Under the pieces are notes generated by a model. The model was not told where the DNA came from, did no database searches, and was given only the letters and a program-made list of their open reading frames with translations. A DNA stretch of 61,143 bases from a bacterium. Its GTDB lineage: Bacteria > Sumerlaeota > Sumerlaeia > SLMS01 > JAHLLQ01. A program made the translations under genes and the position numbers. Below are positions 1 through 61,143 of this stretch, piece after piece (position 1 is the stretch's first letter; every line of letters starts with the position of its first letter). The stretch spans positions 1 through 61,143 of the forward strand of contig JAHLLQ010000012.1 of assembly GCA_020444065.1 (NCBI GenBank), in the 5' to 3' direction.

Positions 1-39
1 AGCGCTCTCCACCGGCGCAAGCACTTCCAAGCGTGTGCC

Positions 40-1038
40 TCACAGGACGGTTACACCGGGGTAGTTCTGTATGTAGTAGCTGTAGACCTCGATCGTCTTG
101 TCAGTGTTGTTGTCTTTGCGGTATTCGCGGCCTAGGACAAAAAGGTCGCGATCGGCATTGGTAGCGCTCGGGCTATCATAGATCGTTTGTCCCATCCGTT
201 CGAGAGCTTCCTGACGAGCGGCTGTGTATTTCAGGATGTTGCAAAAGTGGATGTCGACATCGTACGCGTTGATGCGCTCTGAGAATTCGTCGCGCATGCG
301 CTTCACCGCGAGCCCCTTCTGTTCCATTCTGTTGGCATTTCCAAGAGACCGAATCAGGCCACTGTGCAGCGACAGCCGCGTGTGCGGGTTCTCGTCAATG
401 TTGTTGAGCGCCAGGCCTTGTTCGAGTTTGGCGATGCCGTTGTCGATGTCTCCTCGTTTCGCGACGGCACGGCCGAGTTCGTTCAGTGCGCGACAGCGCA
501 TGTCATTTGAGGATGCGGAGGCGATGATGCCTTCGTAAAGGGCCTCGGCCTCGTCGCCGCGGCCGGCCTTGGAGAGCAGTTCGCCCTTCACCAGTTCGAT
601 CTCATCGGCCTCGGCGGCCGGCGGCGTTTCGGCCAGCGCTTCATCGGCGGCTTGAAGGCCGAGCGTCACGTCGCCCCGGTCAAGATAACGCTCTGCCAGC
701 CGGTGGAGTGCCCCGCGGCGCATGGCGGCGTCACCATAGGCTTCGTCGGCAACGGCTCGAAGGTTTCGGATTTCGACGCTGGAATGACCGATTTCCTCGG
801 CCGTGTCTGCAAGCAGGAGGAAATCCTGCTGGCGCTCGACCGCTTGTGCCCGTCGAGCCGCCTCATTCTCCAGCTCCGGAAAGGACTGAACGATCCGATC
901 GTCGGCGATTTGGTTGCGAGGCGTTGATTTGAGGTCCTCGAGGGTGACTCTCTGGGCACAGACATTTGACGCTAGTAGAGAAGATACACAAAGCGCTCCC
1001 GAAATCAGGACGCACTTGGATAGGCGGAACCGCGTAAT
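40..1038 (-). CDS. Exported TPR-repeat protein with a probable AUU start
   Basis: The frame runs 332 codons and its body is made of tetratricopeptide-type helix pairs (for example GELLSKAGRGDEAEALYEGI and ALNELGRAVAKRGDIDNGIA), so a protein-interaction role is likely; no enzyme motif is visible. The first ATG (723) lies inside the coding helices. Reading upstream, the same frame stays open to 1069 and encodes a signal peptide (TRFRLSK, a hydrophobic stretch, then VCA before Gln). No ATG, GTG or TTG occurs there, but an AGGAGG lies six bases before an ATT at 1038-1036, which I take as the start. It reads away from the divergent block further right and has no operon partner in view. The product is probably periplasmic. 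The TPR call is solid; the start is inferred, and a base-call error or CTG start is the alternative. Confidence 0.7.
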   Translation of the reverse strand: MTRFRLSKCVLISGALCVSSLLASNVCAQRVTLEDLKSTPRNQIADDRIVQSFPELENEAARRAQAVERQQDFLLLADTAEEIGHSSVEIRNLRAVADEAYGDAAMRRGALHRLAERYLDRGDVTLGLQAADEALAETPPAAEADEIELVKGELLSKAGRGDEAEALYEGIIASASSNDMRCRALNELGRAVAKRGDIDNGIAKLEQGLALNNIDENPHTRLSLHSGLIRSLGNANRMEQKGLAVKRMRDEFSERINAYDVDIHFCNILKYTAARQEALERMGQTIYDSPSATNADRDLFVLGREYRKDNNTDKTIEVYSYYIQNYPGVTVL

Positions 1039-1204
1039 TTCTGCCCTCCTTCTAAATTGAATAGATGTTTATCTGCCAATTGGAGGCATGCTATATCTGT
1101 CTACTGGGGGCGCAATGTGTTCATTCAAATAATCTGGATAAATTTTGGGATACATGTAAAACGGTTTAGGACAAGTGTCATACACCACAGGCGTCAACAC
1201 TGCT

Positions 1205-1231
1205 CCCTTATTGCTCGTGCCGGCAATAGGG
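1205..1231 (-). terminator. Weak hairpin downstream of the CBM48 gene
   Basis: CCCTTATTGC pairs with GCAATAGGG with one bulged base, 53 bases past the stop of the gene ending at 1284. There is no T-run on the minus strand, so it is only a possible terminator. Nothing else is visible between the two genes (1039-1283). Confidence 0.3.
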
Positions 1232-1283
1232 AACTCAGTGGCCGGGGCATGTGAAAATGGGGTTCTGAATTTCGACTGGCCGC

Positions 1284-2489
1284 TCAGTGGAAGTACTTCT
1301 CGACGGCGGCGTCTACTTCTCCGGACTCCGGGGCGCTGGCCTCCCAGAGGACGTTGCCGCCTTCGTCGGCGATCATGACGTAAGGCAGGCGGACGATGCG
1401 TTTTTGCCGCAGCGTTTCGCGAAACTCGTGCGCAGGGGTCTTCAGGACGATTCCCCGCTCCAGGCGACTGCGCAACACATCATCGTCATCCAGGTGATTG
1501 AGAAAATCTTCGCTGGGCTTCGAGCCGGGCAGGGCAATCACCCAGAAGACGGCCGTGTGCCGGAGTTTGGCCTGACGGAAGCCTTCGTCCATCCGGGTGA
1601 TCCAGTTGATTCGGCCGGAGTCCCAGACCCATTCGCCGCGCGGCTTGTCCGGGTCGAACCGAGGTGTATAAACCGCCTTCCACCCATCGCTCGCTTTTTC
1701 GATGCGGACGATGGAATTCCCGTGGCTGTTGGTTTCCTCCACCACAGGGTCGGAGAGCCAGTTCTTCCTGTCTACGACGAACTTATATTGGATTTCGCCC
1801 ATCGGAAGAGGCCCGGCCACGTACTCATAGACACCATTGATGGGAGTTTCCCGCATGCGCTGGCTGTCGTCGGAAACGAATGTGTTGCCGGCACCTTTCC
1901 AGTCGTTCCAGGACCCGAGCATGTGAACGGTCTCTGCCGAGGTATCATAGAAACGGACGCGCAGGAAGGGCTTCCCGTCCCTGGTGATCACGGTGGGCAT
2001 CATCTGGCGGCTGCACAAGACCGGCGGCCACGGCGGCTCGTCCAGGCGGAACTGCAGGATAGAGCCTTTCAGGTTGTGAATCTCCTCGCCGCCTTGCTCC
2101 TCGAAGAACTCGCTCGCTTTCGGATCGCTGGAGTGTCCATAGATCCGTTTGTTGAAGTCCCCGTTCAGGCAGAACATATAGGCGTACGTTCCCGGCACGA
2201 GCGGGTAGTAGAGTTCATAGACTCCATCGGCATCCGGTCCATACATGCGGTCGTTGGCATTCACCGGATCTTCAGCCGCGAACTGATCTCCCCAGCCGTT
2301 ATGGGTTCCGACGACGAAAACGGACTGAATCGCCGGATTGGTGACCTTAATCCGGAACAGGGCGCCATCCTGTTGGATCTCGACGGGCAGGGGCTCGACG
2401 CCTTCGTAGGAGTCCAACTGAGCCGGCGCCAAGACGGGCAGCATCAAACTCAGCACAAGCGCAACTATAGACAGGTGTATGCGAGACAT
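1284..2489 (-). CDS. Exported protein with two CBM48-type glycogen-binding domains and a thioredoxin-like C-terminus
   Basis: The 401-residue product starts at ATG 2489, where a signal peptide (MSRIHLSIVALVLSLMLPVL, then APAQ) begins; the frame stays open upstream but that part does not look like protein. Two AMPK-beta/CBM48-like E-set domains follow, each with the FVVGTHNGWG or VHMLGSWNDW signature and a YxYMF/YKFVV strand (about residues 45-125 and 165-250). The last 100 residues look thioredoxin-like: a strand near FWVIALPG, then RLPYVMIADEGGNVLW with the cis-proline position but no CxxC, so redox activity is unlikely. It probably binds alpha-glucan outside the cytoplasm, in keeping with the pullulanase and GH13-GH31 enzyme nearby. 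The two-CBM48 plus thioredoxin-like order is unusual. Glucan binding is inferred from the family. Confidence 0.8.
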   Translation of the reverse strand: MSRIHLSIVALVLSLMLPVLAPAQLDSYEGVEPLPVEIQQDGALFRIKVTNPAIQSVFVVGTHNGWGDQFAAEDPVNANDRMYGPDADGVYELYYPLVPGTYAYMFCLNGDFNKRIYGHSSDPKASEFFEEQGGEEIHNLKGSILQFRLDEPPWPPVLCSRQMMPTVITRDGKPFLRVRFYDTSAETVHMLGSWNDWKGAGNTFVSDDSQRMRETPINGVYEYVAGPLPMGEIQYKFVVDRKNWLSDPVVEETNSHGNSIVRIEKASDGWKAVYTPRFDPDKPRGEWVWDSGRINWITRMDEGFRQAKLRHTAVFWVIALPGSKPSEDFLNHLDDDDVLRSRLERGIVLKTPAHEFRETLRQKRIVRLPYVMIADEGGNVLWEASAPESGEVDAAVEKYFH

Positions 2490-2773
2490 TCCTGAACCAG
2501 CCTCCTCCGAATTTGAGGTCCTTCTTCCCAATTCCCTCCAAGAGGAATAGCGACCCGAGAGGGAGTGGTCGAGGCAAAAGCGCCATCTTGCTTCGAGATG
2601 ATCTTGTCGGAGGCTTTGGCGACGGGAATTATGCCTTGACATCGGCGGGCCCGGGGGCGTGTCTAGGCGCCCGCCTGGAGTAGCTTTCGCTGCTCCGGGT
2701 GCCATATTCCCTGCCTCGCAGACTCCCATGGAGTTTCTCCGAGGCCATTTGTCCGAAGGGAGGTCAAACCTCA
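2490..2773. promoter_or_regulatory. Divergent promoter region and rpsF leader with hairpins
   Basis: This gap separates the minus-strand CBM48 gene from the plus-strand rpsF operon and must hold both promoters, though I see no convincing -35/-10 pair. On the plus strand it can fold as GGCGGG (2644-2649) with CCCGCC (2670-2675), as GGAG/AGC against GCT/CTCC around 2677-2696, and as ACTCC (2722-2726) with GGAGT (2730-2734). Many bacterial rpsF leaders carry an S6:S18-binding hairpin; one of these could be its counterpart, but I cannot match the motif. Confidence 0.35.
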
Positions 2774-3271
2774 GTGACAAAATACGAAATGGTCGTGGTC
2801 TTGGACCCTAACAAGACCGAGGAAGAGCAGCAGACGGTTCTGGCAAAGCTCGATGAGGTGATCACCAAGAATGGTGGCACGATCGAGAGTCGGGACGTCT
2901 GGGGCAAGCGCCGCCTGGCCTATTCAATCGGCAAGCGTCGCGACGGGTACTACGTGTTGTACCTGTTCGATGCGGATCCGAGTGGCTCCGCGCTGCCGGA
3001 ACTCAACCGCTACTTGCGCATCTCTGAAGATGTGCTCCGCTCGCTGGTCACCAAGGCGGTGGTCGGCAAGTCGACGGGCAAGGCCCCGTCGGAGATGGAA
3101 GGGCACGGCCCGTACCGCGGCCGTCCGTCGTTTGGTCGCGATCGCGATTCCCGACCCGATCGGGAGTATCGCCGTCCGAGCAATAGCGATAGCAACAGCA
3201 GCGACACGAGCGAGTCTGCCGACGCCGAGAAGAAGGAAGAAGCGCCGGCCTCCACAGAGTCCGCTAGCTGA
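2774..3271 (+). CDS. rpsF: 30S ribosomal protein S6
   Basis: S6 binds 16S rRNA as a pair with S18 in the small-subunit platform. The 165-residue product begins YEMVVVLDPNKTEEE, contains the family's RLAYSIGKRRDGYYVLY strand, and ends with a Ser/Asp/Glu-rich tail of roughly 45 residues beyond a normal S6. I start it at GTG 2774, nine bases after GGGAGGT; an ATG at 2789 is the alternative and the longer frame from 2699 is not supported. It opens the classic rpsF-ssb-rpsR-rplI cluster, so autoregulation through the leader is plausible. Identity is certain; only the start and the role of the tail are open. Confidence 0.96.
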   Translation: MTKYEMVVVLDPNKTEEEQQTVLAKLDEVITKNGGTIESRDVWGKRRLAYSIGKRRDGYYVLYLFDADPSGSALPELNRYLRISEDVLRSLVTKAVVGKSTGKAPSEMEGHGPYRGRPSFGRDRDSRPDREYRRPSNSDSNSSDTSESADAEKKEEAPASTESAS

Positions 3272-3371
3272 CGATCGCCGTCGATACCACGCAGCACCGG
3301 CCGGCTGGACCTCCGCGGTCCCAATGGCCTCGTCGCGATGCCACCCGCTCCCCTAGCCTGGAGGCAAACAG

Positions 3372-3851
3372 ATGGAACTGAATAAGGTCCTTCTTATCGG
3401 AAACCTCACTCGTGATCCCGAGACGCGCTTCCTGCAGTCCGGAAGTCAAGTCTGCAAGCTGGGGCTGGCGTCCAACCGACGCTGGCGGGGACGTGATGGC
3501 AATCAAGGCGAAGAAACGCTGTTCATCGATGTCGACGCATGGGGAAAGACGGCCGAACTCTGTGGCCAGTATCTGCGCAAAGGCAGCCAGATCCTGGTCG
3601 AAGGCCGACTGAAGATGGATCAATACCAAACGTCTTCGGGAGAGAATCGGACGAAGTACGTGATCGTGGCCGATCGCGTGCAGTTCGGTGCTCGCTCGGA
3701 AGGCAGCCAGGGCGGCGGCGGACCACGCCAGCAGTCCGGCGGTGGCGGTCAGTCTTCCGGTAGTGGCTGGGGTTCCAGCCACGATTCGTCCCCGAATTCT
3801 TCGGATTCCGCTCCCTCGCACGAGGAAACGGAAGACGATCTGCCCTTCTAA
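3372..3851 (+). CDS. ssb: Single-stranded DNA-binding protein
   Basis: SSB coats single-stranded DNA in replication and repair and recruits partners through its C-terminal tip. The 159-residue product has the OB-fold N-terminus (MELNKVLLIGNLTRDPETRF) and the WGKTAELCGQYLRKGSQILVEGRL core, then a Gly/Gln/Ser-rich linker and the acidic tip EDDLPF, which matches the DDIPF-type partner-binding end. ATG 3372 follows GGAGG. The gene sits in its usual place between rpsF and rpsR, 100 bases after rpsF, and is probably cotranscribed. Nothing is missing or odd. Confidence 0.97.
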   Translation: MELNKVLLIGNLTRDPETRFLQSGSQVCKLGLASNRRWRGRDGNQGEETLFIDVDAWGKTAELCGQYLRKGSQILVEGRLKMDQYQTSSGENRTKYVIVADRVQFGARSEGSQGGGGPRQQSGGGGQSSGSGWGSSHDSSPNSSDSAPSHEETEDDLPF

Positions 3852-3889
3852 CCATCGACGATCAACGATGTATGATATCAGGAGGCTGA

Positions 3890-4261
3890 ATGCCCATGAG
3901 TGACGAACAAACAACTCGTAATGAGAATAGCGGCGGCCGCGAATCTGGCCGCGATAGTGGCGGTGGTGGCCGAGACAACCGCGATTTCCGTGGTCGTGGC
4001 CCTCGCGGCGGTGGCCGTGGCGATCGCCCTCAGCGTGGCCGCCGGCGCTTCCCGCGCCGCAAAGTGTGCTACTTCACCATGATCGGTGCGGAGTACATCG
4101 ACTACAAGGATACGAAGACGCTGCAGCGTTTCATCACGGATCGCGGCAAAATCATGCCGCGCCGTATGACTGGAACGAGCGCCAAGTTCCAGCGCATGCT
4201 GACCACCGCCGTGAAGCGGGCCCGGCACCTGGCCCTGCTTCCCTACGTGACACAAGACTAA
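3890..4261 (+). CDS. rpsR: 30S ribosomal protein S18 with an Arg/Gly-rich N-terminal extension
   Basis: S18 partners S6 on the 30S platform. The conserved core ([20 protein letters not shown], then [20 protein letters not shown] and the [11 protein letters not shown] end) fills residues 59-120. In front is an extension of about 55 residues dominated by Arg, Gly and Asp with repeated RGG/GRG, like an RNA-binding RGG box; ordinary S18 is about 75-90 residues in total. AGGAGG lies four bases before ATG 3890 and ten before ATG 3896, so either could start it. The gene lies between ssb and rplI with short spacers. Family identity is certain; the function of the extension is unknown. Confidence 0.96.
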
Positions 4262-4293
4262 TCACCCGCCAAAGCAGATAGAGGAGTAGACCA

Positions 4294-4902
4294 ATGAAAG
4301 TGGTACTTTTCAAGTCCGTGGATAATCTCGGGGCTGCCGGCGAGGTGGTTGATGTCAAGCGGGGTTACTTCCGCAACTACCTTGGACCGCGCGGCTACGC
4401 CAAGATGGCGACCCGTGGAAATCTGGCCCTCGTTGAGAGCCAAAGGAAGAAAATCGAAGCCATGGTGGCGCGCGAGCGCTCCGAGGCCCAGGTCGCAGCC
4501 CAGGATATGACGGGCGTCGCCCTGACGTTCCAACTTCGCGCCAACGATCGCGGCCAATTGTTCGGCTCCGTGACAACGACCGATATCGCGAAGGCCCTGC
4601 ACGAGAAGGGATACGAGGTCGATCGCCGCAAGATCGAGCTCTCCGAGCACATCAAGGCTCTGGGCGACTTCGATGTGAAGATCCGCCTGTATCCGGAAGT
4701 CTACGCCGAGGTCAAAGTCACGGTCGAACGTCTGCTTCGCCCGGACGAGATCCAGGCCCTAGAAGAAGCCGAGAAAAAGGCAGCCGAGGCTGAGGCCATC
4801 GCAGAAGCCAGCGAAGAGGCTGAGCAGCCCGCCGCGGAAGCGGAAGTGGCTGAAGAAGCCGCCGCCGAAGAGCCCGTTGCCGAGGAAAGCAAGACGGAGT
4901 GA
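4294..4902 (+). CDS. rplI: 50S ribosomal protein L9 with an acidic C-terminal tail
   Basis: L9 binds 23S rRNA near the L1 stalk and its elongated shape spans to neighbouring ribosomes. The N-terminal domain is canonical (MKVVLFKSVDNLGAAGEVVD, then VKRGYFRNYLGPRGYA), followed by the linking helix and a C-terminal domain ending near EVKVTVERL. After about residue 150 come some 50 residues of almost only Ala and Glu. ATG 4294 is preceded by GAGGAG. It is the last gene of the ribosomal cluster and is followed by a hairpin terminator. The tail is extra to the family and resembles the tails of L19 and NusA in this window. Confidence 0.97.
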   Translation: MKVVLFKSVDNLGAAGEVVDVKRGYFRNYLGPRGYAKMATRGNLALVESQRKKIEAMVARERSEAQVAAQDMTGVALTFQLRANDRGQLFGSVTTTDIAKALHEKGYEVDRRKIELSEHIKALGDFDVKIRLYPEVYAEVKVTVERLLRPDEIQALEEAEKKAAEAEAIAEASEEAEQPAAEAEVAEEAAAEEPVAEESKTE

Positions 4903-4929
4903 TTCCGTTTCGCAAGGATGCAATCGCCC

Positions 4930-4970
4930 GGCGGGAGTTGGCCTGACACCAAGGCCAACCCCGCCGCTTT
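4930..4970 (+). terminator. Terminator-like hairpin after rplI
   Basis: GGCGGGAGTTGGCCT pairs with AGGCCAACCCCGCC around a seven-base loop with one mismatch. Only a broken T-rich stretch (CTTTGCTTTG) follows. It lies 28 bases past the rplI stop and before the next promoter. Confidence 0.7.
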
Positions 4971-5020
4971 GCTTTGAGTATGCCCCGAGCTGGGGAAAAA
5001 AGGCGTTGCCCCAGTAAGCC

Positions 5021-5049
5021 TTGGTGCTTTTGGGTATGGAGTTTAGAAT
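5021..5049 (+). promoter_or_regulatory. Sigma-70-type promoter for the LptF/G gene
   Basis: TTGGTG (5021-5026) and TAGAAT (5044-5049, one mismatch to TATAAT) are separated by 17 bases, placing the transcript start about 48 bases before the ATG at 5104. The -35 box matches consensus poorly. Confidence 0.5.
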
Positions 5050-5103
5050 GACCCTCGGGGGACGTTTCGTCCGTTATCCCGAATTGCGAGTTCCAGTCTT
5101 TAC

Positions 5104-6240
5104 ATGAATCTGATCGATCGGGAATTCATCAGCGACTTCTTCAAGGCCCTTGCGACACTGGTCTTTCTAGTGGCCATCGTGGTGCTGATCGACACGTTGC
5201 TGGACAATTACCAGGAGATTCTGGGTGGTACGCAGCACGGCGCCTACTGGGCGTTCATGTATTACGTGTGCTCGCTGCCCAAGAAGCTGGTCGAGAGCAT
5301 CTCCATCGCGACCGCAGCGGCGATTCTGTGGGTTGTGACAACGAAGGCCCGTCACAATGAGATCCTGGCCTACCTGGCCGGCGGAATCAGCCCGCAGCGC
5401 CTCGCCGTGCCCCTGGTGGGCGGCGCCGTGTTGGTAGCAGTCGTGGCAATCGGCTTAAACGAGATGGTCGTCGCGCCCGCAGAACGCGAAGCCGAAGTGA
5501 TCGAGCGCGTCCATATCAAGCAGAAGGACGAAAGCGTCATCACGCGCAACAAGCACATTTACCAGCGCGGCGCGGGTAGTCGAATCTACGTGATCGATAG
5601 CTTCGACAGTGCGACGGATTCGATGGTTTATCCCATCATCATCGATCGCCACAAAGAGGTCAATGTCCCGGAGCGCATTCTGCAAGCGGACAGCGCGCGC
5701 CTTGTCCAGGAACCCGGAAAGCCCGACCATTGGGAGTTTCAGAACGCGACACTCCGCACGATGGATACGCGGGCACGTATCACGAGCTTTCAAGAGTTTG
5801 GGTTGTTGAGCGATCTGGATCTGCAAGCGAAGGACGGCATGCCCAAGATGGAGCCGAACCTGCAGAAGTTCCTGAGCAAGCTGGACGATCCGGATATGAT
5901 GAATTTCTGGCAGCTCTGGGAGTACACAAACCTCCTTGACTCACAAGGGAAGCAAGTCTCGAAATTGCGGACGACGATGCACATGAAGCTGGCGTTGCCA
6001 TTGGCGACTGTTGTGATCGCTCTGCTGATGTGTGCACACGTGATGCGTCCAAGTTCGCGCGGCGTGTTCGTCGGTTTCGGAGGGGGAATGGCGTGGGTGA
6101 TTGGTTACTACCTGACGCTGATCCTGTTCCAGAGTCTGGGTGAACAAGGATGGGGGCTGCCGCCGTCGCTCGCTGCGTGGCTGCCGAACATTGCATTTTC
6201 TGTGATTGGGATTGTCTCATTGATCCGTGGAGGACGATGA
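5104..6240 (+). CDS. LptF/LptG-family permease (YjgP/YjgQ)
   Basis: LptF and LptG are the inner-membrane subunits of the ABC transporter that extracts lipopolysaccharide and passes it across the periplasm. The 378-residue product has the family layout: an N-terminal membrane helix after MNLIDREFISDFF, two more helices to about residue 120, a periplasmic beta domain (about 125-270), then three helices including LPLATVVIALLMCAHVMRPS and a GRGG-like end. ATG 5104 has no strong ribosome-binding site but has a good upstream promoter. Only one such gene is here, so its partner lies elsewhere. It nearly abuts the phosphatase gene and is probably cotranscribed with it. Family is clear; LptF versus LptG is not. 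Confidence 0.88.
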   Translation: MNLIDREFISDFFKALATLVFLVAIVVLIDTLLDNYQEILGGTQHGAYWAFMYYVCSLPKKLVESISIATAAAILWVVTTKARHNEILAYLAGGISPQRLAVPLVGGAVLVAVVAIGLNEMVVAPAEREAEVIERVHIKQKDESVITRNKHIYQRGAGSRIYVIDSFDSATDSMVYPIIIDRHKEVNVPERILQADSARLVQEPGKPDHWEFQNATLRTMDTRARITSFQEFGLLSDLDLQAKDGMPKMEPNLQKFLSKLDDPDMMNFWQLWEYTNLLDSQGKQVSKLRTTMHMKLALPLATVVIALLMCAHVMRPSSRGVFVGFGGGMAWVIGYYLTLILFQSLGEQGWGLPPSLAAWLPNIAFSVIGIVSLIRGGR

Positions 6241-6247
6241 GGGACGA

Positions 6248-7045
6248 ATGATCCGGCGCAATCGGCCGGAATTGCTGGAGGAAAGAATGCTTCTATCGAA
6301 GCGCAAGAAGAAACGAGTTGTCGTGTTTGTCTGCACCGGGAATACCTGTCGCAGTCCAATGGCGCAGGGCCTCCTGCAGGATCTTCTCGACAAAGAAAAG
6401 GTCGAGCACATCGAGGTCAAGACCGCGGGCGTCATGACGATCCCGGGTCTCCTGCCGACACCCGAAGCGGTGCAGGTGATGGAGACCGTCGAGGTTGATA
6501 TCCGCAAACACCGCAGCGCGCCGCTGACCCCCGAAATGGTGCGGAAATCCGACCTGATTCTCGGCATGACGCCGTTCCATGTGCAGTTCGCTCTGCGCCT
6601 GTCCGACGATGCGCGTGGCAAGACATTCCTGCTCAAGGAATACACGAAGAGCGATCTGAAGAACTACCAGATCACCGACCCGATGGGAGCGACGCTCGAA
6701 GTCTACAAGCGCGTTTTCCGCGAGATCAAACTCGCTGTTGAGAAGCTCGGCGAGATGGACGTGATCCGCGCGCCCCTCGGCGAAGAAATCAAGCACGAGA
6801 AGTGGGTACCGCCCGAGAAGAAGCCGACAAAGAAGAAAGCCGCCGATAAGACCGAGGAAGAAGCGGAGAAGAAGCCGGCGAAGAGGAAGTCTGGTGGCAA
6901 GAAGGCCTCATCTTCGAAGAAATCCGCGTCAAAGGGCGCTGCAAAGAAATCCTCGAAGAAGAAAGCCACGAAGAAGGCAACGGCACCCAAGTCCGCCGCC
7001 AAGAAGACGACAGCAAAGAAGAAGACCACAAAGTCAAAGAAGTAG
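6248..7045 (+). CDS. Low-molecular-weight protein tyrosine phosphatase with a histone-H1-like lysine-rich tail
   Basis: The enzyme domain carries the P-loop CTGNTCRS (Cys-X5-Arg) near its start and the distal acid loop ITDPMG, so it should dephosphorylate phosphotyrosine or arginine-phosphate proteins. After about residue 175 the sequence is almost only Lys, Ala, Ser and Thr (KKSSKKKATKKATAPKSAAK), like linker-histone or HU tails, and runs nearly 90 residues to the stop. ATG 6248 follows GAGGG; ATG 6287 with GGAGG five bases upstream is an equally good start, and GTG 6227 would overlap the LptF/G gene. It lies directly after that gene and ends at a strong terminator. Binding of the tail to nucleic acid or a polyanion is inference. 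Confidence 0.85.
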   Translation: MIRRNRPELLEERMLLSKRKKKRVVVFVCTGNTCRSPMAQGLLQDLLDKEKVEHIEVKTAGVMTIPGLLPTPEAVQVMETVEVDIRKHRSAPLTPEMVRKSDLILGMTPFHVQFALRLSDDARGKTFLLKEYTKSDLKNYQITDPMGATLEVYKRVFREIKLAVEKLGEMDVIRAPLGEEIKHEKWVPPEKKPTKKKAADKTEEEAEKKPAKRKSGGKKASSSKKSASKGAAKKSSKKKATKKATAPKSAAKKTTAKKKTTKSKK

Positions 7046-7074
7046 TCCGGTCTATTCGATCGACAAGAGAACGG

Positions 7075-7103
7075 GGGACGGAGCGGTGAGCTCCGTCCCT
7101 TTT
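7075..7103 (+). terminator. Strong intrinsic terminator after the phosphatase gene
   Basis: GGGACGGAGC (7075-7084) and GCTCCGTCCC (7090-7099) form a perfect 10-bp stem with a five-base loop, followed by TTTT. It sits between convergent genes and could also stop transcription from the pullulanase side. Confidence 0.88.
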
Positions 7104-7145
7104 GCATTCGAGAATCCGAAAGAGAAGACAGGCCTCAGTCGAGAA

Positions 7146-9698
7146 CTACTCCACGGCGACCACTGCCAATCCCCTGCCGGGAACCACCAGCTTGCCGTCG
7201 ACCGTATCCATGGGCTCGGTCGAGGCCTCCTGTCCAAGGATGTAGACGCCATCCTTGCCACTCAGGGGAACGGTGAAATCAAGGGCTTGGGACGTGGGAT
7301 TGATCAGAATCGCAGCGTCCTTCCAGGCTTCGCCTTCGATCCCGGCGCCGTTCAGTGTGCACACGATTGTCGATGGGGCAGGGCGAATGTCGTCGCGAAT
7401 CACAAAGCGTTTGCGGATCTCACCGGCATCTCGCATGCGGAAAATCGGGTGGGCCTTGCGCAGCGCGATGACGTTCGTGTGGAACTCAACGCTCGCGGCG
7501 TTATCCTTCTTCCACTCCCAGTGAATCGCGTTCACATCGTCGTTCGAGTTGTAGCTGTTTTCTGCGCCCTTCTTGTTGCGCAGCATCTCGGCGCCGCCGT
7601 GCATGAAGACTCCGCCCTGGGACACCGCAAGGATCGCGAACGTCAGATCCTGCATCTTGACGAGCTCCTCGCGAGAGGCATTCTGCGAGGAAATCTCAAG
7701 CTTGTCCCAAAGGGTCATATCGTCGTGGCAGGTTGCATATTCGATCGCGTTCGTCGGCTTCTCCGCCCAATCGGTGATCGCGCCACTGAGGCCCTTCAGA
7801 ACGCCATCGCGCTGCGAGGCATTCTGCACGTAACCGGGGTCAGCACCCTTCGTCCCGCCCTTGATCGCATTGCGATAGTTGTCATTAAAGGCGGCGAGAT
7901 TGGTCCCGGAGATGGCACCCTTGTCCGTCAGGTGACTCAAGCCACTGCCGCTGGCCGCCCAGGGTTCGCCATACACGAGAGCCTCGGGATAAAGCTCGGC
8001 GACATCCTTCTGAACTTGCTTCATCGTCTCCAGGTCGACCAGACCCATCAGGTCGAAGCGGAAACCGTCGACGCCGTACTCATCGATCCAGTACTTACAG
8101 GAATCGAGGATGAACTTGCGCGCCATCGGGGCCTCGCTACGGAACTCATTACCGGTGCCACTGCCATTCCAGAACGAACCATCCGGCTTCATCCGATGGT
8201 AGTACCCGGGTGCAAGGTTTTCAAACGCATTGCCGGGCGACGTGTGGTTGTAGACAACATCGATGATCACGCCGATGTTCTCATCATGAAGCGCCTTCAC
8301 GAGTTGCTTGAATTCGCGGATCCGCGCATCGCCGTCGATGGTCGAGGCGTAAATGCCTTCCGGTGTGAAGAAGTTCCATGTCATGTATCCCCAGTTGTAG
8401 CCGAACTTCGTTTCGTCGTTGTGGCAGTCCATCGGCGGCATCAGTTGGACGTGAGTCACGCCAAGCGCCTTCAAGTGATCGATGCCGGTGGCAATCGTGT
8501 CATCATCTGGCAGATGCGTTCCGTGCTCGATAAAGCCGAGGTACTTGCCGGGATTCGCTACGCCCGAAGACGGATCGACAGTGAAGTCGCGCACGTGCAT
8601 TTCGTAGATAATGGCATCCGTCAGCGCTCCGCCGTAATCGGGGCGCTTCACCGGACGGAAACCTTCGGGATCCGTCTTGCGAAGATTGGTGATGCGCGAA
8701 CGATCCAGCCGGCCGACGGTGTTTTTCGCATAAGGATCGATGGTTTCCCGACCCATTCCGTGCTGTCGCGTGTTGGTCTTCAGAGCGTAATACCGTCCCT
8801 CCAGATCGCCTTCGACGACGGCTTCCCACACGCCATGGCCGGCGTGCTCCATGGCGATCTCCTCGCGTCCCTGCGGGCCATCGGCCTCGTCGTACAGAAC
8901 AACCCAGGCCTCCGTGGACATCGGCGAGAAAAGCCGGAAAGTCGTGTTCTCCGCCGTATATACCGCGCCCATTTCGCTGTCCGAATAAAACAGGTCGCGA
9001 TCGTCGAGAATGTCACGAGGGGTCAGCGGGGATTCGCCATAGCCTTCGAATGCAACCGTGTAGTCAGCAAACGGATCCATCGGCGCTGCCATCTTGATCT
9101 CAACGCCCATGCGATCGGGTGTCACATTGAGGCGCGCAATCTCGAGCTCCTCATCATCCGTAGTTGCCTTGGCGGCGTCCTTGCCAGGAGGCATTCCTTC
9201 GAGGGGATGCGAGAGCAGCAGGAAGATCTTCGACGGGCCGTCCAGGAACGCTCCGGTCATTCGTGGATGGGTATCGGGTTCCGACGTATAGATCTTCGGA
9301 TCATTTCCAATCAACCAGACTTCGGAACCAAGTTCCGGCGTCCAGTAGCGGTCGGAGCCATCCTTGAAATCCCAGGAGTGCTTGAGGCGCGGAATAAAGC
9401 CGATGCGTTCTTCGGGAGAATCGTCGTTTCCATACTTGGAAAGATCGATATCGAAACGCACACCGAAGTCGCACGGCTGCGCTTGAATCTCGCGTTCTTC
9501 TTCAGGGGGCATGCGCTGGTCGCGTCCGTCCCATGTCCAAAGCCCCGCTCCACCGTAGTCGCCATCGAAGCGATGGTAGTAAATCGTCAAGTGAGCGGGT
9601 GCCTGTTCAGGCTCGGGCGCATCATTCTGGGCGGCTGCACAGGCAGCAAAGCCCCACGTCAGAGCGGCCAAACACATGATTCGAAGAAGCGTCTTCAT
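7146..9698 (-). CDS. pulA: Exported type I pullulanase (GH13 with CBM41-like and CBM48 domains)
   Basis: Pullulanase cleaves alpha-1,6 branch links in pullulan, glycogen or starch. The 850-residue product has a signal peptide (cleavage near AAA/Q; Cys20 lies in an imperfect lipobox), a CBM41-like domain with WTWDGRD at about 36-140, a CBM48 domain at about 245-340, and a GH13 barrel from about 360. The type I signature YNWGY is at 434-438. Catalytic residues are visible as Asp549 (DGFRFD), Glu578 (YGEPW) and Asp659 (CHDD). It should act outside the cytoplasm, producing linear glucans for the GH13-GH31 enzyme encoded upstream. ATG 9698 starts the signal peptide. A 939-codon opposite-strand frame over it is a coding shadow. 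Confidence 0.95.
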   Translation of the reverse strand: MKTLLRIMCLAALTWGFAACAAAQNDAPEPEQAPAHLTIYYHRFDGDYGGAGLWTWDGRDQRMPPEEEREIQAQPCDFGVRFDIDLSKYGNDDSPEERIGFIPRLKHSWDFKDGSDRYWTPELGSEVWLIGNDPKIYTSEPDTHPRMTGAFLDGPSKIFLLLSHPLEGMPPGKDAAKATTDDEELEIARLNVTPDRMGVEIKMAAPMDPFADYTVAFEGYGESPLTPRDILDDRDLFYSDSEMGAVYTAENTTFRLFSPMSTEAWVVLYDEADGPQGREEIAMEHAGHGVWEAVVEGDLEGRYYALKTNTRQHGMGRETIDPYAKNTVGRLDRSRITNLRKTDPEGFRPVKRPDYGGALTDAIIYEMHVRDFTVDPSSGVANPGKYLGFIEHGTHLPDDDTIATGIDHLKALGVTHVQLMPPMDCHNDETKFGYNWGYMTWNFFTPEGIYASTIDGDARIREFKQLVKALHDENIGVIIDVVYNHTSPGNAFENLAPGYYHRMKPDGSFWNGSGTGNEFRSEAPMARKFILDSCKYWIDEYGVDGFRFDLMGLVDLETMKQVQKDVAELYPEALVYGEPWAASGSGLSHLTDKGAISGTNLAAFNDNYRNAIKGGTKGADPGYVQNASQRDGVLKGLSGAITDWAEKPTNAIEYATCHDDMTLWDKLEISSQNASREELVKMQDLTFAILAVSQGGVFMHGGAEMLRNKKGAENSYNSNDDVNAIHWEWKKDNAASVEFHTNVIALRKAHPIFRMRDAGEIRKRFVIRDDIRPAPSTIVCTLNGAGIEGEAWKDAAILINPTSQALDFTVPLSGKDGVYILGQEASTEPMDTVDGKLVVPGRGLAVVAVE

Positions 9699-9816
9699 CG
9701 GGATCCCCCCTGAGATCGATGGGTATGGCGTCCGCGGCGGTGCCGGCCGACGGACCGAGGCCTATTCGGTCGTGGCACCGTGCGGAACGCAAGCGATTTA
9801 GGGGGGGATGACCGGG

Positions 9817-10872
9817 TTAGCCGCCGCGCTTCTCCCGCAATATCGACATCAGGTTTTGCGAGAAAGAGAGCGCGTCGGCTCGCGTCAAGTGCGACCATTC
9901 GGGGCATTCATAGCCCGCCAGGCTTTCGTAGTCTTCGAAGTGCACCCCGACGCAGCCGCCTTGCTCAACCAGCGGGTCCCAGTATGTCTCTCGGGGGTTC
10001 GTTTCCCGCTCGAACTCGCGAATCCATCCGCTTGATGGGCAGCGGACCAGGATCACTTCCCCACCCCGGGACTGGATGGCACGAATGTCAGCCAGGACTT
10101 CCCCGCGTATCTGATCGAGCAGCGGCGGCGGCAGCGGCCTTGCGAAGGAGAACAGCACCTGCCAGATTCCTTGGACTTCTTTCTGGAAGGCCGGATCCGT
10201 CTCCATCTTCTGCCACATCTTCTCGTCGCGCTCGATCTTGACGCGCGCGAAGTATGGCGGCAGGCGTGGGGGTGCCTGATAGCCTTCGCGCCCTGGCATC
10301 GGGATGGTCCGTCGCAGAAGACCTGCAAGCGCCAGGTCCTCCTTTTGAAGAAATGCGAATACGCTCTCGGGGACAAGGGCCAGATACGCCGAAGCCTTCG
10401 CCGCGGGCGTGCGCTTCGGTTCCTTCAGAATCCAGTCCATCGTCATCTCCAGGTTCATCCCGCCTGGAGCGTGGAACAGGCTCGGGACGTACCCGAGGAA
10501 GACGGTGCCTTTGAAGGATTCGTCTTCGGCCAGCATGTGCAGAACCGGCCGCGGGACGCTTCCATTCATTGCGAGATTGATGATCGGACCATCGCCGAAT
10601 TCCTCTCGTACAGTCTCGTGATCCAGATCGAATCGAATACGCGAAGAGCCTACGATAACGATCGGCTCCTTGTTCTCTGCAGCACGCAATCGATCAACGG
10701 ACATGCCCCAGAGTTGAGGCGTGTCGTTGTATGATGGACCGTAGCCCCATGAGCGGACGATGCCCTCCCATGCGGCGATCGCGATCAAACTGAGGATCAT
10801 CGTGACAACGAATACCCGAATCCAACGTTGATCCGGAATCGGGCGATCAGAACTGGAAGTAGATGAAGGCAT
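9817..10872 (-). CDS. Membrane-anchored SGNH-hydrolase-like protein paired with an MBOAT acyltransferase
   Basis: The 351-residue product has one N-terminal membrane helix (about 19-37) and an extracytoplasmic domain. IVIVGSSRIRFDL (Ser near residue 76) resembles SGNH block I and PEWSHLT (His about 328) resembles the C-terminal catalytic block. Its start overlaps the end of the MBOAT gene by 26 bases, so the two are translationally linked. In DltB/DltD, AlgI/AlgJ and PatA/PatB systems such a protein completes acyl transfer to an exported polymer, and I infer the same here. The target is unknown. GSS in place of GDS is common in this partner class. It could also be an inactive binding protein. 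Confidence 0.75.
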   Translation of the reverse strand: MPSSTSSSDRPIPDQRWIRVFVVTMILSLIAIAAWEGIVRSWGYGPSYNDTPQLWGMSVDRLRAAENKEPIVIVGSSRIRFDLDHETVREEFGDGPIINLAMNGSVPRPVLHMLAEDESFKGTVFLGYVPSLFHAPGGMNLEMTMDWILKEPKRTPAAKASAYLALVPESVFAFLQKEDLALAGLLRRTIPMPGREGYQAPPRLPPYFARVKIERDEKMWQKMETDPAFQKEVQGIWQVLFSFARPLPPPLLDQIRGEVLADIRAIQSRGGEVILVRCPSSGWIREFERETNPRETYWDPLVEQGGCVGVHFEDYESLAGYECPEWSHLTRADALSFSQNLMSILREKRGG

Positions 10873-12268
10873 CGCCGCCTCCTTGCATGAGGATAATCGA
10901 GATAATCATACCAAACCAGATCAACGACGCGAGCCACCACGGCGTGCGTTCGACAAGCCACTCATGGCTGCTGTGGCGCATCATCCAGTGTGCCAGCAGG
11001 AGTCCGGCGTTGATGATGAGAACTGCGGCAATGTCGAAGTATGGCAATACCACTGCCCCACCATCGAGAGCACCGAACATCGCCGCGATCAGTCGCCAGG
11101 CCGTGGCGAAGTCATCGGCGCGGAAGAAGACCCATGTGATCAGAACCAGGAAATACGTGAGCAGAATGAAGCACACTTCGGCGGCCATGGTCTTGACCCA
11201 GGCCTTGTGCCCCAGCCTCATCCGCAACCAGCGTTCGGCGCTGAGATACAATCCATGAAGCCCGCCCCACACAACAAAGGTCCACGCGGCGCCGTGCCAC
11301 AGGCCACCGAGGAGCATGGTGATCATCAGGTTCGCGTAAATGCGCGGCGTGCTGACTCGGCTGCCGCCTAAGGGAATGTAGAGGTAGTCGCGAAGCCATG
11401 TGGAGAGCGTGATATGCCAACGCCGCCAGAAGTCTGAGAATCCAGTCGCGGCGTACGGAAATCGGAAGTTGTTTGGCAGATTGAAGCCAAGGCAAAGCGC
11501 CGCTCCGACTGCACAAGTGGAGTACCCCGCGAAGTCGCTGAAGATCTGGGCACTGAAGGCAAGGACGCCGACCCACGCATCAAAAGTCGTTACGGCGTTC
11601 GCGGCGCCAAAGACGTCATCTGCCGGCTTTGCGAGGAATCCATCAGCCAACACGACTTTCTGGAAGAGCCCGACGGTCAGCAGCACAAGTCCCCAGATGA
11701 ACGCGTTGGCAGTGACCTTCGTGGGTTTCTTGCACTGAGGAAGGAACTCCGATGCGCGAACGATCGGGCCGGCGACAAGCTGGGGGAAGAACGTCACGTA
11801 CAACGCATAGTCGAGGAACGAATGCCAGGGCTTCAGTTCCTTCCGATAAACATCGATCGTGTAGGAGAGAGTCTGGAAGGTGTAGAAGGAAATGCCCATC
11901 GGCAGCACAATCGATGGAGCGGCCGGATTGTAGTTGAAGCCCACCGCGTGCATCATGGCCGTGAAGTTCTCCAGCACAAACCCACCGTACTTGAAGAATC
12001 CAAGCAGCCCGAGATTCACATACAAACTGACCATCAGACCACCAATCCGGCGGCCTTTCGTCGATGCACCGGCAACCATGCGCGATGCAAACCAGTCCAC
12101 GATCGTCGAAATCCAAAGGAGGAAGACGAGCGGCGGGTTCCACGCTGCGTAGAAGATATAGCTGGCGATCAGCAGATTGAACTTCTTCAGCCGCCAGGGG
12201 AACTTCAGATTGTGAAGGATCAGAACAACGACAAAGAAGACAACAAACGTCAGGGAGTTAAAGAGCAA
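10847..12268 (-). CDS. MBOAT-family O-acyltransferase (AlgI/DltB-like)
   Basis: These multi-pass enzymes move acyl groups across the inner membrane for O-acylation of cell-surface polymers. The 473-residue product has about ten hydrophobic segments, the SFYTFQTLSY region, the FWRRWHITLSTWLRDY motif with His285, and the catalytic GGLWHGAAWT motif with His325. The start is TTG 12268, ten bases after a GAGAGGA-like site; the usual N-terminal length supports it. It is followed by the overlapping SGNH-like gene, giving a complete two-gene acylation unit inserted among alpha-glucan genes. The acylated substrate cannot be read from sequence. Confidence 0.92.
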   Translation of the reverse strand: MLFNSLTFVVFFVVVLILHNLKFPWRLKKFNLLIASYIFYAAWNPPLVFLLWISTIVDWFASRMVAGASTKGRRIGGLMVSLYVNLGLLGFFKYGGFVLENFTAMMHAVGFNYNPAAPSIVLPMGISFYTFQTLSYTIDVYRKELKPWHSFLDYALYVTFFPQLVAGPIVRASEFLPQCKKPTKVTANAFIWGLVLLTVGLFQKVVLADGFLAKPADDVFGAANAVTTFDAWVGVLAFSAQIFSDFAGYSTCAVGAALCLGFNLPNNFRFPYAATGFSDFWRRWHITLSTWLRDYLYIPLGGSRVSTPRIYANLMITMLLGGLWHGAAWTFVVWGGLHGLYLSAERWLRMRLGHKAWVKTMAAEVCFILLTYFLVLITWVFFRADDFATAWRLIAAMFGALDGGAVVLPYFDIAAVLIINAGLLLAHWMMRHSSHEWLVERTPWWLASLIWFGMIISIILMQGGGDAFIYFQF

Positions 12269-12394
12269 GGGCCGGGAATCCTCTCGTGGTAGGGTGCCGC
12301 CGACTTCGTCGCGGTCCGCCCTCCCGGCCTCTCAAGTGCGCCCATTCCCAGGTTGTCGGGATGGTGCGTAAGGTTCGTGCTCTACGGCAAGCCC

Positions 12395-12436
12395 AAAAAC
12401 GAGTGAGGCCCTCCACGTATTCGCGCAGAGGGCCTC
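12395..12436 (-). terminator. Intrinsic terminator of the GH13-GH31 gene
   Basis: GAGGCCCTC and GAGGGCCTC form a perfect 9-bp stem (12405-12413 with 12428-12436). Read on the minus strand it is followed within four bases by TTTTT (12399-12395). It lies 23 bases beyond the stop of the gene ending at 12459. Confidence 0.82.
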
Positions 12437-12458
12437 GGGTGGGACTATGGGTTGCCTG

Positions 12459-15400
12459 TTACTTGCTGGGAATGCTCGCCTTCACGGCGAGAGCCGGCGT
12501 TCCATCGGGTGCGTCGACGTGAACGCCGAATTCCCAACCGGCAGCCCCCTGCGTGATCTTCAGGAGTAGTTCGTTTGTACCCTTCTTGAGATGAACCGGT
12601 ACGATATCCTGCTTCGACTTGTACGGGCGGCCCACGGAGTTGCGATGGACTTCCTCGCCGTTCAGCCACGCAGCCACGCCATCGTCGGAACCGATCGCGA
12701 GGATAACATCCATCTCTTCCGGCGCTTCGAGCCACGTCACGGCATACGCCGCGGCGTACTCGTTGAAACCGCCGGTTGCCTCGTGCAGATCGACCACAAA
12801 CTCATCGCTGAGATTTGTTTCCGCATCAATTGTGCGCTTGATCGGGCGCCATGATGCCGTCCGACCGTTCTTGCCAGGATACGTCGCGGCGAGGTCGATC
12901 GATTCCTCCGGCGGGAAGACCTTGTCGAGCCCATCCTCCCACGCGTTGTCGAACGGACCGATGACGTACCACTCGCTAATCGAAGGAAGCAGCAGGTCGC
13001 GGAAGGGAACGCGGAATTCACGGCCGCCATGACGAAGCAGAATCTCCGCCTCCAGGTAGGTCGTCTGCGGATTGCCGATCGGCGCGAGATCAAAGGAGGC
13101 CGTGACAGGCGCCCCAGGCTTCAACTGGCCGATGGGAACCTCGGTCGCTCCCTCGACGCGCCAGTTCTGTGGCGTCTTCAGTGAGATTGCGCCGGACAAA
13201 TCGCCCGCATCGCGCAGAAGGTTCACATCGGCTTCAACTCGAATGGGATGTGTGGGATCGGCAGAACCAGTTGCCCGAAGAGCTGCCGTCAGCCCGAGCA
13301 GACGGGCCGTGGCCTGTAGCACATCGTCTGGATCCGCCTCGCTGTCGCCGATCGACTTCAAGAGCGTCAGCCAGTGCTCGCCGTCCATCGCATCGACGAG
13401 CGCATTCGGTGAGTCGGCCTGCTCGGAGAGGCTTTCCGCGAGTTCCAGCGTCGCGCGAAGTTCACTCGGAGAGTTGTCACCCAGCAGGTCGTCCGCCGCG
13501 TAGAGACAATGCAGGCGAGACTTCATGGCGTCGGCAAGATCGCTCTCCGACGGCTGGATGATGATCGTGCGCGGCTTGTTCGTCGGAGCGGATTCGATAT
13601 CCACAACGGTGACCATAGCGCGCGGATCGTGATACCATCCCGCGCTGTCTGAGTTCGCTGCCTTCTGTGGAATAGCCTCGCCATCGCACGTAACCGACAT
13701 TGGCGCCCAAGTGCTCTCCAGGCGCAACTGCCATGCACGGGTCGTCAGAAGGCCATCGAACTCACCCTTAATCGGTTCGATGGTGATGACAGTGCGGCCA
13801 TCCTGGGTGCGCTGTGTGAACTGCGTCCATGCGCACGACCCCTTCTGATAGGCGATCGTCTCCCCATCGTCTTCGTACAGACGGCCTTCGCCTTCCACAC
13901 CGGGATAGATGTGAAGAATCGCCGGATCGAGCGGCTTCTCATTCACGCGATGGCGTTTCGTTGCAGCCGGAATGATGCTGCCAGCTCGCACGAAAATGGG
14001 AACTTCGTCCAGCGTCGCAAGGCTGGTGATCACTGCGGGACCTTCGTGCGTTTCGCCGGTCAGCCAATCAATCCACTCGCCGGGAGGAAGCCATGTTTCC
14101 TTCAGCGCGCATCCGCTGACGGGGTCGCGCGGCGAGGCCACAGGCGATATCAGTAGATCATCACCGAGCATGTACTCCTCGGTGAATTCGTACGCCTCGT
14201 CGAATTTTGCCCAGTTGTAGTACATCGGCCGACACATCGAAACGCCCGTGTCGTAAGCTTCTCGCGCCGCTGTGTAAGTATACGGCAACAGGTGATAGCG
14301 CAGGTGAAAGGACTTGCGAGCGCTCTCGAAGACTTCATCCGGGAACTTCCAGATGGCGCGCACTGCGTCGGGGTGTTTGGTCGCATGTGTACGCAGGAAC
14401 GGCGACAGGGCCCCTAACTGAATCCAGCGCGCATAGATTTCCGGCTCAACCGGGCCCGGGAAGTGACCGCCGATGTCGTTGCTCCAATACCCATATCCAA
14501 CGTTTCCGGCGGTCGCTGTGAACTTCGATTGGAAAGCCACAGTTTCCCACGTGCTGTACGTGTCGCCTGAGAATCCAATCTGGTAGCGATGATTGCCAAG
14601 GCCTCCCCAACGACTGAAGATGACGGGGCGTTTTCCGGCGCGCGCCGGGTTCGTTTCCATGTCCGTCCAATGCATGTAGTTCAACCAGAAGAGCGGATCC
14701 AGGCCGGGCGCTCCGGACACTGAGCCCTGCTGCCAATCCAGCCACCAGAAATCGACGCCTTCATCTTCCAGAGGATGATGGAGGTACTTGAAGTAGGCGT
14801 CCATGTACTGCGGGCTCGTGCAATCGAACGGGACGCCATCGATCTTGTTCGGATCCAATCCCATCGCGCGGGCGACCTCGGGGAATGCAGCCTCATGCTT
14901 CCCGACGCCGGAATGCGGATGCAGGTTCAGCGTCACATGCAATCCCTGGTCGTGCACCCACTTCAGGAATGCCGGCGGATCGGGAAAGAGCTCCCGGTTC
15001 CAGGTGTATCCCGTCCAGCCGTTGTCGGGATACTGCTCGCCGACCAGGTGCCAGTCCATATCGACGACGAGGATATCCAGCGGGATGTCACGCTTCTTGT
15101 AGGCTTCCACGAGTTCCTTCAGTTCCTCGTCACTGTAGTTCCAATAGCGCGACCACCAGGCACCCATCAGATAGCGCGGCGGCATCGGAATCTTGCCGGC
15201 GACCTTTGTGAAATCTGCAAGAGCTTGCTTGTAATCGTGACCATGGCCGAAGAAGTACCAGTCAAGCGCCTTGTCGTTCGCGCGCATGTGGAACCACGGC
15301 AGATTCTCATCGCCGAAAAGGAGTCGTTTCGAATCGTCGACGAGAACCCAGCCGTCGCGTGAAAGCAGGCCCGGATCGAGTTCCGTCGGGCCGTTGACGC

Positions 15401-17165
15401 TATCGAGTGTGCGCGTTGTGCCGCGCAAATTGCCTGAATTCTCCATCCCGGGAACCCAGTGCTTCACTTCGTCGGCAACGTGGAATTCGATGGAGAGATT
15501 CTCTTTCGTGAAGCCAACTCCTACACCCGTGTAGTGCAGTTCCAGGTCGTTCGTCTTGATCAGAACGCCGTCGCCTTTGCGTTCGGTCCTAAAGGCGGGC
15601 GCGGGGAGATTTCGGTTGATGAAGGCAAACGATTGCCGGTCCTCGAACTGCCCATTCGGAGACCACTCCATGCGAATCAGTTCTGGAGTCAGCACCGTGA
15701 ACCGCGCATTTCCCGCGATCACGACGGCATCCGGATTGGCCTTGCCATTGCTATTCTTGACGGAAGGAAGCAGATTGTCCTCCGTCAGAATCTTCCATCC
15801 CCAGGCAGGAAGTTCGAGTTCATTCCCTTCAACAAGATCATGCGTCAACGTCATGCGAACAGGCTCCTTGGAAAGGTTCACGACAACCAACGCCTGGTCG
15901 GTTGGACTGGTGCGTTCGAAGGCGAGAATCTTGTCAGGCTGTTCCGTCTTCAGCAGGTTGAGTTCGCCATCTTGAAGCGCGGGATGTGCATGACGCGTAG
16001 CGATCAGATCCTTCCAGAATGCGCGCAAATTGTGCGGGTCCTGAGTGAAATCGATCGGCGTGCGCGTGAAGAAAGTCGCGTCACGATCTGAGCCCTCCCC
16101 CACTTCGATTCCGGCGTAAACCAGCGGAACCCCAGGCAGCGTCATCGTCAGAACGGCAGCCGCCTTCATTGGCTCCACGCCACCGAATGCACTGATTGCC
16201 CGTGGCTTGTCGTGGTTCTCCAGGAAAAGCACCTGCATGGAGTCCTTCGGGTAATGCAATTGCCGGCGGTGACAATCCTGCCAGACGGCCAAGGCGCTCT
16301 TCTTGCCATGCACAACTTCCAGAAGATTATCGCGCAGGCCTTCGTAGTGCACCATGTCGAAGCCATTGGAGTAATGGCTGGCTTCCTGGCTTTCCGCAAA
16401 CATCAGAAAGTCTGGGTCGAGGTCTCGTAACTCATCGGTGATTTCAGACCACCAGTCGCGCGGAACAAGGTCGGCAACATCGCAACGATAGCCATCAATG
16501 CCGAACTCCGTCACCCAGTATCGGAGCACCTTCGAACACTGCTCGCGCACGTCGGGGCAGTCCCAATCCAAGTCGACGATATCCGTCCAGTCGTCGTACT
16601 CTGCGCGCGGATTTCCGTTGGCATCTCGAAGGTACCACTCGGGATGCGCCTTTGCCCACACGTGGTCGTGCGCCGTGTGGTTCACGACACAGTCCATCAT
16701 GACCTTGATGCCCAAGTCATGCGCGGCGGCGATGTACTCCTTGAAGTCCTCCTCCGTCCCCAATGCGGGATCGATCGCGTAGTAGTCGCTGATCGAGTAC
16801 GGGCTGCCATCGGGGCCTTTGCGTTTCTCTTTTCCGATGGGATGAATGGGAAGCAGCCAGATGATGTTCGCGCCGAGGTCTTTGACCTCGGGCAGACGTT
16901 CTCGTGCCGCATCGAAGGTGCCTTCCGGCGTGTAGTTGCGCACATAGATGCAGTACATCACCAGATCGCCGTCGTCGTGCAGCGTCCGGCGCACCGGCAT
17001 ATCGTACCAGTCGCTGGTTTGTGCCTGAGGTGCTGGGGCAGGTTTTGCGGTTTCCGGCGCAGGGATCGCCGGAGGTTCGGGAGTCGTCATGCTGCAGCCT
17101 CCGAGAATTCCGATCAGAAGAAGGGCGAAGAGGGCGCTCGCCGGGCGCTTGGTTCGTATCAACAT
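12459..17165 (-). CDS. Lipoprotein fusing a GH13 alpha-amylase domain to a GH31 alpha-glucosidase domain
   Basis: One 1568-residue chain carries two complete glycoside hydrolases. The N-terminus has a signal peptide with lipobox LGGC (Cys24), so it is probably tethered to a membrane. The GH13 barrel (about 65-400) shows Asp229 (DGYRCD), Glu258 (FAES) and Asp319 (ENHD). The GH31 part (about 475-1130) has a beta-sandwich, then a barrel with nucleophile Asp810 (FWWLDW) and acid/base Asp868 (SGDTYSTWET). Beyond it are a helical stretch and a beta-rich end (WYVIGPFDN, then IGSDDGVAAWLNGEEV) resembling a carbohydrate-binding sandwich. GH13 would cut internal alpha-glucan bonds and GH31 would release glucose or transfer it. 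It is divergent from the XylR-like gene, the likely regulator. Exact substrate is inferred. Confidence 0.93.
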   Translation of the reverse strand: MLIRTKRPASALFALLLIGILGGCSMTTPEPPAIPAPETAKPAPAPQAQTSDWYDMPVRRTLHDDGDLVMYCIYVRNYTPEGTFDAARERLPEVKDLGANIIWLLPIHPIGKEKRKGPDGSPYSISDYYAIDPALGTEEDFKEYIAAAHDLGIKVMMDCVVNHTAHDHVWAKAHPEWYLRDANGNPRAEYDDWTDIVDLDWDCPDVREQCSKVLRYWVTEFGIDGYRCDVADLVPRDWWSEITDELRDLDPDFLMFAESQEASHYSNGFDMVHYEGLRDNLLEVVHGKKSALAVWQDCHRRQLHYPKDSMQVLFLENHDKPRAISAFGGVEPMKAAAVLTMTLPGVPLVYAGIEVGEGSDRDATFFTRTPIDFTQDPHNLRAFWKDLIATRHAHPALQDGELNLLKTEQPDKILAFERTSPTDQALVVVNLSKEPVRMTLTHDLVEGNELELPAWGWKILTEDNLLPSVKNSNGKANPDAVVIAGNARFTVLTPELIRMEWSPNGQFEDRQSFAFINRNLPAPAFRTERKGDGVLIKTNDLELHYTGVGVGFTKENLSIEFHVADEVKHWVPGMENSGNLRGTTRTLDSVNGPTELDPGLLSRDGWVLVDDSKRLLFGDENLPWFHMRANDKALDWYFFGHGHDYKQALADFTKVAGKIPMPPRYLMGAWWSRYWNYSDEELKELVEAYKKRDIPLDILVVDMDWHLVGEQYPDNGWTGYTWNRELFPDPPAFLKWVHDQGLHVTLNLHPHSGVGKHEAAFPEVARAMGLDPNKIDGVPFDCTSPQYMDAYFKYLHHPLEDEGVDFWWLDWQQGSVSGAPGLDPLFWLNYMHWTDMETNPARAGKRPVIFSRWGGLGNHRYQIGFSGDTYSTWETVAFQSKFTATAGNVGYGYWSNDIGGHFPGPVEPEIYARWIQLGALSPFLRTHATKHPDAVRAIWKFPDEVFESARKSFHLRYHLLPYTYTAAREAYDTGVSMCRPMYYNWAKFDEAYEFTEEYMLGDDLLISPVASPRDPVSGCALKETWLPPGEWIDWLTGETHEGPAVITSLATLDEVPIFVRAGSIIPAATKRHRVNEKPLDPAILHIYPGVEGEGRLYEDDGETIAYQKGSCAWTQFTQRTQDGRTVITIEPIKGEFDGLLTTRAWQLRLESTWAPMSVTCDGEAIPQKAANSDSAGWYHDPRAMVTVVDIESAPTNKPRTIIIQPSESDLADAMKSRLHCLYAADDLLGDNSPSELRATLELAESLSEQADSPNALVDAMDGEHWLTLLKSIGDSEADPDDVLQATARLLGLTAALRATGSADPTHPIRVEADVNLLRDAGDLSGAISLKTPQNWRVEGATEVPIGQLKPGAPVTASFDLAPIGNPQTTYLEAEILLRHGGREFRVPFRDLLLPSISEWYVIGPFDNAWEDGLDKVFPPEESIDLAATYPGKNGRTASWRPIKRTIDAETNLSDEFVVDLHEATGGFNEYAAAYAVTWLEAPEEMDVILAIGSDDGVAAWLNGEEVHRNSVGRPYKSKQDIVPVHLKKGTNELLLKITQGAAGWEFGVHVDAPDGTPALAVKASIPSK

Positions 17166-17252
17166 GGGGGTCGCTCACTCCACTGACAATGGGCCGGCGG
17201 TCCTGGTGCGAGCCGGCTGAAGACAGAGTAGACCGCTCCACCACCAGACTCA

Positions 17253-17279
17253 ATTACGTTATTTGGCAAATGTATTACG
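17253..17279. promoter_or_regulatory. Candidate XylR/AraC-type operator: two ATTACG repeats 21 bp apart
   Basis: ATTACG occurs at 17253-17258 and again at 17274-17279, exactly 21 bp or two helical turns apart, as in half-sites of AraC-family regulators. Between them lies the odd palindrome ATTTG-G-CAAAT (17261-17271). The site lies in the 173-bp gap between the divergent enzyme and regulator genes. Confidence 0.5.
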
Positions 17280-17338
17280 AATTTCAGCATTGCCCGCCGG
17301 AGGTAATCAGAGGGACGATCTGATCGGAGGCACTTCCG

Positions 17339-18514
17339 ATGACCGTCCACCGCATCGCGCTCGATATCGCCCGCACCGGATTCACGGAAACGTACCGGAT
17401 CGGGGCGTTCCACGGCGTGATCCAATATGCTCGCCGGCACACGAACTGGCGACTGTTCTACAACGTGCCGAGTTTCTCACTCGTCGACAAGTTCGAGGAG
17501 TACGAAGACCTCGTCGCTCTCGGGGCTTCTGGAATCATCTTTTCGCATTGGTCGGAGGAGAAGCTCGACCGCATTCGCCGTATCGGCGTGCCCGCGGTCA
17601 GCATCTCCAACGACGAACCGGAGTGTCCCTACTCCTGCATCGTGACGGACGATCTGGAAGTCGGACGCTCGGCCGCAGAGCATTTCCTGGAACGCGGCTA
17701 CCACAGCTTCGGCTTCTGCGGCTCGGAATGGGTTCCCTGGGAAACGGCCCGACGGCGAGGCTTCGAAGAGATCCTCCGCGGCCACGGCCTTGCATGCTCA
17801 TCCTATCGCGACGAACCCGTTGATTCGCCCCAGACGGATATCGAAACCGCCGCCGGCATGGCCCAGTGGGTACGCGAACTGCCCAAACCCGTTGGGATTC
17901 TCGGGGCCGATGATACACGGGCTCTGCATGTTCTGGAGGCGTGCCTTGCCGAAGGCATTCGCGTGCCGGAACAGGTCGGGATCGTTGGCGTGGACGACAA
18001 TCGGCTGATCTGCGAGTCGCTTCTGCCTTCGCTCTCCAGCGTCGAGCAGAACACCCAACGCGTCGGATGGGAAGCGGCCGCGCTGCTGGATCGTCTGCTG
18101 GCGGGTGAAACGATTCCGCCGCGCGTTGTGGAGATTCCGCCGCGAGGAATCGTCACCCGCATGTCGTCGGACATCGCCGCAGTCGAAGACCCTGCTCTTG
18201 CCCAGGCACTTGTCTTCATCCGCGATCACCTGGGCGATCCGCTGAACGTGCCGGCTGTCGCGCGTGCCGCGGGGATCAGCCGTAGCGCACTCGAGAAGCG
18301 TTTTCGCGCACGCCTGCACACCACCGTCAACGGCGCGATCCGCCGGCAACGCCTGGCGAAGGCCAAGACGCTCCTGATCGAATCGACATTGACCATTCAA
18401 GAAATCGCCGACGCCACCGGCTTCCGCCGCGCCACCTACTTCTGCAACGCCTTCAAAGACGACACCGGCATGTCGCCCGGCACGTGGAGGGCAAAGCATC
18501 TGCGTTCATCCTGA
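17339..18514 (+). CDS. XylR-type regulator: sugar-binding LacI-like domain plus AraC helix-turn-helix
   Basis: The 391-residue product has an N-terminal periplasmic-binding-protein fold of the LacI/GalR kind (about 1-275: GVIQYARRHTNWRL, then IGVPAVSISND, VGIVGVDDN, LPSLSSVEQNTQRVG). A C-terminal AraC-type double helix-turn-helix follows (about 290-391, ending LTIQEIADATGFRRATYFCN and FKDDTGMSPGTWR). This order is that of E. coli XylR, which binds a sugar through the first domain. Divergence from the GH13-GH31 gene makes control of that gene by an alpha-glucan breakdown product likely. ATG 17339 suits the family, whose first strand begins a few residues in. The ligand is unknown. Confidence 0.9.
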   Translation: MTVHRIALDIARTGFTETYRIGAFHGVIQYARRHTNWRLFYNVPSFSLVDKFEEYEDLVALGASGIIFSHWSEEKLDRIRRIGVPAVSISNDEPECPYSCIVTDDLEVGRSAAEHFLERGYHSFGFCGSEWVPWETARRRGFEEILRGHGLACSSYRDEPVDSPQTDIETAAGMAQWVRELPKPVGILGADDTRALHVLEACLAEGIRVPEQVGIVGVDDNRLICESLLPSLSSVEQNTQRVGWEAAALLDRLLAGETIPPRVVEIPPRGIVTRMSSDIAAVEDPALAQALVFIRDHLGDPLNVPAVARAAGISRSALEKRFRARLHTTVNGAIRRQRLAKAKTLLIESTLTIQEIADATGFRRATYFCNAFKDDTGMSPGTWRAKHLRSS

Positions 18515-18584
18515 GAATTTGTGGCCATTGACACCTTCGCCCTGCTCGCGCGCGAATAGCGACTACTCCCCCACCGAGGCCCCG

Positions 18585-19070
18585 ATGGTTTACCAGATCG
18601 AAGAGAAACTCTGGTCTTGGGCTGATCAATTCACGATCCGGGATTTGGATGACCGGCCGGTTTACTACGTCCACAGCAAGCTATTCTCTTGGGGGCACAA
18701 GCTGTCCTTCCAGGACCTGAAGGGCAACGAACTGGCCTTCATCGAGCAGAGGAAGTTGAGCCTGCTCCCGCGCTACCGGATCTATCGCGACGGCAAGCTG
18801 TTCGCCGAGATGACCAGGCAGTTTACATGGCTGGAGAAGAGGTTCACGCTCGATGTGCCCGGCCCAAACGATTACACGATCGAGGGCTCGCCGTCGGACC
18901 ACGAGTTCATCTTCACGCGCGCCGGGCAGAAGGTCGCCACGGTCAGCCAGACGTACTTCAGCGCTACGCAGCTCTACGGCGTCCACATCGTCGACGGCGA
19001 GGACGACGTCTCCATTCTGTGCGCCTGCATCGTGATCGACCAGGTCATCGATGACGAAAAGAACGAGTAG
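18585..19070 (+). CDS. LURP-one-related (YxjI-type) protein
   Basis: The 161-residue product fits the tubby-like LURP-one fold: YQIEEKLWSWADQFTIRDLD, then VYYVHSKLFSWGHKLSFQDL, RYRIYRDGKLFAEMTRQFTW and a C-terminal VHIVDGEDDVSILCACIVID. Bacterial members are small, probably cytosolic, and of unknown function; phospholipid scrambling is a eukaryotic relative's role. ATG 18585 follows GAGG and starts where the family does; the frame open from 18519 (TTG) adds a non-conserved segment. It stands alone, 70 bases after the regulator. I infer no pathway. Confidence 0.8.
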   Translation: MVYQIEEKLWSWADQFTIRDLDDRPVYYVHSKLFSWGHKLSFQDLKGNELAFIEQRKLSLLPRYRIYRDGKLFAEMTRQFTWLEKRFTLDVPGPNDYTIEGSPSDHEFIFTRAGQKVATVSQTYFSATQLYGVHIVDGEDDVSILCACIVIDQVIDDEKNE

Positions 19071-19194
19071 GGGCACTCCGTTCCGAGCACCTCTCCCCCA
19101 GCTTTTTTCGGCCGGATGCGGATTTTCGTTGCTCTGCCGCTACATGTTTCGGGATGCTGAGGGGTTAAACTTTGCACGAAAGGCAAACGAGCAA

Positions 19195-20439
19195 ATGGCA
19201 GAATCGACTACACAAGCTCCCGACGTGACGGCGGTCCGCGCCGCGGCGGAGGCGAATCGCGAGCAAATCACTCAGTTCATGATGGATGTGGTGTCGATCC
19301 CGTCCCTGTCCTGTCAGGAAGGCGACGTGATCCGCCGCATTGAGAAGGAAATGAAAGACGTCGGCTTCGACGAGGTCATCATCGACAAGATGGGCAACTG
19401 CCTGGGCCGCATCGGCAACGGCAAGACCGTCATCATGATGGACGCGCACATCGACACGGTCGACGTGGGCGACCCGGACGAGTGGACCGAGAATCCCCCC
19501 TACCCCGCCACGCTGAAGGATGGCGTGATCTACGGACGCGGCGCTGCAGATCAGAAGGGCGGCATCGTCGGCCTGGTCTACGCCGGCAAGCTGATCAAGG
19601 ACCTCGATCTCGAAGACGACTTCACGGTCTGGGTCGTCGCCTCGACCCTCGAGGAAGATAGCGACGGCATCGCGCTGCTGCACATTATCGGCACCGAAGG
19701 CATCAAGCCGGACTACTGCGTGCTGACCGACTCGACGGACATGAACCTGTACCGCGGGCATCGCGGCCGCATGGAAATCAAGATCAACATCAAGGGCCGC
19801 AGTTGCCACGGCAGCGCCCCCGAGCGCGGCGACAACCCGGTCACCAAGGCCGCGCCGATCGTCCTCGACATCGACAAGCTAAACCATCGTCTGAAGGATG
19901 ACGCGTTCCTCGGCAAGGGCACGATCTGCGTGTCGAAGATCGAGTGCAAGACGCCGAGCCTGTGCGCCGTGCCGGGCGAAGCGACCATCTACTGCGACCG
20001 TCGCCTGACCGCCGGCGAGACGCCCGAAGGCGCCATCCAGGAATTGAAGGATCTGGAAAGCGTCAAGGCCGCCAATGGCGTCGTGGAGATGCTTCAGTAC
20101 AAGGTCACGACCTGGAATGGGTACGAGATCGGCCAGGAGAAGTTCTACCCGACCTGGGTATTCCCCGAGGATCATCCGCTGGTCCAGGTGGGCGAAGTGG
20201 CAGCCTCCATGGCAAAGGGCAGCCCGCAGAAGGCCGGAAAGTGGATTTTCTCCACGAACGGCGTCGCCTGTGCCGGCCGCATGGGCATCCCATCGATCGG
20301 TTTCGGCCCCGGAGCCGAAGCGGTCGCACACACGACGAAGGAATACTGCCCGGTTGACGACCTGGTCACCGCGGCCACGTTCTACGCCATCTTCCCGAAG
20401 ATGATGGCCCAGAAGGTCAACGCCGAAGGGCTGAAATAA
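19195..20439 (+). CDS. M20-family metallopeptidase (YgeY-like)
   Basis: M20 enzymes hydrolyse dipeptides, N-acyl or N-carbamoyl amino acids using two zinc ions. The 414-residue product shows the metal and catalytic motifs in order: MMDAHIDTVD (His85, Asp87), GRGAADQKGG (bridging Asp119), TLEEDSDG (general base Glu153 and Glu154), the lid-domain GHRGRMEI, and HTTKEYCPVDDL near the end. It resembles the YgeY branch, linked to purine/carbamoyl compound use, but the substrate is not certain. ATG 19195 starts MAESTTQAPD; the longer upstream frame overlaps the LURP-one gene and is unlikely. A strong terminator follows. The protein is probably cytoplasmic. Confidence 0.9.
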   Translation: MAESTTQAPDVTAVRAAAEANREQITQFMMDVVSIPSLSCQEGDVIRRIEKEMKDVGFDEVIIDKMGNCLGRIGNGKTVIMMDAHIDTVDVGDPDEWTENPPYPATLKDGVIYGRGAADQKGGIVGLVYAGKLIKDLDLEDDFTVWVVASTLEEDSDGIALLHIIGTEGIKPDYCVLTDSTDMNLYRGHRGRMEIKINIKGRSCHGSAPERGDNPVTKAAPIVLDIDKLNHRLKDDAFLGKGTICVSKIECKTPSLCAVPGEATIYCDRRLTAGETPEGAIQELKDLESVKAANGVVEMLQYKVTTWNGYEIGQEKFYPTWVFPEDHPLVQVGEVAASMAKGSPQKAGKWIFSTNGVACAGRMGIPSIGFGPGAEAVAHTTKEYCPVDDLVTAATFYAIFPKMMAQKVNAEGLK

Positions 20440-20464
20440 CCCCCTGTCGAAGAGCCCTGCTCAA

Positions 20465-20504
20465 CCGAGCCTCCCGTCGTTTGGCGGGAGGCTCGGTGCG
20501 TTTT
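20465..20504 (+). terminator. Intrinsic terminator after the M20 peptidase
   Basis: CCGAGCCTCCCG (20465-20476) and CGGGAGGCTCGG (20485-20496) form a perfect 12-bp stem with an eight-base loop, followed by TGCGTTTT. Confidence 0.9.
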
Positions 20505-20607
20505 CAGCGGCGGTGCTTTCGTATTCTGGTTGCCTACCGCTCACACATTCAGCAAATTAATAGGCTTTGGACTCGGAGCGAACTCCACGGGGATGACACG
20601 TAAGCAC

Positions 20608-22008
20608 ATGAAAACAACGATCCTGTCTCGATACACTCTCGGCTTCTGCCTGACGATACTTCTGGCGTGGACTTCGGTCTTCGCAGAACAGGTTCCAATC
20701 TCGGAGGTCGGCAGCGAACTCAAAGGACAGCAGGTAGAGATCGTTGGCCGCATCGCCAACAAGATCGCACCGATGGCCGGCGATGCGCCTTATCGCTGGT
20801 ACCTGACGGATGATGAGGGCGCGATTACGATCCTTCTGGCGCAGTCAGTGGGCAAGGAACTCGACAGCCTGAACGCCGGCCAGGTGATCACAGTCACGGG
20901 ACCCGTGGAACTCGATCGCTTCTCTCCAGTCATTCGCGTTTCGTCGAGTTCCCAGATCAAGCTGGGTGGCGAGCTTCTCACTGCCAAGATGAAGCGCGAG
21001 CGTGCGCGCGCCTCGCAGGCAACGCCGCGTCCGCCTGAACCGGCACGCCGCGTCCCCCCAGTCGCAACGATGGCACCGACGCCCCGGCCGACTCCCGCCG
21101 CAGCCCGTCGCCAGCAGAATCCGCCTCGCGCGCAGGCAACGCCGGACTGGGCGATGGTCACTCCGACGCCTCGGTTCTCGTCGGCTCTGATGGCAACTCC
21201 CGATCTTGACAAGGGTGACCCCTCGGCCAGCCGCTTCGATCTCAATGCCCCCTTTGAAGGTTTCCCTGGAGCAATCGCCCCTGAAGATCTGACCGAAGAT
21301 ATGATCGGCAAAGAAGTGACGATGACCGGCAAGATCATCAAGGTCTACGCCTCGCGCCATGACCGCATGCCGAATGCGCTCCGCATGCTGGAAGAGCCCC
21401 GCGAGATTGGCATCGTTTACTATCCGGACATCGCGCCGGAAGTCGAGCGCGGCCTTGGCGTCGCCATGCCCGGCCAGATGGTGACGGCTCGCGGCACCGT
21501 GGGAACCTACAAGGACCAGTTGCAGGTCCGCGTAACGCAGCCCAGCGACATCATTTTGCAGGGCAGTGGCCGGACGCTTGATTCGGTCAAGAATGAGCTG
21601 GTCGAGGGCGTCTCGGCAGACATGGTACAGGCCTTCCGCGCCGCCGAGTCGCTGCCTCAAGTGACGCCCGTGGGCGAAGCCGCCGATCACGTCGGCGAGG
21701 CGATCATCATCGTGGGATTCATAAACGACTTCCGCGCAGCTTGGAATGATCGTGCCCCGAACATCCTGTCTGTCCGCGATTCTTCCGGCAGCACAGAGGT
21801 CGTGTTCTGGGATGACATCGCCAAGAACTTCGACGAGGCCAAGTATGGCAAGACAACACCGATCGTCATCCATGGTATGAGCGACAAGTACCGCGATCGT
21901 CTGCAGATCAAGCCGGGTTCGATCGAGGATATCCAGATCCTGGATCCCCAGAACTTCCAGAAGCAGATCGAGGCAATGGCTGCTCGCCGGATCAGTTCCG
22001 GCCGCTGA
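20608..22008 (+). CDS. Exported protein with three OB-fold domains
   Basis: The 466-residue product has a signal peptide (MKTTILSRYTLGFCLTILLA, cleavage near VFA/EQ). An OB-fold domain follows (about 33-115, GQQVEIVGRI and VITVTGPVEL), then a linker rich in Pro, Ala, Arg and Thr (about 135-200), and two further OB-like domains (about 220-315 with GKEVTMTGKI, and 335-440 with HVGEAIIIVGFIND and SSGSTEVVFWDDI). It resembles nucleic-acid or ligand-binding OB domains of the tRNA_anti/YhcR type, with no nuclease motif seen. The start could be ATG 20593. A paralogue with the same FWDDI/IWQNIW-type motif starts at 53527. Function unknown; envelope location is likely. Confidence 0.75.
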   Translation: MKTTILSRYTLGFCLTILLAWTSVFAEQVPISEVGSELKGQQVEIVGRIANKIAPMAGDAPYRWYLTDDEGAITILLAQSVGKELDSLNAGQVITVTGPVELDRFSPVIRVSSSSQIKLGGELLTAKMKRERARASQATPRPPEPARRVPPVATMAPTPRPTPAAARRQQNPPRAQATPDWAMVTPTPRFSSALMATPDLDKGDPSASRFDLNAPFEGFPGAIAPEDLTEDMIGKEVTMTGKIIKVYASRHDRMPNALRMLEEPREIGIVYYPDIAPEVERGLGVAMPGQMVTARGTVGTYKDQLQVRVTQPSDIILQGSGRTLDSVKNELVEGVSADMVQAFRAAESLPQVTPVGEAADHVGEAIIIVGFINDFRAAWNDRAPNILSVRDSSGSTEVVFWDDIAKNFDEAKYGKTTPIVIHGMSDKYRDRLQIKPGSIEDIQILDPQNFQKQIEAMAARRISSGR

Positions 22009-22054
22009 GACAAGCACACTGAGAACAAAGTTCGGTTCCTGTCCTTGACCGGAG

Positions 22055-22087
22055 CGGCCCTGGCGTAGGGAATGGCCAGGGCCGTTT
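22055..22087 (+). terminator. Intrinsic terminator after the three-OB-fold gene
   Basis: CGGCCCTGGC (22055-22064) pairs perfectly with GCCAGGGCCG (22075-22084) around a ten-base loop and is followed by TTT. It precedes the oxidoreductase start. Confidence 0.8.
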
Positions 22088-22128
22088 CGCGTTGGCCCCA
22101 TCTTTTTGCCAGGATTCTCCCGTCCCTG

Positions 22129-23232
22129 ATGTCCAGTCCCCGAGTCGTCATCATCGGAGCAGGTTTGGCCGGCGCTTCCACTGCATGGCAGTTGTCTCTC
22201 CGCGGAGTCGACCAGATCGCAATTCTCGAGAAGGAAGCTGTCATCGGTTACCATTCCTCCGGCCGCAACGCCGCGATGATTCGGCAACTGGTGGAGGACA
22301 CGGAGATTGCGGCCCTCGCACGGGAAGGTGGGGCCTTCCTGCGCGATCTGCCGACCGATTGGGTGCGCCAACCGCAGTTCGACCATTGCGGATCGTACCT
22401 GCTGAGTTCAGGCGACGATCTCGGTGCGCTGCATCGAATGGTAGAAGCCGCGCAGCAAGCTGGAGTTCCAGTGGATTTGAAGGATCGCACTCAAGTCGCC
22501 GAGACCTTGAGCGTTCTGCGCGACGCAGACTTCGAACTGGCTGCCTACTCCCCCACTGACGGCGTGGTAGATGTGGCGGGGTTGCTGGGAGCTTACTTGA
22601 AGGAAGCCATCTCCGGCGGTGCGCAACTTCACGTGAATTGCCGCGTGCAACACATCGCGCGCAAAGTGAATGAGTTCATAGTTGAGACGAATCAGGGCGA
22701 GTTCACCGCCGATGTCATCGTGAATGCAGCCGGCGCATGGGCAGGACGCGTGGGTGAAATGATGGGTTCGCGCAAGCTACCTCTTCGCCCTTGCCGACGG
22801 CATCTCTACGTGACCGGACCGATGGACTGGGTCGACCCCAAGTGGCCATTCGCCTGGGATGTCGCTCATGGGCTCTACTTCCGACCGGAGTCGGGCGGCC
22901 TGCTGCTTTGTCCGTGCGATGTCGTGGATCATCCACCAGGCAGTCCTAACACAGATTCCGGCGTGACGGATCTCTTGGCCGAGAAACTCGACCGCCACAT
23001 GCCTGGCCTGTCGCACGTGACAATCCAGACGTTCTGGGCGGGACTGAGAACGCTGACCCCGGACTCGCGGTTCGTGATCGGATGGGACCAGGATGTCGAT
23101 GGCCTGTTCTGGGTCGCTGGCCTTGGGGGGCACGGCGTGACGACCAGCGCAGCCGTCGGGCGATTCGCCGCTGATCGGCTGTTGCGCGAAGACGCCGGCG
23201 AGAATCCTCTCGGTCCCGGACGTTTCAAGTAG
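22129..23232 (+). CDS. FAD-dependent amine/D-amino-acid oxidoreductase (DAO family)
   Basis: The 367-residue product opens with the Rossmann FAD motif VVIIGAGLAGASTAWQL and ILEKEAVIGYHSSGRNAAM, the latter close to D-arginine and D-amino-acid dehydrogenases. It ends with WAGLRTLTPDSRFVIGWDQD and WVAGLGGHGVTTSAAVG, the usual C-terminal FAD contact. It should oxidise a secondary amine or D-amino acid to the imino acid; the substrate is not readable. ATG 22129 places the dinucleotide fold at the N-terminus as the family requires; the longer frame from 22072 overlaps the preceding terminator. It is convergent with citrate synthase across a shared hairpin. No electron-acceptor partner lies nearby. 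Confidence 0.88.
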   Translation: MSSPRVVIIGAGLAGASTAWQLSLRGVDQIAILEKEAVIGYHSSGRNAAMIRQLVEDTEIAALAREGGAFLRDLPTDWVRQPQFDHCGSYLLSSGDDLGALHRMVEAAQQAGVPVDLKDRTQVAETLSVLRDADFELAAYSPTDGVVDVAGLLGAYLKEAISGGAQLHVNCRVQHIARKVNEFIVETNQGEFTADVIVNAAGAWAGRVGEMMGSRKLPLRPCRRHLYVTGPMDWVDPKWPFAWDVAHGLYFRPESGGLLLCPCDVVDHPPGSPNTDSGVTDLLAEKLDRHMPGLSHVTIQTFWAGLRTLTPDSRFVIGWDQDVDGLFWVAGLGGHGVTTSAAVGRFAADRLLREDAGENPLGPGRFK

Positions 23233-23249
23233 TCCCGCGGCAAACAAAT

Positions 23250-23280
23250 GCCGGGCCCGCGAGGGCCCGGCGCTTTCGTT
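23250..23280 (+). terminator. Hairpin terminator between convergent oxidoreductase and citrate synthase genes
   Basis: GCCGGGCCC and GGGCCCGGC (23250-23258 with 23263-23271) flank a four-base GCGA loop. T-rich stretches follow on both strands (CTTTCGTTT on plus, ATTTGTTT on minus), so it may act in both directions. Confidence 0.85.
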
Positions 23281-23304
23281 TCAGCAAGTTGATGTGACGC
23301 TCGA

Positions 23305-24594
23305 TCAACGGCCTTCGATGGGAACGTAGTGCCGTTCCGTCGGGCCCTGATAGACCTGGCGCGGACGGTAAATGGCCTGGTGCGGATTCTGGTGCACCTC
23401 GCGCCAGTTGGCAATCCAGCCGGGCATGCGGCCCATCGCGAAGATGGTCGTGAACATGCTGACCGGAATGCCCATCGCACGCATCAGAATGCCGCTGTAG
23501 AAATCGACGTTCGGATACAGCTTGCGCTCGACGAAGTACTCGTCCTCAAGCGCGGCGTCTTCGAGAGCCTTGGCGATCTCAAGCAGTGGGTCTTCGCGAT
23601 TCAGGCTGCTCAGCACCTGGTCGGCGGATTTCTTCAGAATCTTGGCGCGTGGATCGAAGTTCTTGTAAACGCGGTGCCCAAAGCCCATCAGGCGGAAGTC
23701 GTCGTCCTTGTCTTTCGCGCGAGCGACGCACTGCTCGATGCTCATGCCGGACGTGTGAATGTCTTCGAGCATGCGCACCACAGCCGCATTCGCGCCGCCG
23801 TGCAACGGTCCCCAGAGGGCGCAGACACCAGAAGCGACGGATGCAAACAGGTTCGCGCGCGAGCTGCCGACCATACGCACGGTTGACGTCGAGCAGTTTT
23901 GCTCGTGATCCGCGTGCAAGATCAAGATCAGGTCGAGAGCGCGGGCAACCTGCGGGTTGATCGGCTTCTCGTTATTTGGCTCGTCGAACATCATGTGCAG
24001 GAAATTCTCTGTGTAGTTCAGATGCGGGTTCGGATACCGGAAAGGGCGCCCGTTCATCTTCTTATAAACATAGCTGATGATTGTGGCGGTCTTGCTCAGC
24101 AAACGTGCCGTCGCTTCCATGAAGGAGGTCTTGTCGTATGGAGACTCCAGGAGGTGGGGCGAATAGCAGGAAGCCGCGTTGATCATGGAGGAAAGCACAG
24201 CCATCGGATGCGCCGTGGGCGGGAAGCCCATAAAGTGGTGCCGCATATCTTCGTGAACGAGAGCATGCTCACGAAGGAGTTTGCGGAATTGCTCCAGTTC
24301 AACGGAGCAGGGCAGTTCGCCGAAGATGATCAGGTAGGCCACCTCAGCAAAGGTGGACTTCTCGGCGAGTTCCTCGATGGGATAGCCGCGGTAGCGCAGA
24401 ATCCCCTTCTCACCGTTGATGAACGTGATCTTGCTCTGGCAAGAGCCAGTGTTCTTGTATCCGTCATCGAAAGTGATGAAACCGGATTGCGCCCTGAGTT
24501 TCGAGACATCGAGCGCCTTCTCGTTTTCGGTTCCGACAACGACTGGAAGTTCGAAGTCGGTCCCATCCAAGTTCAGCCGAACAGAGTCACCCAT
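23305..24594 (-). CDS. gltA: Citrate synthase (type II)
   Basis: Citrate synthase condenses acetyl-CoA and oxaloacetate at the entry of the TCA cycle. The 429-residue product shows GILRYRGYPIEELAEKSTF, the active-site histidines in HADHEQNCSTSTVR and GPLHGGANAAV, GHRVYKNFDPRA, and the C-terminal Asp/Arg region (YPNVDFYSGI, then RPRQVY). The N-terminal beta domain and length match the hexameric Gram-negative type. ATG 24594 follows GGAGAAAG and starts MGDSVRLNLDG; the frame extends upstream without protein-like sequence. It is single, with its own upstream region, and is followed by a terminator. Confidence 0.97.
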   Translation of the reverse strand: MGDSVRLNLDGTDFELPVVVGTENEKALDVSKLRAQSGFITFDDGYKNTGSCQSKITFINGEKGILRYRGYPIEELAEKSTFAEVAYLIIFGELPCSVELEQFRKLLREHALVHEDMRHHFMGFPPTAHPMAVLSSMINAASCYSPHLLESPYDKTSFMEATARLLSKTATIISYVYKKMNGRPFRYPNPHLNYTENFLHMMFDEPNNEKPINPQVARALDLILILHADHEQNCSTSTVRMVGSSRANLFASVASGVCALWGPLHGGANAAVVRMLEDIHTSGMSIEQCVARAKDKDDDFRLMGFGHRVYKNFDPRAKILKKSADQVLSSLNREDPLLEIAKALEDAALEDEYFVERKLYPNVDFYSGILMRAMGIPVSMFTTIFAMGRMPGWIANWREVHQNPHQAIYRPRQVYQGPTERHYVPIEGR

Positions 24595-24771
24595 TATCTT
24601 TCTCCATACATCCGTTATAGTGGTGTGCCGCATGTGTGGGGGAAAAGCCAAGCAGGCGATTGCCAGGCGATGTGCCTCCGCTCCTCGCCCCTCACCTCGG
24701 TGTGCTGCGCAATTGCCTCCGGACCTCTCCAGCACATCGGATACCAAGACTTGCCAATATAAGCGCAGGAG

Positions 24772-26136
24772 TCAAGGATTCCCGGTCACGTCTTTGTCGA
24801 TTTTGGATGCTGATTCGCGATTGCCACAAGCCGGCTGAATTTGGATCGCGCAAAGGGCAAATAAGACAAGTGTCGGCCAAAGTTTCAGGCTCATCAGAAG
24901 GTATCCTGCACCGCCCCAGGGATTGAGAGTAATGATTGGCTTCTGCAACCCAAGCAGGAAAGATCCGAGCCCCCCAGATCCGAAATTGTAGTTGAAGCAA
25001 TAGATCGTAACTACTGCGATAACAGCAATTCGAGCCCACTTGACTGGAATCTTGCCATTCGAATTCCACAGCAGAATCGCCGGGATCAGAGCCTGGACCA
25101 AGTAGTGATCCCAGAGAATACTTGGCGCGAGTAGGCCAGTGAGAACGGCCAGCCCGAAGGATGCGGGATCCACAGAAGAGTCCTGGCGATCGGATGCGAT
25201 CCAAGTCCTCCACGCGAACACGCCAAGCAGGCAAAGAGCCACGATCCACGTCGCTGCGTTGGCAATGCGGGGTCCTGCATTTACCCATACGGGACTTCCA
25301 TCCCACGAAGCGAATATGTGATGAAAAAACGCGTTCAGGGATTGATTGAAGGGATCTCGCCAAAACGTCTGGCCGAATTCCGACCAGGTGGATTTGCCGA
25401 ATCCCATGTCTGCCAGGATGGGGAGGAAGTTCAGGTGAACCTTCAGCCCCGCGACCAGAACAGTCAGGATAGTCAAGGCAATCGCCCAGGCCACCATGAA
25501 GGCGGCCTCGCGCCGGCGGCGAGAAAGCAGGAACCAGATCAGAAAAATCCCCGGCGTGATCTTGAAGAGCATCAGGAAGGCTGCAATCCCGCCTGTCGCC
25601 GCCGGGTGCCATCCGCGGACGAGACCGAAGAAGAGCAGTGCCATGCCGAAGAAGAGGACCATGTTCAATTGCCCGGCGCTGTTTTGACGGAAGATTGTCC
25701 AATTTAATACGACCGCCAGTCCGAGCAATGCCACACTCTGCCAGGTCCATTTCCACCCTGCTGCCGCCGCAGCCAGGAAGAGCCCGGCAGCCAATAGCAG
25801 ATGATTGATCATCTCCCAGGTTACGGCCGCGTTGGCGAATGTGAGCTTTGAAAGCGGCCAGAGCACGATACCCGTGAAGGGAAGGTAAACGTATGGCAGG
25901 ATCGTGCGAAACCGCGCGTCCTCGGATGTGAGAATTCCGGCGGTCTCCTGGACGAGTCGCGCATCGTACGGGTCTTGTCCTTCGCTTAGGAGAAGCGCGC
26001 CGATGTAGATGTGTTTGAAGTCGTTCTGATTGCTGTGGCGGAGGGTGGGAATGACCTGCGTGAAAATGTAGATGGACAGAACAACCGCGAGGGCAGCCCA
26101 CGGACGCCAATCGATCCGCTTCTGCCCGTCATCCAT
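24772..26136 (-). CDS. GT87 (DUF2029) polyprenyl-phosphate-dependent mannosyltransferase-like membrane protein
   Basis: GT87 enzymes are GT-C glycosyltransferases that use polyprenyl-phosphate sugars to extend extracytoplasmic glycans. The 454-residue product has about ten membrane helices, an early extracytoplasmic loop DFKHIYIGALLLSEGQDPYD typical of the family, and later LAPSILWDHYLVQALIPAIL, which places a conserved Asp-His near the membrane. Its start overlaps the end of the preceding membrane-protein gene by eight bases, so the two are cotranslated. It is the last gene of a bfn-membrane protein-GT87 set. Sugar and acceptor are unknown. A 472-codon frame in another phase is a shadow. Confidence 0.82.
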   Translation of the reverse strand: MDDGQKRIDWRPWAALAVVLSIYIFTQVIPTLRHSNQNDFKHIYIGALLLSEGQDPYDARLVQETAGILTSEDARFRTILPYVYLPFTGIVLWPLSKLTFANAAVTWEMINHLLLAAGLFLAAAAAGWKWTWQSVALLGLAVVLNWTIFRQNSAGQLNMVLFFGMALLFFGLVRGWHPAATGGIAAFLMLFKITPGIFLIWFLLSRRRREAAFMVAWAIALTILTVLVAGLKVHLNFLPILADMGFGKSTWSEFGQTFWRDPFNQSLNAFFHHIFASWDGSPVWVNAGPRIANAATWIVALCLLGVFAWRTWIASDRQDSSVDPASFGLAVLTGLLAPSILWDHYLVQALIPAILLWNSNGKIPVKWARIAVIAVVTIYCFNYNFGSGGLGSFLLGLQKPIITLNPWGGAGYLLMSLKLWPTLVLFALCAIQIQPACGNRESASKIDKDVTGNP

Positions 26137-27835
26137 CGGTGATGCTCCGACCGTACTGGCGACTGAACATCCGGCGAGCGCGCTCGATCAAATCTGCGTT
26201 CTTGCTGTTGTCGCGCACCCAGATCTGCCAGCCACTGCGCATGGTTCCACTGCTGAGCTCCGGCCAGTGTGCTACGAGCGCCCAGCCGGAATCGGGAGCC
26301 GACGCTTCCGTGGCCAGACCCGTGTGGCCTTTCGTGATGATCCAATTGACGTCCCAGTAATCGAGACGCGAGCGCCAGGATTCGTTGTCCGGTGTGAACT
26401 CGACGCCTCCCGAGATGATATTCTCGTCGCGAAGAATATCGCCGCCGAAGATGTCGAATCGCGAATCGCTGAAGACCAGGTGCTCTTCTGGAGCAAGACG
26501 CCAGATCAAGTAACCGGCGTAGTAGTTCTCGTTGAACATCCGGCCGTCAAAACCAACGAGCTCAATGAAGTCCACCACATCCGATGGATACGCGCCGCGC
26601 TTGTAGCCTTCCTCCGTGCGAAGGTAATCGAGATTGCGTTCAGGATACGATTGTCCCTCGGGTGGATTCCGAAGCGTAACGGCGACAATCAGAACTCCCA
26701 TGCCGAGAAACAGCAGGCCGGAGTATTGACGTTTCTCGACGAGCCACTCGTGCAGTTCCAGGCGGAGCCCAGCAAGCACACGCGCCAGGATCGGCGTCAT
26801 CGCCAGGCCGAACAGAACAAGGTGCCGCACGTGCTGGATTCCCTGGTGCGCGAAGAACAGCAGAATGCCGATCTCCGCGAGCCGCGGCCGATAGCCGCGA
26901 ACGACAGCGAGCAGAAAGATGAGACCGAGGAGGGTGAATTCGCTAATCCACGCGAAGTAGAAGTCCGGCGAGCGCAGTTCGCCAATTCCACGGGTCAGCG
27001 CGGGCTCTGACATGACCCGGGCGGGCAGCTTGTAGAGTTCGATCCCGAATGGGTTGAACAACGTCGCCAGCAGACATGCTCCGAACAGGGCGATCCACCA
27101 GCGGGCCTTTAGACGCCCAGGCGTGTCCTCGAAGAACTCGAATTTCGGTGCAAAGCGATCTCGGAAGTACAGGAAGACATCCTGGCCAACATAAGCGGCC
27201 AGAATCACGACTCCTGCCATCCAAGCGCCATGGAGATTCGTCCACAAACCGACAACAAATGGAAGCGCGATCAACCAGCGTGGCGACCACCACTTCTCGT
27301 TCACGCCGGTCAGAAGCAGAATCATCCCAGCGAGCAGGAAGTCACTGACCACGGGAGGACGCGGATAAAAGCTCCTTCGGCCAACAGCCAACGCAAGCGC
27401 TGCAACAATCAGCGCAATCCACCAGTCCTTCGAGATGCGCTGCGCAAGAATCAGAATCAGAATATAGGTGAGCCAGAGGGTTATCGCTTTCGCCAGGATG
27501 ACAGCTCGCCAGCCACCAAGACGTGACGAATCGCCGATGCTCCAGATGTGCCACATGGCAACCTGGGTCAGCCATTCGTGATTGTGCCAGGGATACTCGG
27601 CCGCCGTGTAGGAGAAGACATCGTGCTCGGGCAGGCCGTTTTCCGCGATGTACTTGCCTGACTTGACGTGCCACCAGACGTCGTTGTCCGCGCGAATCGG
27701 AACCAGCGTCACGGAGAAGGCCAGAATCGTCAGAAGGATGAAAGAAATACAGCCGGCCAAGAGACCTTGGCCGGCAAGAAAGCCATGCTGGGATTCGGTG
27801 TTGGATGAGGCGGAGGTCACGCCTTCACTCTTCAT
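26129..27835 (-). CDS. Multi-pass membrane protein of GT-C type with a soluble C-terminal domain
   Basis: The 568-residue product has a first helix, then a loop with DNDVWWHVKSGKYIAENGLP and HDVFSYT, a pattern seen in a family of bacterial PMT-like GT-C proteins, followed by about nine more helices to residue 400. The remaining 165 residues are soluble (FNENYYAGYLIWRLAPEEHL, then LVFSDSRFDIFG and WIITKGHTGL). It probably transfers a lipid-linked sugar, but no donor or acceptor can be named. I start it at ATG 27835, which overlaps the stop of the bfn-like gene by 11 bases; 27862 is also open. It overlaps the GT87 gene downstream, implying a shared pathway. Confidence 0.78.
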   Translation of the reverse strand: MKSEGVTSASSNTESQHGFLAGQGLLAGCISFILLTILAFSVTLVPIRADNDVWWHVKSGKYIAENGLPEHDVFSYTAAEYPWHNHEWLTQVAMWHIWSIGDSSRLGGWRAVILAKAITLWLTYILILILAQRISKDWWIALIVAALALAVGRRSFYPRPPVVSDFLLAGMILLLTGVNEKWWSPRWLIALPFVVGLWTNLHGAWMAGVVILAAYVGQDVFLYFRDRFAPKFEFFEDTPGRLKARWWIALFGACLLATLFNPFGIELYKLPARVMSEPALTRGIGELRSPDFYFAWISEFTLLGLIFLLAVVRGYRPRLAEIGILLFFAHQGIQHVRHLVLFGLAMTPILARVLAGLRLELHEWLVEKRQYSGLLFLGMGVLIVAVTLRNPPEGQSYPERNLDYLRTEEGYKRGAYPSDVVDFIELVGFDGRMFNENYYAGYLIWRLAPEEHLVFSDSRFDIFGGDILRDENIISGGVEFTPDNESWRSRLDYWDVNWIITKGHTGLATEASAPDSGWALVAHWPELSSGTMRSGWQIWVRDNSKNADLIERARRMFSRQYGRSITDG

Positions 27836-28232
27836 CTTCCCCGCTGACCTGCTCGAGGACATCTTCGTTGACGTAAATGGGGACCTTGGATTTCACCGCG
27901 AGAACGATCGCATCGGAGGGCCGCGAGTCGATCTTCACGTGCTTGCCATCTTTCGTCCGCAACAGGAGCTTGCCGTAGAATGTATCGTTGGCAAGCTGAT
28001 CGACGAGGACGCCTTCGAGGCTCGCGCCCATGCCCTCGACGACGTTCAGAACAAGATCGTGCGTCAGGGGCCGCGGATGCTTGCGTCCACGAACGGCCTG
28101 GTCGGCCGCTTCTGCCTCGAAGTAGCCAATGAAAATGGGGAAGGTTCGCTCCCCCGCCTTTTCCTCCAGGATCACGATCTGGTGCGGCGTCACGTGACTG
28201 ATCTGGAGTTCTCGCAGTTCCATTTCGACCAT
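27825..28232 (-). CDS. Bifunctional nuclease family protein (DUF151)
   Basis: The 135-residue product matches the DUF151/BFN family: LQISHVTPHQIVILEEKAGE, then PIFIGYFEAEA, RPLTHDLVLNVVEGMGA, and the hallmark KIDSRPSDAIVLAVKSKVPI. Members have reported DNase/RNase activity or act in stress and secondary-metabolite regulation; the mechanism is poorly settled. ATG 28232 starts MVEMELRELQ and fits family length; an in-frame ATG at 28223 is also possible. An acidic Glu/Asp end closes the protein. Its stop overlaps the membrane-protein start, giving an operon of unclear logic. Cytoplasmic. Confidence 0.88.
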   Translation of the reverse strand: MVEMELRELQISHVTPHQIVILEEKAGERTFPIFIGYFEAEAADQAVRGRKHPRPLTHDLVLNVVEGMGASLEGVLVDQLANDTFYGKLLLRTKDGKHVKIDSRPSDAIVLAVKSKVPIYVNEDVLEQVSGEDEE

Positions 28233-28328
28233 GGATCCATGCCCTTCCGCATGAGTTCGCTGCGGACACATTGTTTCCGAGAGGGCATCACCCGCAATGG
28301 TTTTCCTCCCGATGGACAGGGAGAAAAG

Positions 28329-28808
28329 TCAGGAAGCGTACTGGCTCATCTGGGAGCGCGGGGAACGCAATCGGTGCCAACTGCGGATGTGTCGAAGGCC
28401 CAGTTCGAAGACCTCCTGGGCATCTTCGCGAGAGTGCATTTCTGCCGCACGGTCGAGTGACACCCAGACGCGGCGACGGTTAGCCCGCTCTGGCCAGCGA
28501 TCGAGAGTCTCTCGCACAAACATCAAGTAGACTTCGACCTCGTAATCGCGCGAGTTCTTCGCGTACTGGAAGGTTCCAATCGGAGGATCCAGCACTGTTC
28601 CGACGATGCCGGCCTCCTCGTAGGCTTCGAGCGCAGCCTGATCGATGTGGGAACGGCCGGAATCGATATGACCCTTGGGGAAAATCCAAAGCCCGCCGCT
28701 GGAATTGGTGACCAATAGAACTTCAATTTCGCCGTTCGTATTTCGACGAAATGGAATGGCACCGGCCTGGAAGACGGGGGAGGGGGAACGGTTGGAATCA
28801 GCAGTCAC
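28329..28808 (-). CDS. Nudix hydrolase with a changed Nudix box
   Basis: Nudix enzymes cleave nucleoside diphosphates linked to another group. The 159-residue product has the WIFPKGHIDSGRS start of the box and LEAYEEAGIVG at its end. Measured against GX5EX7REUXEEXGU, the first Glu is Arg and the Arg of REU is Leu, while the catalytic EE pair remains. The layout (AGAIPFRR, PKGHID, YEVEVYLMFVRE) is closest to diadenosine polyphosphate or diphosphoinositol phosphate hydrolases. GTG 28808 follows AAGGAG by seven bases. It is monocistronic between bfn and the AsmA-like gene. Activity is probable but not assured. Confidence 0.86.
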   Translation of the reverse strand: MTADSNRSPSPVFQAGAIPFRRNTNGEIEVLLVTNSSGGLWIFPKGHIDSGRSHIDQAALEAYEEAGIVGTVLDPPIGTFQYAKNSRDYEVEVYLMFVRETLDRWPERANRRRVWVSLDRAAEMHSREDAQEVFELGLRHIRSWHRLRSPRSQMSQYAS

Positions 28809-28974
28809 GGGAGCTCTCCTTCTTCAACGGATCAACTGGAAGATGTGAATATCTCAATGACCGTTGCTGAATGTCCAGCATAAAACAGTCCAAAGGTTGC
28901 CCGCGATCTTAGCAAGACGCAGAAAGTGCTGATTACTTCGTTTGGAAGTTGTTGAAAAGAGAGGTTGGCGGCAA

Positions 28975-30696
28975 CTACTCCAGAACTTCGCCTCGTGCAA
29001 GGCGGACACTCTGGCGATTCGCCTCGTTCATCAGTTCTGTCCAGATGCCGTCGAAAGCCCGTGCCATCTTTGGCCCCTCGATCGCCTTGGTATACACCAC
29101 ATCGATGTCCACGGTGCGATCCTCTCCTGGCAGACGGAGGCGCTCGATGGTGCCCGACCACCATGAAGACCCATCACTCTCTTCCCCGATGGAGGTCAGG
29201 CGATTCCAGAGCGATCGTTCGTGCGGACGGAACTTCAGCTCATCGAATCGGAGATTGATCTCGACGTCGACCTGCTCGTTGGCCACGGAACCCTCCGAGG
29301 TGGCGAACGCGCGTGCGTTCTCAAGCCGAGGCGGCTCGGGTTGTTCCTCATCCTCAATGTCGTAGTCCACCTGCAGCGGTGTGATCAGCATATCATCGAT
29401 CGACAGGCCCCACTGCAGCGTTCTCTGTCCCGGAGGTGCAAGGGGGCGTCCTGTCGCAGTCGCTTCAATGCGGCCGCGCTGGTCGTTCGCGATGGCGGAC
29501 AGTTCCAGTCCAAAGGGGCGATCTTCTCCGGTGGACCCAAGACCATGTAGTGAGAGCGTGACGTCATCCAACCAATGATCCTGCCATCCATCGGGCGTCC
29601 ACCAGCTCTTGCGCCAGTATCCCATCGCGAGTTCAAGCTCGTCGATCTCCCAATTCGTCCCTTCCTGTTCATCTGCAGGAGAGGGTGGCTGGTCTTCTGC
29701 CGAAGTGACAGCCTCTGCTTCTCCTTCTGAATCACGCGGTGCTTCGGCGAGTTCCTCTTGGGTTTCTTCGTTCTCCTCGTCGTCGTCCTTGGGAAACATC
29801 GCTTTCGCGATGCGGCGTATGCGCCCCTTGTTGTCTTTGCCGAAGGAATCGACGCCTTGCTCGATGATGGGTTGCTGAATGCGAATGGAAGGAAACCGGA
29901 TCCGATCGTTCGCCAAGGAAGCCGCATCGAATTGAGCGTCGATCTTGTCGACCCACAGGATCCGTGGCTCGCGGAAGAAGCCCTCGGGACCGCGCAGTTT
30001 CAGATTGTCGATTCGAATGCGGACAGGCTTCTCCCCTGCTGGCCTGCCATCCTGAAGTGTGATGCTATCAATCCGAACGTCATCCCAGGCGAGTTCGATC
30101 GATCCGCCGTACTTCCGGCTCTTGCCATCCGATGCGCGAAAGGTCGCCTCTTCGATAGAAATCCGATGGATGGTGACCCTGCGGTGCCGTTCCTTGGGCC
30201 TCGGCTCTGGCTTCTTCTCTTCCTCTGGCGCCGCTTCGTCAGGTTGGTCTGTTACTTCTTCATCTTCATCAAACAGTTGCGGCAAGACCTCTACAGCATT
30301 GCGCCGGCCGTCCGGCAGCCGCTCAAGAAAGATCTCCGGCTCCTCGACCTTAATCTCATCGATGACTACATCATTTCCAAGAATGGACAGGATCCGTCCA
30401 TCGAATGTGATGCTCCGTATCGCGAGAATATGCGGTTCGGTGAATTGATGGGGATTCGAGATGACCAGGCCATTCAGGACAATCTCCCCGGATAGGGGAT
30501 TTAATTCGATGCCGTGAATCCGTGCACTATCGCCGAATTTCTCCTGCAGCGCCCCCTCGAGTCGCTTTCTCGCCATGCCGGGAAGGATGATTTCAACAAG
30601 GCAGCATAGGACGATTAGCAAAACGGCCGCGGCGAGTAAGATTCTCCGCGGCCACTTCGACTTCTTCCCTGGCGATGAGGTCTTCTGTGCTGCCAT
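28975..30696 (-). CDS. AsmA-like/DUF748-type membrane-anchored protein
   Basis: The 573-residue product has a short basic N-terminus, one membrane helix (about 20-42), then a large extracytoplasmic part rich in beta strands. ALQEKFGDSARIHGIELNPLSGEIVLNGL is the typical AsmA-family beginning, and strands like IVLNGLVISNP and RVTIHRISIEEATFR recur. Two acidic, low-complexity inserts (about 145-165 and 310-350) interrupt it. AsmA relatives bridge the inner and outer membrane and are linked to lipid transport. ATG 30696 has AGGA six bases upstream; TTG 30702 is possible. It starts nine bases after dut and is likely cotranscribed with it. The lipid role is family-level inference. Confidence 0.75.
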   Translation of the reverse strand: MAAQKTSSPGKKSKWPRRILLAAAVLLIVLCCLVEIILPGMARKRLEGALQEKFGDSARIHGIELNPLSGEIVLNGLVISNPHQFTEPHILAIRSITFDGRILSILGNDVVIDEIKVEEPEIFLERLPDGRRNAVEVLPQLFDEDEEVTDQPDEAAPEEEKKPEPRPKERHRRVTIHRISIEEATFRASDGKSRKYGGSIELAWDDVRIDSITLQDGRPAGEKPVRIRIDNLKLRGPEGFFREPRILWVDKIDAQFDAASLANDRIRFPSIRIQQPIIEQGVDSFGKDNKGRIRRIAKAMFPKDDDEENEETQEELAEAPRDSEGEAEAVTSAEDQPPSPADEQEGTNWEIDELELAMGYWRKSWWTPDGWQDHWLDDVTLSLHGLGSTGEDRPFGLELSAIANDQRGRIEATATGRPLAPPGQRTLQWGLSIDDMLITPLQVDYDIEDEEQPEPPRLENARAFATSEGSVANEQVDVEINLRFDELKFRPHERSLWNRLTSIGEESDGSSWWSGTIERLRLPGEDRTVDIDVVYTKAIEGPKMARAFDGIWTELMNEANRQSVRLARGEVLE

Positions 30697-30704
30697 TGGC
30701 AATC

Positions 30705-31154
30705 CTAGACTCCTGTGTGCCCAAAGCCCCCCTCGCCGCGAGGCGTCTCGTCAACGCTTTCCACGACCTTCCACTCGATGCGATCGACGCGCGCCAGAAC
30801 AAGTTGGGCGATTCGGTCGCCACGACAGACCGTGAAGGCATCCGGCCCCAGGTTGATCATGATGATCTTGATCTCTCCGCGGTAATCGGAATCGATCGTC
30901 CCAGGCGCATTCACCAATGTCACGCCGTGCTTCGCCGCCAGGCCGCTCCGCGGTCTGACCTGTACTTCATACCCACGCGGAATTGAAACCTTCAATCCGG
31001 TCGGCACCATCGCCATCTTGCCAGGTTCCAGGACGACCGACTCGTCAACAGCAGCGCGGACGTCGGCACCAGCCGACCCCTCGGTCTGGAACTCCGGCAA
31101 CTCGATGCCCGCCGCGGAGGGCAGGACCTCGATCGGGACAGTAACGCGATCCAT
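30705..31154 (-). CDS. dut: Deoxyuridine 5'-triphosphate nucleotidohydrolase
   Basis: dUTPase hydrolyses dUTP to dUMP and pyrophosphate, keeping uracil out of DNA and feeding thymidylate synthesis. The 149-residue product has all five trimer-type motifs: [29 protein letters not shown] with the catalytic Asp, [10 protein letters not shown], and the C-terminal [10 protein letters not shown] arm that closes over the nucleotide. Length is normal. Its ATG overlaps the pilT stop by one base (TGATG), so it is probably translated by coupling to pilT. Nothing is unusual apart from the neighbourhood. Confidence 0.97.
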
Positions 31155-32242
31155 CAGCCCAGAATGCCGCCGCGGTCGCCGGAGGACGAAATGCCGGCGA
31201 TGAATCGTTTCAGAGCGTAGAAGTCGTTGCAGTACCTCGTCCCTTCCTCAAGCGTCACGCGCTTCTCTCGGATGAGATCGGCGATGCCCTGGTCCATGGT
31301 CTGCATGCCCTCTTCGCGAGTACCCATGACTCCGGGCAAATCGGATTCGCGCTCGTCGAGAATGAGCTTTGAACCGACGCCGGTGATGACGAGGATCTCC
31401 TGCGCTGCACAACGTCCCCTCCCATCGGCAGTCTTGAGAAGACGTTGCGTGACGACGGACTTGAGGTTCATAGCGATCTGCTCACGAAGAAGCTTGTGTT
31501 CGCTCTGGGGGAACGTACCGATGATTCGCTGAATCGAGTGGACAGCGCCAGTCGTGTGCAGCGTGGAGAAGAGCAAGTGCCCAGTCTCGGCGGCCTTGAT
31601 GGCGATACGAATGGTCTCCGTGTCGCGCATCTCGCCAACCATGATGACGTCCGGGTCGGCACGCAGAGCCTGGCGAAGTGCGGTGTTGAAATCCCCGACG
31701 TCCTGGCCAAGTTCGCGTTGGCTGATCACGCACTTCTTGTTCGTATAGCGATACTCGATCGGGTCCTCGACCGTAATGACTCGGCGGGCCTCCATCGAGT
31801 TGAGTTCGTTGATGAGCGCCGCTAGAGTCGTCGACTTGCCGGAACCCGTAATCCCCGTGACCAAAACCATTCCGCGGTGCATCAAGGCAATCTTCTTCAG
31901 CGTCTCCGGCATCGAAAGATCGTCGATGGAGGGAATCTTGACCGGGATGTGACGCAGCGTCGCGCAGAGCTTCGCATCCTGGTAGTAAACGACCACGCGG
32001 AAGCGGGCGAGGTTCTCCAACTGATACGAACAGTCAACACCGCGGAACTCTTCCAGATCGTGCCGCAAGTTGTCCGGCATAACCTCCTTGAGAACGCCTC
32101 TCATGTCGGTGTGCGACAGGGCCGGAGTCTCCACTCTCTTCAGATCGCCGCGGATACGGAAGTAGGGCTGGACGCCCTCCATGATGTGAATATCGGACGC
32201 GTTGTTCTGGACGGCGGCCTGGAATAGTTTCTTGATGTCCAT
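31154..32242 (-). CDS. pilT: Type IV pilus retraction ATPase PilT
   Basis: PilT is the hexameric cytoplasmic ATPase that depolymerises type IV pili for twitching and DNA uptake. The 362-residue product shows the N-terminal SDIHIMEG domain, Walker [10 protein letters not shown] (130-138), the Asp box VEDPIEY, Walker [13 protein letters not shown] and the His box STLHTTGAV, ending in the helical part that normally carries the AIRNLIRE-like motif (here [14 protein letters not shown]). ATG 32242 follows AAGGGT. It leads a pilT-dut-AsmA-like set. Two prepilin genes at 43.4 and 54.8 kb give it possible substrates. PilT rather than PilB is supported by length and the single-domain start. Confidence 0.95.
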
Positions 32243-32417
32243 GTTTACCCTTGTTCTAGTCTAAAACTCGCCCGTCGACTCCTCCAGCCGGGGGCGGGGC
32301 GGCAGGCTGGATACCGCTGTCCGCCGTTGTCGCGGCGGAGACTCTACTGTTTTGTCCGCCAAATGCCCGGACGCAAGTCCAACATCGTTTCTTGCCCTGT
32401 TTGGACCGACGGCGAAC

Positions 32418-32443
32418 GGCCCGAGCCACTGAAGGCTCGGGCC
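32418..32443 (-). terminator. GC-rich hairpin after the two-FGE-domain gene
   Basis: GGCCCGAGCC and GGCTCGGGCC (32418-32427 with 32434-32443) form a perfect 10-bp stem with a six-base loop, 34 bases past the stop at 32477. No T-run follows on the minus strand, so termination is only likely. Confidence 0.5.
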
Positions 32444-32476
32444 GAGTCAATTCATCCTGCCGAATGACGCCGCAAT

Positions 32477-35185
32477 CTACGGAACGAGAACAATCCGGAA
32501 CCCGTTCGAGGGATTCGCGCTGTACACGTTAACAACGCCTCTCGTGGCAGAACGCATATTGGGCGGCAGATGTGTCCAACTTCCACCTTTGCAGACTGCT
32601 GCGAGCCCACTGCTTGGGGCCTTGATCGATCCGGGAGGGTCGACCTCCGGCATGACATCGTAGTATCGCGAGCCGTACCAACCGCCGCACCATTCCCAGG
32701 CATTCCCGATCATGTCGTAGAATCCCCAGGCGTTTGGCAACTTCCTACCACCCACCTCGGCGTAGTCCAACCGATTGTAGTAGTGCCACGCAAAGTCATC
32801 GATCTCAGAGTAATCGGGATCGTTGCCCCAGGGGTAGCGTGCAATTGAACCCGCGCGGCACGCGTATTCCCACTCCGCCTCGGTTGGCAGACGCGCCAGC
32901 GAGAATTGGCTGTCGTTTGCTCGAACGTATGTCGTCAGTTGCTCTGCGAAGTACTTGGCGGAATCGAGATTGATTACGACCGCAGGGCTATTCGGATCCC
33001 AGGAGATGTATGCCGCCTGCGACCACGGCTGCGTACCGATGAGCGCCTCCCACTGCGCCTTCGTCACTTCATAGCGCCCCATGTAGACGTCGCGGCTGAA
33101 ACGAACCTGATGACGGGGATACTCGTCGCTGAACGCCTCATCCTCATCCGGATAGGCGCCCATCATGAATGACCCTGCCGGCAGGCGAATCAGTTCCAGA
33201 GGGACATCGCCCGGCAGCATGACCGTCCTGGTCTGCTCGGGAATCGGAACCGAGCGCACCTCAACACGATCCAAGAATACGGACCCATCGAAATCGACAT
33301 ACTGAGCTTGCGGAATCGCCAACAGGTCGAACGAGCAATAAAGATTGCCGCCCTCACCCATGTACGACGGGAAGAAGACTCGGTACGTCTTGGGGTTGCC
33401 GATAGACGGCACGTCCGGAGTCAGTCCGGAAGGTGGAAGGTTGAGCAGTTGGCCCGTCCGGAATTGCGATTCATTGAGCCGCAGGCGGAATGTCGGAAGC
33501 AGCTTTGTGTTCTCGATGTCAGTGCTGACGGTGAATTCCGCGAAGTAGAGCCGGCCGGGTTCAATCGTCACATTGTTAGCCGGGTCCAGACTCGATCCCC
33601 AGAATCCAAACATGTATCCTTCCGCAGGTTGTGCGGAGAGTCCCAGTCGACCATTCGTCGCATCGTACGCAAATTCGGGAACGGCAAACAACTCGGCGTA
33701 CTCCGCGGTGATCCAGCCATTCACATCGCTTTCGAAATCGTAGACGCGCTCCGTTCGGGGATCTGCCCACTGTTCCTCGGGAACGGCCGTGACCGATGTG
33801 CTGTCCAACATGATCGTCGCGACCGAAGCATCCAGCGGATTGTTGTTCACGAGATCGAACTGCAAGCGGAAGAGCGTGTTTGGCTCCGCGGGCTGAAAGA
33901 GCAGCGAATAGTCATGTCCGGTGGGAGTCGGAGAGTACGCCGAGTCTCCATTCGACTCGATGGTAAGAAGAGTCGTGTTGAGACTCTCCTCCGCGGTTGC
34001 ACGCATACGAATCTGGGGTACCAGACTCGGGGTTGTGAGATTGCTCATGATGCGAAAGTCGGCTTTATAAACCGTGCGGGCATCGAACGCGCGGAACGCG
34101 TCCCCATGGCGTGAAGTCTCCTCCTGAAGAATAAACACAGGAGATTGCCAGATTCCGGCCTGGTAATCACCGTCGGTCGAAGAAATGTCCAATGTGCCGG
34201 GGTATCCGGTGGCTTCATTGAACTGCGCGTCGCCGAGGTTGCCAAACACATGGGCTGTCCAGGCGTCGTGGTCCACGAAATCGTAGTCGACATAAGGATC
34301 TGGATCAGGATGCGGCGTGAGTGCGGAAACATCAGCGACAACCCGGAAGCCCAAGTCGCTGAAGTTGGTGGAGGCTGCGGCTCCCCTTCGACTCGCACTG
34401 CGGCACATGTCTGAGGAATCCCCCCAACTGCCGCCACGGACGACGATGAGGTCGCCCGTTGCTGGGCCAGTCGGGTTCACGGTATCGGGATTCGAATAGT
34501 AGTCGTAGTCATACCAATCGGAACACCACTCTTCGACGTTTCCTGCCATGTCGTACACGCCGTAGGCATTCGGGAGCCGGACGCCAACAAGGTCGCCCCC
34601 AATTACCTTATCGCCGTTGTAGCAGGCATAGTCTCTCACCCGCTCATTCCCAGAATCGTTGCCCCAGTAGTATCTCTCAGTTTCCATGGCACGGCATGCA
34701 CGCTCCCATTCAGCCTCGGTCGGCAATCTAAAGGCCAGATGTCCCTGGCCTGTCGAATCGGCGTGGGCATTCAGAGCTCCGATGAAGACGTTTGCATTCT
34801 GGAAGGTAATATTGATCGCCGGCGTGTTGGGATAGTCCAGATCATAGGCGGAGCCACTCCATGGCTCCGTGCCCATGATCGCCTCCCATTGGGCTTTTGT
34901 GATTTCGTACTTCCCAATGTAATATTGCGACAGCGTGACCTGATGAGCGGGCTGCTCATCCGCCTCAGCGCCCAGTTCCCCCTCCGGGGCACCCATCGTA
35001 AATGTTCCAGCTGGAATGCGGATGAGTTGCAGCGGAATATCGCCGGGAAGCATCACGCTGACTTCCTCCCCTGCCTTCGTTTGAGCCGTCAAGACGGTGG
35101 GAACTGACAGCAGCCCAATGGCAAGAATGAAGGCCGCAAATCGGCCCCACGAATGACACGTGCTTGAAATGGAACGACTTCTCAT
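32477..35185 (-). CDS. Exported protein: two FGE-sulfatase domains flanking two jelly-roll repeats
   Basis: The 902-residue product has a signal peptide (cleavage near LTA/QT). An FGE/SUMF1-type domain follows (about 44-295: IPAGTFTMGAPEGE, RLPTEAEWERACR, VYDMAGNVEEWC, RGGSWGD). Two related beta-sandwich segments come next (about 300-465 and 485-645) and then a second FGE-type domain (about 655-902: LPAGSFMMGAY, RLPTEAEWEYACR, FYDMIGNAWEWC). The copper-binding Cys pair of true formylglycine-generating enzyme is not evident: domain one keeps a single Cys in MCRSASRRG and domain two has NMRSATR. It is therefore more likely a binding or structural protein. ATG 35185 follows AGAGGA. The neighbour upstream is a diverged paralogue. 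Confidence 0.85.
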   Translation of the reverse strand: MRSRSISSTCHSWGRFAAFILAIGLLSVPTVLTAQTKAGEEVSVMLPGDIPLQLIRIPAGTFTMGAPEGELGAEADEQPAHQVTLSQYYIGKYEITKAQWEAIMGTEPWSGSAYDLDYPNTPAINITFQNANVFIGALNAHADSTGQGHLAFRLPTEAEWERACRAMETERYYWGNDSGNERVRDYACYNGDKVIGGDLVGVRLPNAYGVYDMAGNVEEWCSDWYDYDYYSNPDTVNPTGPATGDLIVVRGGSWGDSSDMCRSASRRGAAASTNFSDLGFRVVADVSALTPHPDPDPYVDYDFVDHDAWTAHVFGNLGDAQFNEATGYPGTLDISSTDGDYQAGIWQSPVFILQEETSRHGDAFRAFDARTVYKADFRIMSNLTTPSLVPQIRMRATAEESLNTTLLTIESNGDSAYSPTPTGHDYSLLFQPAEPNTLFRLQFDLVNNNPLDASVATIMLDSTSVTAVPEEQWADPRTERVYDFESDVNGWITAEYAELFAVPEFAYDATNGRLGLSAQPAEGYMFGFWGSSLDPANNVTIEPGRLYFAEFTVSTDIENTKLLPTFRLRLNESQFRTGQLLNLPPSGLTPDVPSIGNPKTYRVFFPSYMGEGGNLYCSFDLLAIPQAQYVDFDGSVFLDRVEVRSVPIPEQTRTVMLPGDVPLELIRLPAGSFMMGAYPDEDEAFSDEYPRHQVRFSRDVYMGRYEVTKAQWEALIGTQPWSQAAYISWDPNSPAVVINLDSAKYFAEQLTTYVRANDSQFSLARLPTEAEWEYACRAGSIARYPWGNDPDYSEIDDFAWHYYNRLDYAEVGGRKLPNAWGFYDMIGNAWEWCGGWYGSRYYDVMPEVDPPGSIKAPSSGLAAVCKGGSWTHLPPNMRSATRGVVNVYSANPSNGFRIVLVP

Positions 35186-35374
35186 GTTATTCCTCTCCCT
35201 CGACTATTCATATCAAAGACTTCTCAAACCGACTGGCTGCAATGGAGAGCGTGAGAATCCTCCTCTTCCCTTGCTCATCCACGACAACTGGTAATTTCAT
35301 GCCACACTGTAAGGACGGTGGCAAGAGAAACAACTGTAGATGCCATGTCAGAGGCTCGATCTCCCCTGCGCGCT

Positions 35375-37120
35375 TCATGGAGCCGGATAGGGCACCGAAT
35401 AGATGTCCAGGCGTTCGAGATAGACCGATCCTCCGACGGCCAGGTTCTCGAAGCTGGGGTCGGCCAGGATATCGAAGGAGGAGAGCAGGTAGCCGCCGAC
35501 TCCGATCCCGGGACTGAGGAAGACCGTGTACTGACGCGATCCCTCGCTGGTTGGGCTATTCTCAGCGGTCCCAGTAGAGGCAATCACGGTGATGTGACAC
35601 GCACGGAAGTGATCCTCGTTGAATCGAAGCCGGAACGTCGGAACCTGGTCGGGATCCTCAATATCCGACCCGATCGTGAAGACGCCGTAGTAGAGGCGGT
35701 TCTCTTCGATGTAGACATTGTTCGCCGTATCAGTCGTGGACGACCAGAAACCGAACTGGAAACCTGGTGTTTCTGCCACGGTAAGAGCAAGCCTGTCCTC
35801 AGCCTCATCATAGCTGGAGAGGGGCTCTTCAAATGAGTCCGGAAGCGCGTAGTACTCCCAACCGTCCGTGCCGCCGGAGAAGTCGTAGCTGCGCTCCAGT
35901 CGCACCTGGTCATAGGCGATGCCGGTCATCGGCCTGATCACGGCTCGATCGAGTTTCACAGTGGCCCAAGGCGAATCGCTCGGGTCGAAATTCAGGAGAT
36001 CGAACTGTGCTCGGAAGATCGGACTCGTCGAGGGCATCTTGAGGAACAGCGTGTACTCGCGACCTTCCGGCGTGGGCGAATATGCGGCATCGGCATACGA
36101 CATGACGGAGAGAAGATCGCCCTGCTGGCTGTTGTCGGCGCCGACACGGACGCGCACTTCCGGAACGCGAGTCGGATCGGTCTCATCGGTCAGAATCCTG
36201 TAGGTCACCGCCACAGCGTAGGTCGGGGCAATCAAGTCGCTCTGCCTGGGCAGGATTGCGAGCGACTGCCAGCACCCGGCTTCCGAATCGTTCGTCTTCG
36301 AAGTCATCTCCAGCGTGCCCGGCGATCCCGTCGTCGAATGGAATGTCGGAGCTGAGAATGGGGGGAGATTGAAGGGTTGCCACCCTTCCCGATTGTCCGT
36401 GAATTCGTAATTCCGGTAGGCCGAGACCGTGACCGGTCCAGGGTATTCCTGCAAAGGAACGAGGAAGATTCTCAACCCGACATTGGCAGCCTGATAGGAG
36501 GTGGTGGCAAGCTGGTACGCGAGACTCTCAGTCGGTGCGGCAACATGCCAGGTCTTCTGTCCAGCGAAACTGCAGCCGTCTCTGGCATGAATCCTTGCAA
36601 TCCAGACGTAAGTGAACGGTGCGACGTATTCCATGTAGGTTGGAATCTCTTCGGACCAATCCATTGTCTTGTCGTACAACTCTTCGACGCGATCAAGTTC
36701 TCCCTCTTCACAGATCACATCGACCAACTCATTCGGAGGCCGCTGGACTTCAACAGACCATTGCTGGGCCTCCTCCAGATAGGTCTCCAGGAGTTCCTGG
36801 AACTCGATGCACTGTCCAAGGGTCAGGTTCACCGCACCGGTCGCGGCGTAGGGTTCCTCAAGATCCTCCCATGGCCGACTGCTCATGAGCGAGAGCCACT
36901 GCTCGCGCGTGACGGAGTGCTTCGCGAAGTACGCGATCCCGTAAGCTCCCCCCCCATCGGAGACTCGAACGAACTCCATTGGAACGCCGCCAGGCAACTC
37001 GATCGAGATCTCCTCGGGGAATGATTCAGTCGTCTGGGCCGCTGCCACTGCCGAGAAAAGCATCAGGCAGATCAGGAATGCCGATCTTGCGAGTAAGTCT
37101 GTTCGTCTGCTGGTTCCCAA
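35375..37120 (-). CDS. Exported protein: degenerate FGE-like domain plus two jelly-roll repeats
   Basis: The 581-residue product starts at TTG 37120, six bases after GGGGAGG, giving a signal peptide (LLARSAFLICLMLFSAVAAA/Q). The first 240 residues keep FGE edges (LPGGVPMEFVRV, AYFAKHSVTREQWLSLM, ANVGLRIFLVP) but have lost the RLPTEAEWE and NVWEWC cores. Two beta-sandwich segments follow (about 245-405 and 420-581) that match those of the 902-residue neighbour line by line, including AYSPTPEGREYTLFL against AYSPTPTGHDYSLLF. It is thus a paralogue that lost its second FGE domain and most of its first. A cell-surface or periplasmic binding role is likely. The frame opens to 37270 without signal-like sequence. 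Confidence 0.75.
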   Translation of the reverse strand: MGTSRRTDLLARSAFLICLMLFSAVAAAQTTESFPEEISIELPGGVPMEFVRVSDGGGAYGIAYFAKHSVTREQWLSLMSSRPWEDLEEPYAATGAVNLTLGQCIEFQELLETYLEEAQQWSVEVQRPPNELVDVICEEGELDRVEELYDKTMDWSEEIPTYMEYVAPFTYVWIARIHARDGCSFAGQKTWHVAAPTESLAYQLATTSYQAANVGLRIFLVPLQEYPGPVTVSAYRNYEFTDNREGWQPFNLPPFSAPTFHSTTGSPGTLEMTSKTNDSEAGCWQSLAILPRQSDLIAPTYAVAVTYRILTDETDPTRVPEVRVRVGADNSQQGDLLSVMSYADAAYSPTPEGREYTLFLKMPSTSPIFRAQFDLLNFDPSDSPWATVKLDRAVIRPMTGIAYDQVRLERSYDFSGGTDGWEYYALPDSFEEPLSSYDEAEDRLALTVAETPGFQFGFWSSTTDTANNVYIEENRLYYGVFTIGSDIEDPDQVPTFRLRFNEDHFRACHITVIASTGTAENSPTSEGSRQYTVFLSPGIGVGGYLLSSFDILADPSFENLAVGGSVYLERLDIYSVPYPAP

Positions 37121-37500
37121 GAAACACCTCCCCGGCGGGTTCTCTTCCGTTTCCCACCCGCCTGTACAGTGGATTGCACGGTGCGGATTCCGGCGCAATA
37201 AAAACATCTGTAAACAACGCTCGGACGAGCGGATCTCTCGATTCCCTCCCTTCCTCTCGAAACTGGGCATAAATCGCCTGATACGAATGATTTTTCCATT
37301 GCCTCGCGGGGCTGAATTGGGTTTGATCCCCGCGCTGTTGCGGACCGCGGTGGGCGGTTCGGGCAGCTTGCGGACTTGAGCAAATGAGCCGCAACTTCAA
37401 TAGACTCAAATTGTCAGGTGTATGCCTCCCCACCCCAGAGAGGCCGCTTCGCCCAAATCAGAGAGAGTCCAAATGGGACTCGTTTTGAGGAGTAGTCGTC
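37121..37500. promoter_or_regulatory. Divergent intergenic region with leader hairpins on both sides
   Basis: This 380-base gap has no gene. On the minus strand GGCGGGT and ACCCGCC form a hairpin that abuts the GGGGAGG site of the FGE-like gene. On the plus strand GAGTCC (37465-37470) and GGACTC (37476-37481) form a small hairpin followed by GTTTT, just before the rplS ribosome-binding site GAGGAG. I found no -35/-10 pair I trust. Confidence 0.4.
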
Positions 37501-37983
37501 ATGCATCCGCTTATTCGCGAAGTCGAAGCCTCGTACTTGAAGACCGATCGGCCGTATTTCCGGCCCGGTGACACGGTGCGCGTTCACGTACGCATCGTGG
37601 AAGGAAACAAGGAGCGCGTGCAGCCCTTCGAAGGCCTGGTGATCTCGATCAAGGGCTCCGGCCTGCGGGAGACGTTCACCGTGCGCCGCATGTCGTTCAA
37701 CGTCGGCATGGAGCGCATCTTCCAGTTGCACAGCCCGCGCATCGAGCGCATCGAGGTCATCCGTCGCGGTGAAACACGTCGCGCCAAGCTGTACTACCTG
37801 CGCGCACGCCGTGGACGGAAGGCGCGTCTGACCGAGCGCCGCGTTTCGGCCGCCAAGCTGGCCGCCGAGGCGTCGGTTTCTCAGAAGGCCACGCTGGACC
37901 ACGCAGCCCTCGCCGAGCAACAGCCCGCCGCCCCCGAGGCGCCGCAGGCCAATGCGCCGGAAGGGGCCGAGAGCACCGAGTAA
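37501..37983 (+). CDS. rplS: 50S ribosomal protein L19 with an Ala/Glu-rich tail
   Basis: L19 lies at the 30S-50S interface. The core (about 1-115) is canonical: [40 protein letters not shown], then [20 protein letters not shown] and [16 protein letters not shown] further 45 residues rich in Ala, Glu, Pro and Gln extend beyond the family end. ATG 37501 follows GAGGAG. The usual rpsP-rimM-trmD partners are not here, so rplS stands alone between its own leader and a strong terminator. Family is certain. Confidence 0.97.
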
Positions 37984-38012
37984 GAATCTCGGGCTCGCGC
38001 CTGTGTTGTTTC

Positions 38013-38051
38013 CGCCCCGGAGCCGGTTTGGCTTCGGGGCGTTTCTTGTTT
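38013..38051 (+). terminator. Intrinsic terminator after rplS
   Basis: CGCCCCGGAGCC (38013-38024) pairs with GGCTTCGGGGCG (38030-38041), with one G-T pair and a five-base loop, followed by TTTCTTGTTT. Confidence 0.88.
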
Positions 38052-38079
38052 GTCACCTCGCGGGAGGCGAGGACACGGA

Positions 38080-39465
38080 ATGAGTCGAGAAACAACGAAT
38101 AGAATCCATCGAACGGGCCGTCGCATGATATCCGGTCGCCTGAGTCGGGAACTCCTTGGGCTGTCGTTCCCCGTCTTCCTTCAGTCCCTTTGCTACACGC
38201 TGCTGGGGCTGATCGACCGCGTCATGGTGGGCCAACTGGGGGAAGACGTCATCAGCGGCGTCGGCGTCGGCAACCAGGTGAACTTCCTCCTGATGATGGT
38301 CGGTGGTTCCGCGGCCGCCGGCACGTCGATTCTGACAGCTCAATACCGCGGTGCGAAGAACCTCGGTGGCGTTGCGCGATTGACGGGCACTTCGCTTTGG
38401 ATGGCTGCGCTCGTCAGCTCTGCGCTTGCTGGAGCTATTGTCTTCCTGGCCCGCCCGATTTGTCTGCAACTTGCCGACAGCGAGCAGATCGCCGAGGTGG
38501 GCGCGAGCTACTTGTCGATCGTGACGCTGACACTCCCGATGATCCTGCTGATGTTTGTGATCACCGGAATCATGAAGGCTCTCGGCGATACCCGCACTCC
38601 GATGTACACAACCGTGGTCGCGATCTGCCTGAACACATTAGGCAACTGGCTGCTGATCTTCGGCGTCGGCCCGTTCCCGGAACTCGGCTACGTCGGGGCG
38701 GCATGGTCGACGTTCTTCTCGCATACCGTGGCATTCGGGCTGACGGTTGCTTTCTTCATGCGAAAGCCCTACTCCGGCTATCGATTCGCTCTCACTCACT
38801 TGAAGGAAGTGTCGCTTCGCACCGCCACGAGCGTGATGAAACTGGCGATGCCGATCGCCGGAGACATGGCCGTCTGGCAATTCGCGATGCTGGCCTATAT
38901 CAAGGTCGTCTCCAGGATCGGTCCCCAAGCGCTGGCGGCGTACTTCATCTACATGGCAGTGCGATCGATCGGCTTCATCCCGATGAGTGCACTTTCCCAA
39001 GGTGTTTCGGTCATCGTCGGGCGCGAGATCGGCGCGGTTCGTCCGAAGCGCTTTCAAGCGGCTGTCGGGCGGGCGGTGAACCTGGCGCTGGCCATCTCGG
39101 CGCTCATGGCCATCCTCTTCATTCTGATCGCAAAGCCGTATGTCGGAATCTACGATGTCGATCCGGAAGTGAGTCGAATGGCGATCTGGCTGACGATGCT
39201 ATTCGGCGCCATCATCCCATTCGAAGGGCTGATCATCATCTTCTCGTCGACGCTGAGAGCCGGGGGCGATGCTCTTCGCGTCAGCGTGATCTCGTTCTCG
39301 AGTTTCTGGCTTGTGGGCGTTCCGTTGGCGTGGTTCTTCGGTGTGTTCCTGCACGGGGGGATGTTGGGCGCATTTATCGGCATCGGACTCGAGAGCGTGG
39401 CAAAGGCATGTCTTTTTGTGTGGCGGTATCGGGGTGGCAAATGGGTCCGAAATCTGACGGATTGA
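38080..39465 (+). CDS. MATE-family multidrug/cation efflux transporter
   Basis: MATE proteins export drugs or other organic cations using Na+ or H+ gradients. The 461-residue product has 12 hydrophobic segments in two similar halves, with LSFPVFLQSLCYTLLGLIDRVMVGQL at the start, the GNQVNFLLMMVGGSAAAGTS segment and, in the second half, PIAGDMAVWQFAMLAY and AMSQGVSV-like MSALSQGVSVIVGREIGA. ATG 38080 has GAGG seven bases upstream; TTG 38050 and ATG 38125 are alternatives. It is followed, after 177 bases without a gene, by the epimerase. Substrate unknown. Confidence 0.92.
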   Translation: MSRETTNRIHRTGRRMISGRLSRELLGLSFPVFLQSLCYTLLGLIDRVMVGQLGEDVISGVGVGNQVNFLLMMVGGSAAAGTSILTAQYRGAKNLGGVARLTGTSLWMAALVSSALAGAIVFLARPICLQLADSEQIAEVGASYLSIVTLTLPMILLMFVITGIMKALGDTRTPMYTTVVAICLNTLGNWLLIFGVGPFPELGYVGAAWSTFFSHTVAFGLTVAFFMRKPYSGYRFALTHLKEVSLRTATSVMKLAMPIAGDMAVWQFAMLAYIKVVSRIGPQALAAYFIYMAVRSIGFIPMSALSQGVSVIVGREIGAVRPKRFQAAVGRAVNLALAISALMAILFILIAKPYVGIYDVDPEVSRMAIWLTMLFGAIIPFEGLIIIFSSTLRAGGDALRVSVISFSSFWLVGVPLAWFFGVFLHGGMLGAFIGIGLESVAKACLFVWRYRGGKWVRNLTD

Positions 39466-39642
39466 CGCACTCACGGAACTTGGCAGAATCGAACTTCCTT
39501 GAAGCGCAGCACCGGATGACGCACCGATGGCGGAACAACAGACACTGCAGCCTGCGTGGTTTGTCCTCCGTTCGACAGCGAACCCGTTGGCCTGGCAGAA
39601 CTCTCCAAATCCGGCAGACGGATTCGACAAAGAGGGTATGGA

Positions 39643-40662
39643 ATGAAGACTGAGGCTTGGGTCGATCTCCTGCAACTGCACCATCCCTTCGGAATCTCGC
39701 GCGGCACGACCTCGGAAATGCCGGTCTTCTTCGTGGAGTTGGAGGGAGGCGGAATCGGCGAAGGTTCGCCGGTCCGGTACCACGGTGAAAAAGCAGAGGA
39801 AGGAGTGCGTCTCGTCCAGCAGATGGCCGAGCCCGTGACGGAAGAGAACCTCTTCGATCTCTCCGAGCACATGCAGCGCGCCCGCGAGATCGCCCCGAAT
39901 CACTCCAGCGCACGAGCCGCCTTCGATATCGCCTTGCACGATCGCATCGGGCACCAGCTTGCAATGCCGCTGCATCGCTACTTCGGCCTGCCGCCTGCAA
40001 GGAATGTAAGTTCGACATTCACGATCTCGTTGGATTCGGACGACAAGATGGTGAAAAAGACCCTCGAAGCTGCCCCATTCCCCGCGCTGAAGGTGAAGCT
40101 GGGAAGGGACGCTGCAATCGACGGGGCGACGTTGCGCGCCGTTCGCGAGGCTGCTCCGGACAAGATCATCCGCATCGACGCGAATGCCGGTTGGAGTCTC
40201 GCCGACGCGCGCGAGATGCTTCCCGTGGCAGTGGATCTGGGAATTGAGTTCATCGAGCAGCCCCTGGCGATCGGGAACCTGGAGGAGTTGGCGATTCTGA
40301 AGCGCGAGTCTCCCCTGCCGATCGTCGCCGACGAAGATGTTCAGGATGCGTCGTCCCTCCCACGGCTTCTTGGCCTGGTCGATGGCATCAATATCAAGCT
40401 GATGAAGTGCGGCGGATTGTGGGAGGCGCGCCGCATGATGGCGTTCGCCCAGACCGTTGGCTGGCAGGTGATGTTAGGCTGCATGATCGAGTCTTCGATC
40501 GGAATTGCCGCAGCTTCACACCTGGCCGGAGCCGCCGATTCCTTCGACCTGGATTCGGAGTGGCTGATCTCGAACAACCCGGCCGGACCAAACGTACTGA
40601 ATGGCGAAGGTCTGCTGAATACTCCCGATGGCCCGGGCCTGGGTGTGGGGTGGTTGGGGTAG
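39643..40662 (+). CDS. Dipeptide (L-Ala-D/L-Glu) epimerase of the enolase superfamily
   Basis: These enzymes epimerise dipeptides from peptidoglycan turnover. The 339-residue product has the muconate-lactonizing-enzyme layout: a capping domain, then LKVKLGRD with the Lys-X-Lys acid/base, metal ligands in RIDANAGW, EFIEQPL and VADEDV, the second Lys in INIKLMKCGG, and GCMIESSIGIAA near the end. KxK plus IKLMK and the D-E-D ligand set fit the dipeptide epimerase branch, but other acid sugar or amino acid substrates are possible. ATG 39643 follows GAGGGTATGGA. It precedes a membrane protein by 66 bases. Cytoplasmic. Confidence 0.88.
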   Translation: MKTEAWVDLLQLHHPFGISRGTTSEMPVFFVELEGGGIGEGSPVRYHGEKAEEGVRLVQQMAEPVTEENLFDLSEHMQRAREIAPNHSSARAAFDIALHDRIGHQLAMPLHRYFGLPPARNVSSTFTISLDSDDKMVKKTLEAAPFPALKVKLGRDAAIDGATLRAVREAAPDKIIRIDANAGWSLADAREMLPVAVDLGIEFIEQPLAIGNLEELAILKRESPLPIVADEDVQDASSLPRLLGLVDGINIKLMKCGGLWEARRMMAFAQTVGWQVMLGCMIESSIGIAAASHLAGAADSFDLDSEWLISNNPAGPNVLNGEGLLNTPDGPGLGVGWLG

Positions 40663-40728
40663 GGAATTCCGCTCTTGCCCTGCCCCAGGTCCCCCGGCAG
40701 CATTGCGCATTCCTTCGGGAGCCTTGAA

Positions 40729-42708
40729 GTGTCCACAGAACAGGCCCAGCAAACCCAACAGGAAGTGACGCTCATCCAGCGCATCTCGACAATCCGTCGG
40801 TTGGATTGGTGGATCTTCGCTGTTCTGGCGGCGCTGACCTTCCTGGCGTACATTCCGGCATTGAGCACAGGCTTGCTCTCCGATGACTGGGGCCTCGTGT
40901 TCCCGCAGTACAGCCCATGGACTGCCTGGCACGGCCATTGGTTCTTCGGCGGCCATGGAAGCTATTATCGGCCGATCGCACGCCTCGTCATCTTCTACAC
41001 GGCTGCGATCTTTGGAACATCCGGCGTTGCGAGCCATCTGCTCTCAATTTTCCTGCACATTGGATGCGGTGCCTGGATCTTCGTCGGACTGAAGCGTCTG
41101 GGACGACCGACTGCCGGATTGATCGGATCCGGAATCGGAATGCTGCACCCGGCAGCGGTGGAAACTGTCGCTTGGATCGCCAGCCAGACCGATCTTCTTG
41201 TGATGTTCTTCTTCCTGGGAACTCTGGCCACGGCAGTTGGACCGTTGAATCCAAAACGCTATGTAATCACGGCCGTATTCGCGATCCTCACGTATCTTTC
41301 CAAAGACACATCCCTTCTCCTGGGACCCTCCATTGTCGGAGCCTGTCTGTATCTGCTCCTCTTCGTACGTCCGTTACCGGCCGAGAAGAATCGTATCCTG
41401 ACTCTGCTCGGTATCCACGCTGCTCTCTGGATCGTCTATCTTTGCGCCAGGAAGATATTCCTTGGATCCTTCTTCTACGAGACTCCTAGCAATCCAATCT
41501 CTCAAATGGTCGCCAATCTGATGGCCATCATTAACGAATTCCTCTGGCCAATTGGCCGCTTGTTCGAGGAGCGCGGATTCCTGCACAAAGAAACTGTCCC
41601 GTTTTTTGCAGGTCTGTTGGCGCTGCCCTGCCTGTTCTTCTGGTGCATTGCATCGAAGCGTCACATTGCGGCCATCGCGATTGCGCTCATGTGCCTTGGG
41701 ATGGGGCCCTACATGAAGGCGCTGGATGTGACGACATGGACGGGCGGTGGCGAGCGGTTCTTCTACCACCCACTGTGGTTCTTTGCGATACTCTGCGGAC
41801 TGCTTCTGCAGCCGGCATTTGAAATGGCCTGGAAGAAACGCGCCTATCTCGGCATCGGGGCGATCGTGGCCCTCTTCGCGGTCCGACTGGCGTTCCAAAC
41901 GGGGATGGAGTTGGATGACTTCCGTCGCGCCGCTCTCGTGCGCGATCAGATTCAGGGCGAGCTGGAAAAGAGCGTCCTGAAGGCCAAGAATCCAATCATC
42001 ATCGTGGAGCGTTATCCCGACCGAATCGGTGGAGCGTTTGTTTTCCGGAATGGTTTCCGCGATTTCGTTGAACTTCTCGCAGATCGCAAGATCGAGGTCT
42101 TGATGGTTTCGGACCTGACGCCGGAAAAACTCGAGCCCGGCATGCAGGTCTTCCGATTCAACTTCAAAGACGAAGGCGTTGCTCCGATCATCGAGTTCGA
42201 TCCAGTGATGACGCGATTGGCCCAGGGGCCGCAGCAAGATGAGAGTGGAGAAACGCGCCCCGCACCTTACGTCATGGACTTCTCGGATCCTGCTATGCGG
42301 CGAATGCGCTTCTCGCTCAGTCCCGATCTGAAGTTCGTCCAGCCCAATCCCGATGGCTCGTTCCGATTCGAGATCACCGGCAAAGATCCACACATCGGAA
42401 TTCCCCTGACCCAGAACTTCGACCAGCGCCCCTACAGGACAGCCTTCTTCGAGTTCGCGCTGCCAGATGCTACGGAGAATGAAACACGCACAGATACATT
42501 CGACCTGATTTTCGTTCCGGGAAAACCAGACTCCGCCGCGGTCACACTCTCTCAAGAGGTGGATATCACGGCGCAGAAGCAACGTTTTGAGGCCGATCTC
42601 AGCAGGAGTCTCGCATGGCGCGCTGCTCCAGGTCTCAGTTGGATTCGTTTCGATCCGGGCAGCCAATACCGCGGATACATCGACATTTACCGGATGGGAC
42701 TTGAGTAG
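40729..42708 (+). CDS. Multi-pass GT-C-like membrane protein with a soluble C-terminal domain
   Basis: The 659-residue product begins at GTG 40729, seven bases after GGGAG. It has about ten to eleven membrane helices up to residue 400. The first extracytoplasmic loop carries LSDDWGLVF, like the conserved acidic pair of PMT/TMTC-type GT-C transferases, and GSYYRPIARLVIF follows. The C-terminal 255 residues are soluble and beta-rich. It probably uses a polyprenyl-linked sugar; neither donor nor acceptor can be named. Its stop lies two bases from the convergent pth stop, so the 3' ends abut. Glycosyltransferase activity is inference from topology and the DD motif. Confidence 0.72.
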   Translation: MSTEQAQQTQQEVTLIQRISTIRRLDWWIFAVLAALTFLAYIPALSTGLLSDDWGLVFPQYSPWTAWHGHWFFGGHGSYYRPIARLVIFYTAAIFGTSGVASHLLSIFLHIGCGAWIFVGLKRLGRPTAGLIGSGIGMLHPAAVETVAWIASQTDLLVMFFFLGTLATAVGPLNPKRYVITAVFAILTYLSKDTSLLLGPSIVGACLYLLLFVRPLPAEKNRILTLLGIHAALWIVYLCARKIFLGSFFYETPSNPISQMVANLMAIINEFLWPIGRLFEERGFLHKETVPFFAGLLALPCLFFWCIASKRHIAAIAIALMCLGMGPYMKALDVTTWTGGGERFFYHPLWFFAILCGLLLQPAFEMAWKKRAYLGIGAIVALFAVRLAFQTGMELDDFRRAALVRDQIQGELEKSVLKAKNPIIIVERYPDRIGGAFVFRNGFRDFVELLADRKIEVLMVSDLTPEKLEPGMQVFRFNFKDEGVAPIIEFDPVMTRLAQGPQQDESGETRPAPYVMDFSDPAMRRMRFSLSPDLKFVQPNPDGSFRFEITGKDPHIGIPLTQNFDQRPYRTAFFEFALPDATENETRTDTFDLIFVPGKPDSAAVTLSQEVDITAQKQRFEADLSRSLAWRAAPGLSWIRFDPGSQYRGYIDIYRMGLE

Positions 42709-42710
42709 GA

Positions 42711-43295
42711 TTACTCGGCCGGTTTACCGGACCAGCCGTTGTAGCGTGCCATGGCTTTGATTGTGCCATCGGAAAGCACCGTCTCGATGCAGTCTGCGGA
42801 GACTTCGATGGCAAGCTCCGCCAGTTCGAGCCCCTCGCCCCACATGCTGCCAAGCACGTAGGCCGCCAGATCGTGGACGGGTTTCATCGGCGCGCACCCG
42901 ATGCGCAGCCGCGGAAAGTCCTGCGTCCCCAGGTTCTGAATCAAATCGCGCAATCCGTTGTGACCGCCGTGGCTGCCGGACTCACGAAGACGAATCTTGC
43001 CGAACGGCAGATTCACATCGTCGCAGACGGCAAGGCAATTCTTCGTCGGGATCTTGTAGTAGTCCGCGAATGGACGCACCGCGTCGGCCGAACGATTCAT
43101 GTACGTCAACGGCTTCATGAAGTACAGCTTGTCGCCATCGAAATTGCCTCCGGCAATCATCGCCGGCCATTTGCTCAGATTTTGCCAGCGCAGCCCGTGA
43201 CGACGTACGAGCAGGTCCACAACCTCGTAACCGAGATTGTGTGGAGTGCGGTTGTATTTTGCGCCGGGATTTCCCAGTCCTGCGATCAGCCACAT
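42711..43295 (-). CDS. pth: Peptidyl-tRNA hydrolase
   Basis: Pth releases peptides from tRNAs dropped by stalled ribosomes. The 194-residue product shows the family motifs: GLGNPGAKYNRTPHNLGYEV with the catalytic His, FMKPLTYMNRSADAV, VCDDVNLPFGKIRLR with the catalytic Asp, and SGGHNGL-like SHGGHNGLRDLI, ending near MARYNG. Length is normal. It starts at ATG 43295 and lies downstream of a prepilin gene across a strong terminator, so it needs its own promoter in the short gap (43296-43382), where I see no clear one. Confidence 0.97.
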   Translation of the reverse strand: MWLIAGLGNPGAKYNRTPHNLGYEVVDLLVRRHGLRWQNLSKWPAMIAGGNFDGDKLYFMKPLTYMNRSADAVRPFADYYKIPTKNCLAVCDDVNLPFGKIRLRESGSHGGHNGLRDLIQNLGTQDFPRLRIGCAPMKPVHDLAAYVLGSMWGEGLELAELAIEVSADCIETVLSDGTIKAMARYNGWSGKPAE

Positions 43296-43309
43296 GAAGC
43301 GCGTGCCCT

Positions 43310-43357
43310 CGTCAAAGAAATGCGGGCGACAGGGTGTCGTGCCCCCCTGTCGCCCGC
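43310..43357 (-). terminator. Intrinsic terminator of the first prepilin gene
   Basis: GCGGGCGACAGGG (43322-43334) and CCCTGTCGCCCGC (43345-43357) form a perfect 13-bp stem with a ten-base loop. Read on the minus strand it is followed by ATTTCTTTG. It lies 25 bases past the prepilin stop. Confidence 0.88.
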
Positions 43358-43382
43358 CAAGGACAAAGTGCCCTCGATCGAG

Positions 43383-44120
43383 CTATCTCCGGAAACGGAC
43401 TACATCGCCGTCACTGATCGTGCCATTCGTGGGATCATATTCGAGGTCCGCCAACGCGTTTTCCAGTCCACCGTACTGGGAATCGACCTGGCTGGTTATG
43501 GGGTGATTGTATTCTTCGATATATCGAATCACAGCACGCTCGTTCACATCGCCCATTCGTGCAGGACTGCCTGAGTCGGTGGCTGTGCTGAGCGGATTCG
43601 TCGTGTTGAACGAGCCAACGCCCACCTGGCCCCCGATCTTCTGCAGGGCATCTGCATCCGGGCCGAAAGACGTCAGAATCCAGCCATTCTGAGTGTCTTT
43701 TGCGTTCCGGTACGCGTACGTCAGGCGCCCACCAACCTGCTCCGCGAAGGGATCCAGGGGAATGCGGGTCATGTAGGCAATCGGGGTTGTGAGCGATCCG
43801 ACAAACTCGCCGGAAGTGCCTTGGGATGCGAACGTGTAGTGCCCACCCGTCAGACCGTGAGCTGCAATGAAGTCGCGAATGTCCTGGGGTTGTTTGGCGG
43901 GATTGTCTGTGCCCTCCGGATAGGAATTGTTATCAACCCGATAGGATTCAAGGCCGGTGACGATGCTGCGCATGTCTGCGAGCGATCGTGAAACCTTCGA
44001 TCGGGTCTGGGCCTCAAGGAAGTTGGGAACGGCAATCGCAGCCAGGATGGCGATGATGGCTACGACGATAAGGAGTTCTATCAGTGTGAATGCGTTGCGA
44101 GTTCTGGGAGAGAAGATCAT
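43383..44120 (-). CDS. Type IV prepilin/GspG-like pseudopilin
   Basis: The 245-residue product has a short prepilin leader (MIFSPRTRNA), then FTLIELLIVVAIIAILAAIA, the cleavage site and hydrophobic helix of type IV pilins with the essential Glu5. The residue before the cut is Ala, not the usual Gly. VPNFLEAQTRSKVSRSLADM continues the helix and the globular part ends in YDPTNGTISDGDVV, a motif shared with the second prepilin at 54.8 kb. It would be processed by a prepilin peptidase and assembled in the inner membrane. ATG 44120 follows GGAGG at a rather long distance; the frame extends to 44186. Pilus versus type II secretion role is not decided. Confidence 0.9.
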   Translation of the reverse strand: MIFSPRTRNAFTLIELLIVVAIIAILAAIAVPNFLEAQTRSKVSRSLADMRSIVTGLESYRVDNNSYPEGTDNPAKQPQDIRDFIAAHGLTGGHYTFASQGTSGEFVGSLTTPIAYMTRIPLDPFAEQVGGRLTYAYRNAKDTQNGWILTSFGPDADALQKIGGQVGVGSFNTTNPLSTATDSGSPARMGDVNERAVIRYIEEYNHPITSQVDSQYGGLENALADLEYDPTNGTISDGDVVRFRR

Positions 44121-44212
44121 GCGAGTCTTTATGCCTCCGGGGGAATGGATTGTTTGAATCAAGCGAACGCATCGCTTCCAACCCAAACGCCCTGCCGGTC
44201 AATGCAAAATAA

Positions 44213-44228
44213 GTTTGGCATGCCAAAC
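44213..44228. promoter_or_regulatory. Perfect 16-bp palindrome upstream of the prepilin gene
   Basis: GTTTGGCA followed at once by TGCCAAAC reads the same on both strands. It lies 93 bases before the prepilin start and is a candidate repressor or activator site. It has no loop, so a terminator is unlikely. Confidence 0.4.
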
Positions 44229-44239
44229 ATTGTGTCATA

Positions 44240-44261
44240 AACGGGCCGGAAACAGCCCGTT
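44240..44261 (-). terminator. Weak terminator of the anchored unknown-protein gene
   Basis: AACGGGC and GCCCGTT (44240-44246 with 44255-44261) form a 7-bp stem with an eight-base loop just past the stop at 44268; only a short TTTAT follows on the minus strand. Confidence 0.4.
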
Positions 44262-44267
44262 CGTGGA

Positions 44268-45398
44268 CTATTCCCGATCGTCGATCAACCCCCTGTAACG
44301 AACGAATACGGCCTCAATCTGCGCCTGTATCCTCACCATTTGCGGCGCCGTTATGGAATAGAGCCTCGCGGCGGAGGTCTTCTTCTGCACGATTGAAAGA
44401 AGCCCCTGGTTGCTCCTCCATGCGGCGAGTTCCTGCTCCAGCAGTTGACGCCTCGTCCCGTCTTGGGCGTTGGGGATTCGGACTTCTTCGAGAATCGCAA
44501 TCTGAGCCTCAGACGCCGCATCCATCCAATCACGACCGGTCGCATCCTCGGGGACTTCGATATCAATGCCTTGCTCGCGAGCGGCCCGGACGAGTGCGAC
44601 TGGGTCGAATATCGAAGGATCATACGCCTTGTCGAATCGGATTCCCTGCAATGGCTCCCAGTTCTCGTGCAGGACTTGATACACGCCAGCACGCAATTGG
44701 GGATCATCCGTCTCTTCAAGAATGTATTCGGCAGTATCGAGTCCCCAGTCCAGAATCGTAGAGCCGCAGAGCTTCTCGATGAGGGAAGAGAAAGGGCGAC
44801 ACCTGGCGCTGCGGAACAACACATGAAGTTCAGCCAGCGTGTCCTCTCGATTTCCATCCTGGAATTCCGCGAGGACGCGAGCTTGCTGAGCCTTCGCCGA
44901 CCCTTGAATGGCAATCTGGAATTGGACGAGATCGCTCTGGGACTGGTGTGCGGCGACATTTGGCCGGTCTGCAGTCCAGACTCCCAGAAGGTAGTCCGGT
45001 TGCTGGATCGTCTCGACGAAGCAAAGCCGCGCGGGTTCCCAGCACTCCAACGTGCTGGCGGGAATGGCGGCCCCAAGATCGGTATTCAGAGCGGCGCCCA
45101 GTTCTTCCATGCTCTCCACAGCAGCCTGCCGATTCATGGCTTCCCATTGCATCCGGAACTTGTCGACGCACGCCAGGGTTTCTTCCGAGAAGCTCGATGG
45201 GACGAGTGCGGAGTCCGGGACATTGGCAGGCTCATTCATCCAGCGCCCGAAGGACGTCTGCTGAGATTGCGACAGATTGGCCAAAGCTCGGGACTGGGCA
45301 TACATGAGGAGCCCTGTGACCAGGCCAATGACGAGCAGAATGATCCCAACGGGAATCAGTATCCCGAGCAAAATCAGCTTTCGGCGGCTTCTCGGCAT
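44268..45398 (-). CDS. Membrane-anchored protein of unknown function
   Basis: I do not recognise this 376-residue protein. It has a basic start (MPRSRRK), one strong membrane helix (about 8-33), and an extracytoplasmic remainder that is mainly helical, with many Gln, Ala and Glu residues (QSRALANLSQSQQTSFGRWM, EAMNRQAAVESMEELGAAL, RRQLLEQELAAWRSNQGLL). No enzyme motif is visible; four or five scattered Cys do not form a clear pattern. It starts at ATG 45398, upstream of the prepilin gene on the same strand, with a 147-base gap holding a weak hairpin and a palindrome. A pilus-related role is possible only by position. It is probably a lineage-specific protein. Confidence 0.7.
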   Translation of the reverse strand: MPRSRRKLILLGILIPVGIILLVIGLVTGLLMYAQSRALANLSQSQQTSFGRWMNEPANVPDSALVPSSFSEETLACVDKFRMQWEAMNRQAAVESMEELGAALNTDLGAAIPASTLECWEPARLCFVETIQQPDYLLGVWTADRPNVAAHQSQSDLVQFQIAIQGSAKAQQARVLAEFQDGNREDTLAELHVLFRSARCRPFSSLIEKLCGSTILDWGLDTAEYILEETDDPQLRAGVYQVLHENWEPLQGIRFDKAYDPSIFDPVALVRAAREQGIDIEVPEDATGRDWMDAASEAQIAILEEVRIPNAQDGTRRQLLEQELAAWRSNQGLLSIVQKKTSAARLYSITAPQMVRIQAQIEAVFVRYRGLIDDRE

Positions 45399-45458
45399 TT
45401 CGCTCCCTCACGAGTGAATGTTTGTAGCATCCCTACTGAGAAGCGCCAAAGGTATTCA

Positions 45459-45487
45459 TTGAGAGGTGCAACCTTTTTTGCCATGAT
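45459..45487 (+). promoter_or_regulatory. Sigma-70-type promoter for the nusA leader
   Basis: TTGAGA (45459-45464, five of six consensus bases) and CATGAT (45482-45487, four of six) lie 17 bases apart. A start near 45494 would give a leader of about 145 bases, which includes the hairpins at 45515 and 45561. Confidence 0.45.
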
Positions 45488-45514
45488 GGCGCTGATTTTG
45501 CTTGAATCGGCGGC

Positions 45515-45531
45515 GAGGGTGACTCACCCTC
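45515..45531 (+). promoter_or_regulatory. Palindromic GAGGGTGA-C-TCACCCTC in the nusA leader
   Basis: Two perfect 8-base arms around a single base lie 30 bases ahead of the leader terminator. It could be a protein-binding site or part of an alternative fold; as RNA the one-base loop would have to open. Confidence 0.35.
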
Positions 45532-45560
45532 CCAATCACTCTTCTGCGAAGGTTTCGGAA

Positions 45561-45591
45561 GGTGGGTCGCGTTGTCGACCCGCCTTTTTTT
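45561..45591 (+). terminator. Intrinsic terminator inside the nusA leader (candidate attenuator)
   Basis: GGTGGGTCG (45561-45569) and CGACCCGCC (45576-45584) form a 9-bp stem with one G-T pair, followed by seven T. It ends 46 bases before the nusA start. No plus-strand gene lies upstream that it could serve, so it should act on nusA's own transcript. Confidence 0.7.
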
Positions 45592-45637
45592 GTCGATTGC
45601 CGGGGATGGAGAGGAACTCGAAAGGGAGCACACGATC

Positions 45638-47176
45638 GTGGCAAAGAAGAAGAAACAAGAAATTCGGCGGCTCAATGTGAAGCCGCTCATCAAGCAGATC
45701 TCGAAGGAAAAGGAGCTGGAACCGGACATCATCAAGTTCGCCATTGAATCGGCGATTCTGTCCGCCGCCAGCAAGCGCGCCAACACGTTCTCCGATCCCC
45801 GCCCTGATCTGGACATCGAGTCCGGCGACATGCGCATCTGGGTGAAGAAGAAAGTTGTGGTGAGCGTTGACGATCCGCGACACGAAATCGATATTCTCTC
45901 CGCCAAGGGCCTCAACCCCGCCAATATGCTGGGCGACGAAGTCGAAGTCGAGATCGACCCGGAAGAATTCGGTCGTATCGCCGCGCAGTCCGTCCGCCAG
46001 GGCATCCTGCAGCGTCTGCGTGACGCAGAGCGCGATCGCATTTACAACGACTACAAGGACAAGATCGGTCAGGTCGTCACCGGTATCGTGCAGCGCTACG
46101 AGCGCCGCGATGGCATCGTTGCACTCGGCAAAGTCGAATGCCTCCTTCCATCCCAGGAAATCCCGATGGGGGTTCGCTATCGTTACGGCGATCGCATCCG
46201 CTGTCTGATCATCGACGTGCGCCGCACGCCGAAAGGCCCGCAGGTCATTCTGTCGCGTACGCGTTCGGAACTCGTGAAGCAGCTCTTCGCGATGGAAGTC
46301 CCGGAAATCAGCGACGGCACCGTGAAGATCGTGGAAATCGCCCGTGAGCCTGGCGTGCGTACGAAGATCGCCGTCAACAGCATGGACCCGAACGTCGATC
46401 CCGTCGGTGCGTGCGTTGGCATGAAGGGCTCGCGCGTTCAGATGATCGTGCGCGAACTGGACAACGAGAAGGTCGACATTGTGCCGTACTCGCCGATCTC
46501 CGAAACGTTTATCAGTTCCGCTCTGAATCCGGCCCGTATCATCAGCATCAAGCTGAACGAAGTCGAGCGACGCGCGGAAGTCGTCGTCGATAGCGAGACG
46601 CTGGCAAAGGCAATCGGCAAGCGCGGCCAGAACGCGAAGCTGGCGGCAAAGCTGACCGGCTGGAAGATCGATATCTCTGGCCAGGAAGACGAAGCCGAAC
46701 TGGCTCGCCTGGAAAGCATTTCTCTCCAGTACCTCGAGGACTTCCTGTCGCAGATCGAAGGCCTCTCGCAGTTCAGCCGCGAAGCCTTGGCACGCAGCGA
46801 ATCTTACAACTCGGTCGAGAAACTGGCCGAGATCGAGCCACAGCAGCTCGTCAGCTTCACCGGCGACGATCTGGAGCTTGCCGAAGAAATCGTCGAAGGC
46901 GCCCGGGAGTACCTGGATGGCCTCGAAGAAATGACGGCCGACTCGGAAGCGGGCCTCAGCGAAGAGCTGAAGAAGCGCCTGAACGAGGTCAGCACCCTGG
47001 CCGATCGACTGGCGGGCAAAGAAGTCATCTCGGTCACGCCGGATGATGTCAGCGAACCACCGGCAGTAGGCGCCGATTCTGAAGAGGCACCTGCAGAAGA
47101 GGCCTCAGCGGAGGAAGCTCCAGCGGAAGAAGCTGCTGCTGAAGAGCCTTCCGAAGAACCTAAGACCGAAGGGTAA
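45638..47176 (+). CDS. nusA: Transcription termination/antitermination factor NusA
   Basis: NusA binds RNA polymerase and nascent RNA, promoting pausing and hairpin termination. The 512-residue product has the N-terminal polymerase-binding domain, an S1 domain (about 130-200: GQVVTGIVQRYERRDGIVAL), and two KH domains with GMKGSRVQMI and GKRGQNAKLAAKL. A helix-hairpin-helix-like region and about 45 residues of Ala/Glu repeats form the end. I start it at GTG 45638, nine bases after GGAG, giving AKKKKQEIRRLN; the upstream frame from 45572 crosses the leader terminator and is not coding. rimP and infB, its usual partners, are absent here. A terminator follows it. Confidence 0.96.
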   Translation: MAKKKKQEIRRLNVKPLIKQISKEKELEPDIIKFAIESAILSAASKRANTFSDPRPDLDIESGDMRIWVKKKVVVSVDDPRHEIDILSAKGLNPANMLGDEVEVEIDPEEFGRIAAQSVRQGILQRLRDAERDRIYNDYKDKIGQVVTGIVQRYERRDGIVALGKVECLLPSQEIPMGVRYRYGDRIRCLIIDVRRTPKGPQVILSRTRSELVKQLFAMEVPEISDGTVKIVEIAREPGVRTKIAVNSMDPNVDPVGACVGMKGSRVQMIVRELDNEKVDIVPYSPISETFISSALNPARIISIKLNEVERRAEVVVDSETLAKAIGKRGQNAKLAAKLTGWKIDISGQEDEAELARLESISLQYLEDFLSQIEGLSQFSREALARSESYNSVEKLAEIEPQQLVSFTGDDLELAEEIVEGAREYLDGLEEMTADSEAGLSEELKKRLNEVSTLADRLAGKEVISVTPDDVSEPPAVGADSEEAPAEEASAEEAPAEEAAAEEPSEEPKTEG

Positions 47177-47185
47177 TCAGACCAA

Positions 47186-47223
47186 CAGGCCGGTCCGCTC
47201 CGTCGGATCGGCCTGCTTCTTTG
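47186..47223 (+). terminator. Intrinsic terminator after nusA
   Basis: CAGGCCGGTCCG (47186-47197) pairs with CGGATCGGCCTG (47204-47215), with one G-T pair and a six-base loop, followed by CTTCTTTG. The next gene begins about 20 bases later. Confidence 0.75.
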
Positions 47224-47244
47224 CAGGGACCGTTGGGGGAATCT

Positions 47245-48069
47245 GTGTCGCACCCGTTTCAAACTCCCGAAGAACTCGTCAAGTTCATCGAGACGCGTCT
47301 TGAGCGAGGCGAACTCGACGCCGCGATCGAATCGGTCGCCGATGTCGACTCGCGATTTCCGGACAGCGCCCTGGCACATCACGTCGCCGGGCTTGTTCAC
47401 GAACGCGCTTACATCGAGTGGAATGCCAGAGGCGAGACGCCGGAGTTGAGCCTCTACGAAGAGGCCGAACGGCAGTATCGCATCGCCCTTGAACTCGAAG
47501 AACACGACGAGTTTCTCCATCTGGAGCGGCTGTACGCGTGCCTCTTCGTCTTGGGCACTCAGCACAACGACGCCGATCGGCTGCGTGAGGCGCAGGCCGC
47601 GGCGCTGCGATTGCTCGACACCGAAGATCGCGAAATTGAAGCGATCTACAGCCGAGAGTCCGCGATCGTCACAGCAGCGTTGGCTCGGACGGCGAACGAT
47701 CCGGCGGAATGGGACCGTGCGGAACAACTCTTCAATGAAGCGATCGAACCTGTGTCTGGGCGGGAAGTGTTTTTCTTCTACTACTACCGTGGCCTCACCA
47801 CGCGGGAACTGGCCCAACGCGAGCAGGATCAGGAGCGCTTTCGCAAAGCAGCCGGGTATTTCCGCCAGGCAGGAGCCCAAGGAACAAACCGCGCCCTGGA
47901 GTTCCTGATGGCCGATTGTCTCGTACAATTGGAAGAGCCCACGAAGGAAGAGCAGCAGGGGGCGGAGAACCTGGTCGGGGTACTGATGGACATTAATCCG
48001 GCGGATCCCCTCATCGAGTCCTTGCATAAGCGCTGGGAAATCCGCAAAAAACTGCTGGAAGGTAACTGA
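47245..48069 (+). CDS. TPR-type helical repeat protein
   Basis: The 274-residue product is all helical with TPR-like pairs (ETRLERGELDAAIESVADVD, EEAERQYRIALELEEHD, AEQLFNEAIEPVSG, KAAGYFRQAGAQGTNRALEF). It has no signal peptide, so it is probably a cytoplasmic scaffold; no partner can be named. GTG 47245 follows GGGGGA; TTG 47221 or 47233 in the same frame are less likely. It ends 17 bases before trpG/pabA and may share its transcript. Eight consecutive aromatic and hydrophobic residues (VFFFYYYR) in one helix are notable. Confidence 0.75.
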   Translation: MSHPFQTPEELVKFIETRLERGELDAAIESVADVDSRFPDSALAHHVAGLVHERAYIEWNARGETPELSLYEEAERQYRIALELEEHDEFLHLERLYACLFVLGTQHNDADRLREAQAAALRLLDTEDREIEAIYSRESAIVTAALARTANDPAEWDRAEQLFNEAIEPVSGREVFFFYYYRGLTTRELAQREQDQERFRKAAGYFRQAGAQGTNRALEFLMADCLVQLEEPTKEEQQGAENLVGVLMDINPADPLIESLHKRWEIRKKLLEGN

Positions 48070-48086
48070 CGCGCGAGGCGCCGCCA

Positions 48087-48671
48087 ATGATTCTGGTCAT
48101 CGACAACTACGATTCGTTTACATACAACCTGGTTCAATACCTGGGTGAGTTGGGGGCGACGCTGCACGTCGTGCGCAACGATCGCGTCGATGATGCGCTG
48201 ATGAAGCGTCTTCAGCCGGATCACATCGTCATCTCGCCGGGACCGGGCACCCCCGACGAGGCGGGGCTTTCCTGCCACGTTCTGACAGAGTACTCGCAGC
48301 ACATCCCGACCCTGGGCGTCTGCCTGGGGCACCAGTGCATCGGCCAGGTGTTCGGCGGACGCGTCGTTCGCGCGCCCCGTTTAATGCACGGCAAGACGAG
48401 CCAGATCCGCCACGACGACACGGGCGTTCTGGAAGGTCTGCCCAATCCGTTCACGGCGACCCGCTATCATTCGCTGATCATCGAGGACGGCTCTCTGCCG
48501 AAGTCCGTCGAAGTACTTGCCCGTGCCGAGGATGATGACGCCATCATGGCGGTTCGCCACACGGTCTTCCCCATCCACGGCGTTCAGTTCCACCCGGAAT
48601 CGATCCTGACCGGTGACGGGAAGAAGATCCTGAAGAACTTCCTGGAGATTCCGTCGCGGATATCTCTCTAG
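48087..48671 (+). CDS. Anthranilate/aminodeoxychorismate synthase glutaminase subunit
   Basis: This class I glutamine amidotransferase supplies ammonia to TrpE or PabB. The 194-residue product shows ILVIDNYDSFTYNLVQYLGE, ISPGPGTPDEAG, the nucleophile Cys79 in GVCLGHQCIGQVFGG, and VQFHPESILT with the catalytic His and Glu. Length and motifs are standard for TrpG/PabA, and many bacteria use one protein for both pathways. No trpE or pabB is nearby to decide. It overlaps the convergent gluQ gene by four bases at their 3' ends. Confidence 0.93.
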   Translation: MILVIDNYDSFTYNLVQYLGELGATLHVVRNDRVDDALMKRLQPDHIVISPGPGTPDEAGLSCHVLTEYSQHIPTLGVCLGHQCIGQVFGGRVVRAPRLMHGKTSQIRHDDTGVLEGLPNPFTATRYHSLIIEDGSLPKSVEVLARAEDDDAIMAVRHTVFPIHGVQFHPESILTGDGKKILKNFLEIPSRISL

Positions 48672-49636
48672 CGTTTTTCTGCAAATGACTGAAGGACAGC
48701 CTTGCTGAAGGTCACGGGTTCACGTGGCACGCGATCGAGGTCGAATCGCGCCGTGAGTTGATCCATCGTCACGCGCTCCCCCACTTCGCATTGCCCGAGC
48801 GTATGTGCCAGATAGCTGCGGATTGCCGCGGCATCGTATCCGCCATTCAAGAACGCAGTGAGGTCATCATCACCGGAACGCTTTGAGAGGCGACGGCCGT
48901 CTTCGCCGAGCATCAACGGAATGTGCAGGTACTGTGGGATTGGCAAATCCAAGCAATGAAGCACCCATGCCTGGCGCGCTCCGGAATCGAGCAGATCGTC
49001 GCCGCGGAGAACCTCCGTCACGCCGGAGCGAGAATCGTCGACTGCGCAGGCGAGTTGATATGCGAACAGCCCGTCGCCGCGCTTGATAACGAAGTCTCCG
49101 CAAATGCGCTGCAAGTTGACGATCAACTCGCCAACGAAGAGGTCGCTATATGGGAAGTCGGAGTCTTCGACGCGAAGCCGGTAGGAGTGCTGCAAACCAT
49201 CAACGATGCGCTCATTTGCTTCGTCGTTACTCAGCTTGCTGCATGTCCCCGGATAGCCAATGATACCGTCCTCAGAGTGTGGCGCTGAGAGCGCGAGTTG
49301 GATGTCTTTGCGGCTGCAGAAGCAGGGATAGGCCCACCCCGCCGCGATGAGCTTTTCAAGAGCTTCAGCATATAGATTGGATCGTTCCGATTGGCGGAGT
49401 GGCTCTTCGTCCCAGTCGATTCCGAGTCCGCGAAGATCTTCAAGCTGTTGTTGCTCGGCGCCTTCGCGCACCCGTGGCGCATCCAGGTCCTCGACTCGCA
49501 GCAGGAATTGGCCGCCGCGCGATCGCGTGTAAGCATACGCAGCCAGGGCCGTGCGCAGGTTGCCTAAATGCAGCGCGCCCGTTGGGCTCGGTGCATACCG
49601 GCCAACGGGGCGCTGATCAGACTTCTCGGACAACAT
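48668..49636 (-). CDS. gluQ: Glutamyl-Q tRNA(Asp) synthetase
   Basis: GluQ-RS attaches glutamate to queuosine in the anticodon of tRNA-Asp. The 322-residue product has the catalytic domain of glutamyl-tRNA synthetase but lacks an anticodon-binding domain. It shows YAPSPTGALHLGN (HIGH-like, residues 14-26), RVEDLDAPRV, a zinc-type CFC with a downstream YPGTC, and GRRLSKRSGD (KMSKS-like). The truncated architecture and the Cys cluster separate it from GltX. ATG 49636 fits. It is the last gene of a leftward set after leuB, six bases away, so cotranscription is likely. Confidence 0.93.
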   Translation of the reverse strand: MLSEKSDQRPVGRYAPSPTGALHLGNLRTALAAYAYTRSRGGQFLLRVEDLDAPRVREGAEQQQLEDLRGLGIDWDEEPLRQSERSNLYAEALEKLIAAGWAYPCFCSRKDIQLALSAPHSEDGIIGYPGTCSKLSNDEANERIVDGLQHSYRLRVEDSDFPYSDLFVGELIVNLQRICGDFVIKRGDGLFAYQLACAVDDSRSGVTEVLRGDDLLDSGARQAWVLHCLDLPIPQYLHIPLMLGEDGRRLSKRSGDDDLTAFLNGGYDAAAIRSYLAHTLGQCEVGERVTMDQLTARFDLDRVPREPVTFSKAVLQSFAEKR

Positions 49637-49642
49637 GAACGA

Positions 49643-50710
49643 TCACTTTCCGCCGGCAACGATCTCCGCCACGCGGTCGCCGACATCGGTCGTCCCGCAA
49701 TTCATCTCGCCAATGTTCAGTCCGGGCAACTCGCCGGCCACTTGCGCAACGGCGGACTCGATTGCAGTGGCGGCGTCGTCTTCACGCAAATGCCGCAGCA
49801 TCATCGCACCAGCGTTGATGCAGGCAAGCGGGTTGATCACATTCTGACCGGTGAATTGCGGAGCCGAACCGCCGACCGGCTCGAACATTGAAACGCCTTC
49901 CGGATTGATGTTGCCGGAAGCGGCAATTCCAAGACCACCCTGAATGATTCCGCCAATGTCCGTAATAATGTCGCCGAACATGTTGTCGGTTACGATGGTG
50001 TCGTAGACTTCGGGCGACTGCACCATGTACATGCAGCAGGCATCCACGTGGTGATAGCCACGCTTCACATCGGCGTAATCCTTCGCGCCCATCTCGTTGA
50101 AGGCGCGCTCCCACATCTCAAAAGCGAATGTCAGCACGTTGGTCTTTCCGACAAGATGCAACTGCTTGCGCGAGCGCGTCTTTGCCAGATCGAACGCGTA
50201 GCGCAAACAACGATCGGCGCCCTTGCGCGTATTGATGGATTCCTGCACGGCCACTTCGTCCGGCGTGCCCTTCTTCAGAAAACCGCCGGCTCCTGCGTAG
50301 AGCCCTTCGGTGTTCTCGCGCACGACGACGAAGTCGATGTCCTTGCCCGTCTTGCCCGCCAGCGGCGTTTTGACGCCATCGTACAGTTTGACCGGACGAA
50401 GGTTGATGTACTGGTCCAGTTCAAAACGAAGCCGCAGCAGAATGCCGCGCTCCAGAATACCGGGCTTCACATCCGGGTGACCGATCGCAGATAGGTAGAT
50501 CCCGTCCATCTGCTTGAATTCTTCCAGAACGGAATCCGGTAGGGTCTCGCCGGTGCGCAGGTAGCGCTCTCCGCCCAGATCATAATCGGTCAGGTTCGTT
50601 CCAAAGCCGAATCGTTCGCCTGCGACCTTCAGGACCTTCAAACCTTCGGCCATGACTTCCGGCCCGGTTCCGTCGCCGTGCAGGACGGCGATATTGTGTG
50701 TCTTTCCCAT
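49643..50710 (-). CDS. leuB: 3-Isopropylmalate dehydrogenase-like enzyme
   Basis: LeuB oxidatively decarboxylates 3-isopropylmalate in leucine synthesis. The 355-residue product has the beta-decarboxylating dehydrogenase features: VLHGDGTGPEVM, LERGILLRLRFELDQYINLR with substrate-binding arginines, VVVRENTEGLYAG, the VGKTNVL segment, and YDTIVTDNMFGDIITD with the metal-binding Asp residues, then EPVGGSAPQFTG. The LERGILLRLRFELD segment resembles actinobacterial LeuB; tartrate or homoisocitrate dehydrogenase is a less likely reading. leuA, leuC and leuD are not in view. ATG 50710 follows AGGAA. Cytoplasmic. Confidence 0.85.
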   Translation of the reverse strand: MGKTHNIAVLHGDGTGPEVMAEGLKVLKVAGERFGFGTNLTDYDLGGERYLRTGETLPDSVLEEFKQMDGIYLSAIGHPDVKPGILERGILLRLRFELDQYINLRPVKLYDGVKTPLAGKTGKDIDFVVVRENTEGLYAGAGGFLKKGTPDEVAVQESINTRKGADRCLRYAFDLAKTRSRKQLHLVGKTNVLTFAFEMWERAFNEMGAKDYADVKRGYHHVDACCMYMVQSPEVYDTIVTDNMFGDIITDIGGIIQGGLGIAASGNINPEGVSMFEPVGGSAPQFTGQNVINPLACINAGAMMLRHLREDDAATAIESAVAQVAGELPGLNIGEMNCGTTDVGDRVAEIVAGGK

Positions 50711-50749
50711 GTCGATTCCTCGTATCAGTTCATTCCATTCGTGCGGTTC

Positions 50750-51832
50750 TTAGCTGCCGCGCCTCAGCCGCGTCAATCGCCGGCGCGCACTGTGACTCAA
50801 CCACCAAAGGGGCCGCCATGGCTCGCCGCGATCCGCTCGCTCCAGTCGCATCCGCAAACCGGCCAGAAGCAGTTCGTCCGGCCCGACGCCACGGAGCGCC
50901 TCGCCCAGGCGCAGTTCCCGTGCGAGATTCCGGTGCAGTTCGTGGACGATGTCAACCCAGCCACGGACTTTCCACGGACCATGACGCAAAACACCGCGCA
51001 ATCGGCTCGGAGGCATGAAGTTCAGGTCCTCTTCGAGGATTCGCTGAACGTGATGCGCCTGCAGCGGCTCGCCCGGCGCCCACTCGCGCCCCTCCCCCGC
51101 TTCGCGAACGACGATCTCAGCGAGTTCTGCGGGTCTCCACAGAAGATGCCCCCAAGGCACTGGAAAGATATCGTCCAGGTGATGCCCCATCGCGGAGAAA
51201 TACAACGGCTCGGTTACTGCGTAATACATCCCACCGAGACGCAATGCACGCGCGCATTCAGCGAAGTGCTCTGCCGTTCCGCGAATGTGCTCGAGGCAAT
51301 TGACCGTATAGAGGAAGTCCTGGCTGCCCGTCGCGACGGGCAATGCTTCTGCCCAGGCTTCGGCAAAAGTGAGATTCGGGGGAAATGTAATGGCGGTCAG
51401 ATTGCCTTCATCGTCGCGATCGAAGCGAAGCGAGTCCTTCAGCAAAGGCTCTCTCTCCGCAAGGCGATACAGCGTATATATATTGCCGATGTTGTGCGGC
51501 GTGGATCCACGCCAGGAAGGTTCAATACCGAGTACGGACTCTGCCCTGCGGGCAGCAACCAGAGCGGCCACCCACCCCATGCCGGCTCCGATCTCTGTCG
51601 CACAGAATCCGGCAGGCAATGTATCGATGATGGGTGCGAGTTCGTCGTGGAACAACTGCGCCTGCCAATGCCCTGTGTGAGCAGCCGCCATGACTTGCGC
51701 GGTCGATTCAGCAGAAGCTTCACGGCGATGCCGCAGTTCGTTGCGCGCAAATGTCAAGGCGGCCTGGCGCGCATGCTCGAGCGCGCGAGAGTTGCGCCAT
51801 AGTCCACTTGGATCGGGAAGTGCAGCCGTCAT
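50750..51832 (-). CDS. SAM-dependent methyltransferase-like protein
   Basis: The 360-residue product has a Rossmann methyltransferase core: motif I CATEIGAGMGWVAALVAAR (about 78-95), an acidic residue after strand 2 (VLGIEPSW), and FLYTVNCLEHIRGTAEHFAECAR, which fits the usual LEH motif. Flanking N- and C-terminal helical regions of about 70 and 120 residues are not recognised. ATG 51832 overlaps the TGA of the upstream membrane-protein gene (ATGA), proving close coupling; the longer frame from 52189 runs through that gene and is a shadow. The substrate is unknown; the partner with CxxC pairs is the best lead. Confidence 0.82.
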   Translation of the reverse strand: MTAALPDPSGLWRNSRALEHARQAALTFARNELRHRREASAESTAQVMAAAHTGHWQAQLFHDELAPIIDTLPAGFCATEIGAGMGWVAALVAARRAESVLGIEPSWRGSTPHNIGNIYTLYRLAEREPLLKDSLRFDRDDEGNLTAITFPPNLTFAEAWAEALPVATGSQDFLYTVNCLEHIRGTAEHFAECARALRLGGMYYAVTEPLYFSAMGHHLDDIFPVPWGHLLWRPAELAEIVVREAGEGREWAPGEPLQAHHVQRILEEDLNFMPPSRLRGVLRHGPWKVRGWVDIVHELHRNLARELRLGEALRGVGPDELLLAGLRMRLERADRGEPWRPLWWLSHSARRRLTRLRRGS

Positions 51833-52584
51833 TCGTCGGGGTTCTGGCGCTCCGGATGTCCCCACCAACTGCGAGGCTGGTTCTTTCCTTCGGGATACTT
51901 CTCGGCCATCAGCTTCGTGACGTCGGCCATCTTGCTCGCGGGGGACGCCCAACGATCGATATCTGGGAAATCGAGGCGGCAGTTCTCGCACTTCTTGTTC
52001 GAGTAGAATCGAATCGGGCACCAGAAGCTCTCGACATTGCGAAGCATCTCCGCCCCGAGAGAATACACCCCGGTCATCCAATCGCAGTACAAACACCAGA
52101 CCAGATCGTGCCCGACAAGTCCCTCGAATTTCTGGCGAGAGATATTCACCCATTCCGCCTGGCGATAGCGCGGAAACCCAAGGACCCAAATCAGGCCCTG
52201 GTAGGTCGTGATCTCTGCCAGACGAATCGACAGGAAGACCGGCAAAGCCGGAATGGTCAACCAGAGCCCAATGTGATTGCGAACCGGGCCGACAACCTGA
52301 TCGAGGACTCGTCGGATCTTCGGTCCATCTTCATGCCCTGAGGCTTTCGTGTGGACAATGCAGAAGACCTGGAGCGCAATGAACTGTCCCACGAGACAGC
52401 CCCAGAAGCCACCCCATCCCCACTTCGCGCCGGCGTAGAACCAGGGCACCCAGGTCAGCAGGCTGACGAGAATATCCAGGAGCGGAGCGCGCGTCGCCGC
52501 CTCTGTCAGGCGAGTCAGGCGCACACACAGAGCGATCACTAGAATCTCGTAAATCAGGATCTTCACGATGGCGGCGAAGAACAT
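51829..52584 (-). CDS. Membrane protein with two CxxC pairs, unknown function
   Basis: I do not recognise this 251-residue protein. The first 125 residues hold three or four membrane helices (MFFAAIVKILIYEILVIALC, LLTWVPWFYAGAKWGWGGFW, then IGLWLTIPALPVFLSIRLAE). The rest is cytoplasmic or periplasmic and carries WCLYCDWMTG and KCENCRLDFPD, a likely zinc site or redox pair, followed by a helical end (MADVTKLMAEKYPEGKNQ). ATG 52584 begins 24 bases after ribE, and its stop overlaps the methyltransferase start. The layout suggests a joint function with the methyltransferase, but nothing more specific can be supported. Confidence 0.72.
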   Translation of the reverse strand: MFFAAIVKILIYEILVIALCVRLTRLTEAATRAPLLDILVSLLTWVPWFYAGAKWGWGGFWGCLVGQFIALQVFCIVHTKASGHEDGPKIRRVLDQVVGPVRNHIGLWLTIPALPVFLSIRLAEITTYQGLIWVLGFPRYRQAEWVNISRQKFEGLVGHDLVWCLYCDWMTGVYSLGAEMLRNVESFWCPIRFYSNKKCENCRLDFPDIDRWASPASKMADVTKLMAEKYPEGKNQPRSWWGHPERQNPDE

Positions 52585-52608
52585 GACGGGCTCCTTGTGG
52601 GTGTGAGT

Positions 52609-53253
52609 TCAGCTTCGGAAGTTCTTCCAAACGTCGGCAAGGCGCGTCTGCCCTTCCGCGATTCCCATCTGCTCCAGGGTTCGCCGGACATACTTGCCGA
52701 TCATATCGGTTTCCAGGTTCACGCGCTGGCCAGGCCGGCGACGCGAGAGCGTCGTCCGCTCCCAGGTTTCCGGGATCACGGCTGCGGACAGACCACTCTC
52801 GTCGATCTCAACAATCGTCAGACTGATCCCGTCGATTGCGATGGAACCTTTGCGAATGCACTGGTCCAAAATATCCAGCGGCGCGTTCACCCAGACCTCC
52901 CAGGATTCCCCAAGATTTCGGGCTTCGCGCAGGGAGCCAGTGCCGTCCACATGGCCTGAGACCATGTGTCCACCCAGCCGATCCCCCAGCGCCAGCGCCC
53001 GCTCCAGGTTAAGTGCATCTCCGATCTTCCGATCGGAGAGCGTGGTTCGCTGCAGCGTCTCCGGAGAGGCAAAAGCCACGAATCGATCCTGGGAGAAAGA
53101 TTCCACGGTCAGACAGCATCCATCCACCGCGATGCTCTCCCCATCGAGGAAACGATCAATAAATCCAATGGCTTCAATGACAAGCTCGTACCCTCCGCCG
53201 CGGGGGCGGAGCTCCAGGAGACTTCCAACATGCTGGATCAGCCCGGTAAACAT
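52609..53253 (-). CDS. ribE: Riboflavin synthase, alpha subunit
   Basis: The enzyme dismutates two 6,7-dimethyl-8-ribityllumazine molecules to riboflavin. The 214-residue product starts MFTGLIQ, the conserved N-terminus, and has two lumazine-binding barrels: ESIAVDGCCLTVESF with FASPETLQRTTL in the first, and GSIAIDGISLTIVEID with IPETWERTTL in the second. GGHMVSGHVDGTG lies between them. ATG 53253 is chosen on this conserved start; GTG 53286 is open but unlikely. It leads a leftward set (ribE, CxxC membrane protein, methyltransferase, leuB, gluQ). Other rib genes are not in view. Confidence 0.96.
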   Translation of the reverse strand: MFTGLIQHVGSLLELRPRGGGYELVIEAIGFIDRFLDGESIAVDGCCLTVESFSQDRFVAFASPETLQRTTLSDRKIGDALNLERALALGDRLGGHMVSGHVDGTGSLREARNLGESWEVWVNAPLDILDQCIRKGSIAIDGISLTIVEIDESGLSAAVIPETWERTTLSRRRPGQRVNLETDMIGKYVRRTLEQMGIAEGQTRLADVWKNFRS

Positions 53254-53526
53254 GCGCAGAATCTGCCACGGCAATGGGTCCGACACAAGCGACTTTCAAC
53301 GGGCTGTCCGGGTCCGGCAAAGAGGTTTCACCAGAGAACAGCGAAATGCTCGCAACCTCCCGGCAAACCGCCCTATCATCTGTAAGGTCAGTTGGGTAGC
53401 TGCAGTCTGAAATCCGGACAATTGGAGCCCTCTAGAGAAGAAAAGTCTCGCCTTGCACCGTTGGGAGACCTTATGATCTTTGACTAGAGATGCAGCCGAA
53501 GCACCTTCGGAAAGAAGGGGTGTTTT

Positions 53527-54525
53527 GTGGCTAAGAACCTCGATCTGAAGACCAGGGAAGAAGAGGACGTGATGAGAATGCATACACTCCGCGAAAAAAA
53601 CAGCCCCGGAGCCGGCCACGGCCGGCGCACCCATCGAGGCGGCGCCCACAGCGTCGTCACCCTGTCCAGCATCATCGCCATGGCCTTCATGCTGATCGGA
53701 GGAGCCCTCTCCGCTCAGGCGCAGAATCCCCAGGCGGGCACCCAGGCGAATCAAGGCCAGAGCAGTCCTCCGCCAGCGATACAATGGACCTCGCTCTCAG
53801 AGACGGAGACGCTTCCTCTGCAAAGCCATGTCTTCATTCGTGCGAAACTGGTCAGCCTGGTACCGCCGGATCCGGGCAGCAAGCAGCCCTATTCCATGTA
53901 CATCAGCGACAATACCGGCACCCAGCGCGCCGTCATCTGGCAGAATATCTGGGAACGCGTTCCGAACAGAAACGAGTTTCAGGCGGGCCTGATCATCGAT
54001 CTTTATGCAGAAGTCTCGGATTTCCGTGGCGACCGCCAATTGGAAATCAACCGCCCGCAGGACATCCGCATCGCGCCAATTCCACAGACGCTTCCAAACT
54101 CCGCATACCGAGAGGAAGCGAGTTCCGACGAGCGCGACGAGTATAACGAAATGAGCATAGGCGCGATCTCGTTCGCAACGATCGGCAAGAAGGTTCGCGT
54201 CCGTGGCACCGTCAGTGAACTCTCCATCTCCCCCGCCCCCCGAGTTCCAACAAAAGTTGTCGTTCGGGACAATACGGGCGAGATTGAAGTGGTGTACTGG
54301 AGCGAAATCTCCGACGCGCTGTCCTACGAAAACCAACCCGTCGTTGGTCAGCAGATCGAGATGGGCGGCGTCATCAGCGAATGGCGCGGTGCACTGCAAC
54401 TGAAGGTCACCGAACTCAGCCAGGTTCGCAAGCCGCGCGCGCGGCAAAGCCAGCCGGCACAACAGCAACCGGCCTGGGGAATGCCGGATCAACCGCAGTC
54501 GAACACCGGATACCCAGGACAATGA
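53527..54525 (+). CDS. Exported protein with two OB-fold domains
   Basis: The 332-residue product has a long basic N-terminus, then a signal-like helix (VVTLSSIIAMAFMLIGGALS, cleavage near AQA/QN). Two OB-fold domains follow (about 85-180: FIRAKLVSLVPPD and AVIWQNIWERVP; about 205-300: KKVRVRGTVSELSI and GEIEVVYWSEISD), and the end is rich in Gln, Pro and Arg. The strand pattern and the VxWxxI motif match the 466-residue exported OB-fold protein at 20.6 kb, so they are paralogues. GTG 53527 has AAGGGG six bases upstream; ATG 53572 after GAGGA is a good alternative. A nucleic-acid or small-ligand binder in the envelope is plausible but unproven. Confidence 0.74.
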   Translation: MAKNLDLKTREEEDVMRMHTLREKNSPGAGHGRRTHRGGAHSVVTLSSIIAMAFMLIGGALSAQAQNPQAGTQANQGQSSPPPAIQWTSLSETETLPLQSHVFIRAKLVSLVPPDPGSKQPYSMYISDNTGTQRAVIWQNIWERVPNRNEFQAGLIIDLYAEVSDFRGDRQLEINRPQDIRIAPIPQTLPNSAYREEASSDERDEYNEMSIGAISFATIGKKVRVRGTVSELSISPAPRVPTKVVVRDNTGEIEVVYWSEISDALSYENQPVVGQQIEMGGVISEWRGALQLKVTELSQVRKPRARQSQPAQQQPAWGMPDQPQSNTGYPGQ

Positions 54526-54534
54526 TCCCTGCAG

Positions 54535-54558
54535 GCGGACGGGGGGTCCAATGTCCGC
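54535..54558 (+). terminator. Weak hairpin after the two-OB-fold gene
   Basis: GCGGAC and GTCCGC (54535-54540 with 54553-54558) form a 6-bp stem just past the stop at 54525. No T-run follows. Confidence 0.35.
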
Positions 54559-54656
54559 TCTCAGGATACCAGGAACAGTGAAGCCTTGTCGGTTTGTGAG
54601 CAGCATGCTTTTTTTTGATTACGAGGGAAAAAACCTGTTGCTCTAGCACCCTGATT

Positions 54657-54688
54657 CGGTAACTGTACCCGGTTTGGGAAGGTTACCG
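54657..54688 (+). promoter_or_regulatory. Inverted repeat in the second prepilin leader
   Basis: CGGTAAC (54657-54663) and GTTACCG (54682-54688) are perfect complements 18 bases apart, about 87 bases before the prepilin start. It may be an operator or an RNA hairpin. Confidence 0.35.
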
Positions 54689-54774
54689 CAAGGTGAGCAG
54701 GCATCCAAACCGGCAACCAACTCACCCGGCCGTCGCGCCACCCAAAAATCCACTTTCCCTCAGGGGGTAATACC

Positions 54775-55497
54775 GTGACGAAACAGATTCTGTCTAAGTC
54801 GAACAAGGGCTTCACGCTCATCGAATTGTTGATCGTGGTTGCCATCATCGCGATCCTGGCGGCTATCGCCGTCCCCAACTTCCTTGAAGCGCAGGTCCGC
54901 TCCAAGGTCAGCCGTGCCAAGGCCGACATGCGGACCATGGTTACCGGCCTTGAGTCCTACCGCGTCGACAGCAATGCGTATCCCAAGTGCAACAACTTCG
55001 GACTCGCCGGCCGCCGCGACAGCGATCCGACCACCACGCAGTACGAAGTGCTCGAGAAGCTCAGCACGCCGATTGCTTACATTACGAACGCCTTCCTCCC
55101 AGATCCGTTCGAGTCCCAGTTCCGCAGCGGCTCCATCAACCCGAACGATGGCTCCTTCAATCCTGAGGCACGTATCGTCGGAACCGATGAGCACCTCTGG
55201 AAGGTCCTGAAGTACTACACACCGGGACCCGCCGGCCTCCAGGATGTTGAGACACCCGCCGAGAAGGCCAGCTACTACGCAGTCGTCGTCTGCACCGGCC
55301 CTGATCTTGTCTACCCGAACATGGGTGGCCTGTTCTCCAGCAGCGCAACTCCCGAAGCCGTTTGCAACTGGGCATACGATCCCACCAACGGCACCGTCTC
55401 CACCGGCTCGATCTTCAAGGTCACCGGCGTGACGTCAGGCGACTCCACCGAGTACGGCGGAACCTTCTTCTCGACCATCCAGCAGGTTCAGGAATAA
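54775..55497 (+). CDS. Type IV prepilin/GspG-like pseudopilin
   Basis: The 240-residue product starts at GTG 54775 after AGGGGGT. It has the leader MTKQILSKSNKG with the normal Gly before the cut, then FTLIELLIVVAIIAILAAIA with Glu5. The helix continues VPNFLEAQVRSKVSRAKADM, almost identical to the first prepilin, and the globular part ends with YDPTNGTVSTGSIF, again shared. TGLESYRVDSNAYP also matches. It is 11 kb from the first copy and has its own long leader and terminator. Assembly through the type IV pilus or type II secretion system is expected; PilT at 31.2 kb supports pili. It is probably one of many such paralogues in the genome. Confidence 0.92.
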   Translation: MTKQILSKSNKGFTLIELLIVVAIIAILAAIAVPNFLEAQVRSKVSRAKADMRTMVTGLESYRVDSNAYPKCNNFGLAGRRDSDPTTTQYEVLEKLSTPIAYITNAFLPDPFESQFRSGSINPNDGSFNPEARIVGTDEHLWKVLKYYTPGPAGLQDVETPAEKASYYAVVVCTGPDLVYPNMGGLFSSSATPEAVCNWAYDPTNGTVSTGSIFKVTGVTSGDSTEYGGTFFSTIQQVQE

Positions 55498-55523
55498 GCA
55501 ACTCCGCAACACAGAAACAGCAT

Positions 55524-55557
55524 GCCCCCGGGATTCAATCCCGGGGGCTTTTCTGTT
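55524..55557 (+). terminator. Intrinsic terminator after the second prepilin
   Basis: GCCCCCGGGA (55524-55533) and TCCCGGGGGC (55539-55548) form a perfect 10-bp stem with a five-base loop, followed by TTTTCTGTT. Confidence 0.9.
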
Positions 55558-55642
55558 CCCACGACGATCCCCCACCGCAACAAAATCGTGACATTCCCGA
55601 TTGACGGCCACGGCAGATTACCCCAACAACATTGCCACCTGT

Positions 55643-55719
55643 CGGGGTGTGGCGCAGTTGGCTAGCGCACCTGCTTTGGGAGCAGGGGGTCGCGAGTTCG
55701 AGTCTCGCCACCCCGACCA
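55643..55719 (+). tRNA. tRNA-Pro (anticodon UGG) with encoded CCA
   Basis: The acceptor CGGGGTG pairs with CACCCCG, and a D-arm (GCGC with GCGC), an anticodon arm CCTGC-TTTGGGA-GCAGG with TGG in place, and a T-arm GCGAG-TTCGAGT-CTCGC follow in order. Discriminator A and CCA end it at 55719. It is isolated from other tRNA genes and stands where the gene-poor region begins. Confidence 0.95.
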
Positions 55720-56100
55720 CCTTTATCTCCACACAACTCAAAGGTCCACGACCGGCTCTGAAGGCAGGAGCGGCCTTGTGCGTGTGCAACAGGTGCTACT
55801 TGCACCTCAGAAGTTGCTACTCCACCAGCAAGCGAATCATTGGCGATACACACCTTGTGAAGCCCGCTCCCCTGACCGCCGCGCAGGTGCGCGATCGAAG
55901 CCGGCACCCTCAAAACGTGCCGCCAGCGTGCCCTCAGTACGCCCCTTACGTGCCCCGAGCGTGCCTCGACAGGGCAGTTGCACATCAAATCGGCCCTATC
56001 GACCTCTTTTTGAAGGGGTTAGGTGCTGGGGACGCCGTGACATATTAGCAGGTGGATCGCGCCATTCACAGGTGCCCATGAAGAGTCCGTTGCCGGGTTT
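55720..56100. other. Gene-poor stretch after tRNA-Pro with a degenerate tandem repeat
   Basis: No frame here looks like a real protein: the long plus-strand frames are Pro, Arg and Ser-rich and end abruptly. Between 55915 and 55969 an 11-base unit close to ACGTGCCC-G is repeated about five times with changes (CGTGCC recurs four times). A copy of the tRNA 3' end, which would mark an integration site, is not seen in this stretch. Confidence 0.5.
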
Positions 56101-56330
56101 CTTCGAGGCTAAGTATGCAAGACCTTGCCCGATTGGTGGGAATGGCAGTTTGCTGGAGGCAACTGGGGCGGGCACGCCGCCGGGAAGTCCTTCGTCCTGG
56201 TCGAAAGCGCTCGCAGAAGCGGGCCAATCCCTTCGAGTACCTGCTGGACCTCTTCACTCGCCTGCCCGGCAACAACATCCAACGCCTCGAAGAATTCCTG
56301 CCCGACCACTGGCTGGCCGCGGTGAACTGA
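56101..56330 (+). pseudogene. IS66-type transposase C-terminal remnant, frameshifted
   Basis: Across three frames the DNA encodes the end of an IS66-family TnpC transposase: ARPCPIGGN, then WQFAGGN, GKSFVLVESARRSG, and NPFEYLLDLFTRLPGNNIQR with EEFLPDHW. These follow IS66 proteins (RPxxIGRxNWxFAG, ETARxxG, NPxxYLxDVLxRLP, LLPxxW). The first join (about 56143) and the second (about 56222, in GGGCC) each need one base inserted to restore the frame. The N-terminal 400 or so residues and the TnpA/TnpB genes are absent. The stop is at 56328. This is a dead fragment. IS66 recognition is from memory of the family motif, without a search. Confidence 0.7.
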
Positions 56331-56686
56331 ACCGATCGAATCGCCAGTGTCTCCCGCCAAGTCTTCTCGCCTCCGTTCGGCTCTCAACTGGCGCAATCAG
56401 TTCAAGACTTGTGACCCGTAGGATTGGCTACTTGCTTCGCAAGCTCGGCAAGCCCTTGTTCTGCTCCAAGCCATGGATCGTTGAGCAAGATGTCAAGAAA
56501 GCATGTGCCACATTCCGGCCGGACTTCCAATAGTGGTTCGCAGGACGATCACAGAATGCTCGATCCCCGCAGGGAACGTCGGTGTTCAGAGCGGACGAAT
56601 GGGAATCCATATGCCCTGATCACTCTTTCTATCATGTGGCGTAGAACCCCGTGACAGACGGAGTTGTGCAAGGGGCAATACGAGGT
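56331..56686. other. Gene-poor stretch between the IS66 remnant and the NTPase gene
   Basis: Short frames are present on both strands but none has protein-like composition, a ribosome-binding site or a recognisable motif. No inverted repeat that could be an IS66 end was found by eye. It is probably transposon debris and the NTPase 3' flank. Confidence 0.4.
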
Positions 56687-59600
56687 CTATTCCTGGATTC
56701 GCCTAACATACGTCTCCGTTTCTGGAAGGCCGAAGGCACGAATTGTCTCCTGCGCTCCAGGGCTGTGAGATTGTGCTTCCAATACGGCCTCGTAGGGCGA
56801 TGCGCCTTCTTCGATTGCGGTCCGATATGTCTCTTGCCCCCCTCCAAGCACGGCCCAACGGATATTCTCTCGCGCCGCATCGAAGACGGGATCCTGGGGC
56901 GAGTCGCGTTTAACTATCTCTAGCTGTGTCCCTTGGCTAGCCTGCACTGATTCGGTCTCAGGGAGTGATCCGTTTTCCGGAGTTGCTGTGTCTTCTGGCA
57001 CCACAAACGGAACGAGAAGCAAGGCCAGAATGAATGCAGCCATCCCCCCGGTCGCATTGAATCGCACCGTGTTTCTGGTCCCAGGTATTGTGACCGTCCC
57101 CTTAGTTGAGACCTTGCCACCGAGGATTCCTGCGCCAGCAGCAACGCAGAGAATGACGAGCATGACCAATAAGTAGCGCTCTGAGGAGGGTACGCGCAAA
57201 CCAAACACAGAGAGGAAGATCAGAACGACGAGAACGAGGACCAGAAGAGAGAGTAGAAATATCCCGAATACCTGAGCGATAGTTGGTCGAGATTCATTCC
57301 TCATTGAAGGCTCCTCTGCTAGTTCGCGATCGCAAATCAGGTGCTCGACATCGGATGCGGAAAGCGGGCAACTTCGCAGACGATTCTCCTCGGCTTTTGC
57401 AATCACTCGACCGATCCAGTCATCGCCTATGCCTTGTTGCTGAAGTTGGGTGAGCTCATTTACCTCTCCGCGCTGTTCGAATAGAGTCAGCAACCCATCT
57501 CGAAGTCGCCTGGCCTCCTCCTCAGGACCGACAAAATGAGCACCGTCAAGAATGTGTCTGGAGTCATCCTCTCGTGCGAAGGTCTTTTCCATAAACAAGG
57601 ACAGGCGCAGCCGCTGTTCAGCGCTGAGATCACCGAATTGGCCGTCACTACGGAACGAGTCGGAAGCAGTTCTCAAAAGTACCTCCCTTCCCACATCGTC
57701 GTCCCCCAATAACCACTTCTCCATCCGAGGCCAGGCCGCCGAGATCGATGGAGTCCCGATAAGCACTGAAGCCAGTGCTATAGCAGTCTCTCTATCTCCT
57801 GCATCGCATGCTTGTTTCCAAGCTTCCAACATGTACTTCTCCGCCTCACAGTACCTCCATTCCAGCAGCTTCTCCAGGATGTTGCAGGCGAATTCATCCA
57901 ACTTGTCGCGTTCCTTCACAAGTCCGAGTAAGCCCTTGCACAGTGGTTCTGGATGATTCTTCTCGAATCGATAGAGCAATCCTGGAAACGTGTGCTCCTC
58001 TCCTTTCCAGCGCAGGTATCGTTCTACCTCCATGATCACCGTGTCGGGCTGTGCAACAAGTGCCTCATTTAGAAGCTGTTCGTGAATACCCTCGGAAGAG
58101 TGTGCAAGACCGAAAGAGACTCGCTGGTGAACGATCGCAACGGCCCATTTGCCGATCAAGCTTGTGAGCGAAGAGACTTCCACTCCAGACTCAAGCAAGG
58201 TTGTCAGAGCAACGTAACCAGCCCCATTGCAATAGTAGAGCATCTTGGGCTGCTCCGGAATCACAGGGCTGCCCATCTGTAAGAACTGCTTCCCAACTCG
58301 CAGCATCTGGCTCCTTAGTTCTTCAGGGTACATTGACCAACTGGGTTTCTGCTGGAGAGGTCCATCTGGCCAGTCGCTCAAGTGGCCGTACTCATCGGCG
58401 CACACAATGTGGACTATACTCACCCATGCTCCTTCATTCCCGTTCTCGAACTGCTTCAAGAGCTCCGTGGTCTTTTCTGCTCGCCAAGTCTCCGGCTTTC
58501 GCCTTTCCGCTTCACGCTTCTTCCTTTCCGCGATAGCTTCCTCCTGCTCTTGCCGCATTCGATAGGTGTTCTTCGCTTTGTGGGCTTCTTCGGAATCGAT
58601 GCGAACAGAACCCACAGCGAAGTGGAAAGCCCGACGAATCGCGTCGGGATGCTTCGCGGCACCCACGAAACCTTGGTAGCCGGAAAGATCCAATAGTTCA
58701 TCGAGATGTTCCCTAATGAGTTCGTTGTCGGCGACATGGCGTGCCAGTTCAGCATAGATTTCGGCATGCCGTTGAATGTCCGAATCTCCGGCTGCCCGGA
58801 GTAGGAAGACGAAATCATCCCCGCCGAAGAGATGGCTCGCAAAGAAGATGTGTGCAAGCTGAGGGATTGGAAGTCCGAAGTCCTCGACAAAGAGGGTGAT
58901 GAGATGTTGTCGTCGCTGTGCCTCACGACTGTCGGATGCCAGCTCCGCATCGTTCATTCGCTCATCGTGCAATGGGGCCTGAAAGTCCTTCGCGAAACGC
59001 AACACCGCCTTGGCGAAGGGTCTCTGCAGCTCAGGCCTATTCAGGAAAAGTATCCACGATTTCTGCATCACATGATCGACTATTCGGTTCCATATACTGC
59101 AAATCGGCAGACGCCCGTGTTCCAGAACCCACCCAAGTCCTGGGAGGAGGTCGTCATCCTGCAAGTGGGGGATCACTTTATCGCCGAGAAAGGTCGCGTA
59201 CCCACCGTAGAAGTTCTGTCTCTTGGGAGGTGTCAGTGCCCTGAAGAGCTCCTCAGCAGAAATCAGTCGGTTGGGCCAGAGTGCTCGAAGGGCATATCCC
59301 TTAATCTCCTCCTGGTCATCGCCCGGAACACCGTTAATGAGTGGGATAAGCCTCCGGCAATCTGCATGAGTCCCAGCCTCCCCCAAAGCGAGTGCTGCCA
59401 TGGCTCGCACTCTGTTGCTTCTGCTTTCATCGAGAGCAAGCTCAGCCAACATGGGGGAAAGATCAGTCACCTGGTGCTGGGCCGCAAGAAGGAGCGCTTC
59501 ATCTAGCGACTCATCGGAAGCATCCCCGTTACTGATCCATAGCTGGAGCTGTTTCGTGAGCCCTGAGTGATTCAGATATCGGTAAGAATCCCATGAGTAG

Positions 59601-60925
59601 AAATCGCGACTGACGGCTTTCCATTTCATCGGGTGCAGCATAATCTGCTCGACAATGCGTTCACGGACTTCGTCAGTCATGACATCCACGCCTGCGAGCA
59701 GCAGCGCGGCGAAGTCGCGATCGGCTACGGCGCTCATGAAGCGATCTGACCGGTAGCACAGCCATCCTGCAAGCCCACGCAATTGTGGTGGGATGCCAGC
59801 ATCAGGCACAGCCACCAAATCCATCCAACGATTCACTGGAACTCGGGAGACGACGAGATAGTAGGCAGCAAGAAAATCCCGATAGCCTGAATGATCAAAA
59901 TACCTGCACGGAACCTCGCCACGGAAGAGGGCTGTATTGGTCAAGACATCGTACAAGCCACGATCCGCATCAGCGTCCGAGATGTCACCAAAGACGCGTT
60001 TCGCACACCAGCGAAGCTCCTCCAAAGCCATGAGCTGTTCGCCCTTGCTGCCATCGATCAGAACGCCATTCTTGTGCCCCAAAACAAGCGTGAGCGCGAT
60101 GGCAGATGCAATGCGAAGCCTCTGGTCGACCGGTGGAGTGGTTGAGTATTCTGTTCGCGGTTGGGTGCCCCGACACAAGTCTCGACAGGCGGCTTCGAAT
60201 ATGTTCCATCGGTCCTCACCAAGCTCCTTGTCCTTCTGCCACTGGGCCAACAGGCCACGAAGGGTAAGGGGGAGACGAGCAAACACAATCAAATCCCGCT
60301 GGTAGATCTGCTTCAGAAAAGCTCCGGCTTCTATTCCCTGAGATTGCGCCGCCAGAAATACATCTGCCTCACGGAGAGGAGCCAAGTGATTGATCTGCAC
60401 CCCCTCGGTCCCCCAGACTCTGTCTAACTCCCGCCGCAACGAACCGTCCCAATCGGCCGACCGGCAACTGACGCGCAGGCACCATTCGTTGCCGCTGCCC
60501 TGTTTCTCACGAAGAGCTCCGCGCAGGGCCTCAAGACCACCCGGGAGATGGAATTCGTCCAAGCCATCAAGGTACACAGTCCGCTGTCGATTAGCCATAC
60601 CAGCAAAGAACACTCGGACCTCAGATGGCGACTGAAATTCCTTGAATGATCGGGCAGCGACCTCCTTGCCAGAGGCACGTGCTTCTTCCTCCATGTTCTG
60701 AAGCACGGTACTCTTACCGATCCCCATTTCCCCAAGCAGCACCACGCAGTTCGATGCGCCTGACTCTGTGGCACGGTGAAGAGATGAGTACTTCGCCATT
60801 GCATTATCAGGATCCGGCGTAAAACCCTGGAAATCGGCCAAGTGTCTGTGGCCTTTGTTGTCACCGGAGCCTTCGGATTCAGCAGGGCGCCAGAATCGCT
60901 CATCTATTCTCAGTTCGCTCAACAT
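56687..60925 (-). CDS. Large STAND/NACHT-type NTPase with helical repeats and C-terminal membrane segments
   Basis: The 1412-residue product has an N-terminal P-loop domain of the STAND class: Walker A GEMGIGKST (65-73), the NACHT-style Walker B TVYLDGLDEF (116-125, DGxDE) and a sensor-like LRVSCRSADW (150-159), then a winged-helix-like part (about 280-370). Residues 380-1200 are alpha-helical and HEAT- or TPR-like (ALLLAAQHQVTDLSPMLAEL, VRAMAALALGEAGTHADCRR). The end has three membrane helices (about 1215-1245, 1250-1270, 1293-1310) and a soluble tail of about 100 residues. STAND proteins of this plan sense a signal with the repeats and act through a terminal effector; membrane effectors occur in antiviral members. 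No partner is visible. Function is inferred. Confidence 0.82.
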   Translation of the reverse strand: MLSELRIDERFWRPAESEGSGDNKGHRHLADFQGFTPDPDNAMAKYSSLHRATESGASNCVVLLGEMGIGKSTVLQNMEEEARASGKEVAARSFKEFQSPSEVRVFFAGMANRQRTVYLDGLDEFHLPGGLEALRGALREKQGSGNEWCLRVSCRSADWDGSLRRELDRVWGTEGVQINHLAPLREADVFLAAQSQGIEAGAFLKQIYQRDLIVFARLPLTLRGLLAQWQKDKELGEDRWNIFEAACRDLCRGTQPRTEYSTTPPVDQRLRIASAIALTLVLGHKNGVLIDGSKGEQLMALEELRWCAKRVFGDISDADADRGLYDVLTNTALFRGEVPCRYFDHSGYRDFLAAYYLVVSRVPVNRWMDLVAVPDAGIPPQLRGLAGWLCYRSDRFMSAVADRDFAALLLAGVDVMTDEVRERIVEQIMLHPMKWKAVSRDFYSWDSYRYLNHSGLTKQLQLWISNGDASDESLDEALLLAAQHQVTDLSPMLAELALDESRSNRVRAMAALALGEAGTHADCRRLIPLINGVPGDDQEEIKGYALRALWPNRLISAEELFRALTPPKRQNFYGGYATFLGDKVIPHLQDDDLLPGLGWVLEHGRLPICSIWNRIVDHVMQKSWILFLNRPELQRPFAKAVLRFAKDFQAPLHDERMNDAELASDSREAQRRQHLITLFVEDFGLPIPQLAHIFFASHLFGGDDFVFLLRAAGDSDIQRHAEIYAELARHVADNELIREHLDELLDLSGYQGFVGAAKHPDAIRRAFHFAVGSVRIDSEEAHKAKNTYRMRQEQEEAIAERKKREAERRKPETWRAEKTTELLKQFENGNEGAWVSIVHIVCADEYGHLSDWPDGPLQQKPSWSMYPEELRSQMLRVGKQFLQMGSPVIPEQPKMLYYCNGAGYVALTTLLESGVEVSSLTSLIGKWAVAIVHQRVSFGLAHSSEGIHEQLLNEALVAQPDTVIMEVERYLRWKGEEHTFPGLLYRFEKNHPEPLCKGLLGLVKERDKLDEFACNILEKLLEWRYCEAEKYMLEAWKQACDAGDRETAIALASVLIGTPSISAAWPRMEKWLLGDDDVGREVLLRTASDSFRSDGQFGDLSAEQRLRLSLFMEKTFAREDDSRHILDGAHFVGPEEEARRLRDGLLTLFEQRGEVNELTQLQQQGIGDDWIGRVIAKAEENRLRSCPLSASDVEHLICDRELAEEPSMRNESRPTIAQVFGIFLLSLLVLVLVVLIFLSVFGLRVPSSERYLLVMLVILCVAAGAGILGGKVSTKGTVTIPGTRNTVRFNATGGMAAFILALLLVPFVVPEDTATPENGSLPETESVQASQGTQLEIVKRDSPQDPVFDAARENIRWAVLGGGQETYRTAIEEGASPYEAVLEAQSHSPGAQETIRAFGLPETETYVRRIQE

Positions 60926-61143
60926 GCTGGCACTCTCGCCTGTGAGATGATGTCAGACTTGATACTGACAAAGCACCCAACCGGGCAAGCAGAAGAGACC
61001 GATGGATCAAGATGTCGACTATGATCTGGACTCGAAGATCGGCGCGATCGCTTGCCAAGGATTTAATCCCGAAGCAGGGCGTCGAGAAAGCGTATGCGTC
61101 CCACGAACCACATCTGGACACGACGCCCGACCTCGGTGCAGGC
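60926..61143. other. Upstream flank of the NTPase gene, with a possible partial plus-strand frame
   Basis: This end piece must hold the NTPase promoter, which I cannot pinpoint. From ATG 61012 a plus-strand frame stays open to the window edge with mixed, protein-like composition (MSTMIWTRRSARSLAKDLIP), but it has no clear ribosome-binding site. If real, it is a gene divergent from the NTPase. Confidence 0.25.

Follow-up and report, generated by a model that had tools for sequence, protein, structure and literature searches.

Does nusA of a Sumerlaeota bacterium carry, in the leader of its own mRNA, a terminator through which NusA limits its own synthesis? The question is raised by a hairpin that lies directly before nusA in the 61,143-nucleotide stretch of DNA analysed here, hereafter the window. 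An earlier note on this DNA had suggested NusA autoregulation through this hairpin, possibly with the participation of a nearby palindrome. We therefore analyzed the hairpin, its conservation and its surroundings.

The hairpin and its setting

In the window, nusA occupies positions 45638-47176 of the plus strand and encodes a protein of 512 aa from a GTG start (TIGR01953, 382 bits, 2e-114; Pfam NusA_N, S1 and KH_5). A ribosome-binding-site-like sequence, AAAGGGAG, was recognized by eye at 45621-45628 on the same strand. Further upstream, folding, shuffles and our own scorer identified a terminator hairpin at 45561-45584 (plus strand). Its 9-bp stem consists of a left arm, GGTGGGTCG (45561-45569), and a right arm, CGACCCGCC (45576-45584), with one U-G among the nine pairs, and encloses the 6-base loop CGTTGT (45570-45575). 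The stem is followed by seven T (45585-45591, plus strand), where a short leader RNA would be expected to end. The GTG at 45638 lies 46 bases after the T run and 53 bases after the stem; the stem, T run and spacing claimed in the earlier note were thus present, at 45561-45591.

The hairpin with its tail folded at -17.1 kcal/mol (range for the hairpin, -15.9 to -17.1 kcal/mol), and none of 200 dinucleotide shuffles was equally stable. When both strands were scored with our own terminator scorer, it ranked second among the nine sites of the window that scored at least 5. It was absent from the list of a simple terminator scan of the window, perhaps because A-T pairs lengthen the stem into the T run. 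The top-scoring terminator-like hairpin of the window (55524-55548, score 42.0) precedes a tRNA (55643-55716) by approximately 95 bases. Another good terminator, at 38013-38041, follows an ORF that was taken by eye for ribosomal protein L19 (approximately 37501-37983) and precedes a MatE transporter gene; it is probably an ordinary 3' terminator.

The upstream gene (44268-45398), which has no functional assignment and gave no match in NCBIfam and Pfam searches, is on the minus strand in the ORF list, in agreement with the opposite orientation described earlier. Because this gene is divergent, the plus-strand hairpin is not its terminator. On the 3' side of nusA lie an ORF with a sub-cut-off Pfam TPR match and a glutamine amidotransferase gene. 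A repeat element was ruled out, as the hairpin occurs only once in its own 5.2-Mb genome when up to 3 mismatches are allowed. A known Rfam leader was also ruled out. At the gathering score, the window yielded only the tRNA and 18 relative loci yielded only a 6S RNA, near nusA in G034 (L017:2503-2703, minus strand). At E <=10, the region 45400-45660 gave four weak matches, none at the gathering score; the best was 15.3 bits on the minus strand (ylbH leader, which needs 50) and 13.2 bits on the plus strand (L20 leader, which needs 58.7).

Conservation of the hairpin and its stem in Sumerlaeota

We analyzed a set of 40 Sumerlaeota genomes, in which a NusA match was found in 35 and readable upstream sequence in 34. 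Left out of the 34 were the genomes without a NusA match (G004, G012, G016, G033 and G039), one in which the contig ends inside nusA (G005), and the second NusA of G036 (contig C102, L059). The earlier note held that absence of the hairpin from relatives would count against its proposal; a terminator-like hairpin with a hairpin-plus-T score of at least 9 was present upstream of nusA in 32 of the 34 genomes, a score reached by 0.41% of 3400 shuffles. When each leader was compared with its own shuffles, 30/34 scored above all 100, a result that supersedes a smaller count (27/29 loci above all of 15 shuffles each). In G008 and G011, the two that fell short, G/C hairpins are present but the T runs are poor; G007 reached the score despite a poor T run.

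The upstream regions of infB served as a real-sequence control. Of 29 Sumerlaeota loci tried, 11 were without a start found and one had too little upstream sequence; one of the remaining 17 regions passed, with three that contained no candidate hairpin scored as misses. In the window's own genome, a G-rich hairpin-like stretch in the infB leader scored -24.6 and was not counted, as it appeared promoter-like by eye. A different terminator hairpin, GAGTCCGCC...GGCGGATTC followed by T5, was observed between nusA and infB in G032 (L164), 51 bases before infB.

In an alignment of four genomes of one family, the window hairpin shared its position with those of its relatives, and two short sequences were kept, GCTTG in the -35 region and GGAGAG close to the start. 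Hairpin-to-nusA distances in relatives are approximate, because start codons were picked by eye from in-frame candidates. Among 32 loci, stronger stems tended to have shorter T runs (Spearman 0.44, p 0.012), a correlation that carries little weight, as the loci come from genomes that are related to one another and the window runs contrary to it.

Outside the window's order, the common stem is GTGGGC...GCCC(A/G)C, with tails such as TTTTTGTTTTG. The consensus AGTGGGC...GCCCrCTTTT fits 9 of the 13 families having a readable leader. When 41 whole genomes were searched with the pattern AGTGGGCN{3,12}GCCCRCTTTT, 19 distinct sites were found in 18 genomes (two palindromic double rows were merged). 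Eighteen of these sites lie directly before nusA, and the nineteenth lies inside another ORF in G023. The backwards pattern, used as a control, gave no site in the 41 genomes. Exact matches were present in 18/40 Sumerlaeota genomes. The other 22 comprise the whole of the window's order (12 genomes, G000-G011), four genomes lacking a NusA match, and six whose hairpins are variants (G013, G022, G027, G028, G035 and G038). Because the alignment misplaces the left arms of the window's order, stem pairs were tabulated from the stem base. The window stem is GGGt...aCCC; the other members of its order depart further from the signature, with stems such as CGGGCCGC...GCGGCCCG.

RimP_N and the RimP C-terminal domain were each undetected in 39/40 Sumerlaeota genomes (10/14 control genomes were positive in each search), and no rimP was found when the window's own genome was searched. 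Thus, 30S maturation may do without RimP in Sumerlaeota. The exception was one contig of G036. In this genome, the second NusA, which is on a small contig (L059, C102:1850-3950), is preceded by rimP, and no GGGC...GCCC hairpin was seen by eye in its upstream stretch; this NusA is probably foreign or an assembly contamination. In eight genomes (G014, G017, G019, G020, G021, G023, G026 and G032), infB and nusA are approximately 1.5 kb apart or less. In G029 and G015 the two genes share a contig but are separated by some 300-500 kb, and in the window's genome they are on different contigs; these counts apply to contigs that are long enough, many genomes being fragmented. The hairpin has stayed with nusA despite the undetected rimP and the separation of infB.

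Among 80 named loci from other phyla, 26 have GGGC...GCCC followed by TTTT in the 1600 bases that precede nusA, mostly at 480-680 bases from the gene; this strict motif was absent from the other 54. In 10/10 loci picked from the 26, the ORF between the motif and nusA was RimP.

Predicted promoter, palindrome and the proposed action of the leader

A putative -35 box of the nusA promoter, TTGAAT (45502-45507, plus strand, within GCTTGAAT), was recognized from CTTG conservation and the family alignment. In 28/32 loci, CTTG is found at a distance of 25-75 bases before the hairpin, mostly at -50 to -64 and at -60 in the window, compared with about 5.5/34 in shuffled 50-base stretches. The window's -35 box aligned with GCTTG of three same-family genomes. 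Because the candidate -10 box 17 bases after it (CACCCT, 45525-45530) is a poor match, we infer only provisionally that transcription starts near 45537. From this start, the leader would extend approximately 24 nt before the hairpin and measure approximately 55 nt with hairpin and T run included, and would therefore leave little room for a ligand-binding domain.

The palindrome, GAGGGTGACTCACCCTC, has 17 bases (45515-45531, assigned to neither strand) and lies 29 bases before the stem. With a start near 45537 it falls in the promoter; it is probably inside the spacer and -10 region and outside the RNA. When its own 70-base stretch was shuffled 50 times, no equally good palindrome arose. Perfect palindromes with 8-bp arms and loops of 0-3 occurred at 8 places in the window, and ten shuffled versions of it had 2-9. 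Elsewhere in its own genome there was one similar place only, with 3 mismatches. At this site in the phylum no enrichment was detected (arms of at least 7 in 2/34 loci, 1.2 expected). Two same-family genomes, G001 and G003, have 4-bp arms only at this position, and the third, G002, has a different repeat with 5-bp arms. The G002 repeat (L007), CGTGA...TCACG, lies approximately 45 bases before the nusA hairpin of that genome, in the place of the window palindrome, and shares with it the core GTGA.TCAC; it is at chance level (14/50 shuffles equally good). The suggested participation of the palindrome thus found no support from conservation, either across the 34 loci or within the family.

Judging from sequence and from analogy with other bacteria, we consider it likely, with a probability of roughly 0.7, that the hairpin acts as an attenuator in the nusA mRNA leader, in which premature termination stimulated by NusA gives negative feedback. 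RNA polymerase would start shortly upstream, near 45537, make the hairpin and T run within approximately 55 nt, and either stop near 45591 or continue into the gene. Polymerase-bound NusA would favor stopping. Plentiful NusA would then result in fewer completed nusA mRNAs, and scarce NusA in more readthrough. No antiterminator appears to be conserved in nusA leaders. NusA feedback is favored because the predicted leader is short and because precedents exist in Bacillus subtilis and Streptococcus agalactiae. The autoregulation proposed in the earlier note thus gains support from the conservation in 32/34 genomes, the rimP-leader-like stem of the wider phylum, the persistence of the hairpin with nusA and these precedents. 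Several points stand against it: the weak -10 box, the altered stem signature in the window, the 22/40 Sumerlaeota genomes lacking an exact match to the pattern, the poor T runs of G008, G011 and G007, and the 54/80 loci of other phyla without the strict motif. Further, NusA-dependent terminators of B. subtilis are described as having distal interruptions of the U-tract (PMC8060035), whereas the strong stem and unbroken T run of the window might terminate transcription without help.

These last two features would also suit attenuation of nusA in which another factor (for example NusG, growth rate or the supply of nucleotides) determines how efficiently transcription terminates, or a leader that acts as a fixed throttle. 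In B. subtilis, NusG is reported to stimulate many intrinsic terminators as well (PMC8060035). However, the leader keeps to nusA out of the old rimP-nusA-infB set, and precedents are for NusA feedback; control by another factor or by none is therefore rather unlikely.

We give considerably less credence to a terminator/antiterminator switch in which the right half of the palindrome (45522-45528) pairs with the left arm of the terminator, so that the palindrome controls termination. If transcription started near 45494, the alternative fold (-38.3 kcal/mol) would be close to the terminator fold (-39.5 kcal/mol), and in a transcript ending at 45584 the alternative pairing is the predicted best fold (-37.2). 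A promoter-like pair, TTGAGA/CATGAT, is present at 45459-45487, but the promoter scan gave 4 sites in 12 kb compared with 3.3 expected. The palindrome, moreover, is downstream of the conserved -35 box, in addition to being at chance level in the window and unenriched in the phylum. Slightly less credible still is the notion that the hairpin serves only to shield nusA from stray transcription arriving from upstream, or that it marks the end of an independent small RNA. Although some relatives have a co-directional upstream gene, the upstream ORFs face either way among relatives keeping the hairpin (both by rough ORF calls), a promoter-like box precedes the hairpin in 28/32 loci, and insulation needs no conservation of the stem sequence.

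The history of the locus bears on which protein the leader senses. With rimP undetected, infB partly separated and the hairpin still before nusA, Sumerlaeota represent a natural experiment that points to NusA as the sensor. We tentatively suggest, as a possibility that we hold to be rather less than even, that an ancient NusA sensor persists in this leader, having been kept with nusA through the loss of rimP and the break-up of the operon, and that the window's order exchanged the widespread GTGGGC stem for another but retained the place of the hairpin and the promoter. If so, either NusA reads the strength of the terminator and not the sequence of the stem, or the preference of NusA changed along with the stem. 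The swapped stem in this order would thus provide a comparison for asking why the stem sequence is otherwise so conserved.

Comparison with known leaders

Among the matches listed in the open-licence literature, no paper addressed a nusA leader in Sumerlaeota. Feedback of this type is already known in other bacteria. The closest description is that of the rimP-leader by Naville and Gautheret (2010; PMC2965389). This terminator, whose stem carries GGGc(...)gCCC, precedes rimP-nusA-infB, and rimP stands first in the list of attenuated genes given there. Whether RimP or NusA is the sensor was left open in that account, with NusA favored (PMC2965389), and it is on this question that Sumerlaeota bear.

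Like the rimP-leader, the window has a short terminator heading the nusA transcription unit, with a G-rich 5' arm, a C-rich 3' arm and a T run, and without a conserved antiterminator. The hairpin and U run thus lie in the 5' leader, provided that the leader is transcribed as predicted, and the 46 bases to the first gene are inside the 4-130 nt of the rimP-leader. Unlike the rimP-leader, which precedes the rimP-nusA-infB operon, the window hairpin lies directly before nusA, with rimP undetected and infB elsewhere, and its stem is GGGt...aCCC instead of GGGc...gCCC.

In B. subtilis, NusA autoregulation via termination in the leader is reported as experimental (review, PMC12288461). There, as in the window, an intrinsic terminator lies in the leader upstream of nusA; the dependence on NusA is experimental in B. 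subtilis, whereas in the window it is a deduction. In S. agalactiae, RNA-seq of the rimP-nusA 5'UTR is reported to place termination 31 nt past the start site, and NusA feedback was proposed (PMC4448216). The first gene is rimP in S. agalactiae and nusA in the window, and the window leader is predicted from sequence. In both, however, the terminator lies very near the start site, which in the window is the predicted one, and NusA feedback is proposed.
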